The position numbers and the translations under genes are program-made. The notes below the pieces were generated by a model. The model saw only the letters and a list, made by a program, of their open reading frames with translations. It had not been told where the DNA came from and searched no databases. Below, one piece after another: positions 1 through 64,000 of a stretch of 64,000 bases of DNA. The stretch lies in IMG/VR virus record IMGVR_UViG_3300042463_000878, positions 1-64,000 of that record. The stretch is one strand, 5' to 3'. How positions within the stretch are numbered: the stretch's first letter is position 1; each line of letters opens with the position of its first letter. Source of the DNA: a virus.

Positions 1-465
1 ATTAATTTATTGGATTCAAATGAACTGTTTGATTTTATAAAAAGTAATGTTAGTATAGATTTAGATAATGAGGTTCATAAAGAATGTGACAAATTTAATA
101 TTCCAACCAGAGCAATCTCTTTAATGTTTAATATGCGAAGTGTTGATACATTTTTAGGTTTGCCATTCAATATTGCATCTTACGGATTACTACTAGAAAT
201 AATTGCAAAGTCAGTGAATATGGTTCCTGACGAATTGATTGGAAACTTGGGTGATGTTCACTTATACTCAAATCACGTTGAACAAGCAAAAGAACAGATT
301 GGTAGAGAACCATTTGAATTACCAACTTTAAAAATTAATTCGGGTAATGAAAATTGGTATTTATTAACTATTAATGAGATTATTAATAGTTTAGATGTTG
401 ATATTACATTTAAAACAGAAAACTACCAATCACACGAAAAAATTATAGCACAATTATCAAATTAA
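1..465 (+). CDS. thyA: Thymidylate synthase, 3' part (gene starts before the window)
   Basis: The frame is open to the left edge, so the start codon is outside the window; TTG at 10 is only the first start-like codon inside it. The visible 150 or so residues are the C-terminal part of thymidylate synthase, which methylates dUMP to dTMP with methylene-tetrahydrofolate. Seen: the substrate-binding block RSVDTFLGLPFNIASY, then GDVHLYSNHVEQ and REPFELPTLKI, all in family order. The catalytic Cys would lie upstream. A phage copy supplies dTMP for DNA replication, as T4 td does. No SD is seen and the next small ORF starts 6 bases after the stop. Confidence 0.93.
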   Translation: MNLLDSNELFDFIKSNVSIDLDNEVHKECDKFNIPTRAISLMFNMRSVDTFLGLPFNIASYGLLLEIIAKSVNMVPDELIGNLGDVHLYSNHVEQAKEQIGREPFELPTLKINSGNENWYLLTINEIINSLDVDITFKTENYQSHEKIIAQLSN

Positions 466-471
466 AACAAT

Positions 472-624
472 ATGAGTAAAATAATTTATTATTCAATTTT
501 ACACTTACTAGCGGGAATTGCAATAGGGTATATGTTATTTTCTTGAGACACAAATTACAAAAGTAACGTGTTAACTCAGGAACATATTGATTACACTAAA
601 ACAATAGATTCACTACAGAATTAA
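472..624 (+). pseudogene. Small membrane protein interrupted by an in-frame TGA
   Basis: ATG at 472 opens a frame coding a hydrophobic segment (IIYYSILHLLAGIAIGYML) that meets TGA at 544-546 and then stays open, without another start, for 25 codons to TAA at 622. Read through, it would be about 50 residues: an N-terminal membrane anchor and a polar tail, like many small phage envelope proteins. One TGG to TGA change would explain it. TGA is a normal stop elsewhere (4331-4333), so a changed genetic code is unlikely. Either the 24-residue peptide alone is made or the gene is broken. Confidence 0.4.
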
Positions 625-705
625 ATGATTAAAACCCATATAGATTTAAAATTCTACATGGGTACAGTACAAGAGTTCTTTGACATAAAAATAAATAAAA
701 TTTAA
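625..705 (+). CDS. Hypothetical 26-residue peptide
   Basis: ATG at 625 immediately follows the TAA at 622-624. The peptide (starts MIKTHIDLKFYMGTVQEF) is recognisable to no family. It is supported only by tight packing between the interrupted ORF and the coiled-coil gene at 711, so it may be chance. Confidence 0.25.
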   Translation: MIKTHIDLKFYMGTVQEFFDIKINKI

Positions 706-710
706 AAAAC

Positions 711-1094
711 ATGATAGAAATAACATCATATGTTTTAGGTATGCTTACGATTTCAGCAATATTATTATTAATTGCTTTAGTTATAGGTATGGTTAAGATA
801 ATCAAATTAGAAAAACAAATAATAAAAATTAAAAAAATGATTGATGAAGTATATCAATCAATTGACCACGAAAGAAGACATACGGAAGAATTACTTCAAT
901 CTACCCGTCGTGATATTAATATGGTTGAACAAACAATAATGAATCAAGTTAGACATGTGGATGATTTTCATCACAGGAAAGAAGATGAAATTGAAAGGGA
1001 AATTACACAAACAAAATCATATATTGATTCAAGAATAGATAAAGTAGTATTGCAAGGCACCTTACCAAGCAGAAAACCATTAATTAAAGAATAA
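711..1094 (+). CDS. Membrane-anchored coiled-coil protein, unknown function
   Basis: 127 residues. Residues about 5-30 form one hydrophobic helix (GMLTISAILLLIALVIGMV), followed to about residue 100 by a charged heptad-like region rich in Glu, Lys, Arg and Gln that should be a coiled coil. Topology suggests an inner-membrane protein with a long cytoplasmic or periplasmic stalk. The start at 711 is the only ATG before the membrane segment. No catalytic motif is seen, and the function is unknown. Confidence 0.65.
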   Translation: MIEITSYVLGMLTISAILLLIALVIGMVKIIKLEKQIIKIKKMIDEVYQSIDHERRHTEELLQSTRRDINMVEQTIMNQVRHVDDFHHRKEDEIEREITQTKSYIDSRIDKVVLQGTLPSRKPLIKE

Positions 1095-1148
1095 ACTAAT
1101 CCGTTAAAAACTCTTGTACTTTTATTTTAAAGTTTAAATTATTTTTCT

Positions 1149-1156
1149 TATATTTG
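1149..1156 (+). promoter_or_regulatory. Host-like -7 element TATATTTG
   Basis: TATATTTG ends 4 bases before the ATG at 1161, the same spacing as at five other genes. The -33 position is TTTT rather than TTTG, so it is weaker than the others. It drives what is now only a gene fragment. Confidence 0.5.
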
Positions 1157-1160
1157 TTAG

Positions 1161-1313
1161 ATGAAAAAAATAATAACATTTATTAGCGATACTCACTCAA
1201 AACACCAATATTGTGAAAATGATTTACCAGGTGGTGATATACTAATACATGCTGGTGATTTTATGAACAGTGGATATCATAAAAAAGAAGTAATTGAATT
1301 TATTAACCTTTAA
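1161..1313 (+). pseudogene. Truncated duplicate of the metallophosphatase gene
   Basis: The 50-codon ORF matches the first 47 residues of the full gene at 2099 almost residue for residue, including the metal-binding ISDTH and HAGDFMNSGYHKKEVIEF, and the DNA is nearly identical at the 3' end of the match (to about 1301). It then runs into unrelated sequence and stops at TAA 1311-1313. It lacks the GNHD and GHIH metal ligands and cannot be an active phosphatase. Two unrelated small genes lie between the fragment and the intact copy. Confidence 0.85.
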
Positions 1314-1324
1314 AACAGAATAGA

Positions 1325-1690
1325 ATGAAAACAGAAATTAAACACCCAAAAGTATTTTCAGAAAATGGTAATCAATTATTTTTTGATGAACAAGGAAATC
1401 TTATTAAAGAAGAACCTAAACAAGAAACACTTGAAGAAAGAGCAGCTAGATATAATAATATAAAATTGCCAATACCTTATGGTTATGTTGGTGCAGCAAA
1501 TGATTTTATTAATGGTGCTAAATGGCAATCTGAAAGAATGTATAGTGAGGAAGAAGTTAGAGAAATAATTAAACTTTCTTGTGAAGAAGGAATGTTAATT
1601 CAAAGAACTATAAATGATAAAGTTAAAATTCCATATATGAGAATAAAAGACTTTACAATTAGAATGTTTGAACAATATAAAAAGAAATAA
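1325..1690 (+). CDS. Hypothetical protein, 121 residues
   Basis: Soluble, charged protein of unknown function. It has an acidic N-terminal half and the segment AKWQSERMYSEEEVREII, a pattern common in small accessory proteins of Bacteroidota phages (from memory). It starts 11 bases after the metallophosphatase fragment and is followed 4 bases later by the gene at 1695, so they are probably co-transcribed. No catalytic residues are evident. Confidence 0.6.
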   Translation: MKTEIKHPKVFSENGNQLFFDEQGNLIKEEPKQETLEERAARYNNIKLPIPYGYVGAANDFINGAKWQSERMYSEEEVREIIKLSCEEGMLIQRTINDKVKIPYMRIKDFTIRMFEQYKKK

Positions 1691-1694
1691 GATT

Positions 1695-2087
1695 ATGAAA
1701 CAAACAGCAGTAGAATGGTATAACTTGAAAGTAATTGAGTTAATGACACAAAGAGAACAAGAAAATATTGATGTACTTGAATTTAGAAATCAACTTGATT
1801 TATTATTAACACAAGCCAAAGAAATGGAGAAGGAACAGATGATTGATGCTTTTGTAGATGGTGCTGATAAAGGATATACAATACATTTACCTGACAATGA
1901 AGTTTTAGGAGAACCTAAACAAGAACAAAGAAAAATGATTATGAAAAAGTTAAAGCAAATTGGCAAAGAATTAATAGCACTTACAGCGCTGATACTATGT
2001 TTAATACTAATACCCAATCCCATAATGTATCTAATAGGATGTTGGCAATTAGGTTCATGGTTCGGCTATTTAACAAAAAAATTATGA
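1695..2087 (+). CDS. Hypothetical protein with C-terminal membrane segment
   Basis: The start is set at ATG 1695 (MKQTAVEWYNLK) because the same N-terminus opens the paralogue at 4330 (MKQTAVEWLIDE). The first 80 residues are a soluble domain shared with that paralogue. Residues about 95-125 are hydrophobic (ELIALTALILCLILIPNPIM) and are absent from the paralogue, so the tail may be a small membrane protein fused in frame; an internal ATG at 1938 could also start it separately. The TGA stop overlaps the ATG at 2084 (ATGA). Confidence 0.6.
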   Translation: MKQTAVEWYNLKVIELMTQREQENIDVLEFRNQLDLLLTQAKEMEKEQMIDAFVDGADKGYTIHLPDNEVLGEPKQEQRKMIMKKLKQIGKELIALTALILCLILIPNPIMYLIGCWQLGSWFGYLTKKL

Positions 2088-2098
2088 AACTAGAAGTC

Positions 2099-2794
2099 AT
2101 GAAAATAACTGTAATTTCCGATACCCACACCAAGCATCGATATTGTGAAGCAGATTTACCAGGTGGTGATATATTAATACACGCTGGAGATTTTATGAAC
2201 AGTGGATATCATAAAAAAGAAGTAATTGAATTCTTAGATTGGTTTAGTTCTATAAAAGGTTATGATAAAAAAATCTTTATCGCAGGAAATCACGACCGTA
2301 TTTTAGAGAATGACCCTACTTGGAGCTTATTAACTATAAAAAATTATACAAATCTAATTTATCTTCAAGATGAAGGTTTCTCTATTTACGATATGGAGGA
2401 TGACTCTTCGGTTAAGTTATATGGTTCACCTTGGCAACCTGAGTTCTTTAATTGGGCTTTCAATTTGCCTAGCAATGGATGGGAATTGGAACAACGTTGG
2501 AAAGACATTCCTGAAGATACAGACATCCTTATTACTCATGGACCGCCATTTGGGCATTTAGATATTCCAGGTGGACAAAGTATACGAGTAGGATGTGAAA
2601 TGTTACGTCATCGAGTAGATGAAATCAAACCAAAGATTCACGTATTTGGACATATACATGGAAGTTCAGGTTATTATTATAATGGACACACCCACTTTAT
2701 TAATGCGTCAATATTAAATGAACAATACCTATATACTAATCTACCTGTTAGTATTGAATGGGATTCAATAACAAATGAAATAAAATGGTTATGA
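2099..2794 (+). CDS. Calcineurin-like metallophosphoesterase (MPPED type)
   Basis: 231 residues from ATG 2099. ATG 2084 is an alternative that overlaps the upstream stop, but the duplicate at 1161 starts at the equivalent of 2099. All metallophosphoesterase motifs are in order: ISDTH, HAGDF, GNHD, ITHGPPFGHLD and HVFGHIHG, which bind two metal ions. The spacing and the THGPPFGHLD block point to the MPPED1/2-like class III phosphodiesterase group, which hydrolyses phosphodiesters such as cyclic nucleotides in vitro; the phage substrate is unknown. It may degrade a nucleotide signal or trim nucleic acid ends. Confidence 0.85.
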   Translation: MKITVISDTHTKHRYCEADLPGGDILIHAGDFMNSGYHKKEVIEFLDWFSSIKGYDKKIFIAGNHDRILENDPTWSLLTIKNYTNLIYLQDEGFSIYDMEDDSSVKLYGSPWQPEFFNWAFNLPSNGWELEQRWKDIPEDTDILITHGPPFGHLDIPGGQSIRVGCEMLRHRVDEIKPKIHVFGHIHGSSGYYYNGHTHFINASILNEQYLYTNLPVSIEWDSITNEIKWL

Positions 2795-2799
2795 TTAAA

Positions 2800-2831
2800 T
2801 TTGATAAAGTAAAAATTTTTTCGTACATTTG
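2800..2831 (+). promoter_or_regulatory. Host-like promoter for the 2850 gene
   Basis: TTTG at 2800-2803, a 20-base spacer and TACATTTG at 2824-2831 match the Bacteroidota -33/-7 promoter. Transcription should begin shortly before 2840, giving a short leader to ATG 2850. Confidence 0.7.
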
Positions 2832-2849
2832 TAAAATAAAACAATAATT

Positions 2850-3590
2850 ATGAGTAAATTTGACTACAAAGACAATCGGTCTATAGCAACAAAGGCAAAA
2901 TCTTTTGCACAAAGTCTGATATTTTGGAGAGGACGTAAAAAAGGTATTATACACACTCGTAACATCAACTTGGATGACTTACGGTATATCTTTTTTCCAA
3001 AGAAACTAGAAAAGTGGGGATATCTTGGAATAACTTTCTATAAAGAAGACAGCGTCTACTACAAAGCTCTTTATCCGCTGGTATTGGCAATGGACTATGA
3101 AGCAAAACCAAAATGGTGTCCAAGATGGTTTCTACGGTTCTTACATGTATTTGGTAGTGACCGTTCAATTGTTAGAGTTCGCAATTGGACTCTACATAAT
3201 CTACTTAGGAAATTAACTAAGGGAATCGCTTTCGTTGATTGGAAAACTAAATGGGAATCTTATGACCTCCGTATTTCTATTCACGCACCAGAACACATCC
3301 AAAACTTGGCTAATGATATTGAACGTGGATTTTACAGCAGAGGCAGGCAAAACGAATTAGTTGAACAAATTAAAGTAATAGACCCAACCGCTAGAATTAT
3401 TTGGGGTAGTGTCAAAAGATTAGAAGAACAATTAGATGAATTAAAAAATAATCAGGCTTTGTTAAGTTTGGTTGATAATAGTGCGGTTCAGGAAAATAAA
3501 ATTGAATTGACCAAAGAGCAAAAGTTGATGATTGAAATGAGTGAAGCTGACATTCAAAATGGTCGTACAATAGATTACAAAAACAATTAG
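2850..3590 (+). CDS. Hypothetical protein, 246 residues
   Basis: Not recognised. A basic, tryptophan-rich N-terminal half (for example KWCPRWFLRFLHVFGSDRS at about 88-106) is followed by a charged, helix-rich C-terminal third. No signal peptide or clear membrane helix. It has its own host-like promoter and is separated from the next gene at 3603 by only 12 bases, so it probably heads the 2850-4850 operon. Confidence 0.65.
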   Translation: MSKFDYKDNRSIATKAKSFAQSLIFWRGRKKGIIHTRNINLDDLRYIFFPKKLEKWGYLGITFYKEDSVYYKALYPLVLAMDYEAKPKWCPRWFLRFLHVFGSDRSIVRVRNWTLHNLLRKLTKGIAFVDWKTKWESYDLRISIHAPEHIQNLANDIERGFYSRGRQNELVEQIKVIDPTARIIWGSVKRLEEQLDELKNNQALLSLVDNSAVQENKIELTKEQKLMIEMSEADIQNGRTIDYKNN

Positions 3591-3602
3591 ATAAATTAGA
3601 AA

Positions 3603-3959
3603 ATGAACAAGATTAAACAAAATAAAATACCAATGACATTAACAGAAGATGGTATATTAAAAATTGCTGTAGAACAAGGAGTAATTGAAAATGAATTCAA
3701 TTGGAAATTAGTCCGTGAACATGATGGATTAACTAATCAATCAAAGGATATTATGTGGATTGAGTGGAATAAAGACGGTACCTTTAAAGAAAAACATGAC
3801 TCATTTGCGATTGGTCGTTCATTACTTATGTCGCCGTTTACTCAATTTTTTACTTGGCAAACAACCCCAATTACAAAGATAGTTGCCGCAACTGCCGACG
3901 TATTTTATCTTAAGTTTGAAACAGAAAATAGTGTTTATACATTAATTAAATTAAAATGA
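3603..3959 (+). CDS. Hypothetical protein, 118 residues
   Basis: Small soluble protein with alternating hydrophobic and polar residues suggesting beta structure (WIEWNKDGTFKEKHDSF, VFYLKFETENSVYTLIKLK). The stop TGA overlaps the next start in an ATGA junction at 3956-3959, indicating translational coupling. No family is recognised. Confidence 0.6.
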   Translation: MNKIKQNKIPMTLTEDGILKIAVEQGVIENEFNWKLVREHDGLTNQSKDIMWIEWNKDGTFKEKHDSFAIGRSLLMSPFTQFFTWQTTPITKIVAATADVFYLKFETENSVYTLIKLK

Positions 3960-4333
3960 AACTAGAAGTATTTACAGAAATTCTTAATAAACTTAAGAAA
4001 CAATCAGACAAGCATGATGTCTTATATGAATTAGATATAGACCTTGTTAATTTCTCAGATAATTATACCACAGTAATAGAGATTTTATTACAAGTTTACT
4101 ATGGTAAAGAAGGTGCAGATTGGATTAGTTGGTATATGTGGGAGAGAGACCCTGTTGGAACAATTGACCAAGCAACTACTAATGACGGAAAGCCTATTTG
4201 TTATGATGTCAAGTCATTATGGGAAGAGGTTGAGCAGTGTAGGTTGGACAACAAAGATGAGTATAAGCTACCAAAAAAGATGTCAGATGAAGAGAGGTTG
4301 CAAGTACTAACAATGATAAAAAGTGCATTGTGA
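3956..4333 (+). CDS. Hypothetical protein, 125 residues
   Basis: Coupled to both neighbours by overlapping start and stop codons (ATGA at 3956, GTGA at 4330). Acidic, soluble, with a tryptophan-rich centre (WISWYMWERDP). From memory, similar proteins occur in Bacteroidota phages without known function. It uses TGA as its stop, which matters for judging the in-frame TGA at 544. Confidence 0.6.
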   Translation: MKLEVFTEILNKLKKQSDKHDVLYELDIDLVNFSDNYTTVIEILLQVYYGKEGADWISWYMWERDPVGTIDQATTNDGKPICYDVKSLWEEVEQCRLDNKDEYKLPKKMSDEERLQVLTMIKSAL

Positions 4334-4608
4334 AACAGACAGCAGTAGAATGGTTGATAGATGAATCCATGAAATTAGTAGCTCAAGCTATGACAGGAAC
4401 ATTAAATGAAGATACAATTGAAGATGATGTTTATAGAATAGTAACTAAATCAAAAGAAATAGAAAGTAAACAACTATTCTTAGCGTCTAATCAATCAGCA
4501 AAAGAAGCCTATAAATCGGGACAAAAAACAATGAACTGTGGATGCTATGAAATTTCAGATGCAACTACTTATGAAGAATGGTTATATGAACAATTTAAAG
4601 AACAATAA
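4330..4608 (+). CDS. Hypothetical protein, paralogue of the 1695 gene
   Basis: Starts at GTG 4330 overlapping the previous TGA. The N-terminus MKQTAVEW is identical to that of the 1695 protein and both continue with a helical acidic region, so the two are paralogues; this one lacks the hydrophobic tail. It contains a Cys pair (MNCGCYEI). Function unknown. Confidence 0.6.
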   Translation: MKQTAVEWLIDESMKLVAQAMTGTLNEDTIEDDVYRIVTKSKEIESKQLFLASNQSAKEAYKSGQKTMNCGCYEISDATTYEEWLYEQFKEQ

Positions 4609-4610
4609 AA

Positions 4611-4850
4611 ATGGGAAAAATAATATTAGAGTTTGACTCTATTGAAGAACAAAATGATGCAAGAACGGCATTAGATGGTATTAAATGGAAATTAGCCATG
4701 TGGGATTTAGACCAATTACTTCGAAGTGTAACAAAATACGGCACTTTTGATGGAAGAGAAGCTACTGGAACAGAACAAGACATGGCTTATAAGGTAAGAG
4801 ACTCTATCAGAGATATATTAAATGAATCCAATTTAAACTTAGATGATTAA
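4611..4850 (+). CDS. Hypothetical protein, 79 residues
   Basis: Begins MGKIILEFDSIEEQNDARTA and has a central WKLAMWDLDQLLRS. This pattern recurs in small proteins of unrelated tailed phages, without a function. It is the last gene of the left operon and converges on the minus-strand gene ending at 4870. Confidence 0.65.
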   Translation: MGKIILEFDSIEEQNDARTALDGIKWKLAMWDLDQLLRSVTKYGTFDGREATGTEQDMAYKVRDSIRDILNESNLNLDD

Positions 4851-4869
4851 TAAAAGAATAATACTTGTT

Positions 4870-5733
4870 TTAAGTAATATCTTTAACGTCAAATTTTTCA
4901 ACTGCCGCAATTGCGTCTGACCTATGACGACTAGCCCCTCCGCCAGAATTTATATCGGCAAAATGAGTTGCCGCCTCAGTTTTATTTTTAAATTTAGGAA
5001 ATGCATTACCTGATTTACCTTTAGTAAAAAATGCAACCGCAATTTCCGCAGCAACTGTTGGGTCGTTAACTAAGTCAGGATTTCCCACTAAGTTTTTACC
5101 AATCATATTACCATATTTTTCGTAATTTTTTTTACCTGTTAGTTGGTTAAATCCTCTACCTCGGTATTTCCATCCATCACCACCACCTTGGTTTCCAACT
5201 GTCTTTGCGTACACTACGTTAAAGAATTTTTCAGGGTTTTTTTTAAGAGAGTCCATTTCACTGTCTGAGTATTTTGAAACTCTAGACCCAAAAATTTTTC
5301 TAATTCTTGAATTTGATGTGTTGGCGTAAGATACTTCAGATTTTGGTCTAAAATTTGATTCTTTAGATATTACAGATAAAGCTCCAATTTGGGTTAATGG
5401 GTCTTTGATTCCTGATTTATTCATGTATTTAATCATTAACTCAATATTAGCTTTCTGTGTTGAGTCAAAATTACCTTTTAAAACAACTTTACCTGTATTA
5501 CCCGTTGGTTTTGAGTCGTCACTTGTTGGTTTTGAATCATCACTTGTTGGTTTTGAATCATTGTCAACACTATTAGTTGATGATGGGTTATTAGTGTTAG
5601 AGGAGTTTAATTTACCTTCAACACCAGCTAATGCTGCTTTAATCATTTTTGTAACAAAGTCATCTTCTTCAAATAAATTATATAGAGACCTAATTTCTCT
5701 TTTTTCGGATTCGTTAATAATCAATTTTTTCAT
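4870..5733 (-). CDS. GH19-type lysozyme/chitinase-fold protein with virion-type N-terminus
   Basis: 287 residues. About residues 95-287 match the glycoside hydrolase 19 fold found in phage lysozymes: ALSVISKESNF with the likely catalytic Glu, then YRGRGFNQLTGKKNYEKYG and a late ADINSGGG. It should cleave peptidoglycan glycan chains. Before it lie a Ser/Asn-rich linker with three near-identical SKPTSDD repeats and an N-terminal segment LIINESEKREIRSLY that resembles N-termini of other proteins here and the capsid cleavage site. A second GH19 endolysin is at 19883, so this one may be a virion-carried entry enzyme. A TATTTATA motif (plus-strand 5750-5757) lies upstream on its strand. Confidence 0.75.
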   Translation of the reverse strand: MKKLIINESEKREIRSLYNLFEEDDFVTKMIKAALAGVEGKLNSSNTNNPSSTNSVDNDSKPTSDDSKPTSDDSKPTGNTGKVVLKGNFDSTQKANIELMIKYMNKSGIKDPLTQIGALSVISKESNFRPKSEVSYANTSNSRIRKIFGSRVSKYSDSEMDSLKKNPEKFFNVVYAKTVGNQGGGDGWKYRGRGFNQLTGKKNYEKYGNMIGKNLVGNPDLVNDPTVAAEIAVAFFTKGKSGNAFPKFKNKTEAATHFADINSGGGASRHRSDAIAAVEKFDVKDIT

Positions 5734-5749
5734 TTAATAAAAATATATC

Positions 5750-5757
5750 TATAAATA
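5750..5757 (-). promoter_or_regulatory. Putative late promoter motif TATTTATA
   Basis: Reads TATTTATA on the minus strand, upstream of the minus-strand gene starting at 5733. Plus-strand genes carry the same motif in their own sense, so it is strand-oriented. Confidence 0.55.
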
Positions 5758-5794
5758 CTTTGTTATTAAGAATAAGTTATTATTTTTTTTAGAG

Positions 5795-5802
5795 TATTTA
5801 TT
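5795..5802 (+). promoter_or_regulatory. Putative late promoter TATTTATT, leaderless spacing
   Basis: TATTTATT followed by exactly 4 bases and ATG 5807, the spacing also seen at 10652, 23261 and 50650. Confidence 0.6.
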
Positions 5803-5806
5803 ATCA

Positions 5807-6196
5807 ATGAGAGTAACTATTAAACATATTAATTCAGAAATACCAAAAGACGAGTATACTTTATTTAATAATTTTATAAAATTTATTCAGAAAGAATTTC
5901 CATTAAAAAGTGATATTACTGTATTATTTTTAGGTGAACGAAAAGGAGATATGACCACTGGTAGTAGAACCAATAATAATGAATTAAAAATCCTTTCTAA
6001 AGGTAGAATTAATCGAGATATCTTAAGAACTTTGGCTCATGAATGGATTCATGAACACCAAAGAACTATTCTTAAGAGAGACCAAGGGCCTAATATTGGA
6101 GGTAAAAATGAAAACGAGGCCAACTCTGGTGCCGGTATCTTAATTAAAAAATTTGAAAAATTGTTTCCTGACACTGAAGTACAACTCTATCAGTAA
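5807..6196 (+). CDS. Putative zinc metallopeptidase (HEWIH)
   Basis: 129 residues. LAHEWIHEHQR carries the HExxH zinc motif at about residue 85 and is followed by NENEANSGAG, which could provide the third, glutamate ligand as in gluzincin-like enzymes. Minimal single-domain length with no signal peptide. Similar short HExxH proteins are common in marine T4-like phages, without a known substrate. Three other candidate zinc peptidases lie in the window (12293, 23261, 37505). Confidence 0.6.
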   Translation: MRVTIKHINSEIPKDEYTLFNNFIKFIQKEFPLKSDITVLFLGERKGDMTTGSRTNNNELKILSKGRINRDILRTLAHEWIHEHQRTILKRDQGPNIGGKNENEANSGAGILIKKFEKLFPDTEVQLYQ

Positions 6197-6271
6197 TTAA
6201 TTTTTCGATAAGTAATTCTAATTTTTTTGGTTATTAACAAACTTATTAACAAAAAAATAGTTAGTACCTCC

Positions 6272-6697
6272 TTAAGAGATACCAACTACTTCTAAGTCAA
6301 AAATTAATTTTTTACCTGCTAATGGGTGATTAGCGTCAAGAACAACTACGTCTTCCTTAATTTCGGTTACCTTTACATTAACAGGTCCCATAGGCCCCAT
6401 ACCTTGTAGCATTTCACCTTCTTTAACACCTTCAGGTACGTTTGTTATTGGAATTTCCGATATCAATGCAGGGTTAAAATCCCCATAAGCATCTACAGAT
6501 TCAATCTCGACGGTTTTAGTCTCACCTTCAGACATGTTAATTAATCCAGCTTCAAAACCTTTAATTAACTGTCCCTCTCCTAAAACAGTTTCCAATGGTT
6601 CGCGACCTTCAACCAAGGAAGAATCAAATACTGTTCCATCCTCTAATTTTCCTGTGTAGTGAACTTTTACAGTATCACCATTTTGAATTTTTCTCAT
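6272..6697 (-). CDS. slyD: FKBP-type peptidyl-prolyl isomerase, SlyD-like
   Basis: 141 residues with the FKBP catalytic core split by an insert-in-flap chaperone domain. Seen: DTVKVHYTGKLEDGTVFDSS, LIKGFEAGLINMSEGE, then the insert and the return strand NHPLAGKKLIFDLEVV, all characteristic of SlyD. The His-rich metal-binding tail of enterobacterial SlyD is absent. It catalyses proline isomerisation and holds unfolded chains. Few phages carry such an enzyme; with DnaK and ClpC it suggests the virus brings its own folding and turnover factors. A variant CATTTATT motif lies upstream on its strand (6714-6721). Confidence 0.9.
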   Translation of the reverse strand: MRKIQNGDTVKVHYTGKLEDGTVFDSSLVEGREPLETVLGEGQLIKGFEAGLINMSEGETKTVEIESVDAYGDFNPALISEIPITNVPEGVKEGEMLQGMGPMGPVNVKVTEIKEDVVVLDANHPLAGKKLIFDLEVVGIS

Positions 6698-6779
6698 AAT
6701 TTATTTTATTTTTAATAAATGTAAGTCTAACAAGCCAAATAATCAAATATTTTTTTGATTTAAAAAATAATATAAGTTA

Positions 6780-6787
6780 TATTTATT
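6780..6787 (+). promoter_or_regulatory. Putative late promoter motif TATTTATT
   Basis: TATTTATT in the sense of the 6819 gene, 31 bases before its ATG, with a C-rich leader between. Confidence 0.4.
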
Positions 6788-6818
6788 AAAAATAACCCCC
6801 CGTAAACCCCTAAGTGAT

Positions 6819-7013
6819 ATGTTAAATGAAGAATTAGTAGAAGAAATGTATTGGTTGGCACATAACTCAAATGTTTTTGATGAATTTGGTAAAAAAATAA
6901 TTAACGAATTAAATAAATATCCAAAATTACATAGATATGAGATTGTTGAGCAAGTATTTAATGATTTTGTTAAGGATGGTGCAATTATCGTACCCCCTAT
7001 TGAGTTCATATAA
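6819..7013 (+). CDS. Hypothetical protein, 64 residues
   Basis: Small, acidic, helical protein (YWLAHNSNVFDEFGKKI) of unknown function. It converges with, and overlaps by 8 bases, the minus-strand gene ending at 7006. Upstream sequence has the late-type motif and no SD. Confidence 0.5.
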   Translation: MLNEELVEEMYWLAHNSNVFDEFGKKIINELNKYPKLHRYEIVEQVFNDFVKDGAIIVPPIEFI

Positions 7014-7275
7014 CATCAATAGATGACACTATCGATATATTCTGTTTGATTCCCATAAATTTCCATGACTCTTCAGTTAATAGGTTAAGTCCATCAGGAT
7101 AAACTCCTTCGGTTAATTCAATACTATTAATGAATAATTTACAATCAACCACAAAAGTGTGATTATTGGTTGAGTACTTTACGTAGTTTACTATGACATA
7201 ACTGCCCACACCAAAAAGTAGTTCCAAATCAGATTTAAAAATCTTATTTAATAAAATTTCGAGACATTTTTTCAT
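7006..7275 (-). CDS. Hypothetical protein, 89 residues
   Basis: Not recognised. Alternating hydrophobic pattern (YVIVNYVKYSTNNHTFVVD) suggests a small beta-rich fold. It is chosen over the plus strand here because it is the only long frame between 7013 and 7280. Confidence 0.5.
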   Translation of the reverse strand: MKKCLEILLNKIFKSDLELLFGVGSYVIVNYVKYSTNNHTFVVDCKLFINSIELTEGVYPDGLNLLTEESWKFMGIKQNISIVSSIDVI

Positions 7276-7361
7276 AACTTAAATATATGTGGGTTAAATA
7301 ATAAATCAATTTATAATTTGACATATAATCTTAAATCATGTATATTTAAATAAAAAAAATT

Positions 7362-7607
7362 ATGTATTTAAATGTTATATTAACAATCTTAGTAATCGTC
7401 TTAATAGTTATTTGGATTACAGTTTATTTATGGTGGAAACAAGTTGGAGTCAAACTATCTAAAATAATAGGCACATTCAAACAGGGTCTCCCAATGAATA
7501 CACATGGTGATGGCGTCACACCACAACAAAACGTTATGCCTGACTTAAAAAACTCAATTGGTGAGTTTAGAAAAGCGATGGACATGTTAAATAAAATGAA
7601 AAAATAA
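7362..7607 (+). CDS. Small single-pass membrane protein
   Basis: 81 residues. Residues 4-26 are strongly hydrophobic (NVILTILVIVLIVIWITVYLW) and the rest is a polar tail with a short amphipathic helix (FRKAMDMLNKMKK). Candidate lysis accessory or membrane factor; no specific family. A weaker TATTTAAA-type motif lies upstream at about 7341. Confidence 0.6.
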   Translation: MYLNVILTILVIVLIVIWITVYLWWKQVGVKLSKIIGTFKQGLPMNTHGDGVTPQQNVMPDLKNSIGEFRKAMDMLNKMKK

Positions 7608-7645
7608 GTAATGATTTAATTATTTATGGTATCTTTACAAAAATA

Positions 7646-7873
7646 ATGTCTATGGAAGTTTTAAAATTTGAAGGGGAATACGGTTGGGTTATCAAAGTAT
7701 TAGAGTCTTGCGAAAACATTGAACAACTTATTGTTAGTCAAAATGTATTTAATAATTTTATTAAGAAATGGGATAAAAATATCTCTAATGAACAAAAACT
7801 GCGTCTCAATAATAGTTTTAACAAATTAAAATGGTTACAAACTTCTAAACTTAAAAAAAAAGTGGTTAATTAG
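7646..7873 (+). CDS. Hypothetical protein, 75 residues
   Basis: Soluble, lysine-rich at the C-terminus, unrecognised. Start is ATG 7646 or ATG 7652. Both motif types stand just upstream: TATTTATG at 7621-7628 and TATCTTTA at 7630-7637, so this gene may be transcribed in both phases. A strong terminator follows at 7957. Confidence 0.55.
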   Translation: MSMEVLKFEGEYGWVIKVLESCENIEQLIVSQNVFNNFIKKWDKNISNEQKLRLNNSFNKLKWLQTSKLKKKVVN

Positions 7874-7956
7874 ACCTGTAGAGTTGATTTTTTTAAAATA
7901 ACACGTATTTATTAACACTATCACTCTCATCACGAGAGCCTCTATATATAAAAAAG

Positions 7957-7984
7957 AAGGGTCCTATTTGGGACCCTTTTTTTA
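7957..7984 (+). terminator. Rho-independent terminator
   Basis: Stem AAGGGTCC / GGACCCTT with a TATTTG loop, followed by a T run. It ends the 7362-7873 transcript. Confidence 0.85.
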
Positions 7985-7998
7985 TTTCAATTAAATAG

Positions 7999-8006
7999 TA
8001 TTTATA
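7999..8006 (+). promoter_or_regulatory. Putative late promoter motif TATTTATA
   Basis: Perfect TATTTATA directly after a terminator, 33 bases before the small basic gene at 8040. Confidence 0.55.
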
Positions 8007-8039
8007 TGTGATTAATAAACAAATTAAAATTTAAAAGAA

Positions 8040-8168
8040 ATGGCTAAAACAAAAGCATCAACAGACTCAATTAAACAAACTTTTGGTAAAAAAAAAGGTG
8101 GTAAACACAAAAGAAAATTTGGGCCTAAAGGAAAAAAACCAAAATCTTACCGAGGACAAGGTCGTTAA
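8040..8168 (+). CDS. Small very basic protein, 42 residues
   Basis: ATG at 8040. The protein is dominated by Lys, Arg and Gly, with FGKKKGGKHKRKFGPKGKK and an end SYRGQGR. Tiny basic proteins of this type are widespread in marine T4-like phages; they would bind nucleic acid or neutralise packaged DNA, but this is inference. It has its own late-type motif. Confidence 0.6.
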   Translation: MAKTKASTDSIKQTFGKKKGGKHKRKFGPKGKKPKSYRGQGR

Positions 8169-8195
8169 TTGTAAGTACAAAAGAAAAAATGTAAA

Positions 8196-8203
8196 TATTT
8201 ATA
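8196..8203 (+). promoter_or_regulatory. Putative late promoter motif TATTTATA
   Basis: TATTTATA 12 bases upstream of ATG 8216. Confidence 0.5.
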
Positions 8204-8215
8204 TAGAAAAACACT

Positions 8216-8479
8216 ATGAAAAAAATTATTAATTGGGTTTCAGGGTTATTTAAAGACGAATCAGGTTCACCATCCTCAAAAAGATTTGTTGGTATTATTG
8301 CGGGGTTATCTTTATGTGTTACATTATATGTAAATAGTTACACTCATGGAGACATTAAACCATCAGACACATTAGTTAACGCGGTGGCGTTACTTGCATT
8401 TGGTTGTCTTGGTTTATCATCTGTAGATAAATTTACCTCATTAAAAAAGAATATTAAAGACGCAAATAAAGAAGAGTAA
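8216..8479 (+). CDS. Holin-like two-helix membrane protein
   Basis: 87 residues. Two hydrophobic segments (RFVGIIAGLSLCVTLYVNSY and TLVNAVALLAFGCLGLSSV) separated by a short polar loop, with a charged, Lys-rich end. The size, topology and SSKRF entry to helix 1 fit holin-like proteins of Bacteroidota phages. Another holin-like gene is at 38288. A bidirectional terminator separates it from the convergent dnaK. Confidence 0.6.
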   Translation: MKKIINWVSGLFKDESGSPSSKRFVGIIAGLSLCVTLYVNSYTHGDIKPSDTLVNAVALLAFGCLGLSSVDKFTSLKKNIKDANKEE

Positions 8480-8542
8480 ATTTGTTCTTATTTTAATATG
8501 GGTAGGAGGGAGATTTTCCTTACTCTGTAGGGTTTATAAAAA

Positions 8543-8568
8543 AATCCCGATTGTGTAGTCGGGATTTT
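8543..8568. terminator. Bidirectional terminator between 8216 gene and dnaK
   Basis: Inverted repeat AATCCCGA / TCGGGATT flanked by A and T runs lies between two convergent genes and can stop transcription from both sides. Confidence 0.8.
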
Positions 8569-8594
8569 AAAACTTTAAAAAAGAATTTAGTTAT

Positions 8595-10463
8595 TTAAGA
8601 CTTAGTTTCTTCAAATTCAACATCAGACGCGTCCATTGCACCGTCATTATTCTCTTGATTTACGCTTTCATATAAATCCTGACTAATCTTTTGAAACTTC
8701 TGAGTTAACTCTTCCATGATTTGTTTGACTGAGTCAATTTCTTTTTTACCGTGAGCGTCTTTTAACTTAGTAATGCCTGTGGTAATCTCAGTTTTATCTT
8801 CTTCAGATATTTTATCACCTAAATCTTCTAATGATTTATTCATTTGGAAAATAGTACTGTCTGCAGAATTTAAAGTATCGACATCTTCTTTTATTTTTTT
8901 ATCTGATTCCGCATTTTCTTCCGCTTCAAGTTTCATTTTTTCAATATCTTCTTTGGATAAACCTGAAGACGACTCAATTCTTATAGATTGTTTTTTACTT
9001 GTTGCCTTATCAACCGCAGATACATTTATAATACCGTTCGCATCAATATCAAAGATAACTTCGATTTGAGGAATACCTCTCATTGATGGTGGTAACCCAT
9101 CTAAATGGAATCTACCAATAGTCCGATTATCTTTTGACATTGCCCGTTCACCTTGTAATACGTGAATTTCTACAGTTGGTTGGTTATCTACCGCAGTTGA
9201 GAATACCTGTGATTTTTTGGTTGGTATGGTTGTGTTAGACTCAATTAATTTTGTAAAAATTCCTCCCATGGTTTCGATACCTAATGACAATGGAGTAACA
9301 TCTAATAGTAATACATCTTTAACATCACCAGCCAATACACCACCTTGAATTGCGGCACCTAAAGCGACAACCTCATCAGGGTTAACTCCTTTTGAAGGTT
9401 CTTTACCAAAGAATTCTTTAACCGCGTTTTGAATTGCGGGAATACGGGTAGAACCACCAACCAAAATTATTTCATCAATTTCACCGATAGTAATGTTTGC
9501 ATTTGACATTGCGGTTATGCAAGGTTTGATTGTTCGTTTAATTAATGAATCCGCCAATTGTTCAAATTTGGCACGAGATAAAGAAGTTACTAAGTGTTTA
9601 GGGCCTGTTGAGTCGGCACTTAAATACGGTAAGTTAATTTCTGTCTGAAGTGACGACGATAACTCAACTTTTGCTTTTTCCGCAGCTTCACGTAAACGTT
9701 GTAACGCCATAGAATCTTTAGTGACATCAAGACCGTCAGTTGATTTTTTAAATTCATCGACCATAAAATCAACAATCACTTGGTCAAAGTCATCTCCACC
9801 TAAGTGAGTGTCACCATCGGTTGACAACACTTCAAATACACCACCACCTAATTCAAGTATTGATACGTCATGTGTACCACCACCACAGTCAAATACAACA
9901 ATTTTCATATCTTTAGACATTTTGTCTAAACCATATGCTAATGCTGCTGCGGTAGGTTCGTTAATAATACGTTTAACCGTTAGACCTGCAATTTCACCAG
10001 CTTCTTTGGTTGCTTGACGTTGTGCGTCATTAAAATACGCGGGTACCGTAATAACCGCTTCTGTAACACTCTCACCTAAATAATCTTCGGCAGTTTGTTT
10101 CATTTTTTGTAAAACAACTGCAGAAATCTCTTGTGGAGAGTAATTTCTATCATCAATACTCACTCTAGGAACGTTCCCGTCTCCTTTTACGATTGAATAC
10201 GGGACTTTAGACAATTCTTTTTTAACCTCGTCATAACTTGTCCCCATGAAACGTTTAATTGATGAAATTGTTTTGGTCGGGTTTGTAACCGCCTGTCTTT
10301 TTGCTGGGTCACCAATTTTTCTTTCTCCGCCATTAATAAATGCCACTATTGAGGGTGTGGTTCTTTTCCCTTCACTGTTTGTAATCACAACAGGTTCGCC
10401 ATTCTCCATGACTGCCACACATGAATTTGTGGTCCCTAAATCTACTCCAATAATTTTTCCCAT
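8595..10463 (-). CDS. dnaK: Hsp70 chaperone DnaK, full length
   Basis: 622 residues, the normal length. The nucleotide-binding domain has [14 protein letters not shown] at the start, [27 protein letters not shown] and LVGGSTRIP; the substrate-binding domain begins near [18 protein letters not shown], and the acidic tail ends [12 protein letters not shown], like bacterial DnaK. All ATPase motifs are intact. No DnaJ or GrpE is in the window, so it presumably uses host partners. Phage-encoded complete DnaK is rare; likely jobs are folding virion proteins or replacing host DnaK. It looks bacterial in origin. Upstream is a sigma70-like TTGACT-N17-TATTAT rather than the two motifs used elsewhere. 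Confidence 0.97.
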
Positions 10464-10552
10464 AGTTAAATAATGTTTTGTGTAATAATATATAATAAAA
10501 TTTATAGAGTCAAGCTCCTAAATAAAATCTTAAATAATTGTGCCAAAACAAA

Positions 10553-10575
10553 AAAACTGACAATTTGTCAGTTTT
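10553..10575. repeat. Perfect 11-bp-arm palindrome upstream of dnaK
   Basis: AAAACTGACAA and TTGTCAGTTTT are separated by one base. It lies 90 bases upstream of dnaK and before the tiny ORF at 10652. It could be an operator for a dimeric regulator or a bidirectional hairpin; it is not CIRCE, the known dnaK operator. Confidence 0.6.
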
Positions 10576-10651
10576 ATGACAAATAAAAATAAATACGTAA
10601 AAAAATAGTAATTATTTTACTTTTATTATTTTAAGAATATATTTATTTTTA

Positions 10652-10732
10652 ATGAAACAAAACGGGCCAAACCGAAACTGTGAAAACAATATAATAAAAG
10701 GTATCACCTTTAATAATCCCATCATTTATTGA
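10652..10732 (+). CDS. Possible 26-residue peptide with leaderless late-type start
   Basis: TATTTATT at 10640-10647 is followed by exactly 4 bases and ATG 10652, as in several larger genes. The frame codes 26 residues (starts MKQNGPNRNCENNIIKG) and its stop lies within a terminator hairpin. It may be a real small gene or just a short transcript in the 324-base gap between dnaK and 10787. Nothing else is seen in that gap apart from the palindrome and the terminator. Confidence 0.35.
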   Translation: MKQNGPNRNCENNIIKGITFNNPIIY

Positions 10733-10747
10733 TGGGATTTTTTTTGC
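10715..10747 (+). terminator. Rho-independent terminator
   Basis: Stem AATCCCATCA / TGATGGGATT with a short TTTAT loop and an eight-T run. It is placed before the AsnRS-like gene and would end a short transcript starting near 10650. Confidence 0.85.
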
Positions 10748-10786
10748 CCATATGTGAAAAATAAATAAAAATAAATAAAACAAAAA

Positions 10787-11614
10787 ATGAAAGACACAAA
10801 AACTTACAATGAACTAGTACAAAAGATGAGAGGATTTTTCCTTGATAAAGGATTTATAGAGGTACCAACACAATCAAGGTTATCAATATTGGCGGCATGT
10901 GAAAACCCACATTCAATCGCAACTTTTAACTATAATGGAGAAGTTTGGCCATTACCACAGACGGGCCAGATGTGGTTAGAATATGAGTTACTTAAAAATC
11001 CCGAATGGAACGGAGTGTTCTGTATATCAACTTCGTATAGACAGGAAAAAAATCCTATCCCTGGTAGACACGAACTAATATTCCCAATGTTTGAATTTGA
11101 GTCTAAAGGTGTTATGGAAGATATGGTAAAACTTGAATTGGAACTTTTAAATTATTTAGGTTTTGATAAACCTGTAGAAGTTAATTATGATGATGTGTGT
11201 GAAGAATACGGAGGGATTCCAATTTTAGAAGATGAACATGAATCAAGAATGTGGAAAGAAAAAAGTTCAGTTATCTCACTTCAGAATTTTCCATTGAGGA
11301 CAAATCCATTTTGGAATATGAAACATAATGAAAATAGTATTTTTAATAAAGTTGATGTGATACTTTACGGACAAGAGACTATTGGAAGTGCTGAAAGAAG
11401 TTGTGACCCTGAAGAGATGAGACATAACTTTTATACTATTGAACGTGGCGGTTATTCCGCCAAGTTGTTTGAACTATTTGGAAGAGACAGAGTTGAGTCA
11501 GAACTTAATGAGTTCCTATCATTTAATTTTTTTCCAAGGTTTGGTGGTGGCATTGGTATGACAAGATTGTCAAGAGCGTGGAATTTAAATCAAGTTAATT
11601 TGGCGATTATTTAA
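10787..11614 (+). CDS. Class II aaRS-like enzyme without anticodon domain (AsnRS/AS-AR like)
   Basis: 275 residues equal to the bare catalytic core of class IIb aminoacyl-tRNA synthetases. Seen: motif 2 region TSYRQEKNPIPGRHELIFPM, the late GSAERSCDPEEM and motif 3 FGGGIGMTRLSRAW. The N-terminal OB-fold anticodon-binding domain of AspRS/AsnRS is missing, so it is unlikely to charge tRNA in the usual way. Archaeal AS-AR proteins have this same trimmed form and make asparagine from aspartate, ATP and ammonia. Phage roles could be asparagine supply or aminoacylation of a non-tRNA substrate. Family is clear, reaction is not. Confidence 0.8.
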   Translation: MKDTKTYNELVQKMRGFFLDKGFIEVPTQSRLSILAACENPHSIATFNYNGEVWPLPQTGQMWLEYELLKNPEWNGVFCISTSYRQEKNPIPGRHELIFPMFEFESKGVMEDMVKLELELLNYLGFDKPVEVNYDDVCEEYGGIPILEDEHESRMWKEKSSVISLQNFPLRTNPFWNMKHNENSIFNKVDVILYGQETIGSAERSCDPEEMRHNFYTIERGGYSAKLFELFGRDRVESELNEFLSFNFFPRFGGGIGMTRLSRAWNLNQVNLAII

Positions 11615-11630
11615 AAATTTTGTATCTTTA
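11599..11630 (+). promoter_or_regulatory. Host-like promoter, leaderless
   Basis: TTTG at 11599-11602, a 20-base spacer and TATCTTTA at 11623-11630, then 4 bases to ATG 11635. The promoter overlaps the end of the upstream gene. Confidence 0.75.
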
Positions 11631-11634
11631 CTGT

Positions 11635-11829
11635 ATGATTAAGAAATCAATAAATAAAAACGAAATTGAATATAAAAAATGGGAACGTGTCTACGAAGAT
11701 GAAGATACGATTAGTATTTGGAAATACAATTCAAAAATAAGTATGATTAACCCTTATGAGGTTGAGATAAAATATAAAAAACCGCCAGTTACTAATGGCG
11801 TTAAGAGAACAAAACTAAGTGGGTTATAA
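11635..11829 (+). CDS. Hypothetical protein, 64 residues
   Basis: The start is set at ATG 11635 because the longer frame from TTG 11620 would begin inside the promoter. Basic, tryptophan-containing protein (YKKWERVYEDEDTISIWKY), unknown function. Its stop lies in the stem of a terminator. Confidence 0.55.
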   Translation: MIKKSINKNEIEYKKWERVYEDEDTISIWKYNSKISMINPYEVEIKYKKPPVTNGVKRTKLSGL

Positions 11830-11846
11830 TATAATCCACTTTTTTT
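11817..11846 (+). terminator. Terminator overlapping the 11635 gene end
   Basis: AAGTGGGTTATA pairs with TATAATCCACTT around a central A, followed by seven Ts. Confidence 0.8.
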
Positions 11847-11847
11847 A

Positions 11848-11855
11848 TATTTATT
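11848..11855 (+). promoter_or_regulatory. Putative late promoter TATTTATT, leaderless spacing
   Basis: Directly after the terminator and 3 bases before ATG 11859. Confidence 0.6.
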
Positions 11856-11858
11856 AAT

Positions 11859-12284
11859 ATGAAACTATTAAACATTATTAAGGAAAGTGTTAATAAAAAA
11901 TTAATGTTAAACGCATTAAAAGATATGGGGTTTAATTATGAGGATTCTCAATTTGAGTTGGGTAGTTTAGTTAAATATGTTGAAAATTTACCTAACCCTG
12001 TAAAATTATATCGAATAGTTGTAATTGATGATGAAAATAATGTCAACACAACTTACCCTGGTTCTCATTACTCAACAAGTCAAAAAGATTTAGTGGGTTC
12101 ACATTCTTACTTAACCGGATATGGTGACAAATATTTTATAATGACGGTAATTGCCAACAAAGAATTAATTGACGTTAATAGTACCATTCATAACAATATC
12201 CTGTATCCGAATGAGAATGAAGTTACATTAAAAAATAGAGGTAAGGGGGTTGAAATCCTGAGTATTAAAAAATTAAAAGTTTAA
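11859..12284 (+). CDS. Possible ADP-ribosyltransferase-like protein
   Basis: 141 residues. The pattern resembles mono-ADP-ribosyltransferases of the R-S-E class: LYRIVV offers the NAD-binding Arg, HYSTSQKD the Ser-Thr-Ser motif, and YPNENEVTLKN an E-x-E pair followed by a Gly and a closing beta strand. In such enzymes the second Glu transfers ADP-ribose from NAD to a protein. T4 carries Alt, ModA and ModB of this kind, and Alt is injected with the DNA. The N-terminus (KLLNIIKESVNKKLML) resembles the putative packaging segments seen here. The match is by motif spacing only. Confidence 0.45.
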   Translation: MKLLNIIKESVNKKLMLNALKDMGFNYEDSQFELGSLVKYVENLPNPVKLYRIVVIDDENNVNTTYPGSHYSTSQKDLVGSHSYLTGYGDKYFIMTVIANKELIDVNSTIHNNILYPNENEVTLKNRGKGVEILSIKKLKV

Positions 12285-12292
12285 TCTAAACT

Positions 12293-12736
12293 TTAGTAAT
12301 ATTTTATTTTATTTTTTGCGTTCTGAATTAACCAAGGCTCAACATTTGGAATTTTATCCAAAAAATTTAATTCATATCGATAACAAACAATCTCTTCATC
12401 ATTTGGCGGTAGAGAGCAATTATGTTTTAAGAAAAACAAATGTTTTGATTCATGGACTAATATCGCGGCAATATTATTTATTGAGTTAAAATTCATATCC
12501 TTTTGAGATATCATAATGGTCTTAGAATCTTCTGTTGTCGAAAACCCACCATTCCAAAAAGATATATGATTACAAACCTCGATTAAGGTCAAATACTTTT
12601 CTGAGTCAGTACTTTTTATTAAAAGTAATGCTTCAGTAACCTTATATTTCCAATTATCCCCAACATCCTCAATCTTAATTTGTGCGGTAGATTCTAACGT
12701 ACAAAAAAACAATATTATTAATAAAAGGTATTTCAT
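12293..12736 (-). CDS. Exported putative metallopeptidase (HESKH)
   Basis: 147 residues. Signal peptide at residues 1-19 (YLLLIILFFCTLESTAQ), so the protein leaves the cytoplasm. ILVHESKHLFFLKHNC holds an HExxH zinc motif at about residue 94, followed by DEEIVCYRYELNFL, which could supply a Glu ligand. The fold is not identified. A TATTTATT motif (plus-strand 12750-12757) lies upstream on its strand. It faces the exported-protein run starting at 12833 and may act with it in the envelope. Confidence 0.6.
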   Translation of the reverse strand: MKYLLLIILFFCTLESTAQIKIEDVGDNWKYKVTEALLLIKSTDSEKYLTLIEVCNHISFWNGGFSTTEDSKTIMISQKDMNFNSINNIAAILVHESKHLFFLKHNCSLPPNDEEIVCYRYELNFLDKIPNVEPWLIQNAKNKIKYY

Positions 12737-12749
12737 AGTTTTTTTTAAT

Positions 12750-12757
12750 AATAAATA
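12750..12757 (-). promoter_or_regulatory. Putative late promoter motif TATTTATT
   Basis: On the minus strand, 13 bases before the start codon at 12736. Confidence 0.45.
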
Positions 12758-12789
12758 GTAAAAATACGGTCGATATTATAAACAAAGAA

Positions 12790-12797
12790 TATTTATT
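12790..12797 (+). promoter_or_regulatory. Putative late promoter motif TATTTATT for the exported-protein run
   Basis: 35 bases before ATG 12833 and the only motif of either type seen before the 12.8-19.8 kb run. Confidence 0.45.
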
Positions 12798-12832
12798 GTC
12801 AAGAGTGAAATAAATAAACTAAAAAAATAAGT

Positions 12833-14734
12833 ATGAAAAAACTAGTAACCTTGTTTGTCATTTTGGCAACGACCCTAATTGGATATGCTCAAACATGTCC
12901 AACACCCACGACAAGTGGAGTTTTTGTTACGTTAGATTCTAATTATCAATTGGCGCCGTCGGCAGTTGGTTTTACTAACGTAGGTTTGTGTTTTTACAAC
13001 AACACAACAACATTAATTACCGCGACACAATTCAGAGTATACTATGACAAATTAGCATTTTCTGGCATTAACACAGTCACCTCATTAAACACGTCATATT
13101 CTCAGTATTTACAGTATGTTGATAACCCATCATTAGGTTTTGTGACAATTACATTATCTTACACAGGTAGTTTATCATCATTCGAAATTCCTGACGGAGC
13201 TTTTGTACAATTGAAGTTGAATCATATTACAGGATTTTCCACACTATCATCTGTTGATAATATGTCATTTAGCGGTGTTAACACATTCCCCTCTATTTCC
13301 ACAAATCAAGATGGTACTGACAATACTTTAACTTTACAGAACTTTGGTGGTGTTATGTCACCTCAAACATTTTCGTTTAGTGGTACATTTACTAACGTTA
13401 CAGGAACGGGGGCAAAAAACCTAACGGTTGGTTTAGAGAAAAAACTTAGGCCAAACGGTTCTTGGACACCTGTAACAAGTGTATTATCAAACAATAGTGG
13501 TGTTTTCGCATTTAGTAATATTGCGGTAGATACTACGGGTTATGATGTTCGTATTAAAATTGTTGGTGACACTATGTTAGTTGGTAACGTAATTTCTACC
13601 GCTGACGCTCAAAAAGTTAACGACTATGTTTTAGGTACACAAACACCTACAGGTTTTGACTATTACACCGCTGACGTTAATGGTGATAATAATTTAACTA
13701 TTTCTGACGCTTATGGGGTATTTGGTAGAATTTCTGGTAGATTCTCAGTTTGGCCTAACAGTGTGAAAGACGTTAAGTTCTTTACCTCATCCGAATATGA
13801 GACAATTAATGGTTCATCGACTAATTATCTATCATCAATTTTTGGAACAACTAACTTTACATTTAATATTATTGAGGGAGCCTCTTCTCCAACATTCTAT
13901 GTGTTAGTTCCTGGCGATGCAAATGGTACAGGTTACCATATGGCTCGTGTTACACCAATTGAAGTTTTAATTACACCTCAACCAGGTGTTGAATCACAAA
14001 TTTATAACGTGATTGACACTAAAGTAGACTATGACTTCCCTACAACATCTATTGAGGTTAACGTACCTCACTTATCTGTTCAAGAAGGTAGTTTGGTTAA
14101 TATACCTATTAAAGTGTTAACTAATGGTGTTAAATTAGGTTCATTACAATTCGGATTAAAATACAATGACACATTATTAGACTTCAAAGGAATTGATGCA
14201 AAATCATCAGCTTCAAGTTGGTTAACCTACTTGAATACTAATGACAATGAGATTTCATGGGGGGGATATGATGTTAGTTCACATTTAAAACCATTAAATG
14301 ATGGTGATGAAGTTGTTACATTAAAGTTTATTACAAAACAACCTCAAGACCAATGGACAACAAGTCCTCTTTGGACCACAAATAAGTTTGCGGGTAATAA
14401 TACGTGTAAAGATTTAACTATCACACCAACAAACGGTATTTTACAAGTTTATAAATTATCTAACCCTGGCGTTGGTGGATTTGACGACATGACAGTATTC
14501 CCTAACCCAACGGATGATTATATTAATGTTAAATTTGAAGTTAAAGAATATGGACCTGTTAAATTATCGGTTTACGGTATTAATGGGGTTGAATATAAAA
14601 TAGTGGTTAATGATAAAATGCCCATGGGTGATTATCAATATGAAACTAGTTTAGGTAACTTAACTGCAGGTGTTTACATCGCGGTTCTTAAAAGAAGTGA
14701 CAAACAATTAACAAATAGAATTATTTTAAAATAA
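12833..14734 (+). CDS. Secreted cohesin/dockerin-like protein with type IX secretion C-terminal domain
   Basis: 633 residues. Signal peptide 1-19 (LVTLFVILATTLIGYAQ). Residues about 25-165 and 405-520 are cohesin-like beta domains (LQFGLKYNDTLLDFKGID is typical). About 253-300 is a dockerin-like Ca-binding module (TADVNGDNNLTISDAYG). Residues 553-633 (VFPNPTDDYINVKF, ending TNRIILK) are a type A sorting domain of the Bacteroidota type IX secretion system. Such clients cross the outer membrane and are released or anchored on the surface. The segment 253-360 is related to the C-terminus of the 18172 protein. A phage gene with this address tag is very unusual. Confidence 0.8.
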   Translation: MKKLVTLFVILATTLIGYAQTCPTPTTSGVFVTLDSNYQLAPSAVGFTNVGLCFYNNTTTLITATQFRVYYDKLAFSGINTVTSLNTSYSQYLQYVDNPSLGFVTITLSYTGSLSSFEIPDGAFVQLKLNHITGFSTLSSVDNMSFSGVNTFPSISTNQDGTDNTLTLQNFGGVMSPQTFSFSGTFTNVTGTGAKNLTVGLEKKLRPNGSWTPVTSVLSNNSGVFAFSNIAVDTTGYDVRIKIVGDTMLVGNVISTADAQKVNDYVLGTQTPTGFDYYTADVNGDNNLTISDAYGVFGRISGRFSVWPNSVKDVKFFTSSEYETINGSSTNYLSSIFGTTNFTFNIIEGASSPTFYVLVPGDANGTGYHMARVTPIEVLITPQPGVESQIYNVIDTKVDYDFPTTSIEVNVPHLSVQEGSLVNIPIKVLTNGVKLGSLQFGLKYNDTLLDFKGIDAKSSASSWLTYLNTNDNEISWGGYDVSSHLKPLNDGDEVVTLKFITKQPQDQWTTSPLWTTNKFAGNNTCKDLTITPTNGILQVYKLSNPGVGGFDDMTVFPNPTDDYINVKFEVKEYGPVKLSVYGINGVEYKIVVNDKMPMGDYQYETSLGNLTAGVYIAVLKRSDKQLTNRIILK

Positions 14735-14740
14735 TAACAT

Positions 14741-14761
14741 GCGGTCACACATTGTGACCGC
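14741..14761 (+). other. Strong hairpin after the type IX client gene
   Basis: GCGGTCACA / TGTGACCGC with a three-base loop, 9 bp. No T run follows, so it may slow decay or partly terminate rather than end transcription. Confidence 0.6.
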
Positions 14762-14799
14762 TTAGCCTTAAACAATAAACTAAATAAAAAACAAAAATT

Positions 14800-15147
14800 A
14801 TGTCAGAGGAAACAACAAATGAAACAAATGAAACAAATGACGGTACTTGGTCAGGTTTAAAAAAGACCATTATCGGAACATTAACAACAGTAATTGCTGG
14901 TGGTGGTATATGGCTATCAACAATGTTATTCGGGGGTCACTCAGAAGATAAAGAAGAAACTAAAACAGAACAAACTGTTGCGCCTTCACCTGTAATTGTT
15001 AATGTACAACAAAATCAAGAAAATAAACAAAAAGTTGAAAACGGCGGTGGTACCAATACTATCATCAAAGAAAGGATTATTGAAAAACCTGCGACTCAAA
15101 CAGAACCTGCAGTTAAACCTGTTAAGAAAGAAGAAGACTCTTGGTAA
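14800..15147 (+). CDS. Single-pass membrane protein with charged linker
   Basis: 115 residues. Thr/Asn/Glu-rich start, one hydrophobic helix at about 22-46 (TIIGTLTTVIAGGGIWLSTM), then a Lys/Glu/Pro/Gln-rich extended tail. This resembles a TonB-like or spanin-like periplasmic stalk without a folded domain. Its TAA overlaps the start of the CsgG-like gene (TAATG), so the pair is translationally coupled. Confidence 0.55.
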   Translation: MSEETTNETNETNDGTWSGLKKTIIGTLTTVIAGGGIWLSTMLFGGHSEDKEETKTEQTVAPSPVIVNVQQNQENKQKVENGGGTNTIIKERIIEKPATQTEPAVKPVKKEEDSW

Positions 15148-15863
15148 TGAAAAAGTTATTATTAATTGCGTTACCAATTTTATTGTTCTCTTGTAAAGTA
15201 AGTGGACAAATAGGGACCGTAAAAACTGAAGAATATCAAGCGGATTTTGAAAAGAAACAATCCATGTCTGTTGTGTCGGATTACACCGATACAATCGTAA
15301 TCCCAATACAAGTTCTTAAAATTGGCATCAATGAAGAGCTATACGAGATGTATCCTGAACTTAAAGATAAAAGAGTAGGATTAGGGGTTGCTAACATTGT
15401 TTTAGAATACTTGGAGTCAACAGATAGATTTAAATTTACTGAAGATAAAGAGGAAATTAAACAGAAAATGATTGCACAAGACAAGGCTTCTGATAAAGGT
15501 ATTTCAAGTAACAAAATAGAGGTTAAAGGTAATGTAATCTTAGCCAAATATTTTGTTTACATAGAGGTATATGACTTTTCAGTATCGGAAGACGAGGTGA
15601 TAAAGGCGACTGACGAAGCTAAAACAACTCAAACAACTCGTTTAGGGTTACAAGTTAGATTTGTAGATGCTGAGACAGGTGAAATCTACACAGGAAGTGG
15701 TTTAGGTGAATCATCTACAGTTAAAACGTCATCACTATTATCGGATGTTGAGGGTATTAAATTTAATCAATCAACAATAGGTATTTCGACCAAAAAGGCT
15801 CTTGAAACGGCATCGTCAAGAGTTGTGTCAAAATTAATAAAAAAGGGTGTCTTTAAAAATTAA
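15147..15863 (+). CDS. CsgG/HfaB-like outer-membrane lipoprotein
   Basis: 238 residues from ATG 15147; an upstream TTG is ignored because the ATG overlaps the previous stop. Lipoprotein signal with lipobox LLFSC at about residues 13-17. The mature part follows CsgG order: VGLGVANIVLEYLESTDRFKF, a middle VKGNVILAKYFVYIEVYDF, and LQVRFVDAETGEIYTGSGLG. CsgG forms a ring-shaped outer-membrane export pore for curli subunits. No CsgA-type repeats are seen nearby; the barrel-like 16217 and small 17718 proteins may be partners or cargo. Homology is to the superfamily, and the cargo is unknown. Confidence 0.7.
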   Translation: MKKLLLIALPILLFSCKVSGQIGTVKTEEYQADFEKKQSMSVVSDYTDTIVIPIQVLKIGINEELYEMYPELKDKRVGLGVANIVLEYLESTDRFKFTEDKEEIKQKMIAQDKASDKGISSNKIEVKGNVILAKYFVYIEVYDFSVSEDEVIKATDEAKTTQTTRLGLQVRFVDAETGEIYTGSGLGESSTVKTSSLLSDVEGIKFNQSTIGISTKKALETASSRVVSKLIKKGVFKN

Positions 15864-15867
15864 AAAA

Positions 15868-16215
15868 ATGAGTTTAAAAAGTTTATTTATTAGTAAAAAC
15901 AAGATGACAAAAGTAGAAGATAAAAATAGATTCTATTATATGTTACAAGAAATGCAAAATAATCGTTGGAGAATCACGGCAATCGTATTAGGGTTATTTA
16001 CACTAATCATTGTTGGTATCAATGCTGGTGTCTTTTTAGGGGCGTCTATTGGCGAAGATTGGAAAGAAATGTTATTAATTTTACTAGGCGCCTTTGTTGG
16101 TAACTTAAATAAAGTTGTTGACTATTGGTTTAACTCTGAAGATAGAGATAAAATGTTAATTCAAAAAGTGGACGAAGAAGACGGAGTATCTTTATCTAAC
16201 ACAACAGAAGTATAA
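15868..16215 (+). CDS. Two-helix membrane protein
   Basis: 115 residues from ATG 15868. Two membrane helices at about 36-58 and 68-88 (TAIVLGLFTLIIVGINAGVF and EMLLILLGAFVGNLNKVVDY) with charged ends. Holin-like or inner-membrane accessory of the export cluster. The start and stop are within a few bases of both neighbours, so it is in the same operon. Confidence 0.55.
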   Translation: MSLKSLFISKNKMTKVEDKNRFYYMLQEMQNNRWRITAIVLGLFTLIIVGINAGVFLGASIGEDWKEMLLILLGAFVGNLNKVVDYWFNSEDRDKMLIQKVDEEDGVSLSNTTEV

Positions 16216-16216
16216 T

Positions 16217-17716
16217 ATGAACATTAAGAAAATTTTAATAACAATAAGTTTTCTGTTCTCTACTATGATGGTTTTAGGTCAGGGGTTTTCGTACACATTT
16301 ACGGACCCCTGTACCTTTAAATCTAAGGAAATTTTTATAAACAATCCCAATGGGAGTGTTGCCTTAATATATTCAGGGCAGATTCAAAGTTTCACACAAA
16401 CACAATTACAGTCAGGGGCATTAGAGACTTGGGTTAATCAAGTTAACTCATCTAATCCACAAGGAACAGGTCCTTGTGCGGGTGTTGGTGTTGCTTTAAA
16501 CACTAGTTTGAATGTTCTGATTGCTGCTAATAATATATCGGTGTTAACAAATGTTATGTCTACCATGTCTAGTCTCTCATCTATGGGTGGAGGGGCAACA
16601 GTTCAGGGGGTAATTCAAAGTAATGAAAAAGTATCGTCAAATAACAAAAAAGAAGATAAAAAAAATAACCCAAATCAAGGGACCACAACCAACGAAGGGT
16701 CAAACCAAACTAACACCCCAAATGGTGTTTCTAATGGGTCTAACAATCAAACACAAAATAATGGTACCACAAATAACAATGGAGGAAGTACAACTTCTTC
16801 TGAAACAAATCAAACAAACGCGCAATCACAAGGAAATAACGGAACTAACCCAAACACTGGAGGAGGTAATTCAGGTGAAGGAGGAACAACAACAACGCAA
16901 GGAGGTGGGACTACAGGTTCAGGTAACACAACTCAAGGAGGAAGTTCGACGACTCAATCGTCTGTAGGTGGAAACGGTAACTTGTCAAATAATTCAAATA
17001 CCGACCAAAAATCTAACGAAGATAAAATGAATGATGCAAGTAAAACTTCATCATCTAACTCCGCACAAGTTAAGTCAAAAGTTGCCTCGGTTAAAAAAGG
17101 AAGTCTTATGATGACAGGTGATATTGTTACCATATCAAGTGCGACAGGTGAAGAAAAACCACAACTTAAAGTTAACATGAGTATTATTAATTCTAACACT
17201 AAGAATACTTTTGCAAAAGGGATGTTACTTAATTATACCAGTAATATTAACAACTCTTGTTTAACCTTGTTTGCCGCATATCGATATAAAAATTCAACAA
17301 CAATAGTCGCAAATTCATCAATGATAAATTTTGATAGAGATTTTTTTAATACTACGTCATTAATGGAATCTTATAAAATAAAGAAAATAACATCAACAAT
17401 TGGGGTTAACTACACCAGGGGTAATTTAGGCGAATCTAAATTTACTAGTTTATCGGGATTAGGCGGTCTTGTTGGTAATTTTAATGTTGGAAAAAAAATA
17501 GGCACCACTTTAATGTTTGTAATGGTTTACTCACCTTACGTCTATTATTATGAAGGTTTATGGTATCAATCAGGGTTATTGGCAGTTCCATTTGTTGCCG
17601 TTGATTACAAGTTAACTCAAAAATTTAAATTGAACCTTAGTTTTAGTGGGGTTCAACAAATTAAGAGTGACGCAATAAACTACCAAGTATTACTTGGAGC
17701 TAAAGCACTTTTATAA
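16217..17716 (+). CDS. Exported protein with Asn/Gly/Gln/Thr-rich linker and barrel-like C-terminus
   Basis: 499 residues. Signal peptide 1-21 (ILITISFLFSTMMVLGQ). Residues about 22-135 form a small domain with two Cys, about 140-300 are low-complexity Asn/Gly/Gln/Thr/Ser, and 300-499 show alternating strands (TTLMFVMVYSPYVYYYEGLWY) ending GAKALL, as in outer-membrane beta barrels. It could be a surface-exposed porin or adhesin. The amyloid-like linker recalls curli-type proteins and fits the CsgG-like neighbour, but this is inference. Confidence 0.6.
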   Translation: MNIKKILITISFLFSTMMVLGQGFSYTFTDPCTFKSKEIFINNPNGSVALIYSGQIQSFTQTQLQSGALETWVNQVNSSNPQGTGPCAGVGVALNTSLNVLIAANNISVLTNVMSTMSSLSSMGGGATVQGVIQSNEKVSSNNKKEDKKNNPNQGTTTNEGSNQTNTPNGVSNGSNNQTQNNGTTNNNGGSTTSSETNQTNAQSQGNNGTNPNTGGGNSGEGGTTTTQGGGTTGSGNTTQGGSSTTQSSVGGNGNLSNNSNTDQKSNEDKMNDASKTSSSNSAQVKSKVASVKKGSLMMTGDIVTISSATGEEKPQLKVNMSIINSNTKNTFAKGMLLNYTSNINNSCLTLFAAYRYKNSTTIVANSSMINFDRDFFNTTSLMESYKIKKITSTIGVNYTRGNLGESKFTSLSGLGGLVGNFNVGKKIGTTLMFVMVYSPYVYYYEGLWYQSGLLAVPFVAVDYKLTQKFKLNLSFSGVQQIKSDAINYQVLLGAKALL

Positions 17717-17717
17717 A

Positions 17718-18170
17718 ATGAAAAAAATATTATTAATTATGTTCACAACATTAATGTTGTTAACCTCTTACTCACAGAACTGTTTAACCGTTAAACATGT
17801 TGAGAACAAAGGGTCTATTGAAGGAATTAACCCTAAAAGATTTACTCTTGGTGTTAAACAAATTACTGAAGAACTATTATCACAAAAATATTCAATATGT
17901 GAGAATGGCGATTCTGTGTCAGTTGTTATTGAAAGTATTGAATCCCCGACTACAGGGATTTCAATAGGTCCATTTGAAAAGAAGAGAAAAGTGACTATTG
18001 TTACTTTAAAGGTTGGTATTAATGGTAAAGAATTTGAAGGTGTTGGTGAAAGTAAGGTTGATGTTAAGTCAACTTTCATCGAACTACAAGATGAAAACAT
18101 ACCGTTTGAGAAATCGTCATTTTCTGCGGGATTAAAGAAGGCGTTACAAGACGCAATATCAAAATTTTAA
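17718..18170 (+). CDS. Small exported protein next to CsgG-like gene
   Basis: 150 residues from ATG 17718. Signal peptide 1-19 (ILLIMFTTLMLLTSYSQ). The mature region is a compact mixed alpha/beta domain with two Cys (NCLTVKHVE, YSICENGD). Its pattern (VTIVTLKVGINGKEFEGVGES) resembles periplasmic assembly factors associated with CsgG-type pores, without a firm match. It lies 1 base after the barrel-like gene. Confidence 0.5.
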   Translation: MKKILLIMFTTLMLLTSYSQNCLTVKHVENKGSIEGINPKRFTLGVKQITEELLSQKYSICENGDSVSVVIESIESPTTGISIGPFEKKRKVTIVTLKVGINGKEFEGVGESKVDVKSTFIELQDENIPFEKSSFSAGLKKALQDAISKF

Positions 18171-18171
18171 C

Positions 18172-19842
18172 ATGAAAAATACATTATTTGTTATATTAAC
18201 ACTTTTGTCTTTGACAGTGAGAGGACAAAATTTTACCTATTCAGGTTACATCTATAACGCAAATAGTGTTGGTGCGGTGAACGTACCTGTTAAATTATAT
18301 AAAAGAACCACACCAACATTAGTAGGATTTACGTCTCAAACAAATTATAACGGACACTCATATTATCGTTCGACAGGTACCGCAACTTGGACCGCATCCA
18401 AATCCTCTTGTGAGTCAATGAATGGACATTTGGTGACAATGTCTAACGCGGCAGAAAATACGTTTGTATATAATACTTGGCCCTCAGGTTGGATTGGGTA
18501 TTACCAAGATAGGGTTGCTGGATTTTCATACTCAGAACCTTTAGGCGGGTATAGATGGACCGAACTTCCTGTTACAAATGGTTTACAATCAGATTATGAT
18601 GTTGCGTCTTATACTTCAGGTGCGTCATTAGTAGACATTAAAGGCGGTGTTAATGCAACACTAACAAATTCACCGACTTATACAAGTACATCAGGTAAAT
18701 ATCTAACATTCAATGGTGTAAATCAATATGGTATGACAGGTAATTTAGCGTTAAAAGTTCCTGGTGTTACAACATCATTAATGATGTGGATATATCCAAC
18801 AGGAAATGGTGTTATCGTTACTGAGTTAGGTCAAGGCACCACAACTTCAGGTTGGCACAATTCACAAATTGAAATAACAGGTGGTAACACTTTAAGAGTT
18901 GGTATTTGGAATACTAATATAGTATCATTAAGTACCTCAATCACATTAAACACTTGGAATTTAGTTGGGTTCACTTATAATGGAACTACTTTAAAAGGGT
19001 ATAAAAATGGTGTGAGTTTTGGTTCGTTAGTGACCCCAAGACAATCTCCTGTATTATATGGTAATGGTTTATATTATGGAATTGGTTTATCCGACGCAAC
19101 CAATATGGGGTCGGGGGCATACGGTTCATTTAGATTAGGGGACTTTCAAGTATTTGATAGAGGTATAACCGACGATGAAGTTAATAGAATATATAACCTT
19201 TACGCTTATAGATACGGAATTTATCCTTATTCAAATTGGAACCCAGGTGAACCAAATAACTCGGCTAATGAAGATTATACTCAATTTGTTAGTGGAGGTA
19301 AGTGGAACGATTTAAACAACAGTAGTTCTTTAAATTATGTGTTAGAGTTTGATTATATCGTAGATTATACTCCTTGGGTGTTATTTAAAACTATTAACAC
19401 CGACGTAACAGGAAAATACACAATTAACGAAACTACAAATCCATCGGTAGAATGGTACATTCAAATAGACGCACCAACAACAATAACAGGACTTCAAAAC
19501 GTTGACGCGATTGGCGCATCGACAAAGGCAATTTCAAGAACTTTTACATCTTTAGATTATTACAAATATGATGTTAATAATGATGGTAACATTACTGTTT
19601 CGGATGAATATTATATTTTTATGAAAAAAATTAATAGATTCATCTCTTGGGGTTCTTCATTACCAAGTGTGAGATTATTTACCTCGTCACAATTTTCAAT
19701 CATTAACACATCAACAACTGATTTAAGAAGTACCTATCCAGGTGTTCAAAATATTACTATCTCGTCACCTGTAAGTGGGGGTAGTGCAAACTATTACCTA
19801 ATAAACACGGGTTATTCGAACTCGACCATATTGGGTTATTAA
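18172..19842 (+). CDS. Exported lectin: C-type lectin fold with nested LamG-like domain and dockerin-like module
   Basis: 556 residues. Signal peptide 1-19. Residues 57-130 are the first half of a C-type lectin domain (SYYRSTGTATWTASKSSCE, WIGYYQD, YRWTEL); the second half (YSNWNPGEPNNSANEDY, KWNDLN, YVLEFD) appears only at 350-393. Between them, at about 150-345, sits a concanavalin/LamG-like domain (FNGVNQYG, LMMWIYP, FRLGDFQVFDRGITDDEV). A dockerin-like DVNNDGNITVSDEYY follows at about 466, with an end related to the 12833 protein. It should bind glycans at the cell surface. No type IX domain is visible, so its export route past the periplasm is open. Confidence 0.75.
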   Translation: MKNTLFVILTLLSLTVRGQNFTYSGYIYNANSVGAVNVPVKLYKRTTPTLVGFTSQTNYNGHSYYRSTGTATWTASKSSCESMNGHLVTMSNAAENTFVYNTWPSGWIGYYQDRVAGFSYSEPLGGYRWTELPVTNGLQSDYDVASYTSGASLVDIKGGVNATLTNSPTYTSTSGKYLTFNGVNQYGMTGNLALKVPGVTTSLMMWIYPTGNGVIVTELGQGTTTSGWHNSQIEITGGNTLRVGIWNTNIVSLSTSITLNTWNLVGFTYNGTTLKGYKNGVSFGSLVTPRQSPVLYGNGLYYGIGLSDATNMGSGAYGSFRLGDFQVFDRGITDDEVNRIYNLYAYRYGIYPYSNWNPGEPNNSANEDYTQFVSGGKWNDLNNSSSLNYVLEFDYIVDYTPWVLFKTINTDVTGKYTINETTNPSVEWYIQIDAPTTITGLQNVDAIGASTKAISRTFTSLDYYKYDVNNDGNITVSDEYYIFMKKINRFISWGSSLPSVRLFTSSQFSIINTSTTDLRSTYPGVQNITISSPVSGGSANYYLINTGYSNSTILGY

Positions 19843-19844
19843 AC

Positions 19845-19852
19845 TATTTATA
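19845..19852 (+). promoter_or_regulatory. Putative late promoter motif TATTTATA
   Basis: 31 bases upstream of the endolysin start. Confidence 0.5.
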
Positions 19853-19882
19853 TAAAAAATAAACTAAATTAAATTAAAAAAA

Positions 19883-20704
19883 ATGTTATTAAAAAAAGGG
19901 TCTAAAAGTGAAGACGTTAAAAAATTACAATCAAAATTGGGTCTAACGGCTGACGGTAATTTTGGTTCTGGAACTGAAACTAAAGTAAAAGAATGGCAAT
20001 CCGCAAACGGATTAACCGCCGATGGTATAGTTGGAGACGGTACTTGGAGTAAAATGTTTGGTAGTAAAGTAATAAAAGAAGACGTTGTTATCCCAAAAGG
20101 AGGACCATTAAACTTAGAAAAATTAAAAGGACATATTCCTGATTCGGTTATTGCACAAATCCCTGAGACTGCGGTAAAATTTAACATAACTAACTCATTA
20201 AGATTATCTCATTTCTTGGCACAATGTGGTCATGAAAGTGGTGGATTTAAAGCGGTTAGTGAAAATGTTAATTATTCTGCAGATGGTCTTAAAAAGATTT
20301 TTGGGAAATACTTTCCTGGCAACTTAAATGAGTCTTATGCTCGTCAACCTGAGAAGATTGCTTCAAGAGTATATGCTGACCGTATGGGTAATGGTAACGA
20401 AGCTTCTAAAGAAGGTTTTAAATTCCGTGGAAGAGGATACATTCAATTAACTGGAAAATCAAACTACACAAACTTTGCTAAATTTATTGGTGAAGATACT
20501 GTTACAAATCCTGATTTAGTTGCAACAAAATATCCATTAGCGTCTGCTGCGTTTTTCTTTGACTCAAATAAACTTTGGTCAATATGTGATAAAGGGTCTG
20601 ATGTTGCTACTGTAACTGCGGTTACAAAAAGAGTAAATGGAGGTACTATCGGATTAGAAGATAGGATTAAACACTTTAAAGAATATTATTCATTATTATC
20701 GTAA
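19883..20704 (+). CDS. Endolysin: peptidoglycan-binding domain plus GH19 glycosidase
   Basis: 273 residues without a signal peptide, so release depends on a holin. Residues 1-60 are a peptidoglycan-binding type 1 domain (DVKKLQSKLGLTADGNFGSG, VGDGTWSKMFG). About 75-273 is a GH19 lysozyme/chitinase-fold domain: AQCGHESGGFKAVSENVNY with the catalytic Glu, FKFRGRGYIQLTGKSNY, and a late TKRVNGGTIGL. This is the standard modular endolysin plan and the best candidate for host lysis at the end of infection. Confidence 0.9.
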   Translation: MLLKKGSKSEDVKKLQSKLGLTADGNFGSGTETKVKEWQSANGLTADGIVGDGTWSKMFGSKVIKEDVVIPKGGPLNLEKLKGHIPDSVIAQIPETAVKFNITNSLRLSHFLAQCGHESGGFKAVSENVNYSADGLKKIFGKYFPGNLNESYARQPEKIASRVYADRMGNGNEASKEGFKFRGRGYIQLTGKSNYTNFAKFIGEDTVTNPDLVATKYPLASAAFFFDSNKLWSICDKGSDVATVTAVTKRVNGGTIGLEDRIKHFKEYYSLLS

Positions 20705-20733
20705 ATTATCCATAATGATTAAACCAAAATAAA

Positions 20734-20761
20734 AAAGGGGATGATAGCGAATCTCCCCTTT
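20734..20761. terminator. Hairpin after the endolysin gene
   Basis: AAAGGGGA pairs with TCCCCTTT across a 12-base loop; flanking A run and T-rich sequence fit a bidirectional terminator. Confidence 0.55.
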
Positions 20762-20794
20762 AATGTGTTACCATGACAGTAACGGTCCTAAACG

Positions 20795-20818
20795 TCCCCA
20801 ACTTGGGGATTATTTTTC
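20795..20818. terminator. Terminator overlapping the end of the minus-strand 20810 gene
   Basis: TCCCCA / TGGGGA stem with a short loop, followed on the plus strand by TTATTTTT. It separates converging transcripts. Confidence 0.6.
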
Positions 20819-21316
20819 TTTAACTAAAACTAAACATCTTTTAAGATATTCTTTAGCTCTAGATGTTGGGTCAGGATGACCAAGTACTTTTTCAATGTCT
20901 TTAACTAATTCTTCTCCGTGTTCGTTTTCTTTATAAAGTTCAATCACTTTATCCATCGCTTGAATACAACCATTATTAGTCTCGTCAAAATAATTCTTTT
21001 TTCTAAAACCATTAATATGGTTCATTAAGTTATATGCTAAATGTTCTCCACCATCACTAATTGTGTCAGGGTGTAGTCTTAAAGTCCTTAACATATCTAA
21101 CGTATCAACCATTCCATTGATACCACCTTCTCTTTTGTAGATTTTATTTGAGTAGTTTTGGAAACTTTTAGCTGGACCCACGATGTCATCCAAAGGAATT
21201 ACATTCCCAGCGACACATCTTGGTTTTTGCTCTTTAGACTCAATTTTTGTTTGTTCTAAAATATGTTGTCTAATTGTCATACGAAGTTTTTTTTCGTCAA
21301 TTATAATTCTTGCCAT
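20810..21316 (-). CDS. Hypothetical protein with virion-type N-terminal segment
   Basis: 168 residues. The N-terminus RIIIDEKKLRMTIRQHILEQ is of the kind found at the start of many otherwise unrelated proteins in marine T4-like phages; the rest is helical and charged with no known domain. A TATTTATA motif lies 17 bases upstream on its strand (plus 21333-21340), so it is probably late-expressed. It may be a packaged virion protein. Confidence 0.55.
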   Translation of the reverse strand: MARIIIDEKKLRMTIRQHILEQTKIESKEQKPRCVAGNVIPLDDIVGPAKSFQNYSNKIYKREGGINGMVDTLDMLRTLRLHPDTISDGGEHLAYNLMNHINGFRKKNYFDETNNGCIQAMDKVIELYKENEHGEELVKDIEKVLGHPDPTSRAKEYLKRCLVLVKEK

Positions 21317-21332
21317 TTTGTTTTCTTTACAC

Positions 21333-21340
21333 TATAAATA
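21333..21340 (-). promoter_or_regulatory. Putative late promoter motif TATTTATA (minus)
   Basis: Reads TATTTATA toward the 21316 start. A divergent copy for the plus strand is at 21373-21380. Confidence 0.55.
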
Positions 21341-21372
21341 TTAAGATAAATGTAATTATTTGTAATGACGTA

Positions 21373-21380
21373 TATTTATA
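21373..21380 (+). promoter_or_regulatory. Putative late promoter motif TATTTATA (plus)
   Basis: Lies inside the longer plus-strand frame that begins at 21365, which argues that the real gene starts further downstream at 21426. Confidence 0.5.
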
Positions 21381-21425
21381 GTAAAATAAGTCTAATAGAC
21401 ATAAATTTTAAATACAATACTATGG

Positions 21426-21647
21426 ATGATGATTGTACCTATAAAAACTTGGAGAAAGATATTTTTAGGGAATCTTTCGGTAAAATTTTTAATGTTGGCC
21501 ATGTTCTTCAATCCATTTGGATTCGATGCCGTCCAATACTATCTTATTACTGTAACAGGAAGTATCTTATACGCCAATTTAATTTTGTATTGTATTTCGG
21601 GTCTATTCTTTGGATTATACTTTTATTTTCGAAAATTATCTAAATGA
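21426..21647 (+). CDS. Small membrane protein
   Basis: 73 residues with two hydrophobic stretches (FLMLAMFFNPFGFDAVQYY and GSILYANLILYCISGLFFG). Preferred over the overlapping 21365 frame because of its clean membrane pattern, the promoter position and the 4-base stop/start overlap with the polyphosphate kinase gene (ATGA at 21644). Confidence 0.65.
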   Translation: MMIVPIKTWRKIFLGNLSVKFLMLAMFFNPFGFDAVQYYLITVTGSILYANLILYCISGLFFGLYFYFRKLSK

Positions 21648-22762
21648 AACTAATTGAGTCCAACATATATAGAATAACTAACTTAATGGGATTTACCCCT
21701 AATAAGGTTATTATTGAATCTGAACCTGATAATAAAAACGAATATTATTTAAAAAGAATTGTTGATTTATTACAGTTCAACCGATTATATAATAGTGAAA
21801 ATAAAATAAATTTAAATAAAATTCAACAATTTGCCAAAGAAAATTTAATAGATTTTGGATTATTAGAAAGGGGTATGGTTAAATTATTAAAGTTAAAAGG
21901 TAACCGAAAATTAAATTTATCCGAATTTTTTAGCGAATTAATTAAATCTTTAGAAAAAAGACATTCTCATATTAACATAGGTAAACCTGAAACTAACGAC
22001 GAATTTTCATTTGAACCACAAGAACCATCAGTTGTACCTAAAAAAGTATATAAAGAAGAGTTATATTATTTACAAATTGAGTTATTAAAACTTCAAGAGT
22101 GGTTAAATAAAACTGGAAAAACGGTAATTATTGTTTTTGAGGGTAGAGATTCTGCGGGTAAAGGGTCAACTATTAAAAAATTTACCGAAAACATGAACCC
22201 AAGAAATTATAATGTAATTGCCCTTGGAATACCAACACCTGAAGAAAGAAAAAATTGGTGGGACAGGTACAGAAGTCAAATTCAAAAAGGTAAAATAAAT
22301 TTATTTGATAGAAGTTGGTATAACAGAGGTCTTATTGAACCAGTTATGGGTTATGGTAATCCTGAAGAATATGAAAATTTTATGGACAATGTTGAGGGGT
22401 TTGAAGAAGATTTAGTTAAAGATGGTAATTTTTTATTTAAATTGTGGTTCTCGATAGAAAAAGAAACTCAACAAAATAGATTTGACATGAGACAAAAATC
22501 TCAACTTAAGTATTGGAAGTATTCCCCTAATGATGAAAAAATGCAAGACCTTTGGGATAGATTTACAGAATTTAAAGAAAAATTATTTGATAAAACATCA
22601 ACAGTTAATAATCCTTGGGTTGTTATTGATTCAAACGATAAAAAAATCTCAGGATTAAATTCAATCAGGTATGTACTCCAAAATATACCTTATGAAGATA
22701 AAAATAAAAAAATATTAAACCAATATTACCCTGAAGCACTTTCAGTTTTAAACCCTAAGTAA
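21644..22762 (+). CDS. ppk2: Polyphosphate kinase 2 with extra N-terminal region
   Basis: 372 residues. About 135-365 is the PPK2 domain: Walker A EGRDSAGKGSTIKKF at 166-180, FDRSWYNRGLIEPVMGY at about 223-239, and KYWKYSPNDEKM. PPK2 transfers phosphate from polyphosphate to nucleoside mono- or diphosphates, so the phage could draw ATP or GTP energy from host polyphosphate. Usual PPK2 length is about 230-300; the first 130 residues are extra and begin KLIESNIYRITNLMGF, like the putative packaging segments. If that holds, the kinase could be delivered with the DNA. It is coupled to the membrane protein upstream. Confidence 0.88.
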   Translation: MKLIESNIYRITNLMGFTPNKVIIESEPDNKNEYYLKRIVDLLQFNRLYNSENKINLNKIQQFAKENLIDFGLLERGMVKLLKLKGNRKLNLSEFFSELIKSLEKRHSHINIGKPETNDEFSFEPQEPSVVPKKVYKEELYYLQIELLKLQEWLNKTGKTVIIVFEGRDSAGKGSTIKKFTENMNPRNYNVIALGIPTPEERKNWWDRYRSQIQKGKINLFDRSWYNRGLIEPVMGYGNPEEYENFMDNVEGFEEDLVKDGNFLFKLWFSIEKETQQNRFDMRQKSQLKYWKYSPNDEKMQDLWDRFTEFKEKLFDKTSTVNNPWVVIDSNDKKISGLNSIRYVLQNIPYEDKNKKILNQYYPEALSVLNPK

Positions 22763-22966
22763 TTACTCCTCCGATTTATCATCCTCCGTTGGTTTCGGTA
22801 GGATAAGTTGTAACCAAATATCAAAAACTAAAAAGTAAATCCACCAAGTTAGTTCTGATATCGTATGTGGGTCAGGATTTAAATAAGTTAGGTATAATAA
22901 AATAAGTATTTTAGTTGCAATATAGATTCTAACAACTAAAGTTAAAAATATTAAAAATTTTTTCAT
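22763..22966 (-). CDS. Small membrane protein
   Basis: 67 residues from the ATG at 22966; a longer frame from 22984 adds a poor start. Two hydrophobic stretches (FLIFLTLVVRIYIATKILILL and WWIYFLVFDIWLQLILP) and an acidic end. Function unknown. Confidence 0.5.
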   Translation of the reverse strand: MKKFLIFLTLVVRIYIATKILILLYLTYLNPDPHTISELTWWIYFLVFDIWLQLILPKPTEDDKSEE

Positions 22967-23032
22967 ATTATAATTTGATTTCAAAAAGGGTTTTTTAATT
23001 TGTCTTCAGGTACTTAGTTACGATTTACAAAA

Positions 23033-23191
23033 TTAAATACTTTTGTTTTTTTCATTTGCAAAAATTTCTATTTGTCTTTTAACCATTTCTAAGGTTGTGT
23101 AAGCATAAACCTGTGAATCCTCTAAATTTTCTTCGGGAAATTGGGTTTGTTGTTCCTCAATCCACTTAATAATTTTTTGATAATCACACAT
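23033..23191 (-). CDS. Hypothetical protein, 52 residues
   Basis: Reads MCDYQKIIKWIEEQQTQFPE at the start and continues as an amphipathic helix (YAYTTLEMVKRQIEIFANE). Codon-like composition and acidic/helical character suggest a real small gene filling the gap between the 22763 and 23261 genes; no family. Confidence 0.45.
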   Translation of the reverse strand: MCDYQKIIKWIEEQQTQFPEENLEDSQVYAYTTLEMVKRQIEIFANEKNKSI

Positions 23192-23248
23192 ATTATTCCG
23201 TTTATTTAAGTAAATTATAAGAAAAAAAACATTAAACGTAAAGAAAAG

Positions 23249-23256
23249 TATTTATA
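23249..23256 (+). promoter_or_regulatory. Putative late promoter TATTTATA, leaderless spacing
   Basis: Followed by exactly 4 bases and ATG 23261. Confidence 0.6.
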
Positions 23257-23260
23257 TCAT

Positions 23261-24271
23261 ATGTTAAACCCACAACAAATAGAAAAAATAAATAAGACAA
23301 TTTCCAATAGGGTATTTAATTATAATGGAATATTAATTAATGGTATCGACACAAATGTAAATATTGACTTTAAGATTGAGTTTTTAGGGTACAAAGAAAT
23401 GATTAGTGTTGGTGAATACTACGACTATTTAAAAGTTGGGGTTACTATTATTGGATTAAATGATAGATTATCTAGATTAATTCTTTCAGACAATAATTAT
23501 CTTGGGGGTAATCAATATCAATTTTTTAAAAATAATTTATATCATTTTTATTCTAGTTTAGAATCTTATATTTCTTCGGTTGTTAAATTATTTGATAATG
23601 AAGATAGTCTAATTACTATTTGGGATATTAAATTAGATTTGAGAAAAAAACCATTAACAATGAATGAAGGTAGAATGAGTAGAGTTGCTTTAAAAACAGT
23701 GAATGAAGGTAGAATGAGTAGAGTTGCTTTAAAAACAGTAGTTAGAGATATCATATATAAAGTTAAAGAAGGTAAAAAGGGTTTATTTTATTTACCTAAA
23801 GAAGATGAATCATACGAATTTACTAATTTACCATTTTCTTTTGATGTAGAATTAACATTAAAAACTAGCGGTAATATTAAAGATTATCAGATGAATGGAT
23901 ATTACTCTTCTGAGGAAGATGTAGTTGAGATTATTATAATATTTAATCCTAATAGATTTAAAGAATATGTTTACAATTTGATTGGTGAGTTAAATGAGGT
24001 GTTGGCTCATGAATTAGAACACGGTCATCAGAATTATAGGGGAGAATTTGAGGATAGGAGTGATGCTGACACTAAAGACTCATTAGTTTATTATACTCAA
24101 GAACATGAAATACCGGCGCAATACGCAGGATTTAAAAGACTCGCCAAACTAAGGAAAGTGCCATTTAGTTCTGTAGTTAATGATTGGTTTAGAACCCACA
24201 AAGATATTCACGGTTTAACCGATGATGAAGAAAAAATAGTAATAGATAAGATTTTAAATTTTAAAAGATAA
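23261..24271 (+). CDS. Putative metallopeptidase (HELEH) with a tandem internal duplication
   Basis: 336 residues. LAHELEHGHQNYRG at about 247-260 has the HExxH zinc motif, followed by TQEHEIPAQYAGFKRLAK whose Glu may be the third ligand. The N-terminal 140 residues are an unknown mixed domain. Residues 135-160 contain two perfect copies of NEGRMSRVALKTV, a 39-bp tandem duplication at DNA level. The motif context is like phage peptidases that act on virion or host envelope proteins; the substrate is unknown. Confidence 0.55.
   Translation: MLNPQQIEKINKTISNRVFNYNGILINGIDTNVNIDFKIEFLGYKEMISVGEYYDYLKVGVTIIGLNDRLSRLILSDNNYLGGNQYQFFKNNLYHFYSSLESYISSVVKLFDNEDSLITIWDIKLDLRKKPLTMNEGRMSRVALKTVNEGRMSRVALKTVVRDIIYKVKEGKKGLFYLPKEDESYEFTNLPFSFDVELTLKTSGNIKDYQMNGYYSSEEDVVEIIIIFNPNRFKEYVYNLIGELNEVLAHELEHGHQNYRGEFEDRSDADTKDSLVYYTQEHEIPAQYAGFKRLAKLRKVPFSSVVNDWFRTHKDIHGLTDDEEKIVIDKILNFKR
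23663..23740 (+). repeat. Tandem 39-bp duplication inside the 23261 gene
   Basis: Two adjacent copies differ only in the final base. In frame, so the protein stays open; looks like a very recent slippage duplication. Confidence 0.95.
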
Positions 24272-24277
24272 CTATCT

Positions 24278-24913
24278 TTAATTTTTTTCTTTAAAAACTC
24301 TAATTAATTTAGAAAATAATTCTTTAATAATAATACCCGAGACTGTTAAGACACCAAAAGAAGATAATCTAATGGCAATTTCTTTAACATCACCAGATTT
24401 AAATGTCCCTGAAGTAACGGCACTATAAACAATTGGTATTAATGGGATAATGAAGGTGTAACTCATTATATTAGTGACTGAGTGTAATGTGAGGTTTAAA
24501 CCTTGCATAAAATCAACAAAAGTACTTTTTAATTGATTGGCCTTATTTAAACCTGTTTTAAATTCTTTGGATAATCCCTCAGATTTAATTTTCTCTAATA
24601 TTTTTTGAATCATCTCTTTATTGTTCATATAGAACGTTGCAATAATTCCTGTTAATATTAAACTCATTTCCACATCAGAAACATTTGGGTATTTACCCGC
24701 AATAAACTCATTTAAAGGACCAACAAAACCTCCAATACTTGCTCCCCATGTAAATAAGAATTCAAAATTCATACCCATTTGTTGTGACGACATTTTTAAA
24801 ACGTCTTTAACAAATTTATAATTTTGTTTTACCATATCACCAAATTCGTTATTAACGGATTCTCGTAATATAATTCTTTTTTGATTTTCGTTTATTAATA
24901 AAGTTGCTCCCAT
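24278..24913 (-). CDS. Membrane protein with LINE-type N-terminus
   Basis: 211 residues. N-terminus ATLLINENQKRIILRESV shares LINE with the predicted capsid cleavage site. The rest is helical, with hydrophobic segments at about 47-65, 82-95 and 143-165 (NIMSYTFIIPLIPIVYSAV), suggesting a membrane-active or membrane-spanning protein. It could be an internal virion protein inserted in the host membrane during DNA entry. A TATTTATT motif stands 5 bases before its start (plus 24919-24926). Confidence 0.5.
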   Translation of the reverse strand: MGATLLINENQKRIILRESVNNEFGDMVKQNYKFVKDVLKMSSQQMGMNFEFLFTWGASIGGFVGPLNEFIAGKYPNVSDVEMSLILTGIIATFYMNNKEMIQKILEKIKSEGLSKEFKTGLNKANQLKSTFVDFMQGLNLTLHSVTNIMSYTFIIPLIPIVYSAVTSGTFKSGDVKEIAIRLSSFGVLTVSGIIIKELFSKLIRVFKEKN

Positions 24914-24918
24914 TGAAC

Positions 24919-24926
24919 AATAAATA
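24919..24926 (-). promoter_or_regulatory. Putative late promoter TATTTATT (minus), leaderless spacing
   Basis: 5 bases separate the motif from the start codon on the minus strand; a divergent plus-strand copy is at 24936-24943. Confidence 0.55.
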
Positions 24927-24935
24927 CTTTAATTA

Positions 24936-24943
24936 TATTTATT
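24936..24943 (+). promoter_or_regulatory. Putative late promoter motif TATTTATT (plus)
   Basis: Upstream of ATG 24966; forms a divergent promoter pair with 24919-24926. Confidence 0.5.
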
Positions 24944-24965
24944 ATTAAATTGAGTTGTAAAATTT

Positions 24966-25574
24966 ATGATTAATCCTGAATTAAAACCTGGTGATAGAGT
25001 AGTTGTCCTACATATGGAGGACGAATTTTCTGCGGTACCTATTGGAACTGCTGGTACTGTTAAATCTCATTCTAAAGTATTTGGTGATGACCAATATAAT
25101 GTTAACTGGGATAATGGTAGTTCTTTAGCATTGATTAGTAGTGTTGACATTTGGGATACTGAAGAAAGTATGATTGCTAAAAGAACCATTAAAAAAAAAG
25201 TTGTTGAGGGTGAATATGAAAAAAATCTTAATTTATTAAAAAATATTGATGTATTTAAGAACTTTAATATGAAATTCTTACAAAAGTATCTATTAGCGGT
25301 TAGAGAATCTAGTATTGTTAATATGTTTGACGCAGCTGATTACCTATGGTTAGGTCGAGAAAGAATTGAACATGAATTCAAATACAAAGACATACATAAC
25401 GAAGACGCCTTTGAAAAAGTGTTGGAAATGGCGGACCAAGCAAAATCTGAAATGATAATAGGTGTTATGAACGTTCTTGAAAATGAAGGTAAAGAAGATA
25501 GTTTAGAAAATGTTAACCGAAATATAAAAAGATACGCGTTTAAAGTACTTCAGAATTATATGATGTTATTTTAA
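24966..25574 (+). CDS. Protein with N-terminal SH3-like (DUF4314-like) domain
   Basis: 202 residues. About 8-65 is an SH3-like barrel of the DUF4314 type (GDRVVVLHMEDEFSAVPIGT, YNVNWDNGSSLALI). The C-terminal 130 residues are all-helical and charged. Such proteins recur near structural genes of T4-like marine phages. The 3' end overlaps the minus-strand gene ending at 25566. Confidence 0.6.
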   Translation: MINPELKPGDRVVVLHMEDEFSAVPIGTAGTVKSHSKVFGDDQYNVNWDNGSSLALISSVDIWDTEESMIAKRTIKKKVVEGEYEKNLNLLKNIDVFKNFNMKFLQKYLLAVRESSIVNMFDAADYLWLGRERIEHEFKYKDIHNEDAFEKVLEMADQAKSEMIIGVMNVLENEGKEDSLENVNRNIKRYAFKVLQNYMMLF

Positions 25575-25856
25575 CTCATATTCCCAAACACCATCTTTAA
25601 CAACAGGATTAACAAATAAGTCTAAAAAAACGGCATTTTGGTCTCCCGCGTGTAATCCGATAATATTAAAATCGTAGAACTCCTCAGCTTCACCCATGGT
25701 CATTCCGTCTCTCTCTTGGAGTATATCTAATATTATTTGTTTTGAATATAGAATTCTTCTACCGTTACCAAATTCCTCAACAATTCCAATTATTGCGCTA
25801 TCTAAACCATCTAAAAGTATGGCCCCTTCAGCATATTCGTCTATATCTATTGTCAT
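25566..25856 (-). CDS. Conserved-looking hypothetical protein, 96 residues
   Basis: Acidic protein with MTIDIDEYAEGAILLDGLD and a C-terminal NAVFLDLFVNPVVKDGVWEY; no family with a known function comes to mind. Convergent with the 24966 gene and divergent from 25917. Confidence 0.55.
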   Translation of the reverse strand: MTIDIDEYAEGAILLDGLDSAIIGIVEEFGNGRRILYSKQIILDILQERDGMTMGEAEEFYDFNIIGLHAGDQNAVFLDLFVNPVVKDGVWEYELK

Positions 25857-25893
25857 ATTATAATGATACTAAAAATATTCACATTAAACAATA

Positions 25894-25901
25894 TATTTAT
25901 A
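25894..25901 (+). promoter_or_regulatory. Putative late promoter motif TATTTATA
   Basis: 16 bases before ATG 25917; it decides against the longer frame starting at 25863, which would begin upstream of the motif. Confidence 0.55.
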
Positions 25902-25916
25902 AGAAAAACAATAACT

Positions 25917-26486
25917 ATGAACGCATATTTTTTTAAAATGACAAATGAAGAGAAAACTAACATTCTTGACCAACATAAAGAAGTTTATGATGGTTATGTT
26001 ACAAACTACTCTCAACCAAATACACAACCGTTATATGTTCAAGACTTTGCTAACGATAAACAAGGTATAACCGTTAATAATAAAGGTGTTGTTAGTACTT
26101 ACAAAAATATGGGTATTAATGAACAATCTCATATATCTCCAGGCTCTGCTTACGAAGGTGAAGACACCTTTGAAAGTGAAGAAGAGGAAGAAGGATACAT
26201 GGTAAGTGTTGGTGAACAATTAGATATGATTGGGGACGGAGAAGATGATTTGTCTCAAGGCACCTTTGATATTGATGATGAAGAGGAAACTGAATTTTTA
26301 GTTAGTCCTGAAGATGATTTTGAACTTGAAGATGTTTATAGTGATTTTGAAGATAATAGTGATAATGAGGATGATTTTGAAGACCGTTTATTCGGTGGAA
26401 ACTTTGATGATGAAGAAAAAGGTGACATATCATTTAAAATTCATGAATCATTAGATATGTTTAATAGACTAAAAAAATATAACTAA
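25917..26486 (+). CDS. Acidic protein with a marine-phage N-terminal domain
   Basis: 189 residues. The first 70 residues (LDQHKEVYDGYVTNYSQPN, PLYVQDFANDKQGITVNNKG) resemble a conserved unnamed domain I know from marine T4-like phages. The rest is very acidic, with long runs of Asp and Glu, and ends with an amphipathic helix (HESLDMFNRLKKYN). Probably a structural or head-assembly protein; the role is not known. Confidence 0.55.
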   Translation: MNAYFFKMTNEEKTNILDQHKEVYDGYVTNYSQPNTQPLYVQDFANDKQGITVNNKGVVSTYKNMGINEQSHISPGSAYEGEDTFESEEEEEGYMVSVGEQLDMIGDGEDDLSQGTFDIDDEEETEFLVSPEDDFELEDVYSDFEDNSDNEDDFEDRLFGGNFDDEEKGDISFKIHESLDMFNRLKKYN

Positions 26487-26547
26487 TTTTGTCTTTTTAT
26501 AAAAAATAAGATATTTCTTTGTTATAAACTAAATTAAACATTTGAAC

Positions 26548-26874
26548 ATGGAAATTAAAGAATTGGTTTCGTTTTTTATAAATGAATCATCAGAAACTTT
26601 AGAAATTACTTTTAGGTTAACGATAGACAGTGAAGACGAGATTAGAACAGACCAAATACAAATAAGTGAGACCCAATCATTTGGGTATAACTTTGAAGAC
26701 TTTAAAATAAGTCCTTTAAGAGATTTATTCGAAGAGGATGAGGATGATGATGGATTTGAGGGTTTATTTAATGATGATTTTGGAGACCCATTAGATGAAG
26801 ACGAAATTATGTCGTTTTTAAATGAATACTACTTAATCTACCCAAATAAATTACCTACCGCAGAATTTTTTTAA
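26548..26874 (+). CDS. Acidic hypothetical protein, 108 residues
   Basis: Starts at ATG 26548; the TTG at 26542 is ignored. N-terminus EIKELVSFFINESSETLEI includes an INES motif, followed by a beta-rich part and a strongly acidic C-terminus. Function unknown. A clear terminator follows. Confidence 0.5.
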   Translation: MEIKELVSFFINESSETLEITFRLTIDSEDEIRTDQIQISETQSFGYNFEDFKISPLRDLFEEDEDDDGFEGLFNDDFGDPLDEDEIMSFLNEYYLIYPNKLPTAEFF

Positions 26875-26880
26875 AATAAC

Positions 26881-26906
26881 AACCTCCTTACTTGGGGGTT
26901 TTTTGT
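26881..26906 (+). terminator. Rho-independent terminator
   Basis: AACCTCC / GGGGGTT stem with a TTACTT loop and six Ts. Confidence 0.8.
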
Positions 26907-26914
26907 TTTAGAAG

Positions 26915-26922
26915 TATTTATA
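26915..26922 (+). promoter_or_regulatory. Putative late promoter motif TATTTATA
   Basis: Just after a terminator and 16 bases before ATG 26938. Confidence 0.55.
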
Positions 26923-26937
26923 ATTAAAATAAACATT

Positions 26938-27222
26938 ATGTCGGAAAACACAACCTCAATTTCAGGATTCGCTGACACATTTTTATCTAAACTAAAAGAA
27001 CAATCATTTACCATTATAGTTATGGTGGGTATTATTTGGTATCAAGGTAGACTGATGGAGGAAAGAGTTTCTTATTGGCAAAAATTATATCAGGAGAGAG
27101 AATCCTATATCCAACAAACTACCAAGGAAGATAGAGAAGACGCGGAAGTAAGACTTAAATATCTTCAAGACCAAAGAGATAAGTATGTTGAAGACGCAAT
27201 AAATGAATTAAAAGATAAATAA
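26938..27222 (+). CDS. Membrane-anchored coiled-coil protein
   Basis: 94 residues. One hydrophobic helix at about 24-40 (FTIIVMVGIIWYQG) and then an unbroken charged helix (RVSYWQKLYQERESYIQQ to the end), like an i-spanin or holin partner. It precedes the coiled-coil repeat gene by 3 bases, suggesting joint function. Confidence 0.55.
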   Translation: MSENTTSISGFADTFLSKLKEQSFTIIVMVGIIWYQGRLMEERVSYWQKLYQERESYIQQTTKEDREDAEVRLKYLQDQRDKYVEDAINELKDK

Positions 27223-27225
27223 ATT

Positions 27226-28302
27226 ATGAAAAACCACGAACACATTAAACACAATCAATCGGCTGAAACACATTCAGATGGAAATTCAGGTGGAGCATCG
27301 TTTGATAACACAACTACCGCGTCTGCAGGTGTATCAACGGGAGATGAAAACGCATCAATTGGTATTGAGGCATCAGTTAAAACTGGAACAGAAGCGTCCG
27401 TAGATGGCGGATTAGATGGTAATAATGTTTATGTTGAAGCTAGTTATTCAGATACAACTGAAGTTCATGTAACAGTAGAAGGACAAGCTAACGCGGAAGG
27501 ATTTGGTGTTAGTGGTACTGTAGACGCTTATGTTAAAACAGGAAATGAAGCAAGTTTAGAAGTAAGAGCTGGTGATGAAGGAGTAGTTGCGAACGGAGAA
27601 CTATCTGCAGGAAGTTCAGTTGGCGTAGATGGTGAAGGAACTTTAGATTTAAGAGAAGGTTCAGTAACTGCAGGTGCCGGTGTATCGGTTGGAGAACAAG
27701 TTGGTGTTGGTGGTGGTGGTGAAGCTACTTATGTAGATGGAGTTGCAACTGTCGGAGTTAGTGGTGAAGTAGCCGTTTTACTTGGTGTTGATGTTGATTT
27801 AAGTGTTAGTATTGATACAAACCAAATTGCTGAAGACGCTAGATTAGCGGCTGAACAATCAGAACGTGCCGCTGCAGAAGCTCAAGAATTGGCAGAATTA
27901 ACACGAAAAGAAACTGAACGACTTGCCGCAATTGCCCAAGAAGAAACTGAAAGATTGGCGAGAGAAGTTCAGGAAGAATTAGATAGACAAGCGAGAGCGG
28001 CTCAAGAAGAAACTGAAAGATTGGCAAGAATCGCTCAGGAAGAATTAGACAGACAAGCAAAAGCTGCTCAAGAAGAACTTGATAGACAAGCGAGAGTGGC
28101 TCAAGAAGAAACTGAAAGATTGGCAAGAATCGCTCAAGAAGAATTAGACAGACAATCAAGAGCGGCACAGGCAGAACTTGAAAGACAAGCGAGAGCGGCT
28201 CAAGAAGAAACTGAAAGATTGGCAAGAGAGACTCAAAACGCACTTGATAACGCGACTAAAGAAGCGAGTAAATCAAAATGGAATCCTAAAAATTGGTTTT
28301 AA
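27226..28302 (+). CDS. Two-part repeat protein: Gly/Val-rich beta region plus long coiled coil
   Basis: 358 residues. Residues about 20-200 are a repetitive Gly/Ala/Val/Thr/Ser-rich segment with regular short strands (ASIGIEASVKTGTEASVDGG), probably a beta solenoid. Residues about 205-340 form an uninterrupted helix of 11-residue repeats alternating AAQEETERLAR and IAQEELDRQAR. The end KSKWNPKNWF is aromatic. No signal peptide. It may be a fibre, a tether, or a TolA-like rod. The repeat DNA is nearly identical between units, so copy number may vary between isolates. Confidence 0.6.
   Translation: MKNHEHIKHNQSAETHSDGNSGGASFDNTTTASAGVSTGDENASIGIEASVKTGTEASVDGGLDGNNVYVEASYSDTTEVHVTVEGQANAEGFGVSGTVDAYVKTGNEASLEVRAGDEGVVANGELSAGSSVGVDGEGTLDLREGSVTAGAGVSVGEQVGVGGGGEATYVDGVATVGVSGEVAVLLGVDVDLSVSIDTNQIAEDARLAAEQSERAAAEAQELAELTRKETERLAAIAQEETERLAREVQEELDRQARAAQEETERLARIAQEELDRQAKAAQEELDRQARVAQEETERLARIAQEELDRQSRAAQAELERQARAAQEETERLARETQNALDNATKEASKSKWNPKNWF
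27880..28240 (+). repeat. Hendecad coiled-coil repeats in coding DNA
   Basis: Roughly a dozen 33-bp units coding alternating EETERLAR and EELDRQAR blocks; several pairs of units are nearly identical. Confidence 0.85.
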
Positions 28303-28308
28303 AAAAGT

Positions 28309-28560
28309 ATGAGAACAGACGTTGATTATATAATTTCTTTAATGAAAAAATTTACAGATAATAGTTCTAAGAATGAAATAGGTGAACAGGATGCCGCACC
28401 AGCGGCTTCAACACCATCTTCAGGTGGAGGTAATTCACCTTCCACATGGTCTGATATTGTTGGGTCAAAACTTACTCGAGGTAAAGCTAATAAGTTAGGT
28501 CGGTCTGGAGAAAAGTGGGAATCAGGTTTAACACGAGGACCCGCTAACCAATTAAAATAA
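28309..28560 (+). CDS. Hypothetical protein with internal LTRG repeat
   Basis: 83 residues. A helical start (YIISLMKKFTDNSSKNEIGE), a Pro/Ser/Gly-rich linker, and two related blocks KLTRGKANKLG and GLTRGPANQLK at the C-terminus. Possible small virion protein; unknown. Confidence 0.55.
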   Translation: MRTDVDYIISLMKKFTDNSSKNEIGEQDAAPAASTPSSGGGNSPSTWSDIVGSKLTRGKANKLGRSGEKWESGLTRGPANQLK

Positions 28561-28611
28561 TATTTAAAGGTAAATGTTTATTATAAAATAAAGTATTTAT
28601 CATTATTAAGA

Positions 28612-28619
28612 TATTTATA
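28612..28619 (+). promoter_or_regulatory. Putative late promoter motif TATTTATA
   Basis: 12 bases before ATG 28632; a TATTTATC variant is at 28594. Confidence 0.55.
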
Positions 28620-28631
28620 GAAAAATAAAAA

Positions 28632-30074
28632 ATGGAAAAATTAATATTCGAAGGTATTTCACACAACTTACAGTATGTTTTTACTAACAGAGGGGTTTCA
28701 AGACTTTCGGAACAATTAAAAGATTTAAATGGTAAAAACTATGTTTCTTATAGTTATGACAATTTAAATGTTGCCATAGATATAGTAAAAGAGAATACTG
28801 ATTTTAAATTTAAAACAGGTAAATTAGACCTTGTAGAATATGCCGCAACACCAAGAAGATTCTTAAATAATATTGTTGAAATATTCCAACCTGAAAATTC
28901 CATATCTTTAATTAAAGAATGGGAAACTATTTTTGGTGGTGATTTATTATTAATTAATGAATCTGTGGATAATCTTATTATTGAATCAAGAATTAACGAG
29001 TCTTGGGAATCATTTAAAGTTTTATTAGAACAATGGTATAATCCTGCCGATTGGGCCAGAGGAATCGCCAAAGGTGCTAAGAATGTTTATAATTACGGTA
29101 AAGAAAAGGTACAAAAATTTAAAAAGTGGAGTGGTGAACAAGTAAAACAAATACAACAAAAAGGTATTTGGAATTACGCTAAAGAAAAGGGTGCGGCTCT
29201 TTGGGACACCGTTAAAAATGCCGTTAAATCCGCATATAAATGTTTAACAAATAATTTTGTTGAGTGTTTAATGGAGGGTATTAGAGGAGCAGTTATGTCA
29301 GCAGGTGGTGTTGCCGTATTAACAGGAATATCTATGATTCCCGCCATCGGTCAAATACCAACAGTTATTATTTTTGGAGCATTACTTCTTTGGGATTTAT
29401 ATAAAATGGCTAGCGGTAAATATGAATCAGGTGAATATCAATGGTCTGTTATAGATATTGTAATTGATATAGTTTCCTTATTATTACCAGCGTTAGGTAA
29501 AATTATTAAAGTATCTATGGGAGGTATTAAAACTTTTGCACAATTTGGTAAAGCAGCCATTTCTAAAGGAGGTGTATTATTAAAAGTTTTTAACGCCATT
29601 AAAGGAGGGGTTGTTAAATTAGGTGGATATATAACAAAAGCAGCGACTTGGCTTGGTGAAAAATTAGGAATGACCTCATTAAAAAATTGGGGGTCAAAAG
29701 CTACCGCTCAATTAAGTAAAATAACTGACGATATGGTTGCAGGTAGTGGAGGTAAAATTGTCAAAAAGGCTGTATCTAAAACTAAACCTGTTAGTATAAG
29801 TCAAAAAGTTAAAAGTAGTTTAAACAAAGCCTATAGACCTGATTTAGGTAAAGCAATTCCCGCAACTGGTGTTATTGTTAACTCGGCAGGTAAAGCATTT
29901 TTAGTTACAACGGCACTTTGTGCGGCCTTAGGATTAAATGGTGCGACATGTACTCAAAAAATTGAAAGTGGTGAAGTCACTCCTGAACAAATTAAACAAT
30001 CGGAAAAAGAAATACAAGACCAATTAGAACAAAATATGACATTATCAGGTAATGATATAGAATTCGAACTTTAA
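28632..30074 (+). CDS. Large putative membrane-active virion protein
   Basis: 480 residues. Residues 100-135 contain three INES/IES sites in a row (DLLLINESVDNLIIESRINE), which resemble the predicted capsid cleavage site. Beyond them, strongly hydrophobic Gly/Ala-rich segments (220-255, 272-292) alternate with basic amphipathic helices. This composition is typical of ejection or pilot proteins that enter the host envelope, but no family is recognised. It starts a run of three large genes (28632-33213) with similar N-terminal signatures. Confidence 0.5.
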   Translation: MEKLIFEGISHNLQYVFTNRGVSRLSEQLKDLNGKNYVSYSYDNLNVAIDIVKENTDFKFKTGKLDLVEYAATPRRFLNNIVEIFQPENSISLIKEWETIFGGDLLLINESVDNLIIESRINESWESFKVLLEQWYNPADWARGIAKGAKNVYNYGKEKVQKFKKWSGEQVKQIQQKGIWNYAKEKGAALWDTVKNAVKSAYKCLTNNFVECLMEGIRGAVMSAGGVAVLTGISMIPAIGQIPTVIIFGALLLWDLYKMASGKYESGEYQWSVIDIVIDIVSLLLPALGKIIKVSMGGIKTFAQFGKAAISKGGVLLKVFNAIKGGVVKLGGYITKAATWLGEKLGMTSLKNWGSKATAQLSKITDDMVAGSGGKIVKKAVSKTKPVSISQKVKSSLNKAYRPDLGKAIPATGVIVNSAGKAFLVTTALCAALGLNGATCTQKIESGEVTPEQIKQSEKEIQDQLEQNMTLSGNDIEFEL

Positions 30075-30099
30075 AAAAATAAAATAAAACAAAATAGAT

Positions 30100-31458
30100 A
30101 TGAAAAACATAGTATTAGAAGAACTTAACAGAGTAAAACTATTAATGAGTTATGATAGTAAAAACACGTTAAGTGAAAACATAGAGATAATTAAATTGGA
30201 TGAGTCCAAAAAAATAATTTCCGAACAAACGGGTAAAGCCTTGCTTAAATCGATTTTGGGAACTAGTGATGAAGCGGCGGCTTTAGCTTTAAAAACAACA
30301 AAAAACCTTAAATATACGGCTGGTGTTAAGTTATTTGATGATATTGCAATATACGGAAACACAGGTTTACGTAGTGGTGATGAGGTTATGACCGCGTTAA
30401 TCAAAAATACATTAAATAAAGCCCAATTAAGTGAATTAGCGAAAGGACTTATGAAAACAGGTAAGGCCACAGGTAGTTTAAGAACTACACTTACTAATAA
30501 AGCCGCGGACTTGGCGGTTAAAGACGCTAGGTATGTAAAACTGTCCCAAAAACAACTTAAAGACGCACTAATTAAAAAAGGTTATGATTCGGGGATTGCC
30601 GATGAAATAGCATCAAAATTTGCAAATAAACGTGGTACACCAACTGTCAAAACTGGTAATAAACCTGGTAATAAAACTGGTGGTAAAACTAGGACACCTA
30701 GGAAACCAAGAGTTAAATCTACTACATACACCCCACCTCCAGGTAAACCCACAATTTGGCAAAATCTTAAAGGTAGAATAGCTGGAATGGCAAGAGGAAA
30801 AATATTCAAATATTTATTAATTGCGGGTGGTTTATACTTAGTGTGGAAATGGTGGACAGACGAAGGTTCTGCTCCGTTCCCTGACTGTATTGGTAAAAAC
30901 ATTCCTAAAGAAGATTTTGAAAAAATGGTTAGTGACGGTTTAGACTACGTTTTAATTACTGACACAGGAAATTCTACTATTGACCAAAATGGTGGTGGTA
31001 GATTTTTTGATGATAAAGACTTCACAACAGGTAACGGTAAATATAGTGGAACATGGAGTGAAAAAGATGGTAGTATAGTTATTACTATTAATGGAACTGA
31101 CTACTCTATATCATGTGAAGGTATGAATGATGATGATGATGATGACAATGACGGAGGTAACGGTGGCGGTAACGGTGGCGGTAACGGTGGCGGTAATATC
31201 GATAGTTATAAAGTCTGTGATAGTTTCCCTTTAACTAAAGGTTGTAGTGGTAGTAAAGTAAGTGAATTCCAAAAATGTATTGGTGTTACTGTTGACGGTA
31301 AATTTGGACCTAAAACAGAACAAAGATTAAAAGATAAAGGATATAGTACTACGGTTACTCAGGAAGTTTACGATAAAATTCTTAAGAATTGTGGGTCTAG
31401 TAATAGTGACAATAAAACACTTAAACCAGATGCGGGTTCAGCAGCTGACGATTTATAA
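30100..31458 (+). CDS. Membrane protein with C-terminal peptidoglycan-binding-like domain
   Basis: 452 residues. N-terminus NIVLEELNRVKLLMSYDSKN is of the putative packaging type. A Lys/Pro/Thr/Arg-rich stretch at about 190-228 is followed by one membrane helix (IFKYLLIAGGLYLVWKWW) near 233-250. After an Asp/Gly/Asn-rich repeat linker, about 375-430 (CSGSKVSEFQKCIGVTVDGK) resembles a peptidoglycan-binding type 1 domain with added Cys pairs. Placement suggests a virion protein that bridges membrane and cell wall at infection. Confidence 0.55.
   Translation: MKNIVLEELNRVKLLMSYDSKNTLSENIEIIKLDESKKIISEQTGKALLKSILGTSDEAAALALKTTKNLKYTAGVKLFDDIAIYGNTGLRSGDEVMTALIKNTLNKAQLSELAKGLMKTGKATGSLRTTLTNKAADLAVKDARYVKLSQKQLKDALIKKGYDSGIADEIASKFANKRGTPTVKTGNKPGNKTGGKTRTPRKPRVKSTTYTPPPGKPTIWQNLKGRIAGMARGKIFKYLLIAGGLYLVWKWWTDEGSAPFPDCIGKNIPKEDFEKMVSDGLDYVLITDTGNSTIDQNGGGRFFDDKDFTTGNGKYSGTWSEKDGSIVITINGTDYSISCEGMNDDDDDDNDGGNGGGNGGGNGGGNIDSYKVCDSFPLTKGCSGSKVSEFQKCIGVTVDGKFGPKTEQRLKDKGYSTTVTQEVYDKILKNCGSSNSDNKTLKPDAGSAADDL
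31157..31197 (+). repeat. 12-bp Gly/Asn-coding repeats
   Basis: About three adjacent units coding GGNG in the linker of the 30100 protein. Confidence 0.8.
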
Positions 31459-31479
31459 AAATAAAAAAAACACATTATA

Positions 31480-33213
31480 ATGAAAAATTTAATAACAGAA
31501 CAAGTTGAGAGGGTATGTTTAGAAACTTTCCCAACTAATAAAAATCTATTTACCGCGTGTGCAGCAGGATGTTTTACAGATAAAGGGTCGGGGAAAATGT
31601 TTGCTAAACAAGCAACTCTAACTGGTGCAAACGCAGGTGTTTACGCTTATAAAGAATCGGTTCAAAACCCTGGAACAGTTTATTTCTATAAAGACAATAT
31701 TGATATCAATACAGGTCTTGGTGGAACTAAGTTAAAAGGTAATGTGACAACACAAGAAGCCGCAGGTCAATGGCCATGTAGTTTGTTGACTAATATTATG
31801 GCGGCAACTTTAAGTCCTACAATTAAATTAGCGGTTGATGCGTTAAAAGCGGCAACTAACTCTGAAATAGTGCCTTATCAAGACGTAACAGGCGCTGACA
31901 CTATGAGTGGTAAATACAAGTTAATGAAACTACAGGACGTACCACAAGTTAAAGACAGAAGTTTATACTTAACACCTGACTTGGCGGCAAGACAAGGTGA
32001 TATCTTTGTATGGGTTTTACAACAAGGGACAGTTCAATATCAAGGCAATAGAGCTAATGAGATTATTAAAGCCATGGAAACAAATAGTTGGACAAAAGGT
32101 AGATTACCGGCAGAACAAGCGGGAATCGAAATTAACTTGCAAACATCACCAATTGATACCGAAACAAAACAACCTAAATACGCGGGTGAATTTAAATCGC
32201 CATTTTACATGTATAAATTATACAGTGATATGTCACCATCTGAGGTTTTAACTAATATGAAAACTCAAGTTGAAAAAGCTAAGACAGACTATAGTAAAAA
32301 TAGTTGTAGAAAAACTATCAACAATTATTATGACATTATGTCTAAGGGTGGTTTGAATATGTCTCAACAAGAGATTAACGTTTTCAAACCAACTGTTGCA
32401 ACATGTATTGCTAATCACAAAACATCTTTTGGTGGTAATATGACAGATAAAATGAATAATATTTGGAACGCAAAACCTGTAAACGGATTAACTTTTGAAG
32501 TAAAAAGTTCTATCCAACAAAAAGCTCAAAACGAATCTAAAGAAAATAAATTAAAAAATATAATTAGAGAAAATTTAGTTAGTCTATCTAACTCAAAAAA
32601 AAAAGCATTATTAGGTGAACAAAATATTATAACAACAAGATATTCTATTATTAAAGAAAGTGGTAAACCTAAAAATAGAACTCAGAAAAAAAAATTAACA
32701 GATGAATTAATTTCAGAAACATTTTATTTAAATTCTCAAGGATTTAACAATAAATTAATTAATGAAGAATTTTTAGACGTTATTAAAGGTTTATTTGGAA
32801 ATGCTGGTGAAGGTGTATTTAATTATATTAAAGAAAGATTTGCGACATTTATTGTTACTAAATTAACACCAATGGACCCTAATGGATGGGCGGCAAACAT
32901 ACTAATTACAGCAGTTGGTAACATTCCAATTGGAGATTATATGACAGGTAAAGTATTTAGTTGTGATTATATAAGTGATGTTTTATCTAAGTCAGTTGCT
33001 GAAGGAGCATTAAGAAAAGTACAATACGAGAAAGCAATGGGGGGACCATTATATGACATATTAAGAAATGCGATTGTTGAAACGTTAGAAGATACAAAAT
33101 TTGGTTCGGCAATTGAAAACGCAATTGGTGATTTGGTTTGTCCTTTATTAGGAGGAATTAAAGAAAAAATGAATTTAGCGTCAGACGCTATAAAAGATAA
33201 AGCACTAAGTTAA
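31480..33213 (+). CDS. Large putative virion protein, 577 residues
   Basis: Begins KNLITEQVERVCLETF, the same kind of N-terminal segment as its neighbours. The N-terminal half (to about 345) has several Cys and a CAAGCF pair; the C-terminal half follows a basic linker with KLINEEFLDVIKGLFG and hydrophobic helices. No catalytic domain is recognised. The internal LINE site could be cut by the prohead protease. Probably an internal head or ejection protein. Confidence 0.5.
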   Translation: MKNLITEQVERVCLETFPTNKNLFTACAAGCFTDKGSGKMFAKQATLTGANAGVYAYKESVQNPGTVYFYKDNIDINTGLGGTKLKGNVTTQEAAGQWPCSLLTNIMAATLSPTIKLAVDALKAATNSEIVPYQDVTGADTMSGKYKLMKLQDVPQVKDRSLYLTPDLAARQGDIFVWVLQQGTVQYQGNRANEIIKAMETNSWTKGRLPAEQAGIEINLQTSPIDTETKQPKYAGEFKSPFYMYKLYSDMSPSEVLTNMKTQVEKAKTDYSKNSCRKTINNYYDIMSKGGLNMSQQEINVFKPTVATCIANHKTSFGGNMTDKMNNIWNAKPVNGLTFEVKSSIQQKAQNESKENKLKNIIRENLVSLSNSKKKALLGEQNIITTRYSIIKESGKPKNRTQKKKLTDELISETFYLNSQGFNNKLINEEFLDVIKGLFGNAGEGVFNYIKERFATFIVTKLTPMDPNGWAANILITAVGNIPIGDYMTGKVFSCDYISDVLSKSVAEGALRKVQYEKAMGGPLYDILRNAIVETLEDTKFGSAIENAIGDLVCPLLGGIKEKMNLASDAIKDKALS

Positions 33214-33230
33214 TTAGTCTTTAACTAACC

Positions 33231-33248
33231 TTCGGAATAAATTCCGAA
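33231..33248. other. Hairpin after the 31480 gene
   Basis: TTCGGAA / TTCCGAA with a four-base loop and no T run; part of a short structured 3' region before the terminator at 33298. Confidence 0.5.
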
Positions 33249-33297
33249 AGGGATAAACCATCTAAAAGAAAGGGGGGATGTTCCAAATCTAACAAAG

Positions 33298-33327
33298 AGG
33301 TGTCGTGAGACACCTTTTTGTTTTTTT
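33298..33327 (+). terminator. Rho-independent terminator
   Basis: AGGTGTC / GACACCT with a GTGA loop and a T-rich run. Ends the virion-protein operon before the glycosyltransferase genes. Confidence 0.88.
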
Positions 33328-33435
33328 CATATTATTGATTTAAAAATAATTCTACGGTATACTTATAGTAAGAATTATAATTAAATGAATAATCTCTATT
33401 GATTGTGATGATAAAATATTTACAATTATTTACTA

Positions 33436-34137
33436 ATGGAGAATAATGAAAAATACGACTTTTGTATTGTTATTACAACATATGAAAGAGAAGATATGTT
33501 AAAACAATTATTGGAAGATATTTTTAAATACACCGAATATAAAATGTATGTGGTCGTGTTTGATGATGGGAGTAAGAGAACTTACGATTTAAGCAAATAC
33601 GATGTAAAATATATTAAATACGTAAAAAATAATGGGTTAAAAAATCTTTGGAGAGTGATAAATGATGCCTTTAAATTTATCGGAAAAATAGACGCAAAAT
33701 ATTACTTTTATTTACAAGATGATTTAAGATTAAAAGAAAATTTTTTTGAAGAAAGTATTAGGATTTTTGAAAAAATTGATGATGATAAAAAAATTTGTTT
33801 GGAATTAAGAACGGACCAAAGAACTACAAGACCCAATTGGACAGCAATTGAACCAAAAATTATTGATGAATATATACATACTCAATGGGTTGAGCTAGAT
33901 TTTATATGTAAATACAATTTTTTTGAGGCCCTTAATTTTAAAATAAACCCAATACCTATGTCAAGATGGGATAAAAATCCGCATATTAGTAGTGGTGTTG
34001 GACAACAGATTAGTGTTAGATTATCTGAAAAAGGGTTAAATATGTATCACGTTATTAATACCTTGACAACTCACGGTGACCACGAATCTGTATTATTACC
34101 CGAACTTAGAAAAAATGAAAAATTACTCGCAATATAA
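33436..34137 (+). CDS. Family 2-type glycosyltransferase
   Basis: 233 residues. GT-A fold signatures: DFCIVITTYEREDMLKQLL near the start, VVFDDGS for nucleotide-sugar binding, and FYLQDDLRLKENFF, a DxD-like metal site. Transfers a sugar from a nucleotide donor; acceptor unknown (phage DNA, capsid or host polysaccharide). It is the first of four glycosyltransferase genes linked by overlapping stop and start codons. Confidence 0.82.
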   Translation: MENNEKYDFCIVITTYEREDMLKQLLEDIFKYTEYKMYVVVFDDGSKRTYDLSKYDVKYIKYVKNNGLKNLWRVINDAFKFIGKIDAKYYFYLQDDLRLKENFFEESIRIFEKIDDDKKICLELRTDQRTTRPNWTAIEPKIIDEYIHTQWVELDFICKYNFFEALNFKINPIPMSRWDKNPHISSGVGQQISVRLSEKGLNMYHVINTLTTHGDHESVLLPELRKNEKLLAI

Positions 34138-34724
34138 TGAATATAAAAACTTATATAATAAACCTTGAACGAAGAACGGATAGGTTAAACGAATTAAAAA
34201 TACCCTTTAACTACGAATTTTTTGTTGCGACAGATGGTATAAAAGTGTTTGATAGTGATGTTTACAGTAGAAAAGAATTGGCTCACTTAGGTTGTAAAGA
34301 TAGTCATAAACGATTATTGTCTAAAATATATGATGATGGGTTAGAACACTGTTTAGTTTTTGAAGATGATGTTGAATTGTGTGAAAATTTTGAAGTTAAA
34401 TTAAATGAAATAATTGAAGAACTACCAAAAGATTGGGATATAGTTTATTTAGGAGGATGGAACCTTGGAGATAAGAAACCATACTCAACTAAATTAGATA
34501 TTGCCGAAAAAATTTACACTACCCATTCTTATCTAATAAGACGTAAATTTATTCCAAAATTACTTGAAGAACTTGATACTAATGAATGTGAAAAAGTTGA
34601 TGTTGTTTTTAGTGTTTTACAAGAACAAAATAAATGTTTTATTACGTCACCTATTTTGTGTTGGCAAAGGGAAGGATTTAGTGATATTCAAAATAAAATA
34701 ACTAATAATATACATTTATTATGA
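34137..34724 (+). CDS. Glycosyltransferase family 25-like (LPS type)
   Basis: 195 residues. YIINLERRTDRLNEL at the start and LVFEDDVELCENF are the hallmarks of family 25, which includes LOS/LPS beta-galactosyltransferases and collagen-type enzymes. GCKDSHKRLL precedes the acidic site as expected. The start overlaps the previous stop (TAATG). Confidence 0.82.
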   Translation: MNIKTYIINLERRTDRLNELKIPFNYEFFVATDGIKVFDSDVYSRKELAHLGCKDSHKRLLSKIYDDGLEHCLVFEDDVELCENFEVKLNEIIEELPKDWDIVYLGGWNLGDKKPYSTKLDIAEKIYTTHSYLIRRKFIPKLLEELDTNECEKVDVVFSVLQEQNKCFITSPILCWQREGFSDIQNKITNNIHLL

Positions 34725-35332
34725 TAATAACCTTTTATAATGCTAAGATAAACCAATCAGTGGTTACAAACCAAAAGAGAGTTTTTGAACATTTTAATAT
34801 CGAATTAAATCAAATTGAATGCGGTCAATGGATTGGTCACGGAAAAGTAATAGATAAATATCTTAGAGAATGTAATCAAGATTGGGAATATCTGATATTA
34901 TTTGATATTGACAGTATACCCCTCAATGAAAAAATAATACCTGAAACTATTGAATGGATTAAGAATAACCACGGATTATTTTCTGTTGCACAAAAAGCTA
35001 GTCATATTAAAGATTCTATAGTTTATGCGGGTCCTTGTTTTTTAGGGTTTAGTAGAGAAACCTACGAATTAATGGGCCGACCATCTTTTGACAAAACGTA
35101 TCGTTCAGATTGTGCTGGTGAACTAACTTATTTTGCAATTGATAAAGGATTTGAAGTTAAATTAATGTACCCATCAAGTGTTGAGGAACCAAGGTGGGAT
35201 TTAGAAGATGGTGTTAAATTTGGGTTTGGTACTACTTATGAAAACAATATTTACCACTCGTTTGAATCACGATTTCACAATATTGATATGTTTATAAATA
35301 AATGTGAAAAAGTTTTGAATAATAATGGATAA
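34721..35332 (+). CDS. Putative GT-A glycosyltransferase
   Basis: 203 residues. LILFDIDSIPLNEKIIP contains a DxD metal-binding motif and GPCFLGFSRETYELMGRP resembles acceptor-site loops of GT-A enzymes. Coupled to both neighbours by overlaps. The sugar and acceptor cannot be told from sequence. Confidence 0.65.
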   Translation: MIITFYNAKINQSVVTNQKRVFEHFNIELNQIECGQWIGHGKVIDKYLRECNQDWEYLILFDIDSIPLNEKIIPETIEWIKNNHGLFSVAQKASHIKDSIVYAGPCFLGFSRETYELMGRPSFDKTYRSDCAGELTYFAIDKGFEVKLMYPSSVEEPRWDLEDGVKFGFGTTYENNIYHSFESRFHNIDMFINKCEKVLNNNG

Positions 35333-37061
35333 GATAATTTATAATATCGCCAGTTATAAAAGAGGTGATACGTTAATTAATACAATACAATCAATTTATA
35401 ATCAATGTGATATTATCAACGTTGCCCTTAATGATTATGATGAAATACCTGTTGAATTATACGATAAAAAAATAAATTTGTTTATTACGGATAATGACAG
35501 AGGGGATGCGTATAAATTTTATAAATTAATGGATTCTGATGGTTATTATTTTACAATAGATGACGATTTGATTTACCCTGAAAACTATACTAAATATATG
35601 GTTGACAAGGTTAATCAATATAATAGGAAGTCGATTATTACTTTACACGCACGAACTTTTAACTCATTCCCCATTAATAGTTATTATAATAGTAAATCAT
35701 CTGTTTATCATTTTAAAAAATCATTGGATAAAGACCGTAAAGTACAATTTGGTGGTACTGGAGTAATGTGTTTTCACACTGATTTATTTAAAGTTCCTAT
35801 TGAGTATTTTGATAAACCAAATATGGCAGATGTGTGGGTTGGTAAATACGCTAAAGAAAATAATATTGAAATTACATGTGTAGAACATAATGGAGGGTTT
35901 GTTAAACAACAAGATATTGATAGTAGTATATACAAAACTGGTTTGAAAAATGATGATATACAAACAAAATTAACTAACGAGTGTTATATAGATAAGGAAA
36001 TTTCAATGAAATTAGTAATAGTATCAACGTTTTGGAATTCCGAAAAATTTGTTTCGGATTGTATTAAATCTTTAAAAAACCAATATTACACAAATTTTGT
36101 GTCATATATGATTGATGATATGTCGACCGACAAATCATATGATGTTGCCAAAAAAGAAATTGGTGATGATGAACGTTTTATTCTTATAAAAAACACAGAA
36201 AAAAAATATAAAACCAAAAATTTTATAGATGTTATTCGTAATAACAAAAATATTGATTCGAACGATGTTATTATTGAATTGGATGGGGATGACCAATTAA
36301 TTGATAATTTTGTGTTAGGTTTAATTAATAAAATTTACACTGACCCTAATATTTGGATTTGTGGTTCTAAATGGAGAGATAAAAAGGGTGGCACCATGAA
36401 GTATGGTAGAGCAAATGCGGATAACCCTAGACGTACTAGTTGGAACTTTTCTCACATGAGAACTTATCGAGCATTTTTATTCAGAATGATAAAAGATGCT
36501 GATTTAAGATACAATGGGCAATATTTTAAAGCGGCAGTAGATTTAGGCATTGGGATACCTATGTTAGAAATGTCAGGTAATGAACATTATTATTTCTTAG
36601 ATGAGGTAACCTATCTTTACACATGGCACAACCATCAATCCTATTCTAAAAATAGTTCTTTTGGAGATTCTAAATTACAAGGTCTTACCGCAAAACATAT
36701 ATACCAATTACCTGTTTATAAAAAATTAATTATCGAGAAAGGTTACGATGAGATAAAAATTAATGTTGAAAACGTCCCGACATCAAAAGAGTTAATTAAT
36801 AATTTATTAACTGATAAACCACTCAGCCCAAAGGTGTCTTCATTTAACTATGACTTAATTAATCAAATTATTCTTAACAAAAACGTGTATAACCCCAAAA
36901 ATCATATTAAACCTATTAGGGAGAATATTCCGTTAGACAGGAACAAATTAATTGAGATTAAAAAAGGTTCCATTGCCGACGAAGCAAGAAAGTCCTTAAC
37001 AAAAACATTTAATAAGGTAAATAAGACGCCAAATATTTTTGGAGGTAAAAAAAGAATGTAA
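35325..37061 (+). CDS. Tandem two-domain glycosyltransferase
   Basis: 578 residues. The first domain (about 1-225) has NIASYKRGDTLINTI and YFTIDDDLIYPENYTKYM. The second (about 227-470) restarts as KLVIVSTFWNSEKFVSDCI, with MIDDMSTDKSYDV and IELDGDDQLIDNFV, a standard family 2 domain. Two GT-A units in one chain often make alternating linkages. The last 90 residues are a basic tail without a clear fold. Confidence 0.75.
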   Translation: MDKIIYNIASYKRGDTLINTIQSIYNQCDIINVALNDYDEIPVELYDKKINLFITDNDRGDAYKFYKLMDSDGYYFTIDDDLIYPENYTKYMVDKVNQYNRKSIITLHARTFNSFPINSYYNSKSSVYHFKKSLDKDRKVQFGGTGVMCFHTDLFKVPIEYFDKPNMADVWVGKYAKENNIEITCVEHNGGFVKQQDIDSSIYKTGLKNDDIQTKLTNECYIDKEISMKLVIVSTFWNSEKFVSDCIKSLKNQYYTNFVSYMIDDMSTDKSYDVAKKEIGDDERFILIKNTEKKYKTKNFIDVIRNNKNIDSNDVIIELDGDDQLIDNFVLGLINKIYTDPNIWICGSKWRDKKGGTMKYGRANADNPRRTSWNFSHMRTYRAFLFRMIKDADLRYNGQYFKAAVDLGIGIPMLEMSGNEHYYFLDEVTYLYTWHNHQSYSKNSSFGDSKLQGLTAKHIYQLPVYKKLIIEKGYDEIKINVENVPTSKELINNLLTDKPLSPKVSSFNYDLINQIILNKNVYNPKNHIKPIRENIPLDRNKLIEIKKGSIADEARKSLTKTFNKVNKTPNIFGGKKRM

Positions 37062-37067
37062 TCCCTT

Positions 37068-37098
37068 TTTGACTATTTTATAATTTATATTATCTTTA
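37068..37098 (+). promoter_or_regulatory. Host-like promoter for tRNA-Arg
   Basis: TTTG at 37068-37071, 19 bases, TATCTTTA at 37091-37098; the tRNA starts 29 bases later. Confidence 0.7.
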
Positions 37099-37126
37099 TA
37101 CTATAAATTAAAAAGATTTAACTTAC

Positions 37127-37200
37127 GGCTTCGTAGCTCAATTGGACAGAGCAACACACTTCTAATGTGTAGGTTACTGGTTCGAATCCAGTCGAGGTCA
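37127..37200 (+). tRNA. tRNA-Arg(TCT)
   Basis: Cloverleaf with 7-bp acceptor (GGCTTCG / CGAGGTC), D arm, anticodon loop CTTCTAA giving TCT, and T arm GGTTCGAAT. CCA is not encoded. It reads AGA/AGG, frequent Arg codons in this A+T-rich genome. Confidence 0.95.
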
Positions 37201-37214
37201 CTAAAATTTATTAT

Positions 37215-37466
37215 ATGGGAAGACATGACAATATCTTAGAACAAGAACACAACGAGTTTGTTAATAGCGAACTATTTTGTCAAATGATTACGGAAAAAAT
37301 AGAAAATTCACATTTTCATAAATATGATGGTATAACACCTGAAGGGTTTTTACTTATACCCGAACAAACCTTAGAAAGGTTGAAAGATTTTGAAACTTGG
37401 AAAGAGTGGAAAAATAATCCATCAATTTTAAAAAAAATGATGATTGACGATTTAAAAAATGAATAA
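37215..37466 (+). CDS. Hypothetical protein, 83 residues
   Basis: Acidic, helical, tryptophan-containing (FETWKEWKNNPSILKKMM). Not recognised. It directly follows tRNA-Arg and may be transcribed with it. Confidence 0.5.
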   Translation: MGRHDNILEQEHNEFVNSELFCQMITEKIENSHFHKYDGITPEGFLLIPEQTLERLKDFETWKEWKNNPSILKKMMIDDLKNE

Positions 37467-37470
37467 TTTT

Positions 37471-37500
37471 TTTGTAGATTAAAAAAAAATAGTACATTTG
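37471..37500 (+). promoter_or_regulatory. Host-like promoter, leaderless
   Basis: TTTG at 37471, 18 bases, TACATTTG at 37493-37500, then 4 bases to ATG 37505. Confidence 0.72.
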
Positions 37501-37504
37501 TGGT

Positions 37505-38212
37505 ATGAAATATTCAGCACTTAAAGACATCGTTTATATTGGTTTGATGGTTTTTGTTATCGGAGGAACCAATGAGTATTTGGAAAAATACGACTATAGT
37601 TATGACAAAGTAATGGGTTCTTTGGAGTCTGAGGCAAAAAGACTTGACAAAGTTTACGGTTATGACAAGAACTATTCAAAAGAAGAAGAGGTTAAAATTA
37701 CTGATTCAAAACAACCATCTTCAACTGAAGTTAGTTCTGACCGAGTAATCAACATCCACGGTTTTGGTAAATATACTCAAAGTGACCTTTATACAATCAA
37801 AGAAGGTGTTGAAAACTTCTACGGTATCCGTTGTGTCATCTCTGAAAGTGTTGAGTCAGATGATTTTTACTATGACAATAACACTAACGTATTATTAGCG
37901 TACAAAGTATTAACATTATCTGTTGGTAAATCAAATATGAATATGTATGTTACTGACGAACCATTATGTAATGAAAATTCTAATGATTTGATTAGTGGAC
38001 ACGCAAGAATTAATTGTGACGGCTCTGTTATCAGTACTAAAGAAATGAGAAACAACAATCACTATAATAATACTAGTTTAGTTCATACTGCGGTACACGA
38101 ATTAGGACATAACTTTGGGTTATCTCACTGTAATAACCAATCTTGTATCATGAAATCTCACGGTTTAGACACTAAAGAGTTCTGTAATGAGTGTAAATTA
38201 AAAATTAATTAG
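37505..38212 (+). CDS. Membrane-anchored archaemetzincin-like metallopeptidase
   Basis: 235 residues. A hydrophobic anchor at about 8-22 (DIVYIGLMVFVIGG), a variable acidic linker, and a metzincin domain: VHELGHNFGLSHC has HExxHxxxxxH, followed by CIMKSHG and two CxxC-like Cys (FCNECKLKI) that bind a second zinc in archaemetzincins (M54). This is a close motif match to AMZ proteases, whose substrates are little known. Possible target: host envelope or cytosolic peptides. It has its own leaderless host-type promoter, so it is probably made early. Confidence 0.82.
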   Translation: MKYSALKDIVYIGLMVFVIGGTNEYLEKYDYSYDKVMGSLESEAKRLDKVYGYDKNYSKEEEVKITDSKQPSSTEVSSDRVINIHGFGKYTQSDLYTIKEGVENFYGIRCVISESVESDDFYYDNNTNVLLAYKVLTLSVGKSNMNMYVTDEPLCNENSNDLISGHARINCDGSVISTKEMRNNNHYNNTSLVHTAVHELGHNFGLSHCNNQSCIMKSHGLDTKEFCNECKLKIN

Positions 38213-38240
38213 TGATAATTTTTTTACATCAATAAACAAA

Positions 38241-38266
38241 AAAAGGGGGATAATTCCCCCTTTTTT
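38241..38266. terminator. Terminator between convergent genes
   Basis: AAAAGGGGGA / TTCCCCCTTTT with a short loop, between the archaemetzincin and the minus-strand holin-like gene. Confidence 0.82.
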
Positions 38267-38287
38267 CTTTGATTTGGTATTTATCAA

Positions 38288-38452
38288 CTATTTCTTTTTA
38301 GAAATAATTGACCACACACCACCTACAAGTGTAACCGCTGCTCCGATAAGTTCTTGTACTGATGAATCAGTTGCAAGACCTTTCATAATCAGGATACCAC
38401 CTACAAAAGTAAGTGCGTGTCTAACGATACCTTGGATTTGTTCTTTAGTCAT
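38288..38452 (-). CDS. Holin-like protein, 54 residues
   Basis: Starts MTKEQIQGIVRHALTFVGG and ends VGGVWSIISKKK, a pattern found in small phage holin-like proteins: one amphipathic or membrane segment, a second hydrophobic stretch and a basic tail. A TATTTATA motif lies upstream on the same strand (plus 38484-38491), which decides in favour of this strand over the overlapping plus-strand frame. Possible partner of the endolysin. Confidence 0.65.
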   Translation of the reverse strand: MTKEQIQGIVRHALTFVGGILIMKGLATDSSVQELIGAAVTLVGGVWSIISKKK

Positions 38453-38483
38453 TTTTAATGTTGATTAAAGGTTTATGCCAGAC

Positions 38484-38491
38484 TATAAATA
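38484..38491 (-). promoter_or_regulatory. Putative late promoter motif TATTTATA (minus)
   Basis: 32 bases before the holin-like start. Confidence 0.5.
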
Positions 38492-38511
38492 TCAAAAAAA
38501 TAGTAAAACAG

Positions 38512-38553
38512 TCTTTTGGTCTAATGGTAGGACCCGTGGTTTTGGGTTAAAAG
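38512..38553 (+). other. tRNA-like fragment
   Basis: TCTTTTGGTCTAATGGTAGG reads like a tRNA 5' half with a D arm (GGTC...GACC), and a Gly/Thr-rich arm follows, ending AAAAGA that pairs with TCTTTT. There is no T arm. Possibly a degenerate tRNA. Confidence 0.25.
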
Positions 38554-38619
38554 ATAAAAATTTTAATTTATTAGTTTAATATTTTTCGCACAAGTAGACT
38601 CCGATTACAAAATTTTTTG

Positions 38620-38627
38620 TATCTTTA
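38620..38627 (+). promoter_or_regulatory. Host-like -7 element TATCTTTA, leaderless
   Basis: 4 bases before ATG 38632; no clear -33 TTTG. Confidence 0.55.
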
Positions 38628-38631
38628 CAAT

Positions 38632-39126
38632 ATGAAAGACTCACTACCATATTGTAATACAGAAAAAGCGATTAAAGGTTATGAAGAATCCCAAATTGCG
38701 AAAAATGAAAAAAATGATTGTGTTGTAAGAGCATTCGCATCTTGTTTTGATGTGTCTTACAATTATGCTCACGGATACGTTAGAGATAACTTTGGTCGTA
38801 ATAACCGTCAAGGAACTTATGGTACTGTAAATAAAATGACCAAACTTGCGGAGAATAGAACTCAAATAAATTACAAAAAAGTTAAATGTGTTGGTAAATT
38901 AAACAATTACAATAGACGCACATTAGAATATACCGTTAACGTAAAGGGTGAAAAGGTTAACCGTAAAATGACTGTTGGTACTTTTACAAAACAAAACCCT
39001 GTTGGGACATTTTTTATGTTAGTTAGTCGTCACGCTTTCACAATTAAAGATGGTGTTGTGATTGGTAACTATGAAGATTCAACCAAGAAAAAACGTATAT
39101 TGTTTTATGCGTTTGAAGTAAAATAA
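38632..39126 (+). CDS. Possible papain-like cysteine peptidase fold
   Basis: 164 residues from ATG 38632; the longer frame overlaps the promoter. NDCVVRAFASCFDVSY places a Cys at the start of a helix, and FFMLVSRHAFTIKDGVVIGN gives a His followed by Asp/Asn on the next strands, the order of papain-like Cys-His-Asn enzymes. A basic Asn/Arg/Lys-rich loop lies between. Without a search it could equally be an inactive relative or an unrelated phage protein. Confidence 0.45.
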   Translation: MKDSLPYCNTEKAIKGYEESQIAKNEKNDCVVRAFASCFDVSYNYAHGYVRDNFGRNNRQGTYGTVNKMTKLAENRTQINYKKVKCVGKLNNYNRRTLEYTVNVKGEKVNRKMTVGTFTKQNPVGTFFMLVSRHAFTIKDGVVIGNYEDSTKKKRILFYAFEVK

Positions 39127-39147
39127 TAAAAAATATTTTACAAATTG

Positions 39148-39179
39148 TTTGGCAAATCAAAAGTGATTATATATCTTTG
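39148..39179 (+). promoter_or_regulatory. Host-like promoter, leaderless
   Basis: TTTG 39148-39151, 20 bases, TATCTTTG 39172-39179, then 4 bases to ATG 39184. Confidence 0.78.
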
Positions 39180-39183
39180 TGAT

Positions 39184-39384
39184 ATGGAAATAACAATTAA
39201 CATACCCAATAGTGTTCTTAATAGAATGAAAGAACTCAAAATTACAGACGAAAATATTCAAAAAGAAATGGTAATTGATTTTATCAACGACTCTTTGGAC
39301 TCACATTACGCCAACGGAATGTTTGATAAATTCAGAAAATGGACATTAAAAAATGATAATTTTGAAGTTTATTTGGTAGATTAA
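39184..39384 (+). CDS. Hypothetical protein, 66 residues
   Basis: ITINIPNSVLNRMKELKITD at the start has the look of a small ribbon-helix-helix or coiled DNA-binding protein, but this is only a resemblance. The start at 39184 is fixed by the promoter position. The tRNA promoter begins inside its 3' end. Confidence 0.5.
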   Translation: MEITINIPNSVLNRMKELKITDENIQKEMVIDFINDSLDSHYANGMFDKFRKWTLKNDNFEVYLVD

Positions 39385-39402
39385 AAAAAGTTTGTATCTT
39401 TG
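39372..39402 (+). promoter_or_regulatory. Host-like promoter of the tRNA array
   Basis: TTTG 39372-39375, 19 bases, TATCTTTG 39395-39402. No CDS starts soon after; the transcript leads into five tRNAs. Confidence 0.8.
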
Positions 39403-39404
39403 TA

Positions 39405-39583
39405 AGGCAAACAACGGGGGTAGGAAGTGAGAGGTTGATGTCCTACTCCCGTAAAGAAAGAAGAAGTTCATTGACATTAAAATATTGTGGTGGTAAGAAA
39501 CGGGAAACTTGTAAAGTACATTAACCTGTTGACATAAGATGGTGAAACGAGAGTGTGTGTCAGCTACTTAACTGCAAATAAAT
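39405..39583 (+). ncRNA. Structured leader of the tRNA array with boxA-like site
   Basis: Begins with a 12-bp hairpin (ACGGGGGTAGGA at 39414-39425 / TCCTACTCCCGT at 39441-39452). GTTCATTGACAT at 39466-39477 resembles rRNA boxA antitermination sites. The remaining 100 bases hold no tRNA or ORF. Similar boxA-like words stand before the large RNA and before tmRNA. Confidence 0.5.
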
Positions 39584-39657
39584 GGTAACTATAGCTCAGT
39601 TGGTAGAGCAAAGGTTTGTGGTACCTTGTGCCATGGGTTCAATTCCCATTAGTTACC
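39584..39657 (+). tRNA. tRNA-His(GTG)
   Basis: Acceptor GTAACTA / TAGTTAC plus the extra G-1 at 39584 facing C73, the histidine identity pair; anticodon loop TTGTGGT. Confidence 0.93.
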
Positions 39658-39669
39658 CAAAAAAAATAT

Positions 39670-39743
39670 AGTTAATTAGCTCAGTTGGTTAGAGCAATTC
39701 CCTGATACGGAATAGGTCATTGGTTCGAGTCCAATATTAACTA
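39670..39743 (+). tRNA. tRNA-Ile(GAT)
   Basis: Acceptor AGTTAAT / ATTAACT, anticodon loop CTGATAC, T arm GGTTCGAGTCC. CCA is not encoded. Confidence 0.93.
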
Positions 39744-39748
39744 CATAT

Positions 39749-39821
39749 CGCGGGATGTGGAAATTGGTCATCCGCTCGGTCTCATAAGCCGAGATTACAG
39801 GTTCGAGCCCTGTTCCCGCAA
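39749..39821 (+). tRNA. tRNA-Met(CAT), initiator-like
   Basis: Anticodon loop CTCATAA gives CAT. The acceptor CGCGGGA / TCCCGCA leaves C1 opposite A72 unpaired, the mark of bacterial initiator tRNA, and the 3' end TCCCGCAAC matches fMet tRNAs. The three G-C pairs usual in the initiator anticodon stem are not all present, so elongator use is not excluded. Confidence 0.85.
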
Positions 39822-39828
39822 CAACAAA

Positions 39829-39889
39829 AGGGTAGAATATTCGTAAGGGCCTTTCCTGAAAGATGGCTAGCTAGGCCCGTGTCTACCCT
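39829..39889 (+). ncRNA. tRNA-sized nested-hairpin RNA without a T arm
   Basis: AGGGTAGA (39829-39836) pairs perfectly with TCTACCCT (39882-39889), and inside it GGGCCT (39847-39852) pairs with AGGCCC (39873-39878). The outer stem has acceptor length, but no T arm or recognised anticodon arm is present. It lies in the array between tRNA-Met and tRNA-Glu. Confidence 0.5.
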
Positions 39890-39896
39890 GATTTTT

Positions 39897-39968
39897 GGTC
39901 CCATCGACTATCGGTTAGGTCGTCAGGTTTTCATCCTGGAAAGTCGGGTTCGATTCCCGGTGGGACTA
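39897..39968 (+). tRNA. tRNA-Glu(TTC)
   Basis: Acceptor GGTCCCA / TGGGACT (one G-T pair), D arm GACTATCGGTTAGGTC, anticodon loop TTTTCAT, T arm GGGTTCGATTCCC. Confidence 0.93.
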
Positions 39969-40081
39969 CTATAGCCAACCAAGCTTTACTACGATAAGGG
40001 TTCATACCTTGACTTTACTAAATAAACGCTTAATAGAACAAAGTACAAGTTCAGAGTGAGGAGCGGGTCTCACAAACTTTT
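39969..40081 (+). ncRNA. Spacer RNA between tRNA-Glu and tRNA-Asp
   Basis: No complete tRNA or ORF. A GTGAG / CTCAC hairpin lies at 40056-40073 and a short arm AAGGGTTCATACCTT near 40000. It may be a degraded tRNA or processing spacer. Confidence 0.3.
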
Positions 40082-40154
40082 GGTCCCGTGGTTGAATGGT
40101 TACAATTCCACCCTGTCACGGTGCGAGATACGGGTTCGAATCCCGTCGGGACCG
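40082..40154 (+). tRNA. tRNA-Asp(GTC)
   Basis: Acceptor GGTCCCG / CGGGACC with discriminator G, anticodon loop CTGTCAC, T arm GGGTTCGAATCCC. Last tRNA of the array. Confidence 0.94.
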
Positions 40155-40177
40155 CAAAATAATGAATAATAACTATT

Positions 40178-40333
40178 ATGAAAAAATTTAGATTGCCACG
40201 AAAGATTAAAAAAAAATTAAAAAATAATTTATACACCTATCCAAAAAGTGAAAGAAATACTTACTTAATTGCTTGGCCATATAAATACGAAAAAGATTAT
40301 ATTGCATACAAAAAAGGATTGTTAAGAAGTTAG
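40178..40333 (+). CDS. Small basic protein, 51 residues
   Basis: ATG 40178, first residues KKFRLPRKIKKKLKNNLYTY, very Lys/Arg-rich then aromatic (AWPYKYEKDYIAYKKG). It may bind nucleic acid. It follows tRNA-Asp in the same transcript; no family. Confidence 0.5.
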   Translation: MKKFRLPRKIKKKLKNNLYTYPKSERNTYLIAWPYKYEKDYIAYKKGLLRS

Positions 40334-40359
40334 CGATAATAATCAGAACCCTTGGTAGT

Positions 40360-40390
40360 TTTGTTTTTTAATAAAAAAATAGTATCTTTG
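40360..40390 (+). promoter_or_regulatory. Host-like promoter
   Basis: TTTG 40360-40363, 19 bases, TATCTTTG 40383-40390; a 24-base leader precedes ATG 40415. Confidence 0.75.
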
Positions 40391-40414
40391 TACCTTAATT
40401 AAAAATAATGTGTA

Positions 40415-40924
40415 ATGAATATATTTTTTTTAGACGAGAATCCTACATTATCAGCTCAATATCATGTTGACAAACACGTAGTTAAAATGATTTTGGAAAC
40501 CGCTCAGTTATTGTGTGGTGTTCATCACATGACCGTACATGATAAAATACATGATACCGGCCAAGTACCGTACAAGTTATCACATAAAAACCACCCATGT
40601 TCTATTTGGTGTCGCGAGTCATTATCAAATTATTTGTATTTGTGTGAGTTGGGTTTGGAATTAAGTAAAGAATACACTTACCGATACGGTAAACGACATA
40701 AATCTCAAGATGTAATTGAATGGTGTTTGATTAATAAACCAAACATCCCTGATATTGAATTTACAGACCCAGCTAAGGCGATGCCTGATGAGTTTAAAGT
40801 TGATTCTGTTGTAGAATCTTACAGAAATTATTACATGGGGGCTAAATCTAATTTAGCAGCTTGGAAAAACAGAGAAAAACCTTTTTGGTTTGAAAAAAAA
40901 GAATTAACTTTGGAATATGATTAA
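40415..40924 (+). CDS. Conserved phage-type protein (MNIFFLDENP family), function unknown
   Basis: 169 residues. FFLDENPTLSAQYHVDKHVV and KMILETAQLLCGVHH near the start and a C-terminal SVVESYRNYYMGAKSNLAAW form a pattern I recall from marine T4-like phages, where annotation varies. The invariant Asp, His and Lys residues suggest an enzyme. A DNA-glycosylase label sometimes given to relatives cannot be confirmed from this sequence; it lacks the T4 DenV N-terminus. Confidence 0.55.
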   Translation: MNIFFLDENPTLSAQYHVDKHVVKMILETAQLLCGVHHMTVHDKIHDTGQVPYKLSHKNHPCSIWCRESLSNYLYLCELGLELSKEYTYRYGKRHKSQDVIEWCLINKPNIPDIEFTDPAKAMPDEFKVDSVVESYRNYYMGAKSNLAAWKNREKPFWFEKKELTLEYD

Positions 40925-40941
40925 AATACGGTTGTAAGATA

Positions 40942-41157
40942 ATGGCTTGTAAAGAATGTCCTTGGGTTATAAGGAATAAACATAATGACATGATTGTGGA
41001 GTTTTCCAAAAAAATGGATAAACCCCACAACTGTCATATAAAAAACGGAGGAAAAAACCTTTGGAGTACAACAGAAAAAAATAAATGTGATGGAAGAAAA
41101 GAATACGAAGAAAGTATTATACAGGATTTAACCACCGATAAATTTAAAAAACTATAA
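40942..41157 (+). CDS. Small Cys/His-rich protein (DUF6283-like)
   Basis: 71 residues. CKECPWVI, HNCHIK and KCDGRKEYE supply several Cys and His in zinc-site spacing, as in the DUF6283 group. Probably a small metal-binding protein; role unknown. It lies 17 bases after the 40415 gene. Confidence 0.55.
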   Translation: MACKECPWVIRNKHNDMIVEFSKKMDKPHNCHIKNGGKNLWSTTEKNKCDGRKEYEESIIQDLTTDKFKKL

Positions 41158-41183
41158 AACACGACTTAAAATCGTGTTTTTTT
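41155..41183 (+). terminator. Rho-independent terminator
   Basis: AACACGA / TCGTGTT stem with a CTTAAAA loop and a T run, directly after the 40942 stop. Confidence 0.85.
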
Positions 41184-41194
41184 GGTTATCATAA

Positions 41195-41202
41195 TATTTA
41201 TT
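41195..41202 (+). promoter_or_regulatory. Putative late promoter motif TATTTATT
   Basis: 18 bases before ATG 41220. Confidence 0.45.
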
Positions 41203-41219
41203 ATAAAAATATATTATTT

Positions 41220-41825
41220 ATGTCCACAGAAGTTATTGTTGCGTTTATATCAGGCGTATTAGGTCCTATTATTCTTTTATATACAAAGAACAAATTAGAG
41301 AAAAAAAAAGAAATGCCTGACATGGTTAAAGAAACACTACTAGTTAGTGAATTAATTACAACAAAAATTGAACATATTAAAGAAGAATTTAAAGCGGACA
41401 GAGTTTGGATAACACAATTTCATAATGGAGGTCACTTTTACCCGACAGGTAAATCAATGGCAAAATTCAGTGTCATTTATGAGACGGTTTCCCAAAATAC
41501 AAATTCAATTCAATCAAATTTTCAAAACATTCCTGTTAATTTATTTAGTAAGTCTATCAATTATTTACTGGAAAATGATGTAATTCAAATTCACGATTAT
41601 AAAGACGAATCTGTCGCAACTCACGGTTTAAAATATATTGCGGAAGATACAGGATGTAAATCAGGGTATTTATTTTCAATAAAAACAATTGATAATAAGT
41701 TTATTGGGACCTTAGGGTTAGATTTTTCAAAAAGAAAAACAAAACTTGATGTGGAGATGATAAATCACTTACAAGTTCACGCAACTTCAATTGGTGGAGT
41801 TCTTATGGGTCACCTAAATGGTTAA
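41220..41825 (+). CDS. Membrane-anchored GAF-like sensor domain protein
   Basis: 201 residues. One hydrophobic helix at about 4-22 (VIVAFISGVLGPIILLYT), a linker helix, then about 55-195 a GAF-like fold (RVWITQFHNGGHFYPTGKS, CKSGYLFSIKTIDNKFIGTL). GAF domains bind small ligands such as cyclic nucleotides. There is no output domain, so it would act by binding a ligand or a partner. A link to the metallophosphatase is only speculative. Confidence 0.55.
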   Translation: MSTEVIVAFISGVLGPIILLYTKNKLEKKKEMPDMVKETLLVSELITTKIEHIKEEFKADRVWITQFHNGGHFYPTGKSMAKFSVIYETVSQNTNSIQSNFQNIPVNLFSKSINYLLENDVIQIHDYKDESVATHGLKYIAEDTGCKSGYLFSIKTIDNKFIGTLGLDFSKRKTKLDVEMINHLQVHATSIGGVLMGHLNG

Positions 41826-41843
41826 CAAACCTAAATCTCTTTA

Positions 41844-41851
41844 TATTTATT
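41844..41851 (+). promoter_or_regulatory. Putative late promoter TATTTATT, leaderless spacing
   Basis: 3 bases before ATG 41855. Confidence 0.55.
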
Positions 41852-41854
41852 AAG

Positions 41855-43066
41855 ATGAGAAGTTATATTAACGAGAAGCCCGAATCGGTCCAACCTTTAA
41901 AATATAGTAATGTTAATTTTAAACAAATTGGTCACGGTAATCCCGCCTCTGATAAAATAAACCCATCTTTATTAATGGACGTAAATTTAGCAGCTAAAAA
42001 CGCTAATGTTATGGCCAGTGTAACAACCGCAGTTTCAGGACATAAAAAAGGTACTAGACATGAGCTTGGTTTGGCGGTTGATTTGGCAATGTTTGATAAT
42101 AAAGGTTACGGTAGTAAAGAAAGTGCTCAAAAAAAAGGTATTTACGATAAAATTGAAAAATTTGTTAGAACCCTAGAATCTATGGGGTATAAAGTAAATT
42201 CTGAACGAGGTAACGATAAAGCCGTTTTATGGTTTGGATTCCCAAATCATCATCATCATGTTCATGTATCAAGAAAATCTGATAATGGTACGTCTACAGG
42301 GAGTGATACTCAATCTACAAATTTTAAAAACTTACCTGAAAAAATTAAATCCTCGATAAATAAATTAAAAACAAAGTATGGTATTAACATTACTCAATCA
42401 CATATTGATAAAGAATTTAAACAAGAAGGTAATATACAACCAGATAATGGAGGGATTAATAACGAAGCTAAGAAAAGTATTGAAAAATTAATAAAAGATT
42501 GTAAAAAAGCAAACCCTAAAATTCGGTTTCCCGACGGTATTGTTTCTGATTATAGAAGTTATGATGACCAAGTAGATAATTTTGGAAAAAAAGCTAAAGA
42601 TAGGGGTGTTGATGACACACAAAAGTATAACACAATTCCTGGTTTTTCTCAACACCACACAGGAAAGGCCTTTGACATATTTAGTACTGAACCTAGTTGG
42701 TGGGATACAAATTCAGGGGTTAAAAATTGGGTTGCGGATAATTGTAAAAAATATGGGTTTAAGGTAACTTACAATGTTGATGGGGTACTTAGAAAAAAAG
42801 AACCTTGGCATTTATTCTATATTGGTAATGAATCAATCACAACAACGTCTAATTCAACTAACGATTCAACCTCTAACTCAACTTCTATCTCAACTAATGA
42901 TTTGACTAATGATTTGACTAATGATTTGACTAATGATTCATCACAAAGTAACGACGTTATCCAAAAATTTTTAAGCCCATTGTTAGGTTCTTTAGGGTTT
43001 AAAGAAGGTGAGGAACCAACCAATAAATTGATTGAGGATATTAAAAGAATTAAAAATTTATTATAA
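41855..43066 (+). CDS. Protein with two tandem M15-type peptidase domains
   Basis: 403 residues. First domain: GTRHELGLAVDLAMF at about 67 and NHHHHVHVSRK at about 136 hold the His-Asp-His zinc set. Second domain: SQHHTGKAFDIF at about 266 and EPWHLFYIG at about 312, the VanY/DacC form (SxHxxGxAxD, ExxWH). Both would cut peptidoglycan peptides. N-terminus RSYINEKPES carries an INE motif and the C-terminus KLIEDIKRIKNLL is shared with the next protein. Probably a virion-borne wall-degrading enzyme. A Thr/Asn/Asp repeat linker precedes the end. Confidence 0.75.
   Translation: MRSYINEKPESVQPLKYSNVNFKQIGHGNPASDKINPSLLMDVNLAAKNANVMASVTTAVSGHKKGTRHELGLAVDLAMFDNKGYGSKESAQKKGIYDKIEKFVRTLESMGYKVNSERGNDKAVLWFGFPNHHHHVHVSRKSDNGTSTGSDTQSTNFKNLPEKIKSSINKLKTKYGINITQSHIDKEFKQEGNIQPDNGGINNEAKKSIEKLIKDCKKANPKIRFPDGIVSDYRSYDDQVDNFGKKAKDRGVDDTQKYNTIPGFSQHHTGKAFDIFSTEPSWWDTNSGVKNWVADNCKKYGFKVTYNVDGVLRKKEPWHLFYIGNESITTTSNSTNDSTSNSTSISTNDLTNDLTNDLTNDSSQSNDVIQKFLSPLLGSLGFKEGEEPTNKLIEDIKRIKNLL
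42899..42934 (+). repeat. Three 12-bp repeats coding DLTN
   Basis: Three identical GATTTGACTAAT units in the linker of the M15 protein. Confidence 0.9.
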
Positions 43067-43758
43067 TGGAAAAATTTATTAACCCAGCCCCGTATGGTAA
43101 TATGAAATCATCTATGATGTCAAAATCTGTTGATTTAATTGCATACCCAAATTCAAAATTAATAAATCCGTATGACGGTGTTATTATTTTTGACAGAACA
43201 CCTTCTTGTGAAAATTTTATTAAAATTAAACATGAGTTTAATGGTGATGATATATATTCCGAATTTTGTAATGTCGGTAAATCATTTGTTTCACCAGGCG
43301 ATAGAATAAAACAAGGTCAAATTATTGGGTATTTCACTGACGATAGAATTAGTTACTCAATAAAAAACAATGATGATAAAAAATTAGACGTATCAACATA
43401 TCTAAAAGGGGTTGGTCCTAAAAAAGAAGAGCCTAAAAAAGAAGAACCTAAAAAAGAAGAACCTAAAAAAGAAGACCCTAAAAAAGAAGACCCTAAAAAA
43501 AATAAACCAATACAAGATGACCCTAAACTTGATAATGACCCTAAACTTGATATTGGAAATAAAAATGTTGGGTCTGGTAATGTTTTCTTAGACACATTAT
43601 TATCCCCATTTTCAATTGCCAATGATATTACCAAAGGTGTCGGTAAAAACATCAAAGGTGTCGGTAAAAACATTAAGACAGCTTTCAAAGAAGATTATGG
43701 TAATAATAAAAGACTTGTCGAACAAATAGATAAGATTAAAAAAATTATAAATAATTAA
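43066..43758 (+). CDS. LytM/M23-like protein with degenerate active site
   Basis: 230 residues. About 30-105 matches the M23 beta core (INPYDGVIIFDRT, FIKIKHEFNGDDIYSEFCNV, GDRIKQGQIIGYF), but the usual HxH ligand pair is not clear, so it may bind rather than cut peptidoglycan. A Lys/Glu/Pro repeat linker follows (six KKEEP-like units), then a C-terminal KRLVEQIDKIKKIINN related to the end of the 41855 protein. The two genes are joined with start and stop overlapping. Confidence 0.6.
   Translation: MEKFINPAPYGNMKSSMMSKSVDLIAYPNSKLINPYDGVIIFDRTPSCENFIKIKHEFNGDDIYSEFCNVGKSFVSPGDRIKQGQIIGYFTDDRISYSIKNNDDKKLDVSTYLKGVGPKKEEPKKEEPKKEEPKKEDPKKEDPKKNKPIQDDPKLDNDPKLDIGNKNVGSGNVFLDTLLSPFSIANDITKGVGKNIKGVGKNIKTAFKEDYGNNKRLVEQIDKIKKIINN
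43417..43500 (+). repeat. 15-bp Lys/Glu/Pro-coding repeats
   Basis: About five and a half units of CCTAAAAAAGAAGAR in the linker of the 43066 protein. Confidence 0.9.
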
Positions 43759-43762
43759 ACAA

Positions 43763-43788
43763 TCCCCCTTTTTTAGGGGGTTTTTTTT
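43763..43788 (+). terminator. Rho-independent terminator
   Basis: CCCCCT / AGGGGG stem, a T-rich loop and eight Ts after the 43066 gene. Confidence 0.88.
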
Positions 43789-43893
43789 CTTTAAAAAAAA
43801 ATTTAGTAAATCAAAAAAGTTTACTTATCTTTGTACAACAAAAGAGATAGATAACAATTCAGATACAAATCTTAAAAAAAAAATAAAAAAAGA

Positions 43894-43925
43894 TTTGGTA
43901 AATCGAAAAAGTTTACTTATCTTTG
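43894..43925 (+). promoter_or_regulatory. Host-like promoter, middle copy
   Basis: TTTG 43894-43897, 20-base spacer, TATCTTTG 43918-43925. Confidence 0.8.
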
Positions 43926-43984
43926 TACAACAAAAGAGATAGATAACGATTCAGATACAAATCTTTAAAAAAAATAAAAAAAGA

Positions 43985-44016
43985 TTTGGTAAATTGAAAA
44001 AGTTTACTTATCTTTG
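43985..44016 (+). promoter_or_regulatory. Host-like promoter, third copy, proximal to the large RNA
   Basis: TTTG 43985-43988, 20-base spacer, TATCTTTG 44009-44016; RNA likely begins near 44021. Confidence 0.82.
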
Positions 44017-44020
44017 TAAA

Positions 44021-44970
44021 ACAAATCGGAAGAGTCCGAAACGTTCTTTGAAATATTATTATCCATTACAACACTTCGGTGTTGTATAAAAGATAATCGG
44101 CCGTATATGGTCGTTAAATAAACCTCGAAAGGGGGATAAAGTGAAATCATCGTGTTAATGGTTTTGCGGTTCGGGTAACCGAACTCGAGTATACAAGTGG
44201 GATATCAGTGAGCCTGTAGTACCGAGGATAACTTCGTAGGGAAATGGAAAACTGAACGGGCAATGTGGATTGTCAGTTTGAGGTGGGAACACCAATAAGA
44301 ATAACCCATAGGGGCCAAGTGAGAAGTGTACTCCAAATACACAATTGCGGGTCCCAATATAAGAGGTGACTTAAAACCGAAGGGATAAAACCTGAAGGTA
44401 AGATAGAGAACGAGTGGTGTCGCTAATATCCTTACCACAGACCCACCAAGGTCTTGGTACGAAGTAATCTTAAAATATGAGAGTGGGGACACTCTACCGA
44501 GTAGAAAAGTATCTTGTTGTTCAAAAGACAACGAGGCTTAAGACGGACCTCTACTTGGAATCATCCACAACACATAACTTATACTAAATTTAAGTAAAAC
44601 TAAAATAACTATAAGCAAAAGTGTTCGTCAGGTTTTGATGAAAGTCGCCTACATAGTCATGAGTTGTTCATGGCATACCGAGACCGCAAGTCAACGTATA
44701 TTGTTACCAAAAACCTCTAAGGAGTCGAATCCTAAGTCAGTTCGCAAGATTGAGGAGAGTAGAGTAGTAATAGAGTAGTTAAAACCTTAAGAAGTGATTG
44801 GTCTAACCAATCGGCGATGAGGATTACCATTCAAAAGATGGTGGAAATGAAGGGAAACAATAATCCTTCTAAAGATTCTCACAAAACGGTGTATTCTCAG
44901 CCCTTTTTAAAATTACCCAATATATAGAATACGATTTTTAATCAAACCTCAATAATCTTGGGGTTTTTTT
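44021..44970 (+). ncRNA. Large structured non-coding RNA (about 0.95 kb)
   Basis: No credible ORF on either strand; richer in G+C than its neighbours. Flanked by three promoters and a terminator. Hairpins by eye: 44026-44039; ACAACAC with a TTCG loop (44068-44085) inside ATTATC/GATAAT; GGTTCGG with a GTAA loop (44168-44185); AAACTGA/TCAGTTT (44249-44279); GGTG with a GGAA loop (44282-44293); GTGTA/TACAC; GGTAAG/CTTACC (44397-44436); AGAGTG with a GGGA loop (44480-44495); CTTGTTGT/ACAACGAG (44513-44535); GATTGGT/ACCAATC (44796-44812); AGGATTA/TAATCCT (44820-44877). Several GNRA loops suggest tertiary contacts. Size and phage location near tRNAs recall GOLLD- and ROOL-type large RNAs, but identity to them is not established. 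Confidence 0.8.
44043..44054 (+). promoter_or_regulatory. boxA-like site in large-RNA leader
   Basis: GTTCTTTGAAAT closely matches bacterial rRNA boxA antitermination words, 26 bases after the -7 element. Confidence 0.45.
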
Positions 44971-44971
44971 A
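44945..44971 (+). terminator. Terminator of the large RNA
   Basis: AACCTCAA / TTGGGGTT with a TAATC loop and seven Ts. Confidence 0.85.
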
Positions 44972-45005
44972 TTTTAAAAAAAGTTTTGTAATTTAATTTA
45001 TGTGT

Positions 45006-45038
45006 ATAAAAAAACCCCACCTTTTTAAGATGAGGTTT
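45006..45038 (-). terminator. Terminator of tmRNA (minus strand)
   Basis: On the minus strand AAACCTCA pairs with TGGGGTTT, followed by a T run, 7 bases beyond the tmRNA 3' end. Confidence 0.8.
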
Positions 45039-45044
45039 AATTAG

Positions 45045-45431
45045 TGGAGGTAGAGGGGTTCGAACCCTCGTGTTGTACACCTTACCTATTAAGGACTACA
45101 CGCTTAGGATAACATTTTCTAATGTTCCAAAAATAGTTAGTTCGTTCTTCACCATCGTAAACTAACAACCAATGGATGACTCAATTTTGGGTTCAGTCAT
45201 TTTTCCACCCTTGTAAAGACTTCTGTTCCTAGGTTGTATGTCCACCGACCCGTATGGTTGTTTCCTATATGTTAGGCAACTACCGCAGCGTCTTCACGGA
45301 TTAATCCGATTGTCGCCATTTTGTTTAAAACGTTTCCGTTTACTGTTTACATCCGTAGATTTAAGTGAAAGGATACATCTCACTGCGTGCCCCGAATAAC
45401 TAACAATGCCAGTCAATTCCAAGTTACCCCC
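45045..45431 (-). ncRNA. ssrA: tmRNA
   Basis: 387 bases on the minus strand. 5' end GGGGGTAACTTGGAATTGAC is the standard tmRNA start; the 3' end has T arm GGGTTCGAACCCC and closes a 7-bp acceptor (GGGGGTA / TACCTCC) with discriminator A. Genomic CTA stands where CCA would be. The tag frame ends at TAA 45274-45272 and reads ATIGLIREDAAVVA if it resumes at the GCG after 45317. That end, AAVVA, differs from the usual ALAA. tmRNA rescues stalled ribosomes and marks products for degradation. Phage copies are uncommon. Confidence 0.92.
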
Positions 45432-45433
45432 AT

Positions 45434-45445
45434 ATTTTAAAGAAC
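45434..45445 (-). promoter_or_regulatory. boxA-like site before tmRNA
   Basis: GTTCTTTAAAAT on the minus strand, 12 bases after the -7 element and just upstream of the mature tmRNA 5' end. Confidence 0.45.
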
Positions 45446-45457
45446 TTATTTCTTGTA

Positions 45458-45488
45458 CAAAGATAGTAAAGTCTTATTAATTACCAAA
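45458..45488 (-). promoter_or_regulatory. Host-like promoter of tmRNA
   Basis: On the minus strand TTTG (45488-45485), 19 bases, TATCTTTG (45465-45458). Confidence 0.82.
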
Positions 45489-45496
45489 CTATTTTA

Positions 45497-45504
45497 TATT
45501 TATA
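45497..45504 (+). promoter_or_regulatory. Putative late promoter motif TATTTATA
   Basis: 15 bases before GTG 45520; divergent from the tmRNA promoter. Confidence 0.45.
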
Positions 45505-45519
45505 TGTAAATAAATATTT

Positions 45520-46884
45520 GTGAAAGATTCAAAAAATGCTAAAATAATATTTGAAAACGAGTATGTTGTATTTGTACAGGTGTTCAACAAGAACGCGGCC
45601 ACATATTACGGACCTCCAAAAGTTACTGAATTATATGACCGAGATTTTAGTCATGGTGAATTATTTTTTGCCGTAAGTAAATTTAATCCTGGCCCTGAAT
45701 ATATATATACACTATACAAACCTACAGACGGTGAACTTGAATACTATTCAGGTATTGAATTAAAACTTGAAAGTTACGATAACATCACATTTAAGTATCC
45801 GTACTTAAAACCCTATGTCCAAGATATTAGAGGAAATAGTGAAATATATGATTTGTTATTGAAAATTAAAAATGGTCAAAAGGTAAATAACTGGGACGCT
45901 AATAACTTTGACCCAATCGTATATGACATCAAATTTAATGAACAAACACCGGGTAAGAGTAGAGTTAAATTAAAATTTGACAATTATGAGGATTATTGGA
46001 AATTATTTGACCTATCTGATGGAGATATTTGGTTTGCAAATTACGTATATTCTAATTATGAGTCCTACGATTTTGAAAGTGGAGATTTTGTTGATGAGGA
46101 TTGGAAAAGAGGTTATTTATTACGTGAATTAAATGATGAAAACCTAATTAAATTAAAAGAAATTTTAAAAATACTATCACCAGAACTTTCACAATTACGA
46201 AATGATGAAGAATGGGAAAAATCGTCTAGTTTATTATTAACAACATTTGAACGTGAATCTCAGGAAATTATGTCTGATTGGTTGTCAGAAAGAAATAACT
46301 GTAAAGAACGAGGTGCCCGTAAGATGATGGAAGACGACTGTTGTAATTTTTTCCAAAATTATGGAATATTCAATATGGGAAATTGTTTTTATAGTTATGT
46401 GACGACAGTATCGGTGTTATTATCTTTATATTCAATGACGGGAGAAAGACATTTAACGGTTAGTGAGGTTTTAAGTGATATTGGACATAAATCAGGCAAT
46501 ATTGGTGGATGGGAAGAATATTCTTATGAACAAGATTGTATTGATTTTGATGATGAATCATTTAATCGTACTTGTGGTTGGCAATTAGATAATATGTTTA
46601 CTAAACTTGAAGACTCTGACGAATTTGAGGATATTAAAAAATTCTCAGATAATGCGTCAAAAATTTTAAGTAAGTACGATATGGAAACTAATTACAAATT
46701 ACCCAAAGACGAATCAAGAAATTTTAAAATAGTTAAAATGAACCCAAAAACAAATAAAGTCCATGTTGTGGTTTCATTAAAAGGTGGGTATCGTGGAGAA
46801 GAAAGAAGTTATGATTTTGAAGACTTTGACCAACTTTTACATCAATCGGAATTATTTGAAAATAAATTTGTCAAAGTCAAGTAA
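45520..46884 (+). CDS. Hypothetical protein, 454 residues
   Basis: GTG start at 45520 (KDSKNAKIIFENEYVVFVQV). A mixed alpha/beta acidic protein with no signal peptide. The N-terminal 90 residues look like a small beta domain and the centre is rich in Asp, Glu and Tyr. CNFFQNYGIFNMGNCFYSYV hints at a hydrophobic core, but no catalytic signature is visible. Unknown function. Confidence 0.6.
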   Translation: MKDSKNAKIIFENEYVVFVQVFNKNAATYYGPPKVTELYDRDFSHGELFFAVSKFNPGPEYIYTLYKPTDGELEYYSGIELKLESYDNITFKYPYLKPYVQDIRGNSEIYDLLLKIKNGQKVNNWDANNFDPIVYDIKFNEQTPGKSRVKLKFDNYEDYWKLFDLSDGDIWFANYVYSNYESYDFESGDFVDEDWKRGYLLRELNDENLIKLKEILKILSPELSQLRNDEEWEKSSSLLLTTFERESQEIMSDWLSERNNCKERGARKMMEDDCCNFFQNYGIFNMGNCFYSYVTTVSVLLSLYSMTGERHLTVSEVLSDIGHKSGNIGGWEEYSYEQDCIDFDDESFNRTCGWQLDNMFTKLEDSDEFEDIKKFSDNASKILSKYDMETNYKLPKDESRNFKIVKMNPKTNKVHVVVSLKGGYRGEERSYDFEDFDQLLHQSELFENKFVKVK

Positions 46885-46898
46885 TTTACTTATCTTTG
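46867..46898 (+). promoter_or_regulatory. Host-like promoter, leaderless
   Basis: TTTG 46867-46870, 20 bases, TATCTTTG 46891-46898, 4 bases to ATG 46903. Confidence 0.78.
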
Positions 46899-46902
46899 GC
46901 CT

Positions 46903-47733
46903 ATGGAGAGAAACTATCAATTACTAAAGGACGTTTTGTCGGTCCCAACAAAGACATATAAGGAAGACCGAATGATTGAGTTTTTAGTTAATTGGTTAAC
47001 TGAAAACCAAATACCATTTCAAGTTGACAAACACCGAAACATTTACGCAACTAAAACATCTCAGGATATTACTGAAGATTTCTTTTTCCCGTGTGTTATT
47101 GCCCATACTGACACCGTACATCAATTAGATGTTATAAACGTCAAAGAAATGGAATTACCTAACGCTCAGGGAGTAATTAAACCATCTTTAAAAGCGTTCA
47201 ACGATTTAGGACAATCAACAGGAATTGGTGGTGATGATAAATGTGGCGTTTATGCATGTTTAGAATTATTAAAAGAATTACCAAATCTTAAAGCAGCATT
47301 TTTTGTTTCTGAAGAAACAGGTTGTCACGGTTCAAAACAAGCCGATAAAGATTTCTTCAAGAACGTAGGGTACGGAATTCAATTTGATGCACCTGAGAAT
47401 TGGATGGTTAGTGAGTTCTGTATGGGTGTTCAGTTATTTGGTAGAGACACCGAGTTTTTTAAATCGTGTGATGAGGTATTAACCGAAACATTTAATCCTG
47501 ACAGAAAATATCAGTCTCACCCATATACCGATGTTTACGCATTGAAGAATACATTTGACTTCTCATGTATTAACTTCTCAATTGGGTACTATGATTACCA
47601 CACAAGAGAAGAATATGTGGTTATTGAGGATGTTTATAACGGAATTAAAACGGGTAAAGAATTAATTGAAAAATTGGGTAACGTAAAATACCCATTCAAA
47701 TCAAAACCACGATACAGTTATTTATTTGACTAA
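46903..47733 (+). CDS. M20/PepT-like zinc aminopeptidase
   Basis: 276 residues. CVIAHTDTVHQLD, GIGGDDKCGVYACLELL and FFVSEETGCHGSK are the metal-ligand blocks of M20/M28 co-catalytic zinc peptidases, and SIGYYDYHTREEYVVIED gives the final His. The dimerisation (lid) domain of M20 is largely missing, so the protein is a minimal catalytic unit. It probably frees amino acids from small peptides during infection. Its host-like leaderless promoter suggests early expression. Confidence 0.75.
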   Translation: MERNYQLLKDVLSVPTKTYKEDRMIEFLVNWLTENQIPFQVDKHRNIYATKTSQDITEDFFFPCVIAHTDTVHQLDVINVKEMELPNAQGVIKPSLKAFNDLGQSTGIGGDDKCGVYACLELLKELPNLKAAFFVSEETGCHGSKQADKDFFKNVGYGIQFDAPENWMVSEFCMGVQLFGRDTEFFKSCDEVLTETFNPDRKYQSHPYTDVYALKNTFDFSCINFSIGYYDYHTREEYVVIEDVYNGIKTGKELIEKLGNVKYPFKSKPRYSYLFD

Positions 47734-47757
47734 AAAAACTCCTACGTCATTAATTTT

Positions 47758-47834
47758 AAGCTCATTTTACCTTTATTTCAAGCTCATTTTTTATTAAAAT
47801 TGAACGATAAAGTTATTAAAATTGAACGATAAAG
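47758..47834. repeat. 22-bp period repeat block
   Basis: AAGCTCATTTT occurs at 47758-47768 and 47780-47790 (period 22), then TTATTAAAATTGAACGATAAAG is repeated exactly at 47791-47812 and 47813-47834. Such iteron-like direct repeats can bind an initiator or a regulator; the 200-base gap has no gene. Confidence 0.75.
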
Positions 47835-47923
47835 TTAATCATTATGAGCTCTATTTTACTATTTGAATCTCAAATTCAAAACGTATAATGTGGAGTTATT
47901 TTTTACTTATTAATGAACATAAA

Positions 47924-47947
47924 AAAAGGGGTTATTCAACCCCTTTT
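47924..47947. terminator. Bidirectional terminator at the clpC end
   Basis: AAAAGGGGTT / AACCCCTTTT with a four-base loop overlaps the clpC stop codon. Confidence 0.8.
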
Positions 47948-49974
47948 CTTTTTCGTGTAACTTTCTTCACTTCTTTAAATTTAACATCCCCATTTTCACT
48001 AATTAACGTATATTTAGTGTTTTCTTGAATGTTACTCTTAAGAACTTCTTCCGATATAAAGTCTTCAATTTTATCTTGAATAGCCCTTTTCAATGGACGA
48101 GCCCCATACATGTCATCAAACCCAACCTCAGAAATCATATCGACAAGTGAGTCATCAAATATTATATTATATTTAAGACCCGTTAATCTTTCTGATAAGA
48201 CACTCAACTCAAGTTTAACAATTTTTTTAACATCTTCTTTCACTAATGAATTAAAAATAATGACTTCATCAATACGGTTTAAAAATTCAGGGGCAAAAAA
48301 CTTCTTAAGCTCTTTCTTCAAAACTTCTCTTTTTTGTTCTTCTTCAACGTAAGAACTTGAGCTAGTTTTAAACCCTACTCCAGCACCAAAATCTTGTAGT
48401 TTCTTAACCCCAACATTTGATGTCATAATAATAATACAGTTTTTGAAATTAATCTTTCTTCCCATACCATCAGTTAGATGACCGTCATCCAACACTTGTA
48501 ATAATGTTGAGAATATGTCTTTGTTTGCTTTTTCAATCTCATCAAACAAAATTACTGAGTAAGGTTTGTTTTTAACTTGTTCGGTTAATTGTCCTCCTTC
48601 ATCATAACCAACATATCCTGGAGGTGCTCCAATTAATCTTGAGATACTATGTTTTTCTTGATATTCAGACATATCTACACGAATCATATTTTCCTGACTA
48701 CCAAACATTTGTTTTGCTAATTGTTTTGCTAAGTAGGTTTTACCCACACCTGTTGAACCAAGAAAAATAAATGAACCAATTGGTTTATTAGGGTCTTTGA
48801 TGCCTAATCTGTTTCGTCTGATTGACTTAGCGATTTTCATAACCGCCTCAGATTGCCCAATAACTTTATCAGATAAGTTTGCCTCCATTTCAGACAATAA
48901 TTTAGTTTCATCCGCATTTAGTTTACTGATAGGGATTTTGGTCATATTTGAAACAACCTCATAAACCAATTCAATAGAAACTTCTTTCTTCTTAACTAAA
49001 AGTTCATCTTCAAATTTTTTCTTCTCAACATCTAATTTATTAAGAATACGTTTTTCTTTATCACGTAAATTTGCAGCTTCTTCGTAATTTTGTTTTTTAA
49101 CAACATCAAGTTTTTCAATTTTAACATCTGTGGCCGCTTGTTTTAATTTTTCAATAATCTCAGGCATTTTAATTTCAACCTGACATCTTGCACCAACCTC
49201 ATCAATAATATCAAACGCTTTATCAGGGAACTCTCTATCCGTGATATATCTTGCGGCCAAATCAACACACACAGAAAGTACTTCATCAGTATAGGATACC
49301 TTATGGAATGTTTCGTACTTATCTTTAACATTTTTAAGAATCTCTAATGTTTCTTCTTTTGTTGAAGCGTCAACAATAACTTTTTGGAAACGTCTTTCTA
49401 ACGCTCCATCCTTCTCAAAGTTTTTACGATACTCATCAAGAGTTGTAGCACCAACACATTGAATTTCTCCACGAGCAAGTGCTGGTTTAAAGATATTTGA
49501 CGCATCTAAAGAACCTGATGAATTACCCGCCCCAACTATAGTGTGAATCTCATCAATAAACACAATGATATTTGGGGCGTTTTGTAATTCCTCAATAATT
49601 ACTTTCATACGTTCCTCAAACTGACCACGATATTTTGTACCCGCAACTATTGAAGTCATATCCAACGATACAATTCTTTTATCCATTAAATTTCTTGGAC
49701 ATTCGCCGTTAAAAATTTTAATTGCCAATCCTTCTACAATTGCAGTTTTACCACAACCAGGCTCACCAATAATAATAGGGTTGTTTTTCTTTCTACGAGA
49801 AAGAATTTGGGCAATCCTCGTAATTTCTCTCTCTCTACCAACAACAGGGTCTAATTTACCTTGTTCGGCTAATTTAATTAAATCTCTACTGAAGTTATCC
49901 AACACAGGTGTTGAAGAGTCAGATATTGATTTAGGTGGGTTATTCTTCCCCCCGTTGTCCACAGATTCTATCAT
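47932..49974 (-). CDS. clpC: ClpC-type AAA+ unfoldase lacking the N-domain
   Basis: 680 residues, two AAA+ modules. First: GEPGCGKT (Walker A) with FIDEIHTIVGAG; second: GSTGVGKTYLAKQLAKQM with VILFDEIEKANKDIF. Between them NYEEAANLRDKEKRI is the UVR motif that marks ClpC/ClpE. GAGVGFKTSS holds a VGF-type loop that could dock ClpP. The N-terminal double Clp_N repeat (about 140 residues) is missing; a short polar segment replaces it, so adaptor use must differ. No clpP is nearby, so it would need the host peptidase. Upstream on the minus strand is TACCTTTG (plus 50028-50035), a host-like -7. Confidence 0.93.
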   Translation of the reverse strand: MIESVDNGGKNNPPKSISDSSTPVLDNFSRDLIKLAEQGKLDPVVGREREITRIAQILSRRKKNNPIIIGEPGCGKTAIVEGLAIKIFNGECPRNLMDKRIVSLDMTSIVAGTKYRGQFEERMKVIIEELQNAPNIIVFIDEIHTIVGAGNSSGSLDASNIFKPALARGEIQCVGATTLDEYRKNFEKDGALERRFQKVIVDASTKEETLEILKNVKDKYETFHKVSYTDEVLSVCVDLAARYITDREFPDKAFDIIDEVGARCQVEIKMPEIIEKLKQAATDVKIEKLDVVKKQNYEEAANLRDKEKRILNKLDVEKKKFEDELLVKKKEVSIELVYEVVSNMTKIPISKLNADETKLLSEMEANLSDKVIGQSEAVMKIAKSIRRNRLGIKDPNKPIGSFIFLGSTGVGKTYLAKQLAKQMFGSQENMIRVDMSEYQEKHSISRLIGAPPGYVGYDEGGQLTEQVKNKPYSVILFDEIEKANKDIFSTLLQVLDDGHLTDGMGRKINFKNCIIIMTSNVGVKKLQDFGAGVGFKTSSSSYVEEEQKREVLKKELKKFFAPEFLNRIDEVIIFNSLVKEDVKKIVKLELSVLSERLTGLKYNIIFDDSLVDMISEVGFDDMYGARPLKRAIQDKIEDFISEEVLKSNIQENTKYTLISENGDVKFKEVKKVTRKRKGVE

Positions 49975-50027
49975 ATTTTGTTTTTAGTTAATTATAAGGA
50001 TTAATTTTGTATTTTCAACTACAGGAA

Positions 50028-50035
50028 CAAAGGTA
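50028..50035 (-). promoter_or_regulatory. Host-like -7 element TACCTTTG for clpC
   Basis: Minus-strand TACCTTTG 54 bases before the start; the -33 is not clear. Confidence 0.5.
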
Positions 50036-50073
50036 AGAAAAATATCTAAATTAAAAAATTTAATTTTTGGTTA

Positions 50074-50081
50074 TATTTATG
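50074..50081 (+). promoter_or_regulatory. Putative late promoter TATTTATG, leaderless spacing
   Basis: 3 bases before ATG 50085; overlaps the earlier ATG 50079, which is therefore not preferred. Confidence 0.45.
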
Positions 50082-50084
50082 AAT

Positions 50085-50420
50085 ATGATAAAACACTATA
50101 CCAAATATATTGAGACTCTTGGTGCCGACGAAGAACTTATAGAAACCTATAAGAATCTTAGACAGGCCTTTCAAAGAGAAGGATGGTCAGAAAAAGATTT
50201 AAAAAGCCCACCATACTACCCTCAAGATATTATGAAGAACCTTCAAAGGTTTAGTAGTTTACATTCAAAATTATTCCAAGAATTAAAAAGTTTTTTTCCT
50301 GATATTGACCACAATGAATTTGTTGATTATCTTAGGGGTAAATTACAAATAATAGATTCAGAAACACCTTTACAAAATGGCAGTAAAAAAAGAAGAGATA
50401 ATCGGGACGAAGATTATTAA
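50085..50420 (+). CDS. Hypothetical protein, 111 residues
   Basis: Helical, starts MIKHYTKYIETLGADEELIE, ends very basic then acidic (GSKKRRDNRDEDY). Start chosen by the motif spacing. It overlaps the KTSC gene by 44 bases in another frame. Function unknown. Confidence 0.5.
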   Translation: MIKHYTKYIETLGADEELIETYKNLRQAFQREGWSEKDLKSPPYYPQDIMKNLQRFSSLHSKLFQELKSFFPDIDHNEFVDYLRGKLQIIDSETPLQNGSKKRRDNRDEDY

Positions 50421-50619
50421 TGAGATTGACTCAAGTAACTTAGTAAAAACTGAGTACGACACCGAAACCAAATTAATGGTGGTGGAATTTAAAAACGGTA
50501 TGAAATATCAATATGATGCGGTACCTCATGAGGTTTACACAAGATTTAGAATGAATGAATCACAAGGTAAATTTTTTAACACAGAAATTTCTAAAAAATT
50601 CAAATATACTAAACTTTAA
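50377..50619 (+). CDS. KTSC-domain protein
   Basis: 80 residues. MVVEFKNGMKYQYDAVPHEV followed by SQGKFFNTEISKKFKY is the KTSC domain, about 60 residues, found in phages and in lysyl-tRNA synthetase-associated proteins. Function unknown but often next to structural genes. Confidence 0.75.
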   Translation: MAVKKEEIIGTKIINEIDSSNLVKTEYDTETKLMVVEFKNGMKYQYDAVPHEVYTRFRMNESQGKFFNTEISKKFKYTKL

Positions 50620-50637
50620 TTATTATCAATATTCGAC

Positions 50638-50645
50638 TATTTATT
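50638..50645 (+). promoter_or_regulatory. Putative late promoter TATTTATT, leaderless spacing
   Basis: Exactly 4 bases before ATG 50650. Confidence 0.6.
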
Positions 50646-50649
50646 ATTA

Positions 50650-51384
50650 ATGGGCGATTTAAAAAGTATATTAACTAGTTTTCAGGTGCAAGAGGAATTA
50701 AACCCTAAAATTTGGGATGATTCTTTAAAAAAAATGTCACCTAAAGTTAGGTCACGTCTACTTCAGATTGCTTATGAGTTTATAGAGTTTTTAAAAGTAG
50801 ATATTGTTGTATCAGATGTTATAATGATTGGGTCTCTTGTTAACTATAATTGGTCAAAATATTCAGATATAGATTTACATATTGTTGTAAATTTTAATCA
50901 ATTTTCTGAAAACACCAAAGATTTGTATTTAGAATTTTTTGATTTGAAAAAAATTATTTTTAACCAAAAACATAATATAAATATGTTTGGGTATGATGTT
51001 GAGTGTTTTGTTCAAGATGAAAACACAGAAGCATTTAGTAGTGGGGTATATTCAATTCTTTATGATATGTGGATTAATGAACCTAAAAAAATTAATAAAG
51101 AAACTATAGACAAAGAATTAATTAAAGAAAGATCCAAACAATGGATGAGAATTATTGATGGTGTTGTTGACAACATAGAAGACGAAGACCCTGAAGAAAT
51201 AAAAAATATTGTAAAAAAATATAAAGAAAAATTAAAAAATTTTAGAAATTGTGGATTAGAAAAAGGTGGTGAAATGTCTTTAGAAAATTTGGTATTTAAA
51301 CTCCTTAGAAGAAATGGTTATATTGAAAAATTATACGACCTACCAACTAAAATTATTGATAAAAAACTATCAATGAAACAATAA
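50650..51384 (+). CDS. Nucleotidyltransferase-fold protein
   Basis: 244 residues. VIMIGSLVNYNWSKYSDIDLHIV at about 53-75 holds the GS and DxD signature of the Pol-beta superfamily (minimal nucleotidyltransferases). A further acidic residue in VECFVQDENTEAF could complete the site. The C-terminal third is a basic helical extension. It could add nucleotides to RNA or modify proteins by AMP transfer. Proteins of this type occur near head genes in marine T4-like phages (from memory). Confidence 0.65.
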   Translation: MGDLKSILTSFQVQEELNPKIWDDSLKKMSPKVRSRLLQIAYEFIEFLKVDIVVSDVIMIGSLVNYNWSKYSDIDLHIVVNFNQFSENTKDLYLEFFDLKKIIFNQKHNINMFGYDVECFVQDENTEAFSSGVYSILYDMWINEPKKINKETIDKELIKERSKQWMRIIDGVVDNIEDEDPEEIKNIVKKYKEKLKNFRNCGLEKGGEMSLENLVFKLLRRNGYIEKLYDLPTKIIDKKLSMKQ

Positions 51385-51420
51385 TAAAATAAAACCAACA
51401 AATAAACCTATTTATCGATA

Positions 51421-51428
51421 TATTTATA
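51421..51428 (+). promoter_or_regulatory. Putative late promoter motif TATTTATA
   Basis: Preceded by a second copy TATTTATC at 51410; 32 bases before ATG 51461. Confidence 0.55.
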
Positions 51429-51460
51429 TAGAAAAATAATATTTTAAAAACAAATATGAT

Positions 51461-52912
51461 ATGGGAGGATTAAAACCTATTGGAAGTGAGAAATTAGACG
51501 GTATGGACAAGATCCGTAGAATTATGGAAATTGCCAGATACAAAGAAAATATACCAACACCAAGAAATGAAGACAAATCATCTGAATATAAGTTGTCTTT
51601 GTCTGATGGTAACACATATGAAATAATTAAAGAAAGACAAGGGTATATTATTAAACAAACGATATCTGAATCAGTTTCTGATTATATTGCACCTATGAAA
51701 AATAGAAGATATTATTCTTCTTATTCTCAAGCGTTGAAGAAAATGAACTTGATGGCGAGGGAGTTCAATCAACTACACGGTAACGAAAGTGGTACTTCTC
51801 TTTTTGAACAAGAGGGTGAAAAAAAAAAAGACACTAAATACGTAATTTCCACATCTAAACAACCTGTAACAACTACCACAACAACAATTGCGGCACCTCC
51901 TGTTGCGGCACCTCCTGTTGCGGCACCTCCTGTTGCGGCACCTCCTGTTGCGGCACCACCAACTCCACAACCAATGGAAGAACAAGGTGACCCCGCATTA
52001 GATCCTTTATTAGCGCCACAACCTGCACCTGCTCCTGATCCCGCTGCGGCACCTGCCCCTGATCCTGCTGCGGCACCTGCACCTGAAGAAGTACCAATGA
52101 CTGATGAAGTACCAATACCTGAAGAGGAACCGGCAACTGAAGAGGAAGTTACATTTAAAATAATTCAAAAACTTACAGGTAAATTAGCTCAAAAAATTAG
52201 AACTTATACTGGTCAAGAAGAAATGAGTTCAAATGATACAAAATACGTAATCAATTCAATTTTATCGGCACTTGATTTAACAACATTGGAAGAAGATGAT
52301 GTTGAAGATATAATCTCAAGATTGGAAGGTGAAGAAGAAGAAATTGATGGTGAGGAAGAAGGAATGGAAGGTGAAGAAATGGACACAGAAGGAGAAGGAA
52401 TGGAAGGTGAAGTAACTGAACCACAACCTGAAACTGAGATGGGTGAAGAATATGATAACTTCGGAGGAGCATTTAATGATTATCTTGGAGCGGCATACAC
52501 ATCAAAAATGTCAGATAATTTAATGAATGAATTTGATGATGAAGAATATAATGAGTATGAAAATGAATACCCAAGACACGGATCAAGAGAAAAATTTAGA
52601 AGATATGATGATGAAGAAACATTTGAGGATCTTTTTACTGAGTCTAAAGTAGATAAAATTATTTCAAACTATTTTTCGGTTGACAAAAATGAAAAATTAA
52701 TAAAAGAACAAAAACAAAAACAAACTTTAAAAAAATTAAACGAAAAAGAAGTTTATAAATTATCAGAATCTATTAAACAAGAAAGATCTTCTTTAAAGTT
52801 TATGGAAGAAAATCCAAAAGCAATTTTAGTTGGATCTACCGTTAAGAAAAATTTGGTATTTAAAGAAGGAATTAAAGAATTTAGAATAACACCAAACGGA
52901 CAAGTTATATGA
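51461..52912 (+). CDS. Structural protein with Pro/Ala and acidic low-complexity regions
   Basis: 483 residues. A basic folded N-terminal 110 residues; LFEQEGEKKKDTKYVIST; five APPVA repeats and two APAPDPAA repeats at about 144-210; a small helical domain (KIIQKLTGKLAQKIRTYTG); a Glu/Gly/Met-rich acidic stretch; and a C-terminal basic, helical region. Similar large acidic proteins sit in the packaging module of marine T4-like phages as virion or core components. No enzyme motif. Confidence 0.6.
   Translation: MGGLKPIGSEKLDGMDKIRRIMEIARYKENIPTPRNEDKSSEYKLSLSDGNTYEIIKERQGYIIKQTISESVSDYIAPMKNRRYYSSYSQALKKMNLMAREFNQLHGNESGTSLFEQEGEKKKDTKYVISTSKQPVTTTTTTIAAPPVAAPPVAAPPVAAPPVAAPPTPQPMEEQGDPALDPLLAPQPAPAPDPAAAPAPDPAAAPAPEEVPMTDEVPIPEEEPATEEEVTFKIIQKLTGKLAQKIRTYTGQEEMSSNDTKYVINSILSALDLTTLEEDDVEDIISRLEGEEEEIDGEEEGMEGEEMDTEGEGMEGEVTEPQPETEMGEEYDNFGGAFNDYLGAAYTSKMSDNLMNEFDDEEYNEYENEYPRHGSREKFRRYDDEETFEDLFTESKVDKIISNYFSVDKNEKLIKEQKQKQTLKKLNEKEVYKLSESIKQERSSLKFMEENPKAILVGSTVKKNLVFKEGIKEFRITPNGQVI
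51890..51960 (+). repeat. 15-bp APPVA-coding repeats
   Basis: Four perfect GCGGCACCTCCTGTT units and a partial fifth. Confidence 0.92.
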
Positions 52913-53316
52913 ATAAATTAATTTACATAAATGGTATGGGTCCTAATTATAAGGGTGACAACCTTTATGAATTTATATTCTCAGACACATTAGAAGTTTG
53001 GGGTGAAAATTGGGAGTCAAAACCTGCAAATGGTTACCCACTTCCTCCTGATGTTGAATATATTAAACGAGTTGGGATTTTGACTAACGGGGAGATAACA
53101 TTGGAGTTAGTACAAGACTCTGATGTTTTTTCAGTTATAGACTCAATGGATGGTGTATTAGCATTAGGGTGGGAAAAAGAGAATAACAATGTTGATTTCT
53201 CAATCGTCAAAAGATTAGTATTTAAATTTGGTGATTCAGAACAAGACGTAAAAGATAAACTATATGAACGAGATATCGTTCTTGAATTTGAAAAAAAAGT
53301 GGTATATGAAAACTAA
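52909..53316 (+). CDS. Hypothetical protein, 135 residues
   Basis: Starts in an ATGA overlap with the previous gene and overlaps the next start. Mixed strands and helices (YINGMGPNYKGDNLYEFIFS, LEVWGENWESKPANGYP). Small head-module protein of unknown role; no membrane segment. Confidence 0.6.
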   Translation: MNKLIYINGMGPNYKGDNLYEFIFSDTLEVWGENWESKPANGYPLPPDVEYIKRVGILTNGEITLELVQDSDVFSVIDSMDGVLALGWEKENNNVDFSIVKRLVFKFGDSEQDVKDKLYERDIVLEFEKKVVYEN

Positions 53317-54187
53317 AGATCACGTTTTAAACTTATTATCTCACGGGTTTAAATTTGACACCGTTGCAAGATTAAATGAGGCACAGGTAAGAGTGTTATC
53401 TGAGAAAATTTCTAAAGAGGAAAATAAAGAACAAGTCACAAAAAAAGTGGCAACAACTTATGAGATTTCTCCTGAAACCGCAAAAACAACAGGAGCCGAT
53501 ATTGGTAATGTTAATATAAAAGTTGACCCAACTGGAATGGTTAAAGCGACTGAAATTGGTGAAGACGCAACATTAGATGTTGTTAACGACCCAGATGCTA
53601 CCGAAGATGGTATGGGTATTTTTGAAAAATTTGAATCCAAATCACAACAAAGATTGTTCTACGCAAGATGTGGTAATGGTAAAACAAAAACAGAAAAAAA
53701 ATGGTGTAAATGGGCAAAAGAATCTTCTAAAAAAACCGACTATGAAACAACACCTGAAAAAAAAGAAAAAAATGAATCTGATGAAAAATTTATAGAAGAA
53801 AGTATTGTTAGATTGATTGAAAAAAATATTAGTCCTAGAATGAGTAAAGGTGATTTAATTCGTACTATTAATGAAAAATCACAAGATTCTATGATATTGA
53901 GAAAACCATTAAAAAATACTATGTTTTCAAAAGAATCAGGAATTGAAATGAAACGTATGAAAAGACCAACAATGGGAATGCCAATTATGGGAACAATGGA
54001 GGAGAATACTAAAGAAAGAGAGGCTCCCGTAAAAGATCCTGGAATTAAAACTCCACCAAAAAGAAGAGACAATCCATTTAAGAATCCAAACCCTGGTACA
54101 AAAGAAAAACCAAGAGGACAAATAAAAACTAAGGATGAAATGAAAAAAGATTTTATTGGATTAATTAAACAGGCTTTAACTAAATAA
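53306..54187 (+). CDS. Lys-rich structural-module protein
   Basis: 293 residues from ATG 53306; an upstream in-frame ATG would overlap the previous gene further. A central block SKSQQRLFYARCGNGKTKTE and KKWCKWAKES resembles small Cys-containing modules seen in other phage proteins. The rest is Lys/Glu-rich and disordered-looking with Pro/Met-rich repeats. Likely virion or scaffold component. Confidence 0.55.
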   Translation: MKTKDHVLNLLSHGFKFDTVARLNEAQVRVLSEKISKEENKEQVTKKVATTYEISPETAKTTGADIGNVNIKVDPTGMVKATEIGEDATLDVVNDPDATEDGMGIFEKFESKSQQRLFYARCGNGKTKTEKKWCKWAKESSKKTDYETTPEKKEKNESDEKFIEESIVRLIEKNISPRMSKGDLIRTINEKSQDSMILRKPLKNTMFSKESGIEMKRMKRPTMGMPIMGTMEENTKEREAPVKDPGIKTPPKRRDNPFKNPNPGTKEKPRGQIKTKDEMKKDFIGLIKQALTK

Positions 54188-54189
54188 TA

Positions 54190-55560
54190 ATGAAAGATAA
54201 ATATATACAACATTTAATTAATAAGGTTATTAAAGAAGCTCCTGTTGATTATGGAGATTATCCTGAAAGAATGGATCCAAAAACTCAAAGTAATATTGAG
54301 AATCCTGAAAAAAACTTATATGGTAAAAATAAAGCCTTTAGAGGTGGTACGTCTGATGTTGAAAAAATAACATCAAAACGATTTAAAGATATTGTAGATT
54401 ACGTTAAACGTTATTATGGTATGGTTGATGATCAAGGTAGACCAAATAAGGGTATTAATATTACTGATCCAAGAGTTAAACACGGGATTCAAGTTGAACA
54501 ATTGAATGCGGTAAGAGAAGTTATGGGAATTGAATCACCTAAAAAAGACGAATTAAAAGATTTAGCCTTAGAAATTTCGGCTAAAGAAGAAGGTTGGTTA
54601 CCATATAGTAAAACTTTGGAAGATGCAATGGATGAGGGATTGATTGAAAAAGAACCATCAAACGGAGCTGGAACAAAGTATAAATTTGAATTTATTAACG
54701 TTGAGGTATTTTTAAACGAAAAAAGAATTAACCCTAACGAATTCCAAATGGAAAAGGAAGAGGAGCCTGAATTTGAAATTCCTTCAAATTTCTCGTTTGA
54801 TGTTGATGAGTTAACTCCACAAGAAGAATTCCAACTTGAGGTTGAAAAAAGAAATGTTATTAACGCAATTATTCAAGGTAAAGGTAAAAAAGGTCAATTT
54901 GCTTTCCAAGCATTTAAAGATAGATTAGATGAAATTGATCCTCGTTTATACCCACTTTATAATAAAATTATGTCGGCAAATGACTTAATGTATTTTACCG
55001 ATGAGGATTTAATTGAAGCTATGGGTGGTAGTGCCGCTGGATCATCAGGTGTTGATGAAGATGGTGAAGATGAAGACAAAGACTTAGTTATTGCAAATGG
55101 TGTTATATTTCCTATTTTATTACATGAGTTAGTTAAAGGTTTTGCCGCAATACCAACAAGAGAACAATGGAGAGGTATGGAACCAGGAAAGGCTCAAGAT
55201 GTGATGGGACAAACAGATGTATTTTCAAATGAACCAATGCAATTTAGAGTAGGTGGAGAATTAATCACAAAATTAAGATTCCTTTTACCTGACGATTTAA
55301 CGATAAATATTGAAAATAGAGATTTATTACCATTCTTTGAAAGATTACTTTATGCAGTTCCTGCTGAAGAATTCTTAAAAGAAATTATGGCTAATGTTGT
55401 TTCTGAAGACCCAAGAGATAATGATAAAGCAAAACGAAAATTCAATGAATTATTAGTTAAGGCGAAAGAAGATTACAAAAAATATAAAGGTGATGGGGAC
55501 GATGAAGACTATGAAGATGAGGATGAAGATGATGATATCTTATCTAAATTAGGTTTCTAA
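54190..55560 (+). CDS. Structural-module protein, 456 residues
   Basis: Directly upstream of the terminase gene in a co-directional run. Acidic throughout, folded segments at about 55-160 and 310-440 (NGVIFPILLHELVKGFAA) separated by an acidic linker, ending in a long Asp/Glu run. No known catalytic motif. From memory, unnamed proteins of this size occupy this place in related phages. Confidence 0.55.
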   Translation: MKDKYIQHLINKVIKEAPVDYGDYPERMDPKTQSNIENPEKNLYGKNKAFRGGTSDVEKITSKRFKDIVDYVKRYYGMVDDQGRPNKGINITDPRVKHGIQVEQLNAVREVMGIESPKKDELKDLALEISAKEEGWLPYSKTLEDAMDEGLIEKEPSNGAGTKYKFEFINVEVFLNEKRINPNEFQMEKEEEPEFEIPSNFSFDVDELTPQEEFQLEVEKRNVINAIIQGKGKKGQFAFQAFKDRLDEIDPRLYPLYNKIMSANDLMYFTDEDLIEAMGGSAAGSSGVDEDGEDEDKDLVIANGVIFPILLHELVKGFAAIPTREQWRGMEPGKAQDVMGQTDVFSNEPMQFRVGGELITKLRFLLPDDLTINIENRDLLPFFERLLYAVPAEEFLKEIMANVVSEDPRDNDKAKRKFNELLVKAKEDYKKYKGDGDDEDYEDEDEDDDILSKLGF

Positions 55561-55578
55561 ATTAAACTACAAATACTT

Positions 55579-55612
55579 AAAACCCCCTTTTATTAAAATA
55601 ACTGGGGGTTTT
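55579..55612 (+). terminator. Terminator-like hairpin before the terminase gene
   Basis: AAAACCCCC / GGGGGTTTT with a T-poor tail (four Ts); the late motif for terminase begins 2 bases later. Confidence 0.65.
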
Positions 55613-55614
55613 GA

Positions 55615-55622
55615 TATTTATA
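55615..55622 (+). promoter_or_regulatory. Putative late promoter motif TATTTATA
   Basis: 12 bases before ATG 55635. Confidence 0.55.
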
Positions 55623-55634
55623 TATAAATGTCTT

Positions 55635-57404
55635 ATGGGTTTAACTAAAGAACAGGTAATGTTGGAATATGTGAAGTGTATGAAAGATACTCCATACGCA
55701 TTAAAAACATATCTACAAACATACGATAATACAGTTTCAAAATACGTACCATTGGAGTTATTTCCCGATCAGATATCGTTATTAAATGACTATGAGGAAT
55801 ATGAAGAGAATATTGCGTTAAAATATCGTCAGGCGGGTGTGTCTACGGTAACAGGTGCGTGGATATCAAAAAGGTTGGTATTTGCTAAAAAAACACAACC
55901 TGAAAAAATCCTTATTATTGCCAACAAATTGGATACATCAATGGAAATGGCAAATAAAATACGTACGTTTGTTGATCAATGGCCAAGTTGGGTTGGTGCG
56001 GGATTCTCAAATGATAAAAATTCACAAAAACACTATAAATTAACAAATGGGTCTGAGGTAAAGGCGGTAGCAACATCAAAAGATGCCTTGCGTGGTTTTA
56101 CCCCCACAATTCTTGTATTTGATGAAGCCGCATTTATTGAAGCGGATGGTGATTTTTGGGCGGCTTGTATGGCGTCTTTATCCACAGGGGGTAAAGTAAT
56201 TGTGGTTTCAACACCAAATGGTTATGACCCGATTTATTATGATATATATGATCAAGCATTAAAGGGAATGAATAACTTCAAAATCTCTGAGATGTTTTGG
56301 TATAGAGATCCAAGATATTCAAAAGATTTATTTTTAGTTCCAACTGAAGATTTAGTTAAATATCTTCTTAATAAAGAAGAACAGGATGAGAGTAAACACA
56401 TATCCTTTGCTCACATTGACCCATATAAAAGGGATTATGATGAATTAGACTCATATTTCAAGAAAGGATATAAACCATGTTCTACTTGGTATGAGAAAAT
56501 GGTTAAAAAACTTAAATACGATAAAAGAAAGATTAACCAAGAGTTAAATTGTGAATTTTTAGGTTCGGGTGATAACGTATTTGAGAATACACAATTAGAA
56601 TATATTAAAAATAACACCCTTATGGACCCAACAGGTAAATTGATGGGTAATTCATTATGGATGTGGAAAGAACCTATACCTGAACATAAGTATATTATGG
56701 GTGTTGACGTTTCTCGTGGGGATAGTGAAGACTTTTCTTCCATACAAATTATTGATTTTGACGATAGAGAACAAGTATTTGAATATGTTGGAAAAATTCC
56801 ACCTGACGCTCTTGCTGAAATTGCATATAAATGGGGAATGATGTATAACGCATTCATTGTTGTGGATATAACTGGTGGTATGGGTATTACAACAGTTAGA
56901 AAACTACAAGAACTTGGATATAAAAATTTATACATTGAGGGAATTGATTCTACAAGTATATGGTCATACAATGCAAAATTGGCGGATAAAATACCGGGAT
57001 TAAACTTTAACAATAAACGTGTGCAGATTATTGCGGCATTTGAAGAATATGTGAGACATAAGTTTAAGATACGTAGTGTAAGGTTATATAACGAAATGAA
57101 CACTTTTATTTACCTTAATGGTAGACCTGACCACCAAAGAGGTCAACATGATGACCTTATTATGGGTATTTCTATGGCAATATATGTTGGGGAGTCATCT
57201 TTTAATAAATTAGAAAAGGTTGTTGAAAGAACAAAAATAATGTTAGAATCTTGGACGGTAGTTAATGATAACACGGCAAGACAACAAACACATTTTGACC
57301 CACTTATCCCAAATAATAATGTAAGAAATGACAGATGGTCAAGAGATTCAGGACCATCTAAAGATGATTATATTAAATATAATTGGTTATTTGGTAATAG
57401 ATAA
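55635..57404 (+). CDS. 17: Terminase large subunit (T4 gp17-like)
   Basis: 589 residues from ATG 55635; the frame extends further up but across the promoter. ATPase domain: KYRQAGVST (Walker A-like), TILVFDEAAFIEA (Walker B) and VVSTPNG coupling motif. Nuclease domain: MGVDVSRGDSEDFSS and AFIVVDITGGMG, with a late QHDDLIMGISMA. Drives ATP-powered packaging and cuts concatemeric DNA into heads. Order with portal, protease, scaffold and capsid follows T4. Confidence 0.95.
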   Translation: MGLTKEQVMLEYVKCMKDTPYALKTYLQTYDNTVSKYVPLELFPDQISLLNDYEEYEENIALKYRQAGVSTVTGAWISKRLVFAKKTQPEKILIIANKLDTSMEMANKIRTFVDQWPSWVGAGFSNDKNSQKHYKLTNGSEVKAVATSKDALRGFTPTILVFDEAAFIEADGDFWAACMASLSTGGKVIVVSTPNGYDPIYYDIYDQALKGMNNFKISEMFWYRDPRYSKDLFLVPTEDLVKYLLNKEEQDESKHISFAHIDPYKRDYDELDSYFKKGYKPCSTWYEKMVKKLKYDKRKINQELNCEFLGSGDNVFENTQLEYIKNNTLMDPTGKLMGNSLWMWKEPIPEHKYIMGVDVSRGDSEDFSSIQIIDFDDREQVFEYVGKIPPDALAEIAYKWGMMYNAFIVVDITGGMGITTVRKLQELGYKNLYIEGIDSTSIWSYNAKLADKIPGLNFNNKRVQIIAAFEEYVRHKFKIRSVRLYNEMNTFIYLNGRPDHQRGQHDDLIMGISMAIYVGESSFNKLEKVVERTKIMLESWTVVNDNTARQQTHFDPLIPNNNVRNDRWSRDSGPSKDDYIKYNWLFGNR

Positions 57405-57412
57405 TATTTATA
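57405..57412 (+). promoter_or_regulatory. Putative late promoter TATTTATA, leaderless spacing
   Basis: 3 bases before ATG 57416. Confidence 0.5.
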
Positions 57413-57415
57413 GAC

Positions 57416-57586
57416 ATGGGACTTACTACAAGAAAAAAATCAGGGAATATAATTGGAGGATCACGACTTGTGGTTACCGGCCAACCTATTTATAATGTAA
57501 AAGTAAATGATCCGGCATTTAATAGTAAGGGGGATAAAAGTAATGGTAAACAACCTAATACCACAAATAATACTGATAAAAAGTAA
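57416..57586 (+). CDS. Small basic protein, 56 residues
   Basis: Gly/Asn/Lys-rich (NIIGGSRLVVTGQPIYNVKV, then polar repeats of Asn and Lys). It lies between terminase and portal where T4 has tail-tube and sheath genes, which are absent here. A 14-codon frame follows at 57588. Unknown role. Confidence 0.5.
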   Translation: MGLTTRKKSGNIIGGSRLVVTGQPIYNVKVNDPAFNSKGDKSNGKQPNTTNNTDKK

Positions 57587-57633
57587 AATGAGTGAAATGT
57601 TTAGTATTGACAAAAAATTATTAGATTTTTAAT

Positions 57634-59445
57634 ATGGAACAAAATAATAATAACAACATGAATAATTTAACGATATGGCAGAGGTTATCAAAGACTTTTG
57701 GACCTAACTCGTTATTAGGGATGGATTATCCAACATATAAGTTGGACAAACAAGTCCTTCTTAAAACTACTGATAAGAAAGAGTACGAAAAAGAAAAACT
57801 ACAATATCAACAATCAGTATTTTTAAATAATCAATGGGCAAAAATTGAAAACAATTTATATACTCAAGCAATTTATTATGAACCAAATAGAATTGCCTCA
57901 TTCTATGATTATGAATCAATGGAATTTACACCTGAGATTTCAACGGCATTAGACATTTATTCTGAAGAATCTACAACACCTAATCAAGATGGTTATTTAT
58001 TACAAATTTACTCCGAATCAAAAAGAATTAAAAGTATCTTGGTTGATTTATTTGTTAACAACTTAGATATCAATACTAACTTACCTATGTGGGTTAGAAA
58101 TACTTGTAAATATGGTGACAACTTTGTTTACCTTAAATTAGATACCGAAAAAGGTGTTACGGGATGTATCCAATTACCTAATATTGAAATTGAAAGATTA
58201 GAGAGGGGTATGGAATCAAGAACCGTAAATGCAACTCCAAATCCAAACGACAAAGGATTAAGATTCAATTGGAAAGTAAAAGACATGGAATTTAATACTT
58301 GGGAAATTGCGCACTTTAGATTACTTGGTGATGATAGAAAATTACCTTATGGTACATCAATGTTAGAAAAGGCTCGTCGTATTTGGAAACAATTGGTATT
58401 GGCTGAAGATGCAATGTTAATCTATAGAACATCAAGAGCACCTGAAAGACGAGTTTTCAAAGTGTTTGTTGGTAACATGGATGACAAAGATGTTGAGGCA
58501 TATGTACAACGTGTTGCAAACAAGTTTAAAAGAGAACAAGTTGTGGATAGTAAAACAGGTAATGTGGATTTACGTTTCAATCAAATGGCGGTAGATCAAG
58601 ATTATTTTGTTCCTGTTCGTGATGTGGCCCAAACAATGCCTATTGAGACATTGGCGGGAGCTCAAAACTTATCGGAGATTGCCGATATTGAGTACATCCA
58701 AAAGAAATTATTAACCGCACTAAGAATTCCAAAAGCGTATTTAGGGTTTGAGGAAGTTGTTGGTGATGGTAAAAATCTATCTTTATTGGACATTAGATTT
58801 GCAAGAACAATCAATAAAATACAAAAGGCAATTATTGCCGAATTAAATAAAATTGCAATTATTCACCTATTCTTATTAGGGTTTGAGGATGAATTACACA
58901 ACTTTACCTTAGGTTTAACAAATCCATCTAAACAAGCCGATCTATTAATGATTGACGTATGGAAAGAAAAAGTAACATTGTATAAGGATATGGTTACTGA
59001 GATTGCTAAATCAATTCAACCAACATCTGCTACTTGGGCTAAGAAACATATATTTGGTTTCTCTGATGAAGATATTAAACTTGAAGTACAACAAATAAGA
59101 TTAGAAAGAGCGGTATCTGCTGAGTTAGATAACACCGCAACTATAATCACACATACGGGGTTATTTGATAATGTTGATAAACTTTATCACACATCAACAG
59201 GAGCAACACAAAATGCGGGAGGAGCACCACCTGCACCTGGTGCGGCACCTGATATGGGAGGAGCAATGCCACCACCACCACCTGATATGGGAGGTGAAAT
59301 GCCTGTAGGAGAATCAAAAAAAGATAACTTAAATATACTATTGGAAAATGATAATATATTGGGAGATACGTTTATTGATTTATCAAAAGGTAGAAATTCT
59401 TTGGGATCTATGGAAGATCAATTAAACAAATTACTAAATGATTGA
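57634..59445 (+). CDS. 20: Portal protein (T4 gp20-like)
   Basis: 603 residues. NRIASFYDYESMEFTPEIST and NTCKYGDNFVYLKLD in the N-terminal clip region, and the wing segment ARRIWKQLVLAEDAMLIYRT, as in T4-like portals. It forms the 12-subunit ring that feeds DNA into the head. The C-terminus is unusual: a Pro/Gly/Met-rich stretch and ESKKDNLNILLENDNILG, which may be cleaved like other head proteins. Confidence 0.9.
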   Translation: MEQNNNNNMNNLTIWQRLSKTFGPNSLLGMDYPTYKLDKQVLLKTTDKKEYEKEKLQYQQSVFLNNQWAKIENNLYTQAIYYEPNRIASFYDYESMEFTPEISTALDIYSEESTTPNQDGYLLQIYSESKRIKSILVDLFVNNLDINTNLPMWVRNTCKYGDNFVYLKLDTEKGVTGCIQLPNIEIERLERGMESRTVNATPNPNDKGLRFNWKVKDMEFNTWEIAHFRLLGDDRKLPYGTSMLEKARRIWKQLVLAEDAMLIYRTSRAPERRVFKVFVGNMDDKDVEAYVQRVANKFKREQVVDSKTGNVDLRFNQMAVDQDYFVPVRDVAQTMPIETLAGAQNLSEIADIEYIQKKLLTALRIPKAYLGFEEVVGDGKNLSLLDIRFARTINKIQKAIIAELNKIAIIHLFLLGFEDELHNFTLGLTNPSKQADLLMIDVWKEKVTLYKDMVTEIAKSIQPTSATWAKKHIFGFSDEDIKLEVQQIRLERAVSAELDNTATIITHTGLFDNVDKLYHTSTGATQNAGGAPPAPGAAPDMGGAMPPPPPDMGGEMPVGESKKDNLNILLENDNILGDTFIDLSKGRNSLGSMEDQLNKLLND

Positions 59446-59453
59446 TATTTATA
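59446..59453 (+). promoter_or_regulatory. Putative late promoter motif TATTTATA
   Basis: 13 bases before ATG 59467. Confidence 0.5.
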
Positions 59454-59466
59454 ATAAAAAAAAATT

Positions 59467-60183
59467 ATGAAATTTGGAATATTAAAATCAAGGATTGAAG
59501 ATTGTTTAGTTGAATCTTATAGAAAAGATTCTCTAAAAAAAAATATGTTTGTTTTTGAAGAACTTGTATTAAAAAACAAATCTCTAAGTACACTTTATTT
59601 TTTATATGATGAACTTAGTAAAAACAAAGGTTTAAATGAATCTTTTATAAATGAATATATTAACGAAAGTATTATATTATTTGAAAATACAATCTCTAAG
59701 GTAGAAAAAAACGACCTTAAAGATCTTAATATGTGGGTAGGTCATATTGTTTCAGAAAATAGGTATCAAGACATTGATAATTTATTTTCATCTAACGCAT
59801 CTACAATCGAAGAAAAATTAAGAAGTAAAAAAACTATTTCTGAAAATCTTAAAAAAGATCCATCAAAAGAAAAAAAAGTGATTGAGGTTCCATTAAAATC
59901 TATGGTTGAGGTGGCTAACAATACAATTAAATCACATATTGATAGTTTAACCGAAGGTGAGAAAAAACAACTTAATATTTTATTAAACACTTCCGATGAA
60001 AAACTTAATCAAAAATATGGATTTCTTAAAGAAGATGTGATTGAAAAATTAGAAACTTTATTATCTAAAAATGAAGATTCCGAAACTAATCAAAAAATTA
60101 ACGAAACAATAGAAAAATTACAAATAGAAAATTACGACAAATTAAATTATTTCAAATTAAAACAATTAAATGAAAACATTTAA
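59467..60183 (+). CDS. Helical acidic protein in the gp67/68 position
   Basis: 238 residues, almost all helix, Lys/Glu/Asn-rich, with repeated INES/NE motifs (SFINEYINESIILFE). Its place between portal and prohead protease matches T4 gp67 and gp68, small prohead core proteins that the protease cleaves, but sequence similarity is not evident. Probable prohead core component. Confidence 0.5.
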   Translation: MKFGILKSRIEDCLVESYRKDSLKKNMFVFEELVLKNKSLSTLYFLYDELSKNKGLNESFINEYINESIILFENTISKVEKNDLKDLNMWVGHIVSENRYQDIDNLFSSNASTIEEKLRSKKTISENLKKDPSKEKKVIEVPLKSMVEVANNTIKSHIDSLTEGEKKQLNILLNTSDEKLNQKYGFLKEDVIEKLETLLSKNEDSETNQKINETIEKLQIENYDKLNYFKLKQLNENI

Positions 60184-60368
60184 TTGTTAAGTATTTGTTT
60201 TTGTCTGTAAATAGCTTTATTTAAAATCTGTCTCTTAAGGACAGATTTTTTTGTATGTTCTTTTCTGTTATTAAGATGGGTGTTTTGTCTTGTTTTAATA
60301 ACTTTACTTTTTAATTCTTTTAGAGCTTTTTCAATCCCCCCATTTTTATTAACTTTTACGATCAGCAT
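60180..60368 (-). CDS. rpsU: Ribosomal protein bS21
   Basis: 62 residues. Begins LIVKVNKNGGIEKALKELKS and ends KSVLKRQILNKAIYRQKQ: the bS21 pattern of an N-terminal strand, a helix and a long basic C-terminal helix. bS21 sits near the anti-Shine-Dalgarno region of 16S RNA, and in Bacteroidota it helps hide that region. A phage copy could replace host bS21 and bias initiation toward phage mRNAs, most of which lack SD sequences. It lies on the opposite strand between head genes. S21 is one of the few ribosomal proteins known in phages. Confidence 0.82.
   Translation of the reverse strand: MLIVKVNKNGGIEKALKELKSKVIKTRQNTHLNNRKEHTKKSVLKRQILNKAIYRQKQILNN
60223..60253 (+). terminator. Terminator for the 59467 gene, antisense within rpsU
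   Basis: AAAATCTGTC / GACAGATTTT with a seven-base loop and a T run, located 40 bases after the 59467 stop and inside the opposite-strand bS21 coding region. Confidence 0.8.
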
Positions 60369-60458
60369 ATTTTTTTGTTATTAGTTTATATATTTGATAT
60401 ATACTACAAAATTAGTTATTATTATCTAAAATAAACAATATCAGTATGAAAAAAATTT

Positions 60459-60926
60459 ATGAAAAAAGGCAAAACCGAAAAAATCAATGGCTTTAGAACA
60501 TCTAAAATAGTCTATGGGACGGTAGATTCAAAAGAGTTTAAATCTCTTTACTTAAACATCCAAACTTGGGTTGAACCAAAAAAAGACTCCGAAAATTGGA
60601 CAAGAGTTGTCCTAAATATGAGTAGATCAATTAAACATACGGTCTATCACAAATTAGATAAGACAATGTTTGATGATAAATTTATAGTAGACTTAGATCT
60701 TAGAACAAGCGGTCTACACCTAAAAAAGAAATCATTTATGAATTTAGAAATTAATCTATTTTTAAATGAACCAATAGATTTCAAATCCTTAAAATTAAAG
60801 AAAACACTTAAATTATTAGTAAAAGAAATTTATTCAGATGTTTTGATAAACAACCCTAATTTTAAATTTTATTTAACAAAAACAGGTAATGTTAAACCAA
60901 TTAAAGTAAAAACGGAAACGGCCTAA
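60459..60926 (+). CDS. Hypothetical protein, 155 residues
   Basis: Basic, beta-rich protein (SLYLNIQTWVEPKKDSENWT, FIVDLDLRTSGLHLKKKSF). No known family. Co-directional with and 21 bases before the prohead protease gene. An ATG at 60446 is in another frame. Confidence 0.55.
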   Translation: MKKGKTEKINGFRTSKIVYGTVDSKEFKSLYLNIQTWVEPKKDSENWTRVVLNMSRSIKHTVYHKLDKTMFDDKFIVDLDLRTSGLHLKKKSFMNLEINLFLNEPIDFKSLKLKKTLKLLVKEIYSDVLINNPNFKFYLTKTGNVKPIKVKTETA

Positions 60927-60934
60927 TATTTATA
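60927..60934 (+). promoter_or_regulatory. Putative late promoter motif TATTTATA
   Basis: 13 bases before ATG 60948; it overlaps the stop region of the previous gene. Confidence 0.5.
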
Positions 60935-60947
60935 ACTAAAACTTATT

Positions 60948-61676
60948 ATGAGTGAATATAAAATTTTAGGACCTAGAGATACAGGTAAAGGAATTCTTAT
61001 TGAGTACGATGCAGGATATATTAACCCAAAAGAAGGTCGTAATTACGAGATATTAAAAGAATCATCAAATCATTTGGACCATTCAAAACCATTTGAATTT
61101 TATGCCGTTCTACAAAAATACAATACACCTAACAGAAATGGTAGAGTATACCCTGAGAAGATATTAAAGAGAGAATCAGAAAATTATAGAAAGATGATTG
61201 AGAAAGGAACCTCATTATCTGAATTAAACCACCCTGAGTCTTCTTTAATTGATTTAGATCGTGTATCACACCTAATAACAGATATATGGTGGGAAGGTCC
61301 TGTATTGTTAGGTAAACTTAAATTGTTAACAAGTCCTGGTTTTCATGAAAGAGGGATTGTTTCTACTAAAGGTGATTTGGCAGCAAACTACTTACGACAA
61401 GGAGTTACTTTAGGTATATCTTCTCGTGGTGTAGGATCCCTTAAAAAAGTTGGAGAACAAAATGAAGTACAAGATGATTTTGAACTTATTTGTTTTGACT
61501 TAGTGTCCTCACCATCAACACCTGGTGCTTATCTTTTCCAAGATAAGAACGATAGAATGAAATATGAGGAAAGCTTAGAAGAAGACAAAAAAATAGCGGT
61601 AGAAAGAAATGTTGGTGAAAGTGGTAACAAATCACTTGACTTAATGAAAAGATTAACCGATTATTTAGATAAATAA
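60948..61676 (+). CDS. 21: Prohead maturation protease (T4 gp21-like)
   Basis: 242 residues. Serine peptidase of the S80 type: catalytic His in SELNHPESSLIDLDR, catalytic Ser in LGISSRGVGSL, and the matching strand PSTPGAYLF. Cleaves scaffold and capsid after Glu during head maturation. Candidate sites here read LINE or INE (for example after residue 60 of the capsid). Order 21-22-23 is conserved. Confidence 0.92.
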   Translation: MSEYKILGPRDTGKGILIEYDAGYINPKEGRNYEILKESSNHLDHSKPFEFYAVLQKYNTPNRNGRVYPEKILKRESENYRKMIEKGTSLSELNHPESSLIDLDRVSHLITDIWWEGPVLLGKLKLLTSPGFHERGIVSTKGDLAANYLRQGVTLGISSRGVGSLKKVGEQNEVQDDFELICFDLVSSPSTPGAYLFQDKNDRMKYEESLEEDKKIAVERNVGESGNKSLDLMKRLTDYLDK

Positions 61677-61684
61677 AAAAAACT

Positions 61685-61900
61685 ATGGAACAAGGAGAAA
61701 AGTATTTTGTGGCTAAAATCACATCTGATTTATTAGATACTGAATCAGGAAAAGTAAAAAAAACAAGAGAAGAAAAATTAGTATTGGGTTATACACCAAC
61801 TGATGTTGAGGCAAAAGTAACTAAAGTGTATGAACACTATACTATGGATTGGAGAATTACGTCAATCACTGAAAGTAAAATTGATGAGGTGATTGGTTAA
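61685..61900 (+). CDS. Small protein (DUF4494-like)
   Basis: 71 residues with YFVAKITSDLLDTESGKVKK and a C-terminal amphipathic strand/helix. DUF4494-type proteins are common in Bacteroidota and their phages, without a known function. The position between protease and scaffold is unusual. Confidence 0.5.
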   Translation: MEQGEKYFVAKITSDLLDTESGKVKKTREEKLVLGYTPTDVEAKVTKVYEHYTMDWRITSITESKIDEVIG

Positions 61901-61918
61901 TTTTTAATTAATTTTTAA

Positions 61919-61953
61919 GATGGGTATGACATTAGTTGTACCCATTTTTTTTG
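61919..61953 (+). terminator. Terminator before the scaffold gene
   Basis: GATGGGTA / TACCCATT stem with a 12-base loop and eight Ts. Confidence 0.78.
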
Positions 61954-61993
61954 CTTAAAAATTAGAAAAAATGAATTTTTTTAATTTACCTAC

Positions 61994-62001
61994 TATTTAT
62001 A
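61994..62001 (+). promoter_or_regulatory. Putative late promoter motif TATTTATA
   Basis: 18 bases before ATG 62020, just after a terminator. Confidence 0.55.
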
Positions 62002-62019
62002 TTGTAAAACAAACTATAG

Positions 62020-63471
62020 ATGAACAAAAAATCAGTTGTTGAAGACGCATTATTCCAAATTCAAAGTTTGGAAGAAGCTCTTAAAGAAAATGCAAAAGGA
62101 ATACTTTCTTCTACAATGAAGAATGAAATCAGCTCATTAGTAAAAGAATCTCTTAGAGAACAAGAAGAGATTGACGTTGAAGACGAAGAAGAGGTTGTTG
62201 AACCTGAAGGTCAAGTAGATGATGTCGAGGATGTAGATTTAGGTGCAGAACCTATGGATACTGATGATGACATGGAAGATGACGACATGGAAGACATTGA
62301 CATGGGTACGGATGATGATGATGCAATTGACATGACTGGAGCAGATATGTCAGATGTAATTAAAGTTTTCAAATCTATGGATGACGAAGATGGAGTTATC
62401 GTAAAGAGAGATGCGAGTAATAACATTACATTATCGGATAGTGAAACAGGAGCCGATTATTTCATCCAACTTTCTGAACAATATCAAGATGAACTTGATG
62501 AAGAAGATGAATATGAAGATGAATATGAAGATGAAGATCTTACATTAGACGAAACTTTGTACGAAATTGAAATGGACGACTTCGGTATGTCCGATGAAGA
62601 TGAAGATGAAGAAATGGATTTTGAAGAAAGACCAAGACGCATGAGTCGTAGACATAATGAAGAAATGTATGAAACTCCAATGTACGAAACTAATGTTGAT
62701 GAAACTTTGTATGAAATTGAAATGGATGACTTCGGTATGTCTGATGAAGAAGAATATGAAGAATTAGATGAAGAAGATTTGGATCATGTAATGGAATCAA
62801 AATTTAAAGCTAAAGGCGTTGGAATGGGTTCACCTAAATTCAAGTACGGACAAGTTATGGATTATAAAACTACCAAACAAAAAGAAGGTAAAAAAATGAT
62901 CAATACAGGAAGTGCTAAAAAATTCTCTTATAAAGATGGAGAAAATTTAGATGGTGAATACAGACCAATTAAAAAGAGAAGAGAAACTACAGAAGCTTCA
63001 CGTACATTAGGTGCGGGAACAAAATTTGGAAGAAAAGGTTTACCAAAACCAAAAGCAGCTCCTCAACACATTAGTGAGACTGAAGTGGAATTACTAAAGT
63101 CTAAAAATGAAGAGTACAGAAAGGCTTTGAATCTTTTCAGAACTAAATTAAATGAAGTAGCAATCTTTAACTCTAATTTGGCTTACGCAACTAGACTGTT
63201 TACAGAACATTCAACAACAAAACAAGAAAAAATAAATATACTTAGACGATTCGACAATGTTGAAACACTTAAAGAATCTAAAAGTCTTTACAAATCATTA
63301 AAAGATGAATTCTCATCTGAAAAAACTAAGGAAAACTCTATTAATGAGTCATTCGAAAAATCGGTCACTAAAACTCCTGTATCAGGATCGGCCGTTAATT
63401 TGATTGAATCTAAAACTTATGAGAATCCTCAGTTCTTGAGAATGAAAGATTTAATGGTAAAAATAAAATAA
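62020..63471 (+). CDS. 22: Prohead core scaffold-like protein (T4 gp22 position)
   Basis: 483 residues. A helical start (VEDALFQIQSLEEALKENA), very acidic centre with long Asp/Glu runs, then basic linkers and a C-terminal coiled-coil region (EVELLKSKNEEYRKALNLF). Two copies of DETLYEIEMDDFGMSDE lie 50 residues apart. Position between the protease and the capsid is that of T4 gp22, which is cleaved to small peptides on maturation. The assignment rests on context and composition. Confidence 0.7.
   Translation: MNKKSVVEDALFQIQSLEEALKENAKGILSSTMKNEISSLVKESLREQEEIDVEDEEEVVEPEGQVDDVEDVDLGAEPMDTDDDMEDDDMEDIDMGTDDDDAIDMTGADMSDVIKVFKSMDDEDGVIVKRDASNNITLSDSETGADYFIQLSEQYQDELDEEDEYEDEYEDEDLTLDETLYEIEMDDFGMSDEDEDEEMDFEERPRRMSRRHNEEMYETPMYETNVDETLYEIEMDDFGMSDEEEYEELDEEDLDHVMESKFKAKGVGMGSPKFKYGQVMDYKTTKQKEGKKMINTGSAKKFSYKDGENLDGEYRPIKKRRETTEASRTLGAGTKFGRKGLPKPKAAPQHISETEVELLKSKNEEYRKALNLFRTKLNEVAIFNSNLAYATRLFTEHSTTKQEKINILRRFDNVETLKESKSLYKSLKDEFSSEKTKENSINESFEKSVTKTPVSGSAVNLIESKTYENPQFLRMKDLMVKIK
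62548..62750 (+). repeat. Duplicated 53-bp block (62548-62600 and 62698-62750)
   Basis: Two nearly identical coding blocks, 150 bases apart, both coding DETLYEIEMDDFGMSDE. Confidence 0.9.
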
Positions 63472-63504
63472 AAATAAACTAAAAAAAAATAAAAAACCAA
63501 AAAA

Positions 63505-64000
63505 ATGGGAGCATTATTAGAATCAGGTCTTGTTGGTAACATCGGGTTAAAACACCTTAAAGTTATCAAAGAAGATACTATTAACAAATGGGATAAATTA
63601 GGATTCCTTGAAGGCCTTAAAGGCCACCTAAAAGAAAACGTAGCACAGTTGTATGAAAACCAAGCTTCTTTCTTGATTAACGAAGCAACTTCTGAAGGTT
63701 CCAACGGAGCATTTGAAACAGTTGTTTTCCCTATCGTAAGAAGAGTTTTCTCTAAATTGTTGGCTAACGATATCGTTTCTGTACAAGCAATGAACTTACC
63801 AATTGGTAAATTGTTCTTCTTTGTACCTCGTATCCAAGGATATGATAATTCAACCGCTAACGGTGGAGAACATTATTCACCAATCGGATCACCAAATGGC
63901 CCTGCACCGGCAGACAACGCAGGATACCCAGGTGGAACAGGTACATCATACGCTAAAAATCTTTATGATTTATTTTATGAAGGTTCAGAAGCAGCGTTAG
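63505..64000 (+). CDS. 23: Major capsid protein (T4 gp23-like), 5' part
   Basis: ATG 63505; the frame runs off the window (165 codons seen). N-terminal helical delta region followed by ENQASFLINEATSEGSNGAF: cleavage after Glu60 (LINE) would fit T4 gp23, which is cut after about residue 65. Beyond that VVFPIVRRVFSKLLANDIVS and PIGKLFFFVPRIQGYD match the start of the mature T4-like capsid fold. It is absent from simple ORF lists because it has no stop in the window. Confidence 0.92.
   Translation, partial: MGALLESGLVGNIGLKHLKVIKEDTINKWDKLGFLEGLKGHLKENVAQLYENQASFLINEATSEGSNGAFETVVFPIVRRVFSKLLANDIVSVQAMNLPIGKLFFFVPRIQGYDNSTANGGEHYSPIGSPNGPAPADNAGYPGGTGTSYAKNLYDLFYEGSEAAL

What the first reader, a model, noticed from the sequence alone, without database searches (positions are those of the whole stretch)
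43802..44971. About 0.95-kb highly structured RNA driven by three tandem promoters
An island richer in G+C than its surroundings, without ORFs, carries many stable hairpins, including TTCG and several GNRA-type loops, and is bracketed by three stacked host-like promoters and a terminator. The promoter triplication suggests very strong expression. Large ornate phage RNAs such as GOLLD and ROOL are known, but nothing read here identifies this as a known class. It is the strongest candidate for an undescribed element in the window.
Basis: partly seen in the sequence, partly recalled or inferred. Interest (0 to 1): 0.9.

Follow-up and report, generated by a model that had tools for sequence, protein, structure and literature searches.

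The report
GOLLD RNA of a Bacteroidota phage
The highly structured RNA in this phage is a member of a known family, GOLLD, of which one studied member assembles into hollow RNA cages; the one fresh lead is that in many related phages its gene sits beside a gene for ribosome-rescue RNA.

Summary
Window 44497-44903 (+) matches Rfam GOLLD (RF02032) end to end at 324.3 bits, E 4e-92. The upstream half (44022-44496), absent from the Rfam model, is GOLLD's variable 5' "cap" domain. Of 121 fetched phage loci, 93 align across both halves. Among 60 dereplicated sequences, covariation is significant for 56 of 120 pairs in the 5' half and 45 of 107 in the 3' half. Contacts matching published cage bridges by position covary, so assembly into a GOLLD-type cage is likely but not shown. 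Tandem 92-bp repeats carry three TTTG/TATCTTTG-type promoters; such arrays recur in relatives.

New lead: a phage tmRNA lies 139 bp downstream, convergent. In 25 contigs chosen by terminase, all 18 with GOLLD also carry tmRNA within 4.3 kb; mycobacteriophages show another arrangement. The coupling is not obligate: two complete 635-642 kb phages have GOLLD without a tmRNA over cut-off, and three phages have tmRNA without GOLLD. Function remains unknown.

The parts
43792..44025 (+). 92-bp tandem repeat (2.6 copies) carrying three promoters, cores at 43803-43833, 43895-43925 and 43986-44016
   Evidence: promoter type recalled, no transcript data
44022..44912 (+). GOLLD RNA (start inferred from the third promoter; end from homology)
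44022..44496 (+). 5' domain (cap in the published env-38 cage), not covered by Rfam RF02032
   Evidence: alignment A1; 56 of 120 consensus pairs covary significantly; z -3.75; in a permissive Rfam search of 43700-44500 the 5 matches with E up to 1 all lie upstream of it and below cut-off
44497..44903 (+). 3' domain, Rfam GOLLD model positions 1-416
   Evidence: 324.3 bits, E 4.1e-92; 45 of 107 pairs covary
44098..44113 (+). hairpin whose loop (44103-44108) pairs with 44189-44194 in the 5' domain
   Evidence: 60 of 60 sequences fully paired in 7 combinations, shuffles at most 35; 13 of 13 divergent representatives, shuffles at most 9
44542..44629 (+). long-range helix 44542-44548 x 44623-44629 in the 3' domain
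   Evidence: 59 of 60 fully paired, shuffles at most 24; 13 of 13, shuffles at most 9
44570..44612 (+). A-rich variable linker (corresponds by position to the disordered linker inside the env-38 cage)
   Evidence: 29-56 nt, 78% A+T; ARAGORN finds no tRNA inside the RNA in 60 of 60
44615..44687 (+). contact 44615-44616 x 44686-44687; by position the L20-J13/15 kissing contact (bridge B7, intermolecular in env-38)
   Evidence: 13 of 13 representatives paired, shuffles at most 11; 44616 x 44686 paired in 60 of 60, shuffles at most 42; naming is my mapping
44645..44817 (+). long-range contact 44645-44649 x 44813-44817
   Evidence: 59 of 60 fully paired, shuffles at most 22; 13 of 13, shuffles at most 10
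44722..44730 (+). loop corresponding by position to L21a (self-kissing bridge B8): window has CG
   Evidence: dinucleotide GC in 41, CG in 17, AT in 1, other in 1 of 60 (tallied); the published switch is GC to CG
44944..44966 (+). terminator-like hairpin of the GOLLD transcript
45012..45038 (-). terminator-like hairpin on the tmRNA side
45042..45431 (-). phage tmRNA, convergent with GOLLD, candidate tag GNVLNKMATIGLIREDAAVVA
   Evidence: RF00023 72.1 bits, E 4.3e-26; similar tag frame in relatives, one of them called by ARAGORN (L075); the window's own is missed by ARAGORN
45458..45488 (-). promoter-like site of the same type just upstream of the tmRNA
37127..40155 (+). six tRNA genes (Arg, His, Ile, Met, Glu, Asp) 4-7 kb upstream

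Best explanation
This is a GOLLD RNA of about 890-945 nt encoded by a large tailed phage, probably T4-like and probably of a Bacteroidota host. SHOWN by sequence: membership by Rfam score, two-domain anatomy, conserved secondary structure and long-range contacts, a promoter array upstream, a terminator-like hairpin and a convergent tmRNA downstream. INFERRED WITH GOOD SUPPORT (about 0.8): the RNA folds into a 5' cap and 3' ring and multimerises into a hollow RNA-only cage like the env-38 14-mer, because positions corresponding to bridges B7 and B8 keep pairing by compensatory change. INFERRED WEAKLY (about 0.3): the cage works in the phage's translation programme, for example by holding, shielding or presenting ribosomes, tRNAs or tmRNA, because in these phages its gene is embedded in a stable-RNA island (tRNAs, often a tRNA-Met beside GOLLD, and a tmRNA), and GOLLD is reported to bind ribosomes in pull-downs. 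In relatives where a tRNA abuts GOLLD, tRNA processing could set its ends; here a terminator probably sets the 3' end.
For: Rfam GOLLD 324.3 bits over all 416 positions. 50 of 50 records tested score over the GOLLD cut-off (all had been chosen because they looked like GOLLD). 93 of 121 loci align in one piece over at least 44130-44880. 102 of 234 consensus pairs covary significantly against tree-preserving nulls. Five non-nested contacts pair in 59-60 of 60 sequences where shuffles reach at most 42; four contacts hold in 13 of 13 representatives below 72% identity where shuffles reach at most 11. Promoter density upstream 2.88 per kb against 0.107 per kb per strand elsewhere; at least one in 41 of 59 loci, at least two in 23 of 59. 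tmRNA in 18 of 18 GOLLD-bearing contigs of the terminase-chosen set, all convergent, median gap 340 bp. Cage structure of env-38 GOLLD, bridges, ribosome pull-down and tRNAs in some linkers: PMC12286853 (sections 4, 7, 8, 9, 19 read).
Against: No transcript, no biochemistry. The 3' half alone does not fold significantly better than shuffles (z -1.59). Bridge names were assigned by approximate numbering from the paper, not by aligning env-38, whose sequence I did not have. A fifth long-range contact (44846-44894) is not beyond shuffles in the 13 divergent representatives, and a terminal helix pairs in only 49 of 60. The 5' block model finds no match in 10 other GOLLDs (mycobacterial, mycobacteriophage, Oceanobacillus, one further viral contig), so cap architecture and the number of chains per cage may differ. 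The translation link is not obligate: tmRNA is over cut-off in only 29 of 50 GOLLD records (many are fragments) and in neither complete 635-642 kb phage; no tmRNA appears in the stretches of four mycobacterial genomes that carry GOLLD; three other phage records have tmRNA without GOLLD. Shared descent and a general stable-RNA island could explain the neighbourhood.
Confidence: 0.85

Rival explanations
1. An undescribed class of giant phage RNA.
For: Large, ornate, no ORF; the 5' half has no Rfam match even at E up to 1.
Against: The 3' half is GOLLD end to end, and the 5' half lies behind the same promoters and is co-conserved with it in 93 of 121 loci. GOLLD is published as having a less conserved 5' region.
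Confidence: 0.02
2. The GOLLD cage has a late, lysis- or packaging-related role unrelated to translation; tRNA and tmRNA neighbours are there only because phages cluster stable-RNA genes.
For: Published rise of GOLLD during lysis (PMC12286853). The genes just upstream encode VanY- and M23-type peptidases. GOLLD without tmRNA and tmRNA without GOLLD both occur.
Against: Relatives of the two peptidase genes are found in only 6 and 5 of 59 other GOLLD loci, whereas tmRNA is found in 18 of 18 terminase-chosen GOLLD contigs; the two figures come from different samples (loci of a few kb against whole contigs) and are not like for like. Host-type promoters do not suggest purely late expression (inference).
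Confidence: 0.4
3. GOLLD is a decoy or shield against host defence (for example tRNA-cutting nucleases), protecting phage tRNAs and tmRNA.
For: A tRNA, mostly tRNA-Met, closely flanks GOLLD in 31 of 60 sequences; tRNAs sit inside the RNA of some mycobacterial and mycobacteriophage members.
Against: No direct evidence; in 60 of 60 sequences of this clade no tRNA lies inside the RNA; defence genes were not searched for.
Confidence: 0.15

Closest known systems
GOLLD RNA (Rfam RF02032; env-38 cryo-EM structure, PMC12286853)
   Same: Full 416-position 3' domain, about 0.9 kb length, separate 5' and 3' domains, A-rich linker, covarying contacts at the positions of published bridges, phage origin, tRNAs in the region.
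   Different: 5' domain could not be compared with env-38 (sequence not in hand); no tRNA in the linker; tandem Bacteroidota-type promoters and a terminator-like hairpin; convergent tmRNA next door.
GOLLD of cluster M mycobacteriophages (Rey, Bongo, Reindeer) and of mycobacterial genomes
   Same: Same 3' domain family (182-222 bits); in the phages a tmRNA is close by.
   Different: Lower score; no match to the 5' block model R1; in the phages the tmRNA is upstream on the same strand; tRNA inside the RNA in some; no tmRNA in the four mycobacterial genome stretches.
ROOL RNA
   Same: Large phage or prophage RNA that forms a hollow RNA cage (PMC12286853, read in part).
   Different: Sequence and fold reported as distinct; no ROOL match in the window.

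Membership tests
GOLLD (RF02032) | Covariance-model score above the curated cut-off (150 bits) | tested here: met
   324.3 bits, positions 1-416 of 416, not truncated
GOLLD (RF02032) | Length above 800 nt with a less conserved 5' region and a universally conserved 3' region | tested here: met
   44022-44912 aligns over both halves in 93 of 121 loci; 5' block model absent from 10 other GOLLDs
GOLLD (RF02032) | Secondary structure supported by covariation | tested here: met
   102 of 234 pairs significant (own script, structure predicted from the same alignment)
GOLLD (RF02032) | Conserved intermolecular bridges B7 (L20-J13/15) and B8 (L21a GC/CG switch) | tested here: met
   assignment of bridge names by position is inferred, and that the pairing is between chains is not shown here
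GOLLD (RF02032) | Variable linker lying inside the cage | tested here: inconclusive
   an A-rich 29-56 nt variable stretch is there; its place in a cage is not testable
GOLLD (RF02032) | Found in phages or prophages, often near tRNA genes | tested here: met
   six tRNAs at 37127-40155; terminase, portal and head protease in the window
GOLLD (RF02032) | 5' domain of the same type as env-38 | not tested
GOLLD (RF02032) | Homo-14-mer cage | not testable with these tools
   needs mass photometry or cryo-EM
GOLLD (RF02032) | Expression rises during lysis | not testable with these tools
   no RNA-seq available
ROOL, OLE, group I and II introns | Rfam match over cut-off | tested here: not met
   the 8 matches over cut-off in the window are GOLLD, tmRNA and six tRNAs
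tmRNA (RF00023), the neighbour | Covariance-model score over cut-off, G-U at the third acceptor pair, in-frame tag with stop | tested here: met
   72.1 bits against 47; acceptor strands GGGGGUA / UACCUCC read from the sequence; candidate tag frame similar in relatives

The most novel reading that the evidence does not exclude
GOLLD cages and phage tmRNA form one functional module: the cage handles stalled ribosomes, tRNAs or tmRNA during infection. The pair would have been kept or rebuilt in at least two arrangements (convergent downstream in phages like this one; same-strand upstream in other relatives and in cluster M mycobacteriophages), with a lineage-specific 5' cap that could change the cage.
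Probability: 0.2. Interest if true: 0.8.

Novelty: new member of a known kind. Interest (0 to 1): 0.35.

Why it matters
As an RNA it adds one more GOLLD to a described class. Its value is as a lead on GOLLD's unknown function. A large set of relatives gives strong covariation support for the 5' domain that the Rfam model omits and for contacts at the positions that bridge cage subunits, and the repeated neighbourhood with tmRNA points experiments towards ribosome rescue. Phages of the laboratory strain Mycobacterium smegmatis mc2 155 carry the same pair, so the idea can be tested in culture.

Tried and rejected
Undescribed RNA class: rejected by Rfam. Sigma-70 promoters: none listed at the site. 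A cultured Bacteroidota phage with GOLLD: the top-ranked one by terminase (Flavobacterium phage immuto, 27% identity; 15 of 2418 records were shown) has no GOLLD and no tmRNA; the other four comparison records also have no GOLLD. Bacteroidota-type cellular genomes: 18 pattern-matched loci examined, no Rfam match at all, so those were chance pattern hits; of the 120 cellular pattern loci, GOLLD was tested by Rfam only in these 18 and in 13 of the 19 sources, where 5 of the 13 were GOLLD. A conserved protein neighbour: none of 8 window genes has relatives in more than 11 of 59 loci (loci reach only a few kb). A tRNA inside the RNA in this clade: 0 of 60. Sums of log probabilities under random placement treat contigs as independent, which they are not, and are not used as evidence. 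The founding GOLLD papers are not held. The library holds 21 papers with the word GOLLD, some of them unrelated uses of the word, and 5 with GOLLD and tmRNA. Passages read in two of the five do not describe the pairing; the other three were seen only as listings. PMC5966550 (passages) reports tmRNA and an unnamed structured RNA of about 430 nt in mycobacterial tRNA arrays, which partly anticipates the neighbourhood.

Full report
WHAT IS THERE. The window is 64 kb of a 69,247-base virus record. It carries a terminase, a portal and a head maturation protease and six tRNAs. Position 44022-44912 is a G+C-richer stretch (39.8% against 31.4%) without a convincing ORF. An Rfam scan of the whole window gives GOLLD at 44497-44903 (+), 324.3 bits, E 4.1e-92, model 1-416 of 416, plus one tmRNA and six tRNAs, and nothing else over cut-off.

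THE HALF RFAM DOES NOT COVER. RF02032 models only the 3' domain. Of these 121 loci, 110 have a BLAST match to the GOLLD part and 93 align in one piece from 44130 or earlier to 44880 or later. Dereplication below 92% identity left 60 sequences including the window. On their alignment (A1; 887 columns kept of 1209) the consensus fold has 234 pairs. Against 20 null alignments that keep the tree and the substitution counts, 102 are significant: 56 of 120 in the 5' half, 45 of 107 in the 3' half, 1 in the remaining 7. This is my own R-scape-like script, not R-scape, and the structure was predicted from the same alignment. Single-sequence folding is significant for the 5' half (z -3.75) but not clearly for the 3' half (z -1.59).

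CONTACTS BEYOND THE NESTED FOLD. Several long-range contacts keep pairing by compensatory change: 44103-44108 with 44189-44194 in 60 of 60 sequences (shuffles at most 35), 44542-44548 with 44623-44629 in 59 of 60 (at most 24), 44645-44649 with 44813-44817 in 59 of 60 (at most 22), and single pairs 44616-44686 and 44846-44894 in 60 of 60 (at most 42 and 41). A terminal helix, 44887-44890 with 44900-44903, pairs in 49 of 60. The first three, and 44615-44616 with 44686-44687, hold in 13 of 13 representatives below 72% identity where shuffles reach at most 11; 44846-44894 also pairs in 13 of 13, but there a shuffle reaches the same value. In the env-38 cryo-EM structure (PMC12286853, sections 4, 7, 8, 9 and 19 read, and passages), L20 kisses J13/15 between chains (B7), L21a kisses itself across chains with a GC to CG switch (B8), and L27 pairs with J24/26. 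By position I equate 44615-44616/44686-44687 with B7, the loop 44722-44730 with L21a (GC in 41, CG in 17 including the window, AT in 1, other in 1 of 60; tallied), and 44846/44894 with L27-J24/26. These names are inferred by numbering.

PROMOTERS. A 92-bp unit is repeated 2.6 times at 43792-44025, with TTTG-N20-TATCTTTG in two copies and a variant of it in the first. I recall this as the Bacteroidota housekeeping promoter. Counting TTTG-N17-21-TAnnTTTG over 59 of the 60 sequences (one dropped for lack of upstream DNA), 41 have at least one and 23 at least two in the 400 bp upstream, 18 have none; the density is 2.88 per kb against 0.107 per kb per strand elsewhere. This strict pattern finds two of the three in the window. 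The stacked arrangement thus recurs, though not everywhere. A terminator-like hairpin lies at 44944-44966.

NEIGHBOURHOOD. A tmRNA lies at 45042-45431 on the other strand, 139 bp beyond the end of the Rfam match, with a promoter-like site at 45458-45488. ARAGORN misses it. Its candidate tag reads GNVLNKMATIGLIREDAAVVA. For a first count I took 50 records: the two huge phages, and 48 of the 80 IMG/VR loci shown, chosen for a BLAST match to GOLLD and a contig of about 22 kb or more (L051, 22.2 kb, was overlooked; L040, L046 and L052 were left out for lack of a BLAST match, although L040 and L046 later proved to carry both RNAs). All 50 score over the GOLLD cut-off and 29 have a tmRNA over cut-off, plus one at 45.6 bits. 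Of these 30, 29 lie within 7 kb; the exception is 127 kb away. Twenty-two are downstream and convergent, 8 upstream on the same strand. Some records are near-duplicates (L053 and L061; L070 is 98.8% identical to the window over the region). To avoid choosing by GOLLD, I chose contigs by terminase: the 25 of 80 that are at least 27 kb (one search kept the best 80 of 598). GOLLD is in 18 of 25 (17 over cut-off, one a fragment at a contig end), tmRNA in 19 of 25 (18 over cut-off); all 18 GOLLD contigs have tmRNA, convergent, at a median of 340 bp and at most 4.3 kb; 1 has tmRNA only (45.5 bits, 0.7 kb from a contig end) and 6 have neither. These contigs are close relatives (81-100% in the terminase), so this shows a conserved arrangement, not independent events. 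Against coupling: neither complete huge phage has a tmRNA over cut-off, four mycobacterial genome stretches with GOLLD show no tmRNA, and of five comparison phages without GOLLD three have tmRNA.

A DISTANT LINEAGE. Four pattern loci (L040, L046, L105, L121) proved to be mycobacteriophages (MrMagoo, Aziz, Rey and Reindeer; and equal record lengths), of cluster M (recalled; for Aziz also in the title of PMC7953290, listing only). There and in Bongo and prophiT49-2, GOLLD scores 182-216 bits with a tmRNA upstream on the same strand inside a tRNA array. PMC5966550 (passages) already notes tmRNA and an unnamed structured RNA of about 430 nt in such arrays. A covariance model of the 5' block 44187-44312 (R1, 29 sequences), searched in 41 sources of which many are fragments, hits the window and 12 other loci at 108-137.5 bits, and one truncated locus weakly; the window and L115 were among the sequences it was built from. 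In 94 of the 120 cellular pattern loci it has no match. It misses all 10 other confirmed GOLLDs whose 5' side was in hand: five cellular (L136, L145, L157, L173, L197) and five viral (L040, L043, L046, L105, L121), four of the latter being related mycobacteriophages. The cap is therefore lineage-specific at the sequence-structure level, in keeping with the published variability of the 5' region.

tRNA NEXT TO GOLLD. In the 60 sequences a tRNA on the same strand lies within 400 nt upstream in 20 (Met in 15) or within 150 nt downstream in 11 (Met in 8), 31 in all; none lies inside the RNA. env-38 was also found downstream of a Met-tRNA. The window has none abutting.

HOW IT LIKELY WORKS. Identity as GOLLD is close to certain. 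Assembly into a cage is likely because bridge positions covary. A role in the phage's translation programme is a weak inference from gene neighbourhood and from the ribosome pull-down cited in PMC12286853; a late or lysis role, or a shield for phage RNAs, are live rivals. The host phylum is inferred from promoter type and from the report that the huge phages above 634 kb are predicted to infect Bacteroidetes (PMC7162821, passages); I equate those with the two records by length.

LITERATURE LIMITS. Searches: GOLLD RNA, GOLLD, GOLLD with tmRNA, huge phages with tmRNA, cluster M, phage-encoded tmRNA (none), RNA nanocage with phage and ROOL. I found no statement of the GOLLD-tmRNA pairing in what I read, but most subscription papers, including the founding GOLLD paper, are not held.

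Noticed in passing
45042-45431 (-): Phage tmRNA missed by ARAGORN. Candidate tags found by a motif-guided script (which itself required an ending in A) end in -VA in 27 of 29 loci including the window's own copy, against -AA in L050 and -TA in L034; the usual ending -LAA is recalled. tmRNAs in the upstream arrangement have -AVAA-type tags. Surveys that rely on ARAGORN may miss this type.
   Followed up: partly
47932-49974 (-): Clp-type AAA unfoldase (phrog_4871, E 2e-237) 2.5 kb from the tmRNA; a relative is present in 10 of 59 GOLLD loci. A phage tag together with a phage unfoldase would be worth a look.
   Followed up: no
L018, L022, L033, L050, L093, L119, L008 (3' side of GOLLD): tRNA-Met(CAT) starts within 10 nt of the GOLLD 3' end in these 7 of 60 sequences; tRNA processing might trim GOLLD ends there.
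   Followed up: partly
L075 (contig G043: 19736-20149 and 36280-36673): One contig carries two complete GOLLD 3' domains 16 kb apart.
   Followed up: no
41855-43758 (+): VanY-type and M23-type peptidase genes directly upstream of the GOLLD promoters; the second has a KKEEP-type repeat stretch.
   Followed up: no
L136, L145, L157, L197 (mycobacterial genomes): GOLLD in four mycobacterial genomes; two lie among many tRNA genes (L145, L157), and three (L145, L157, L197) have a tRNA match inside the GOLLD match.
   Followed up: partly
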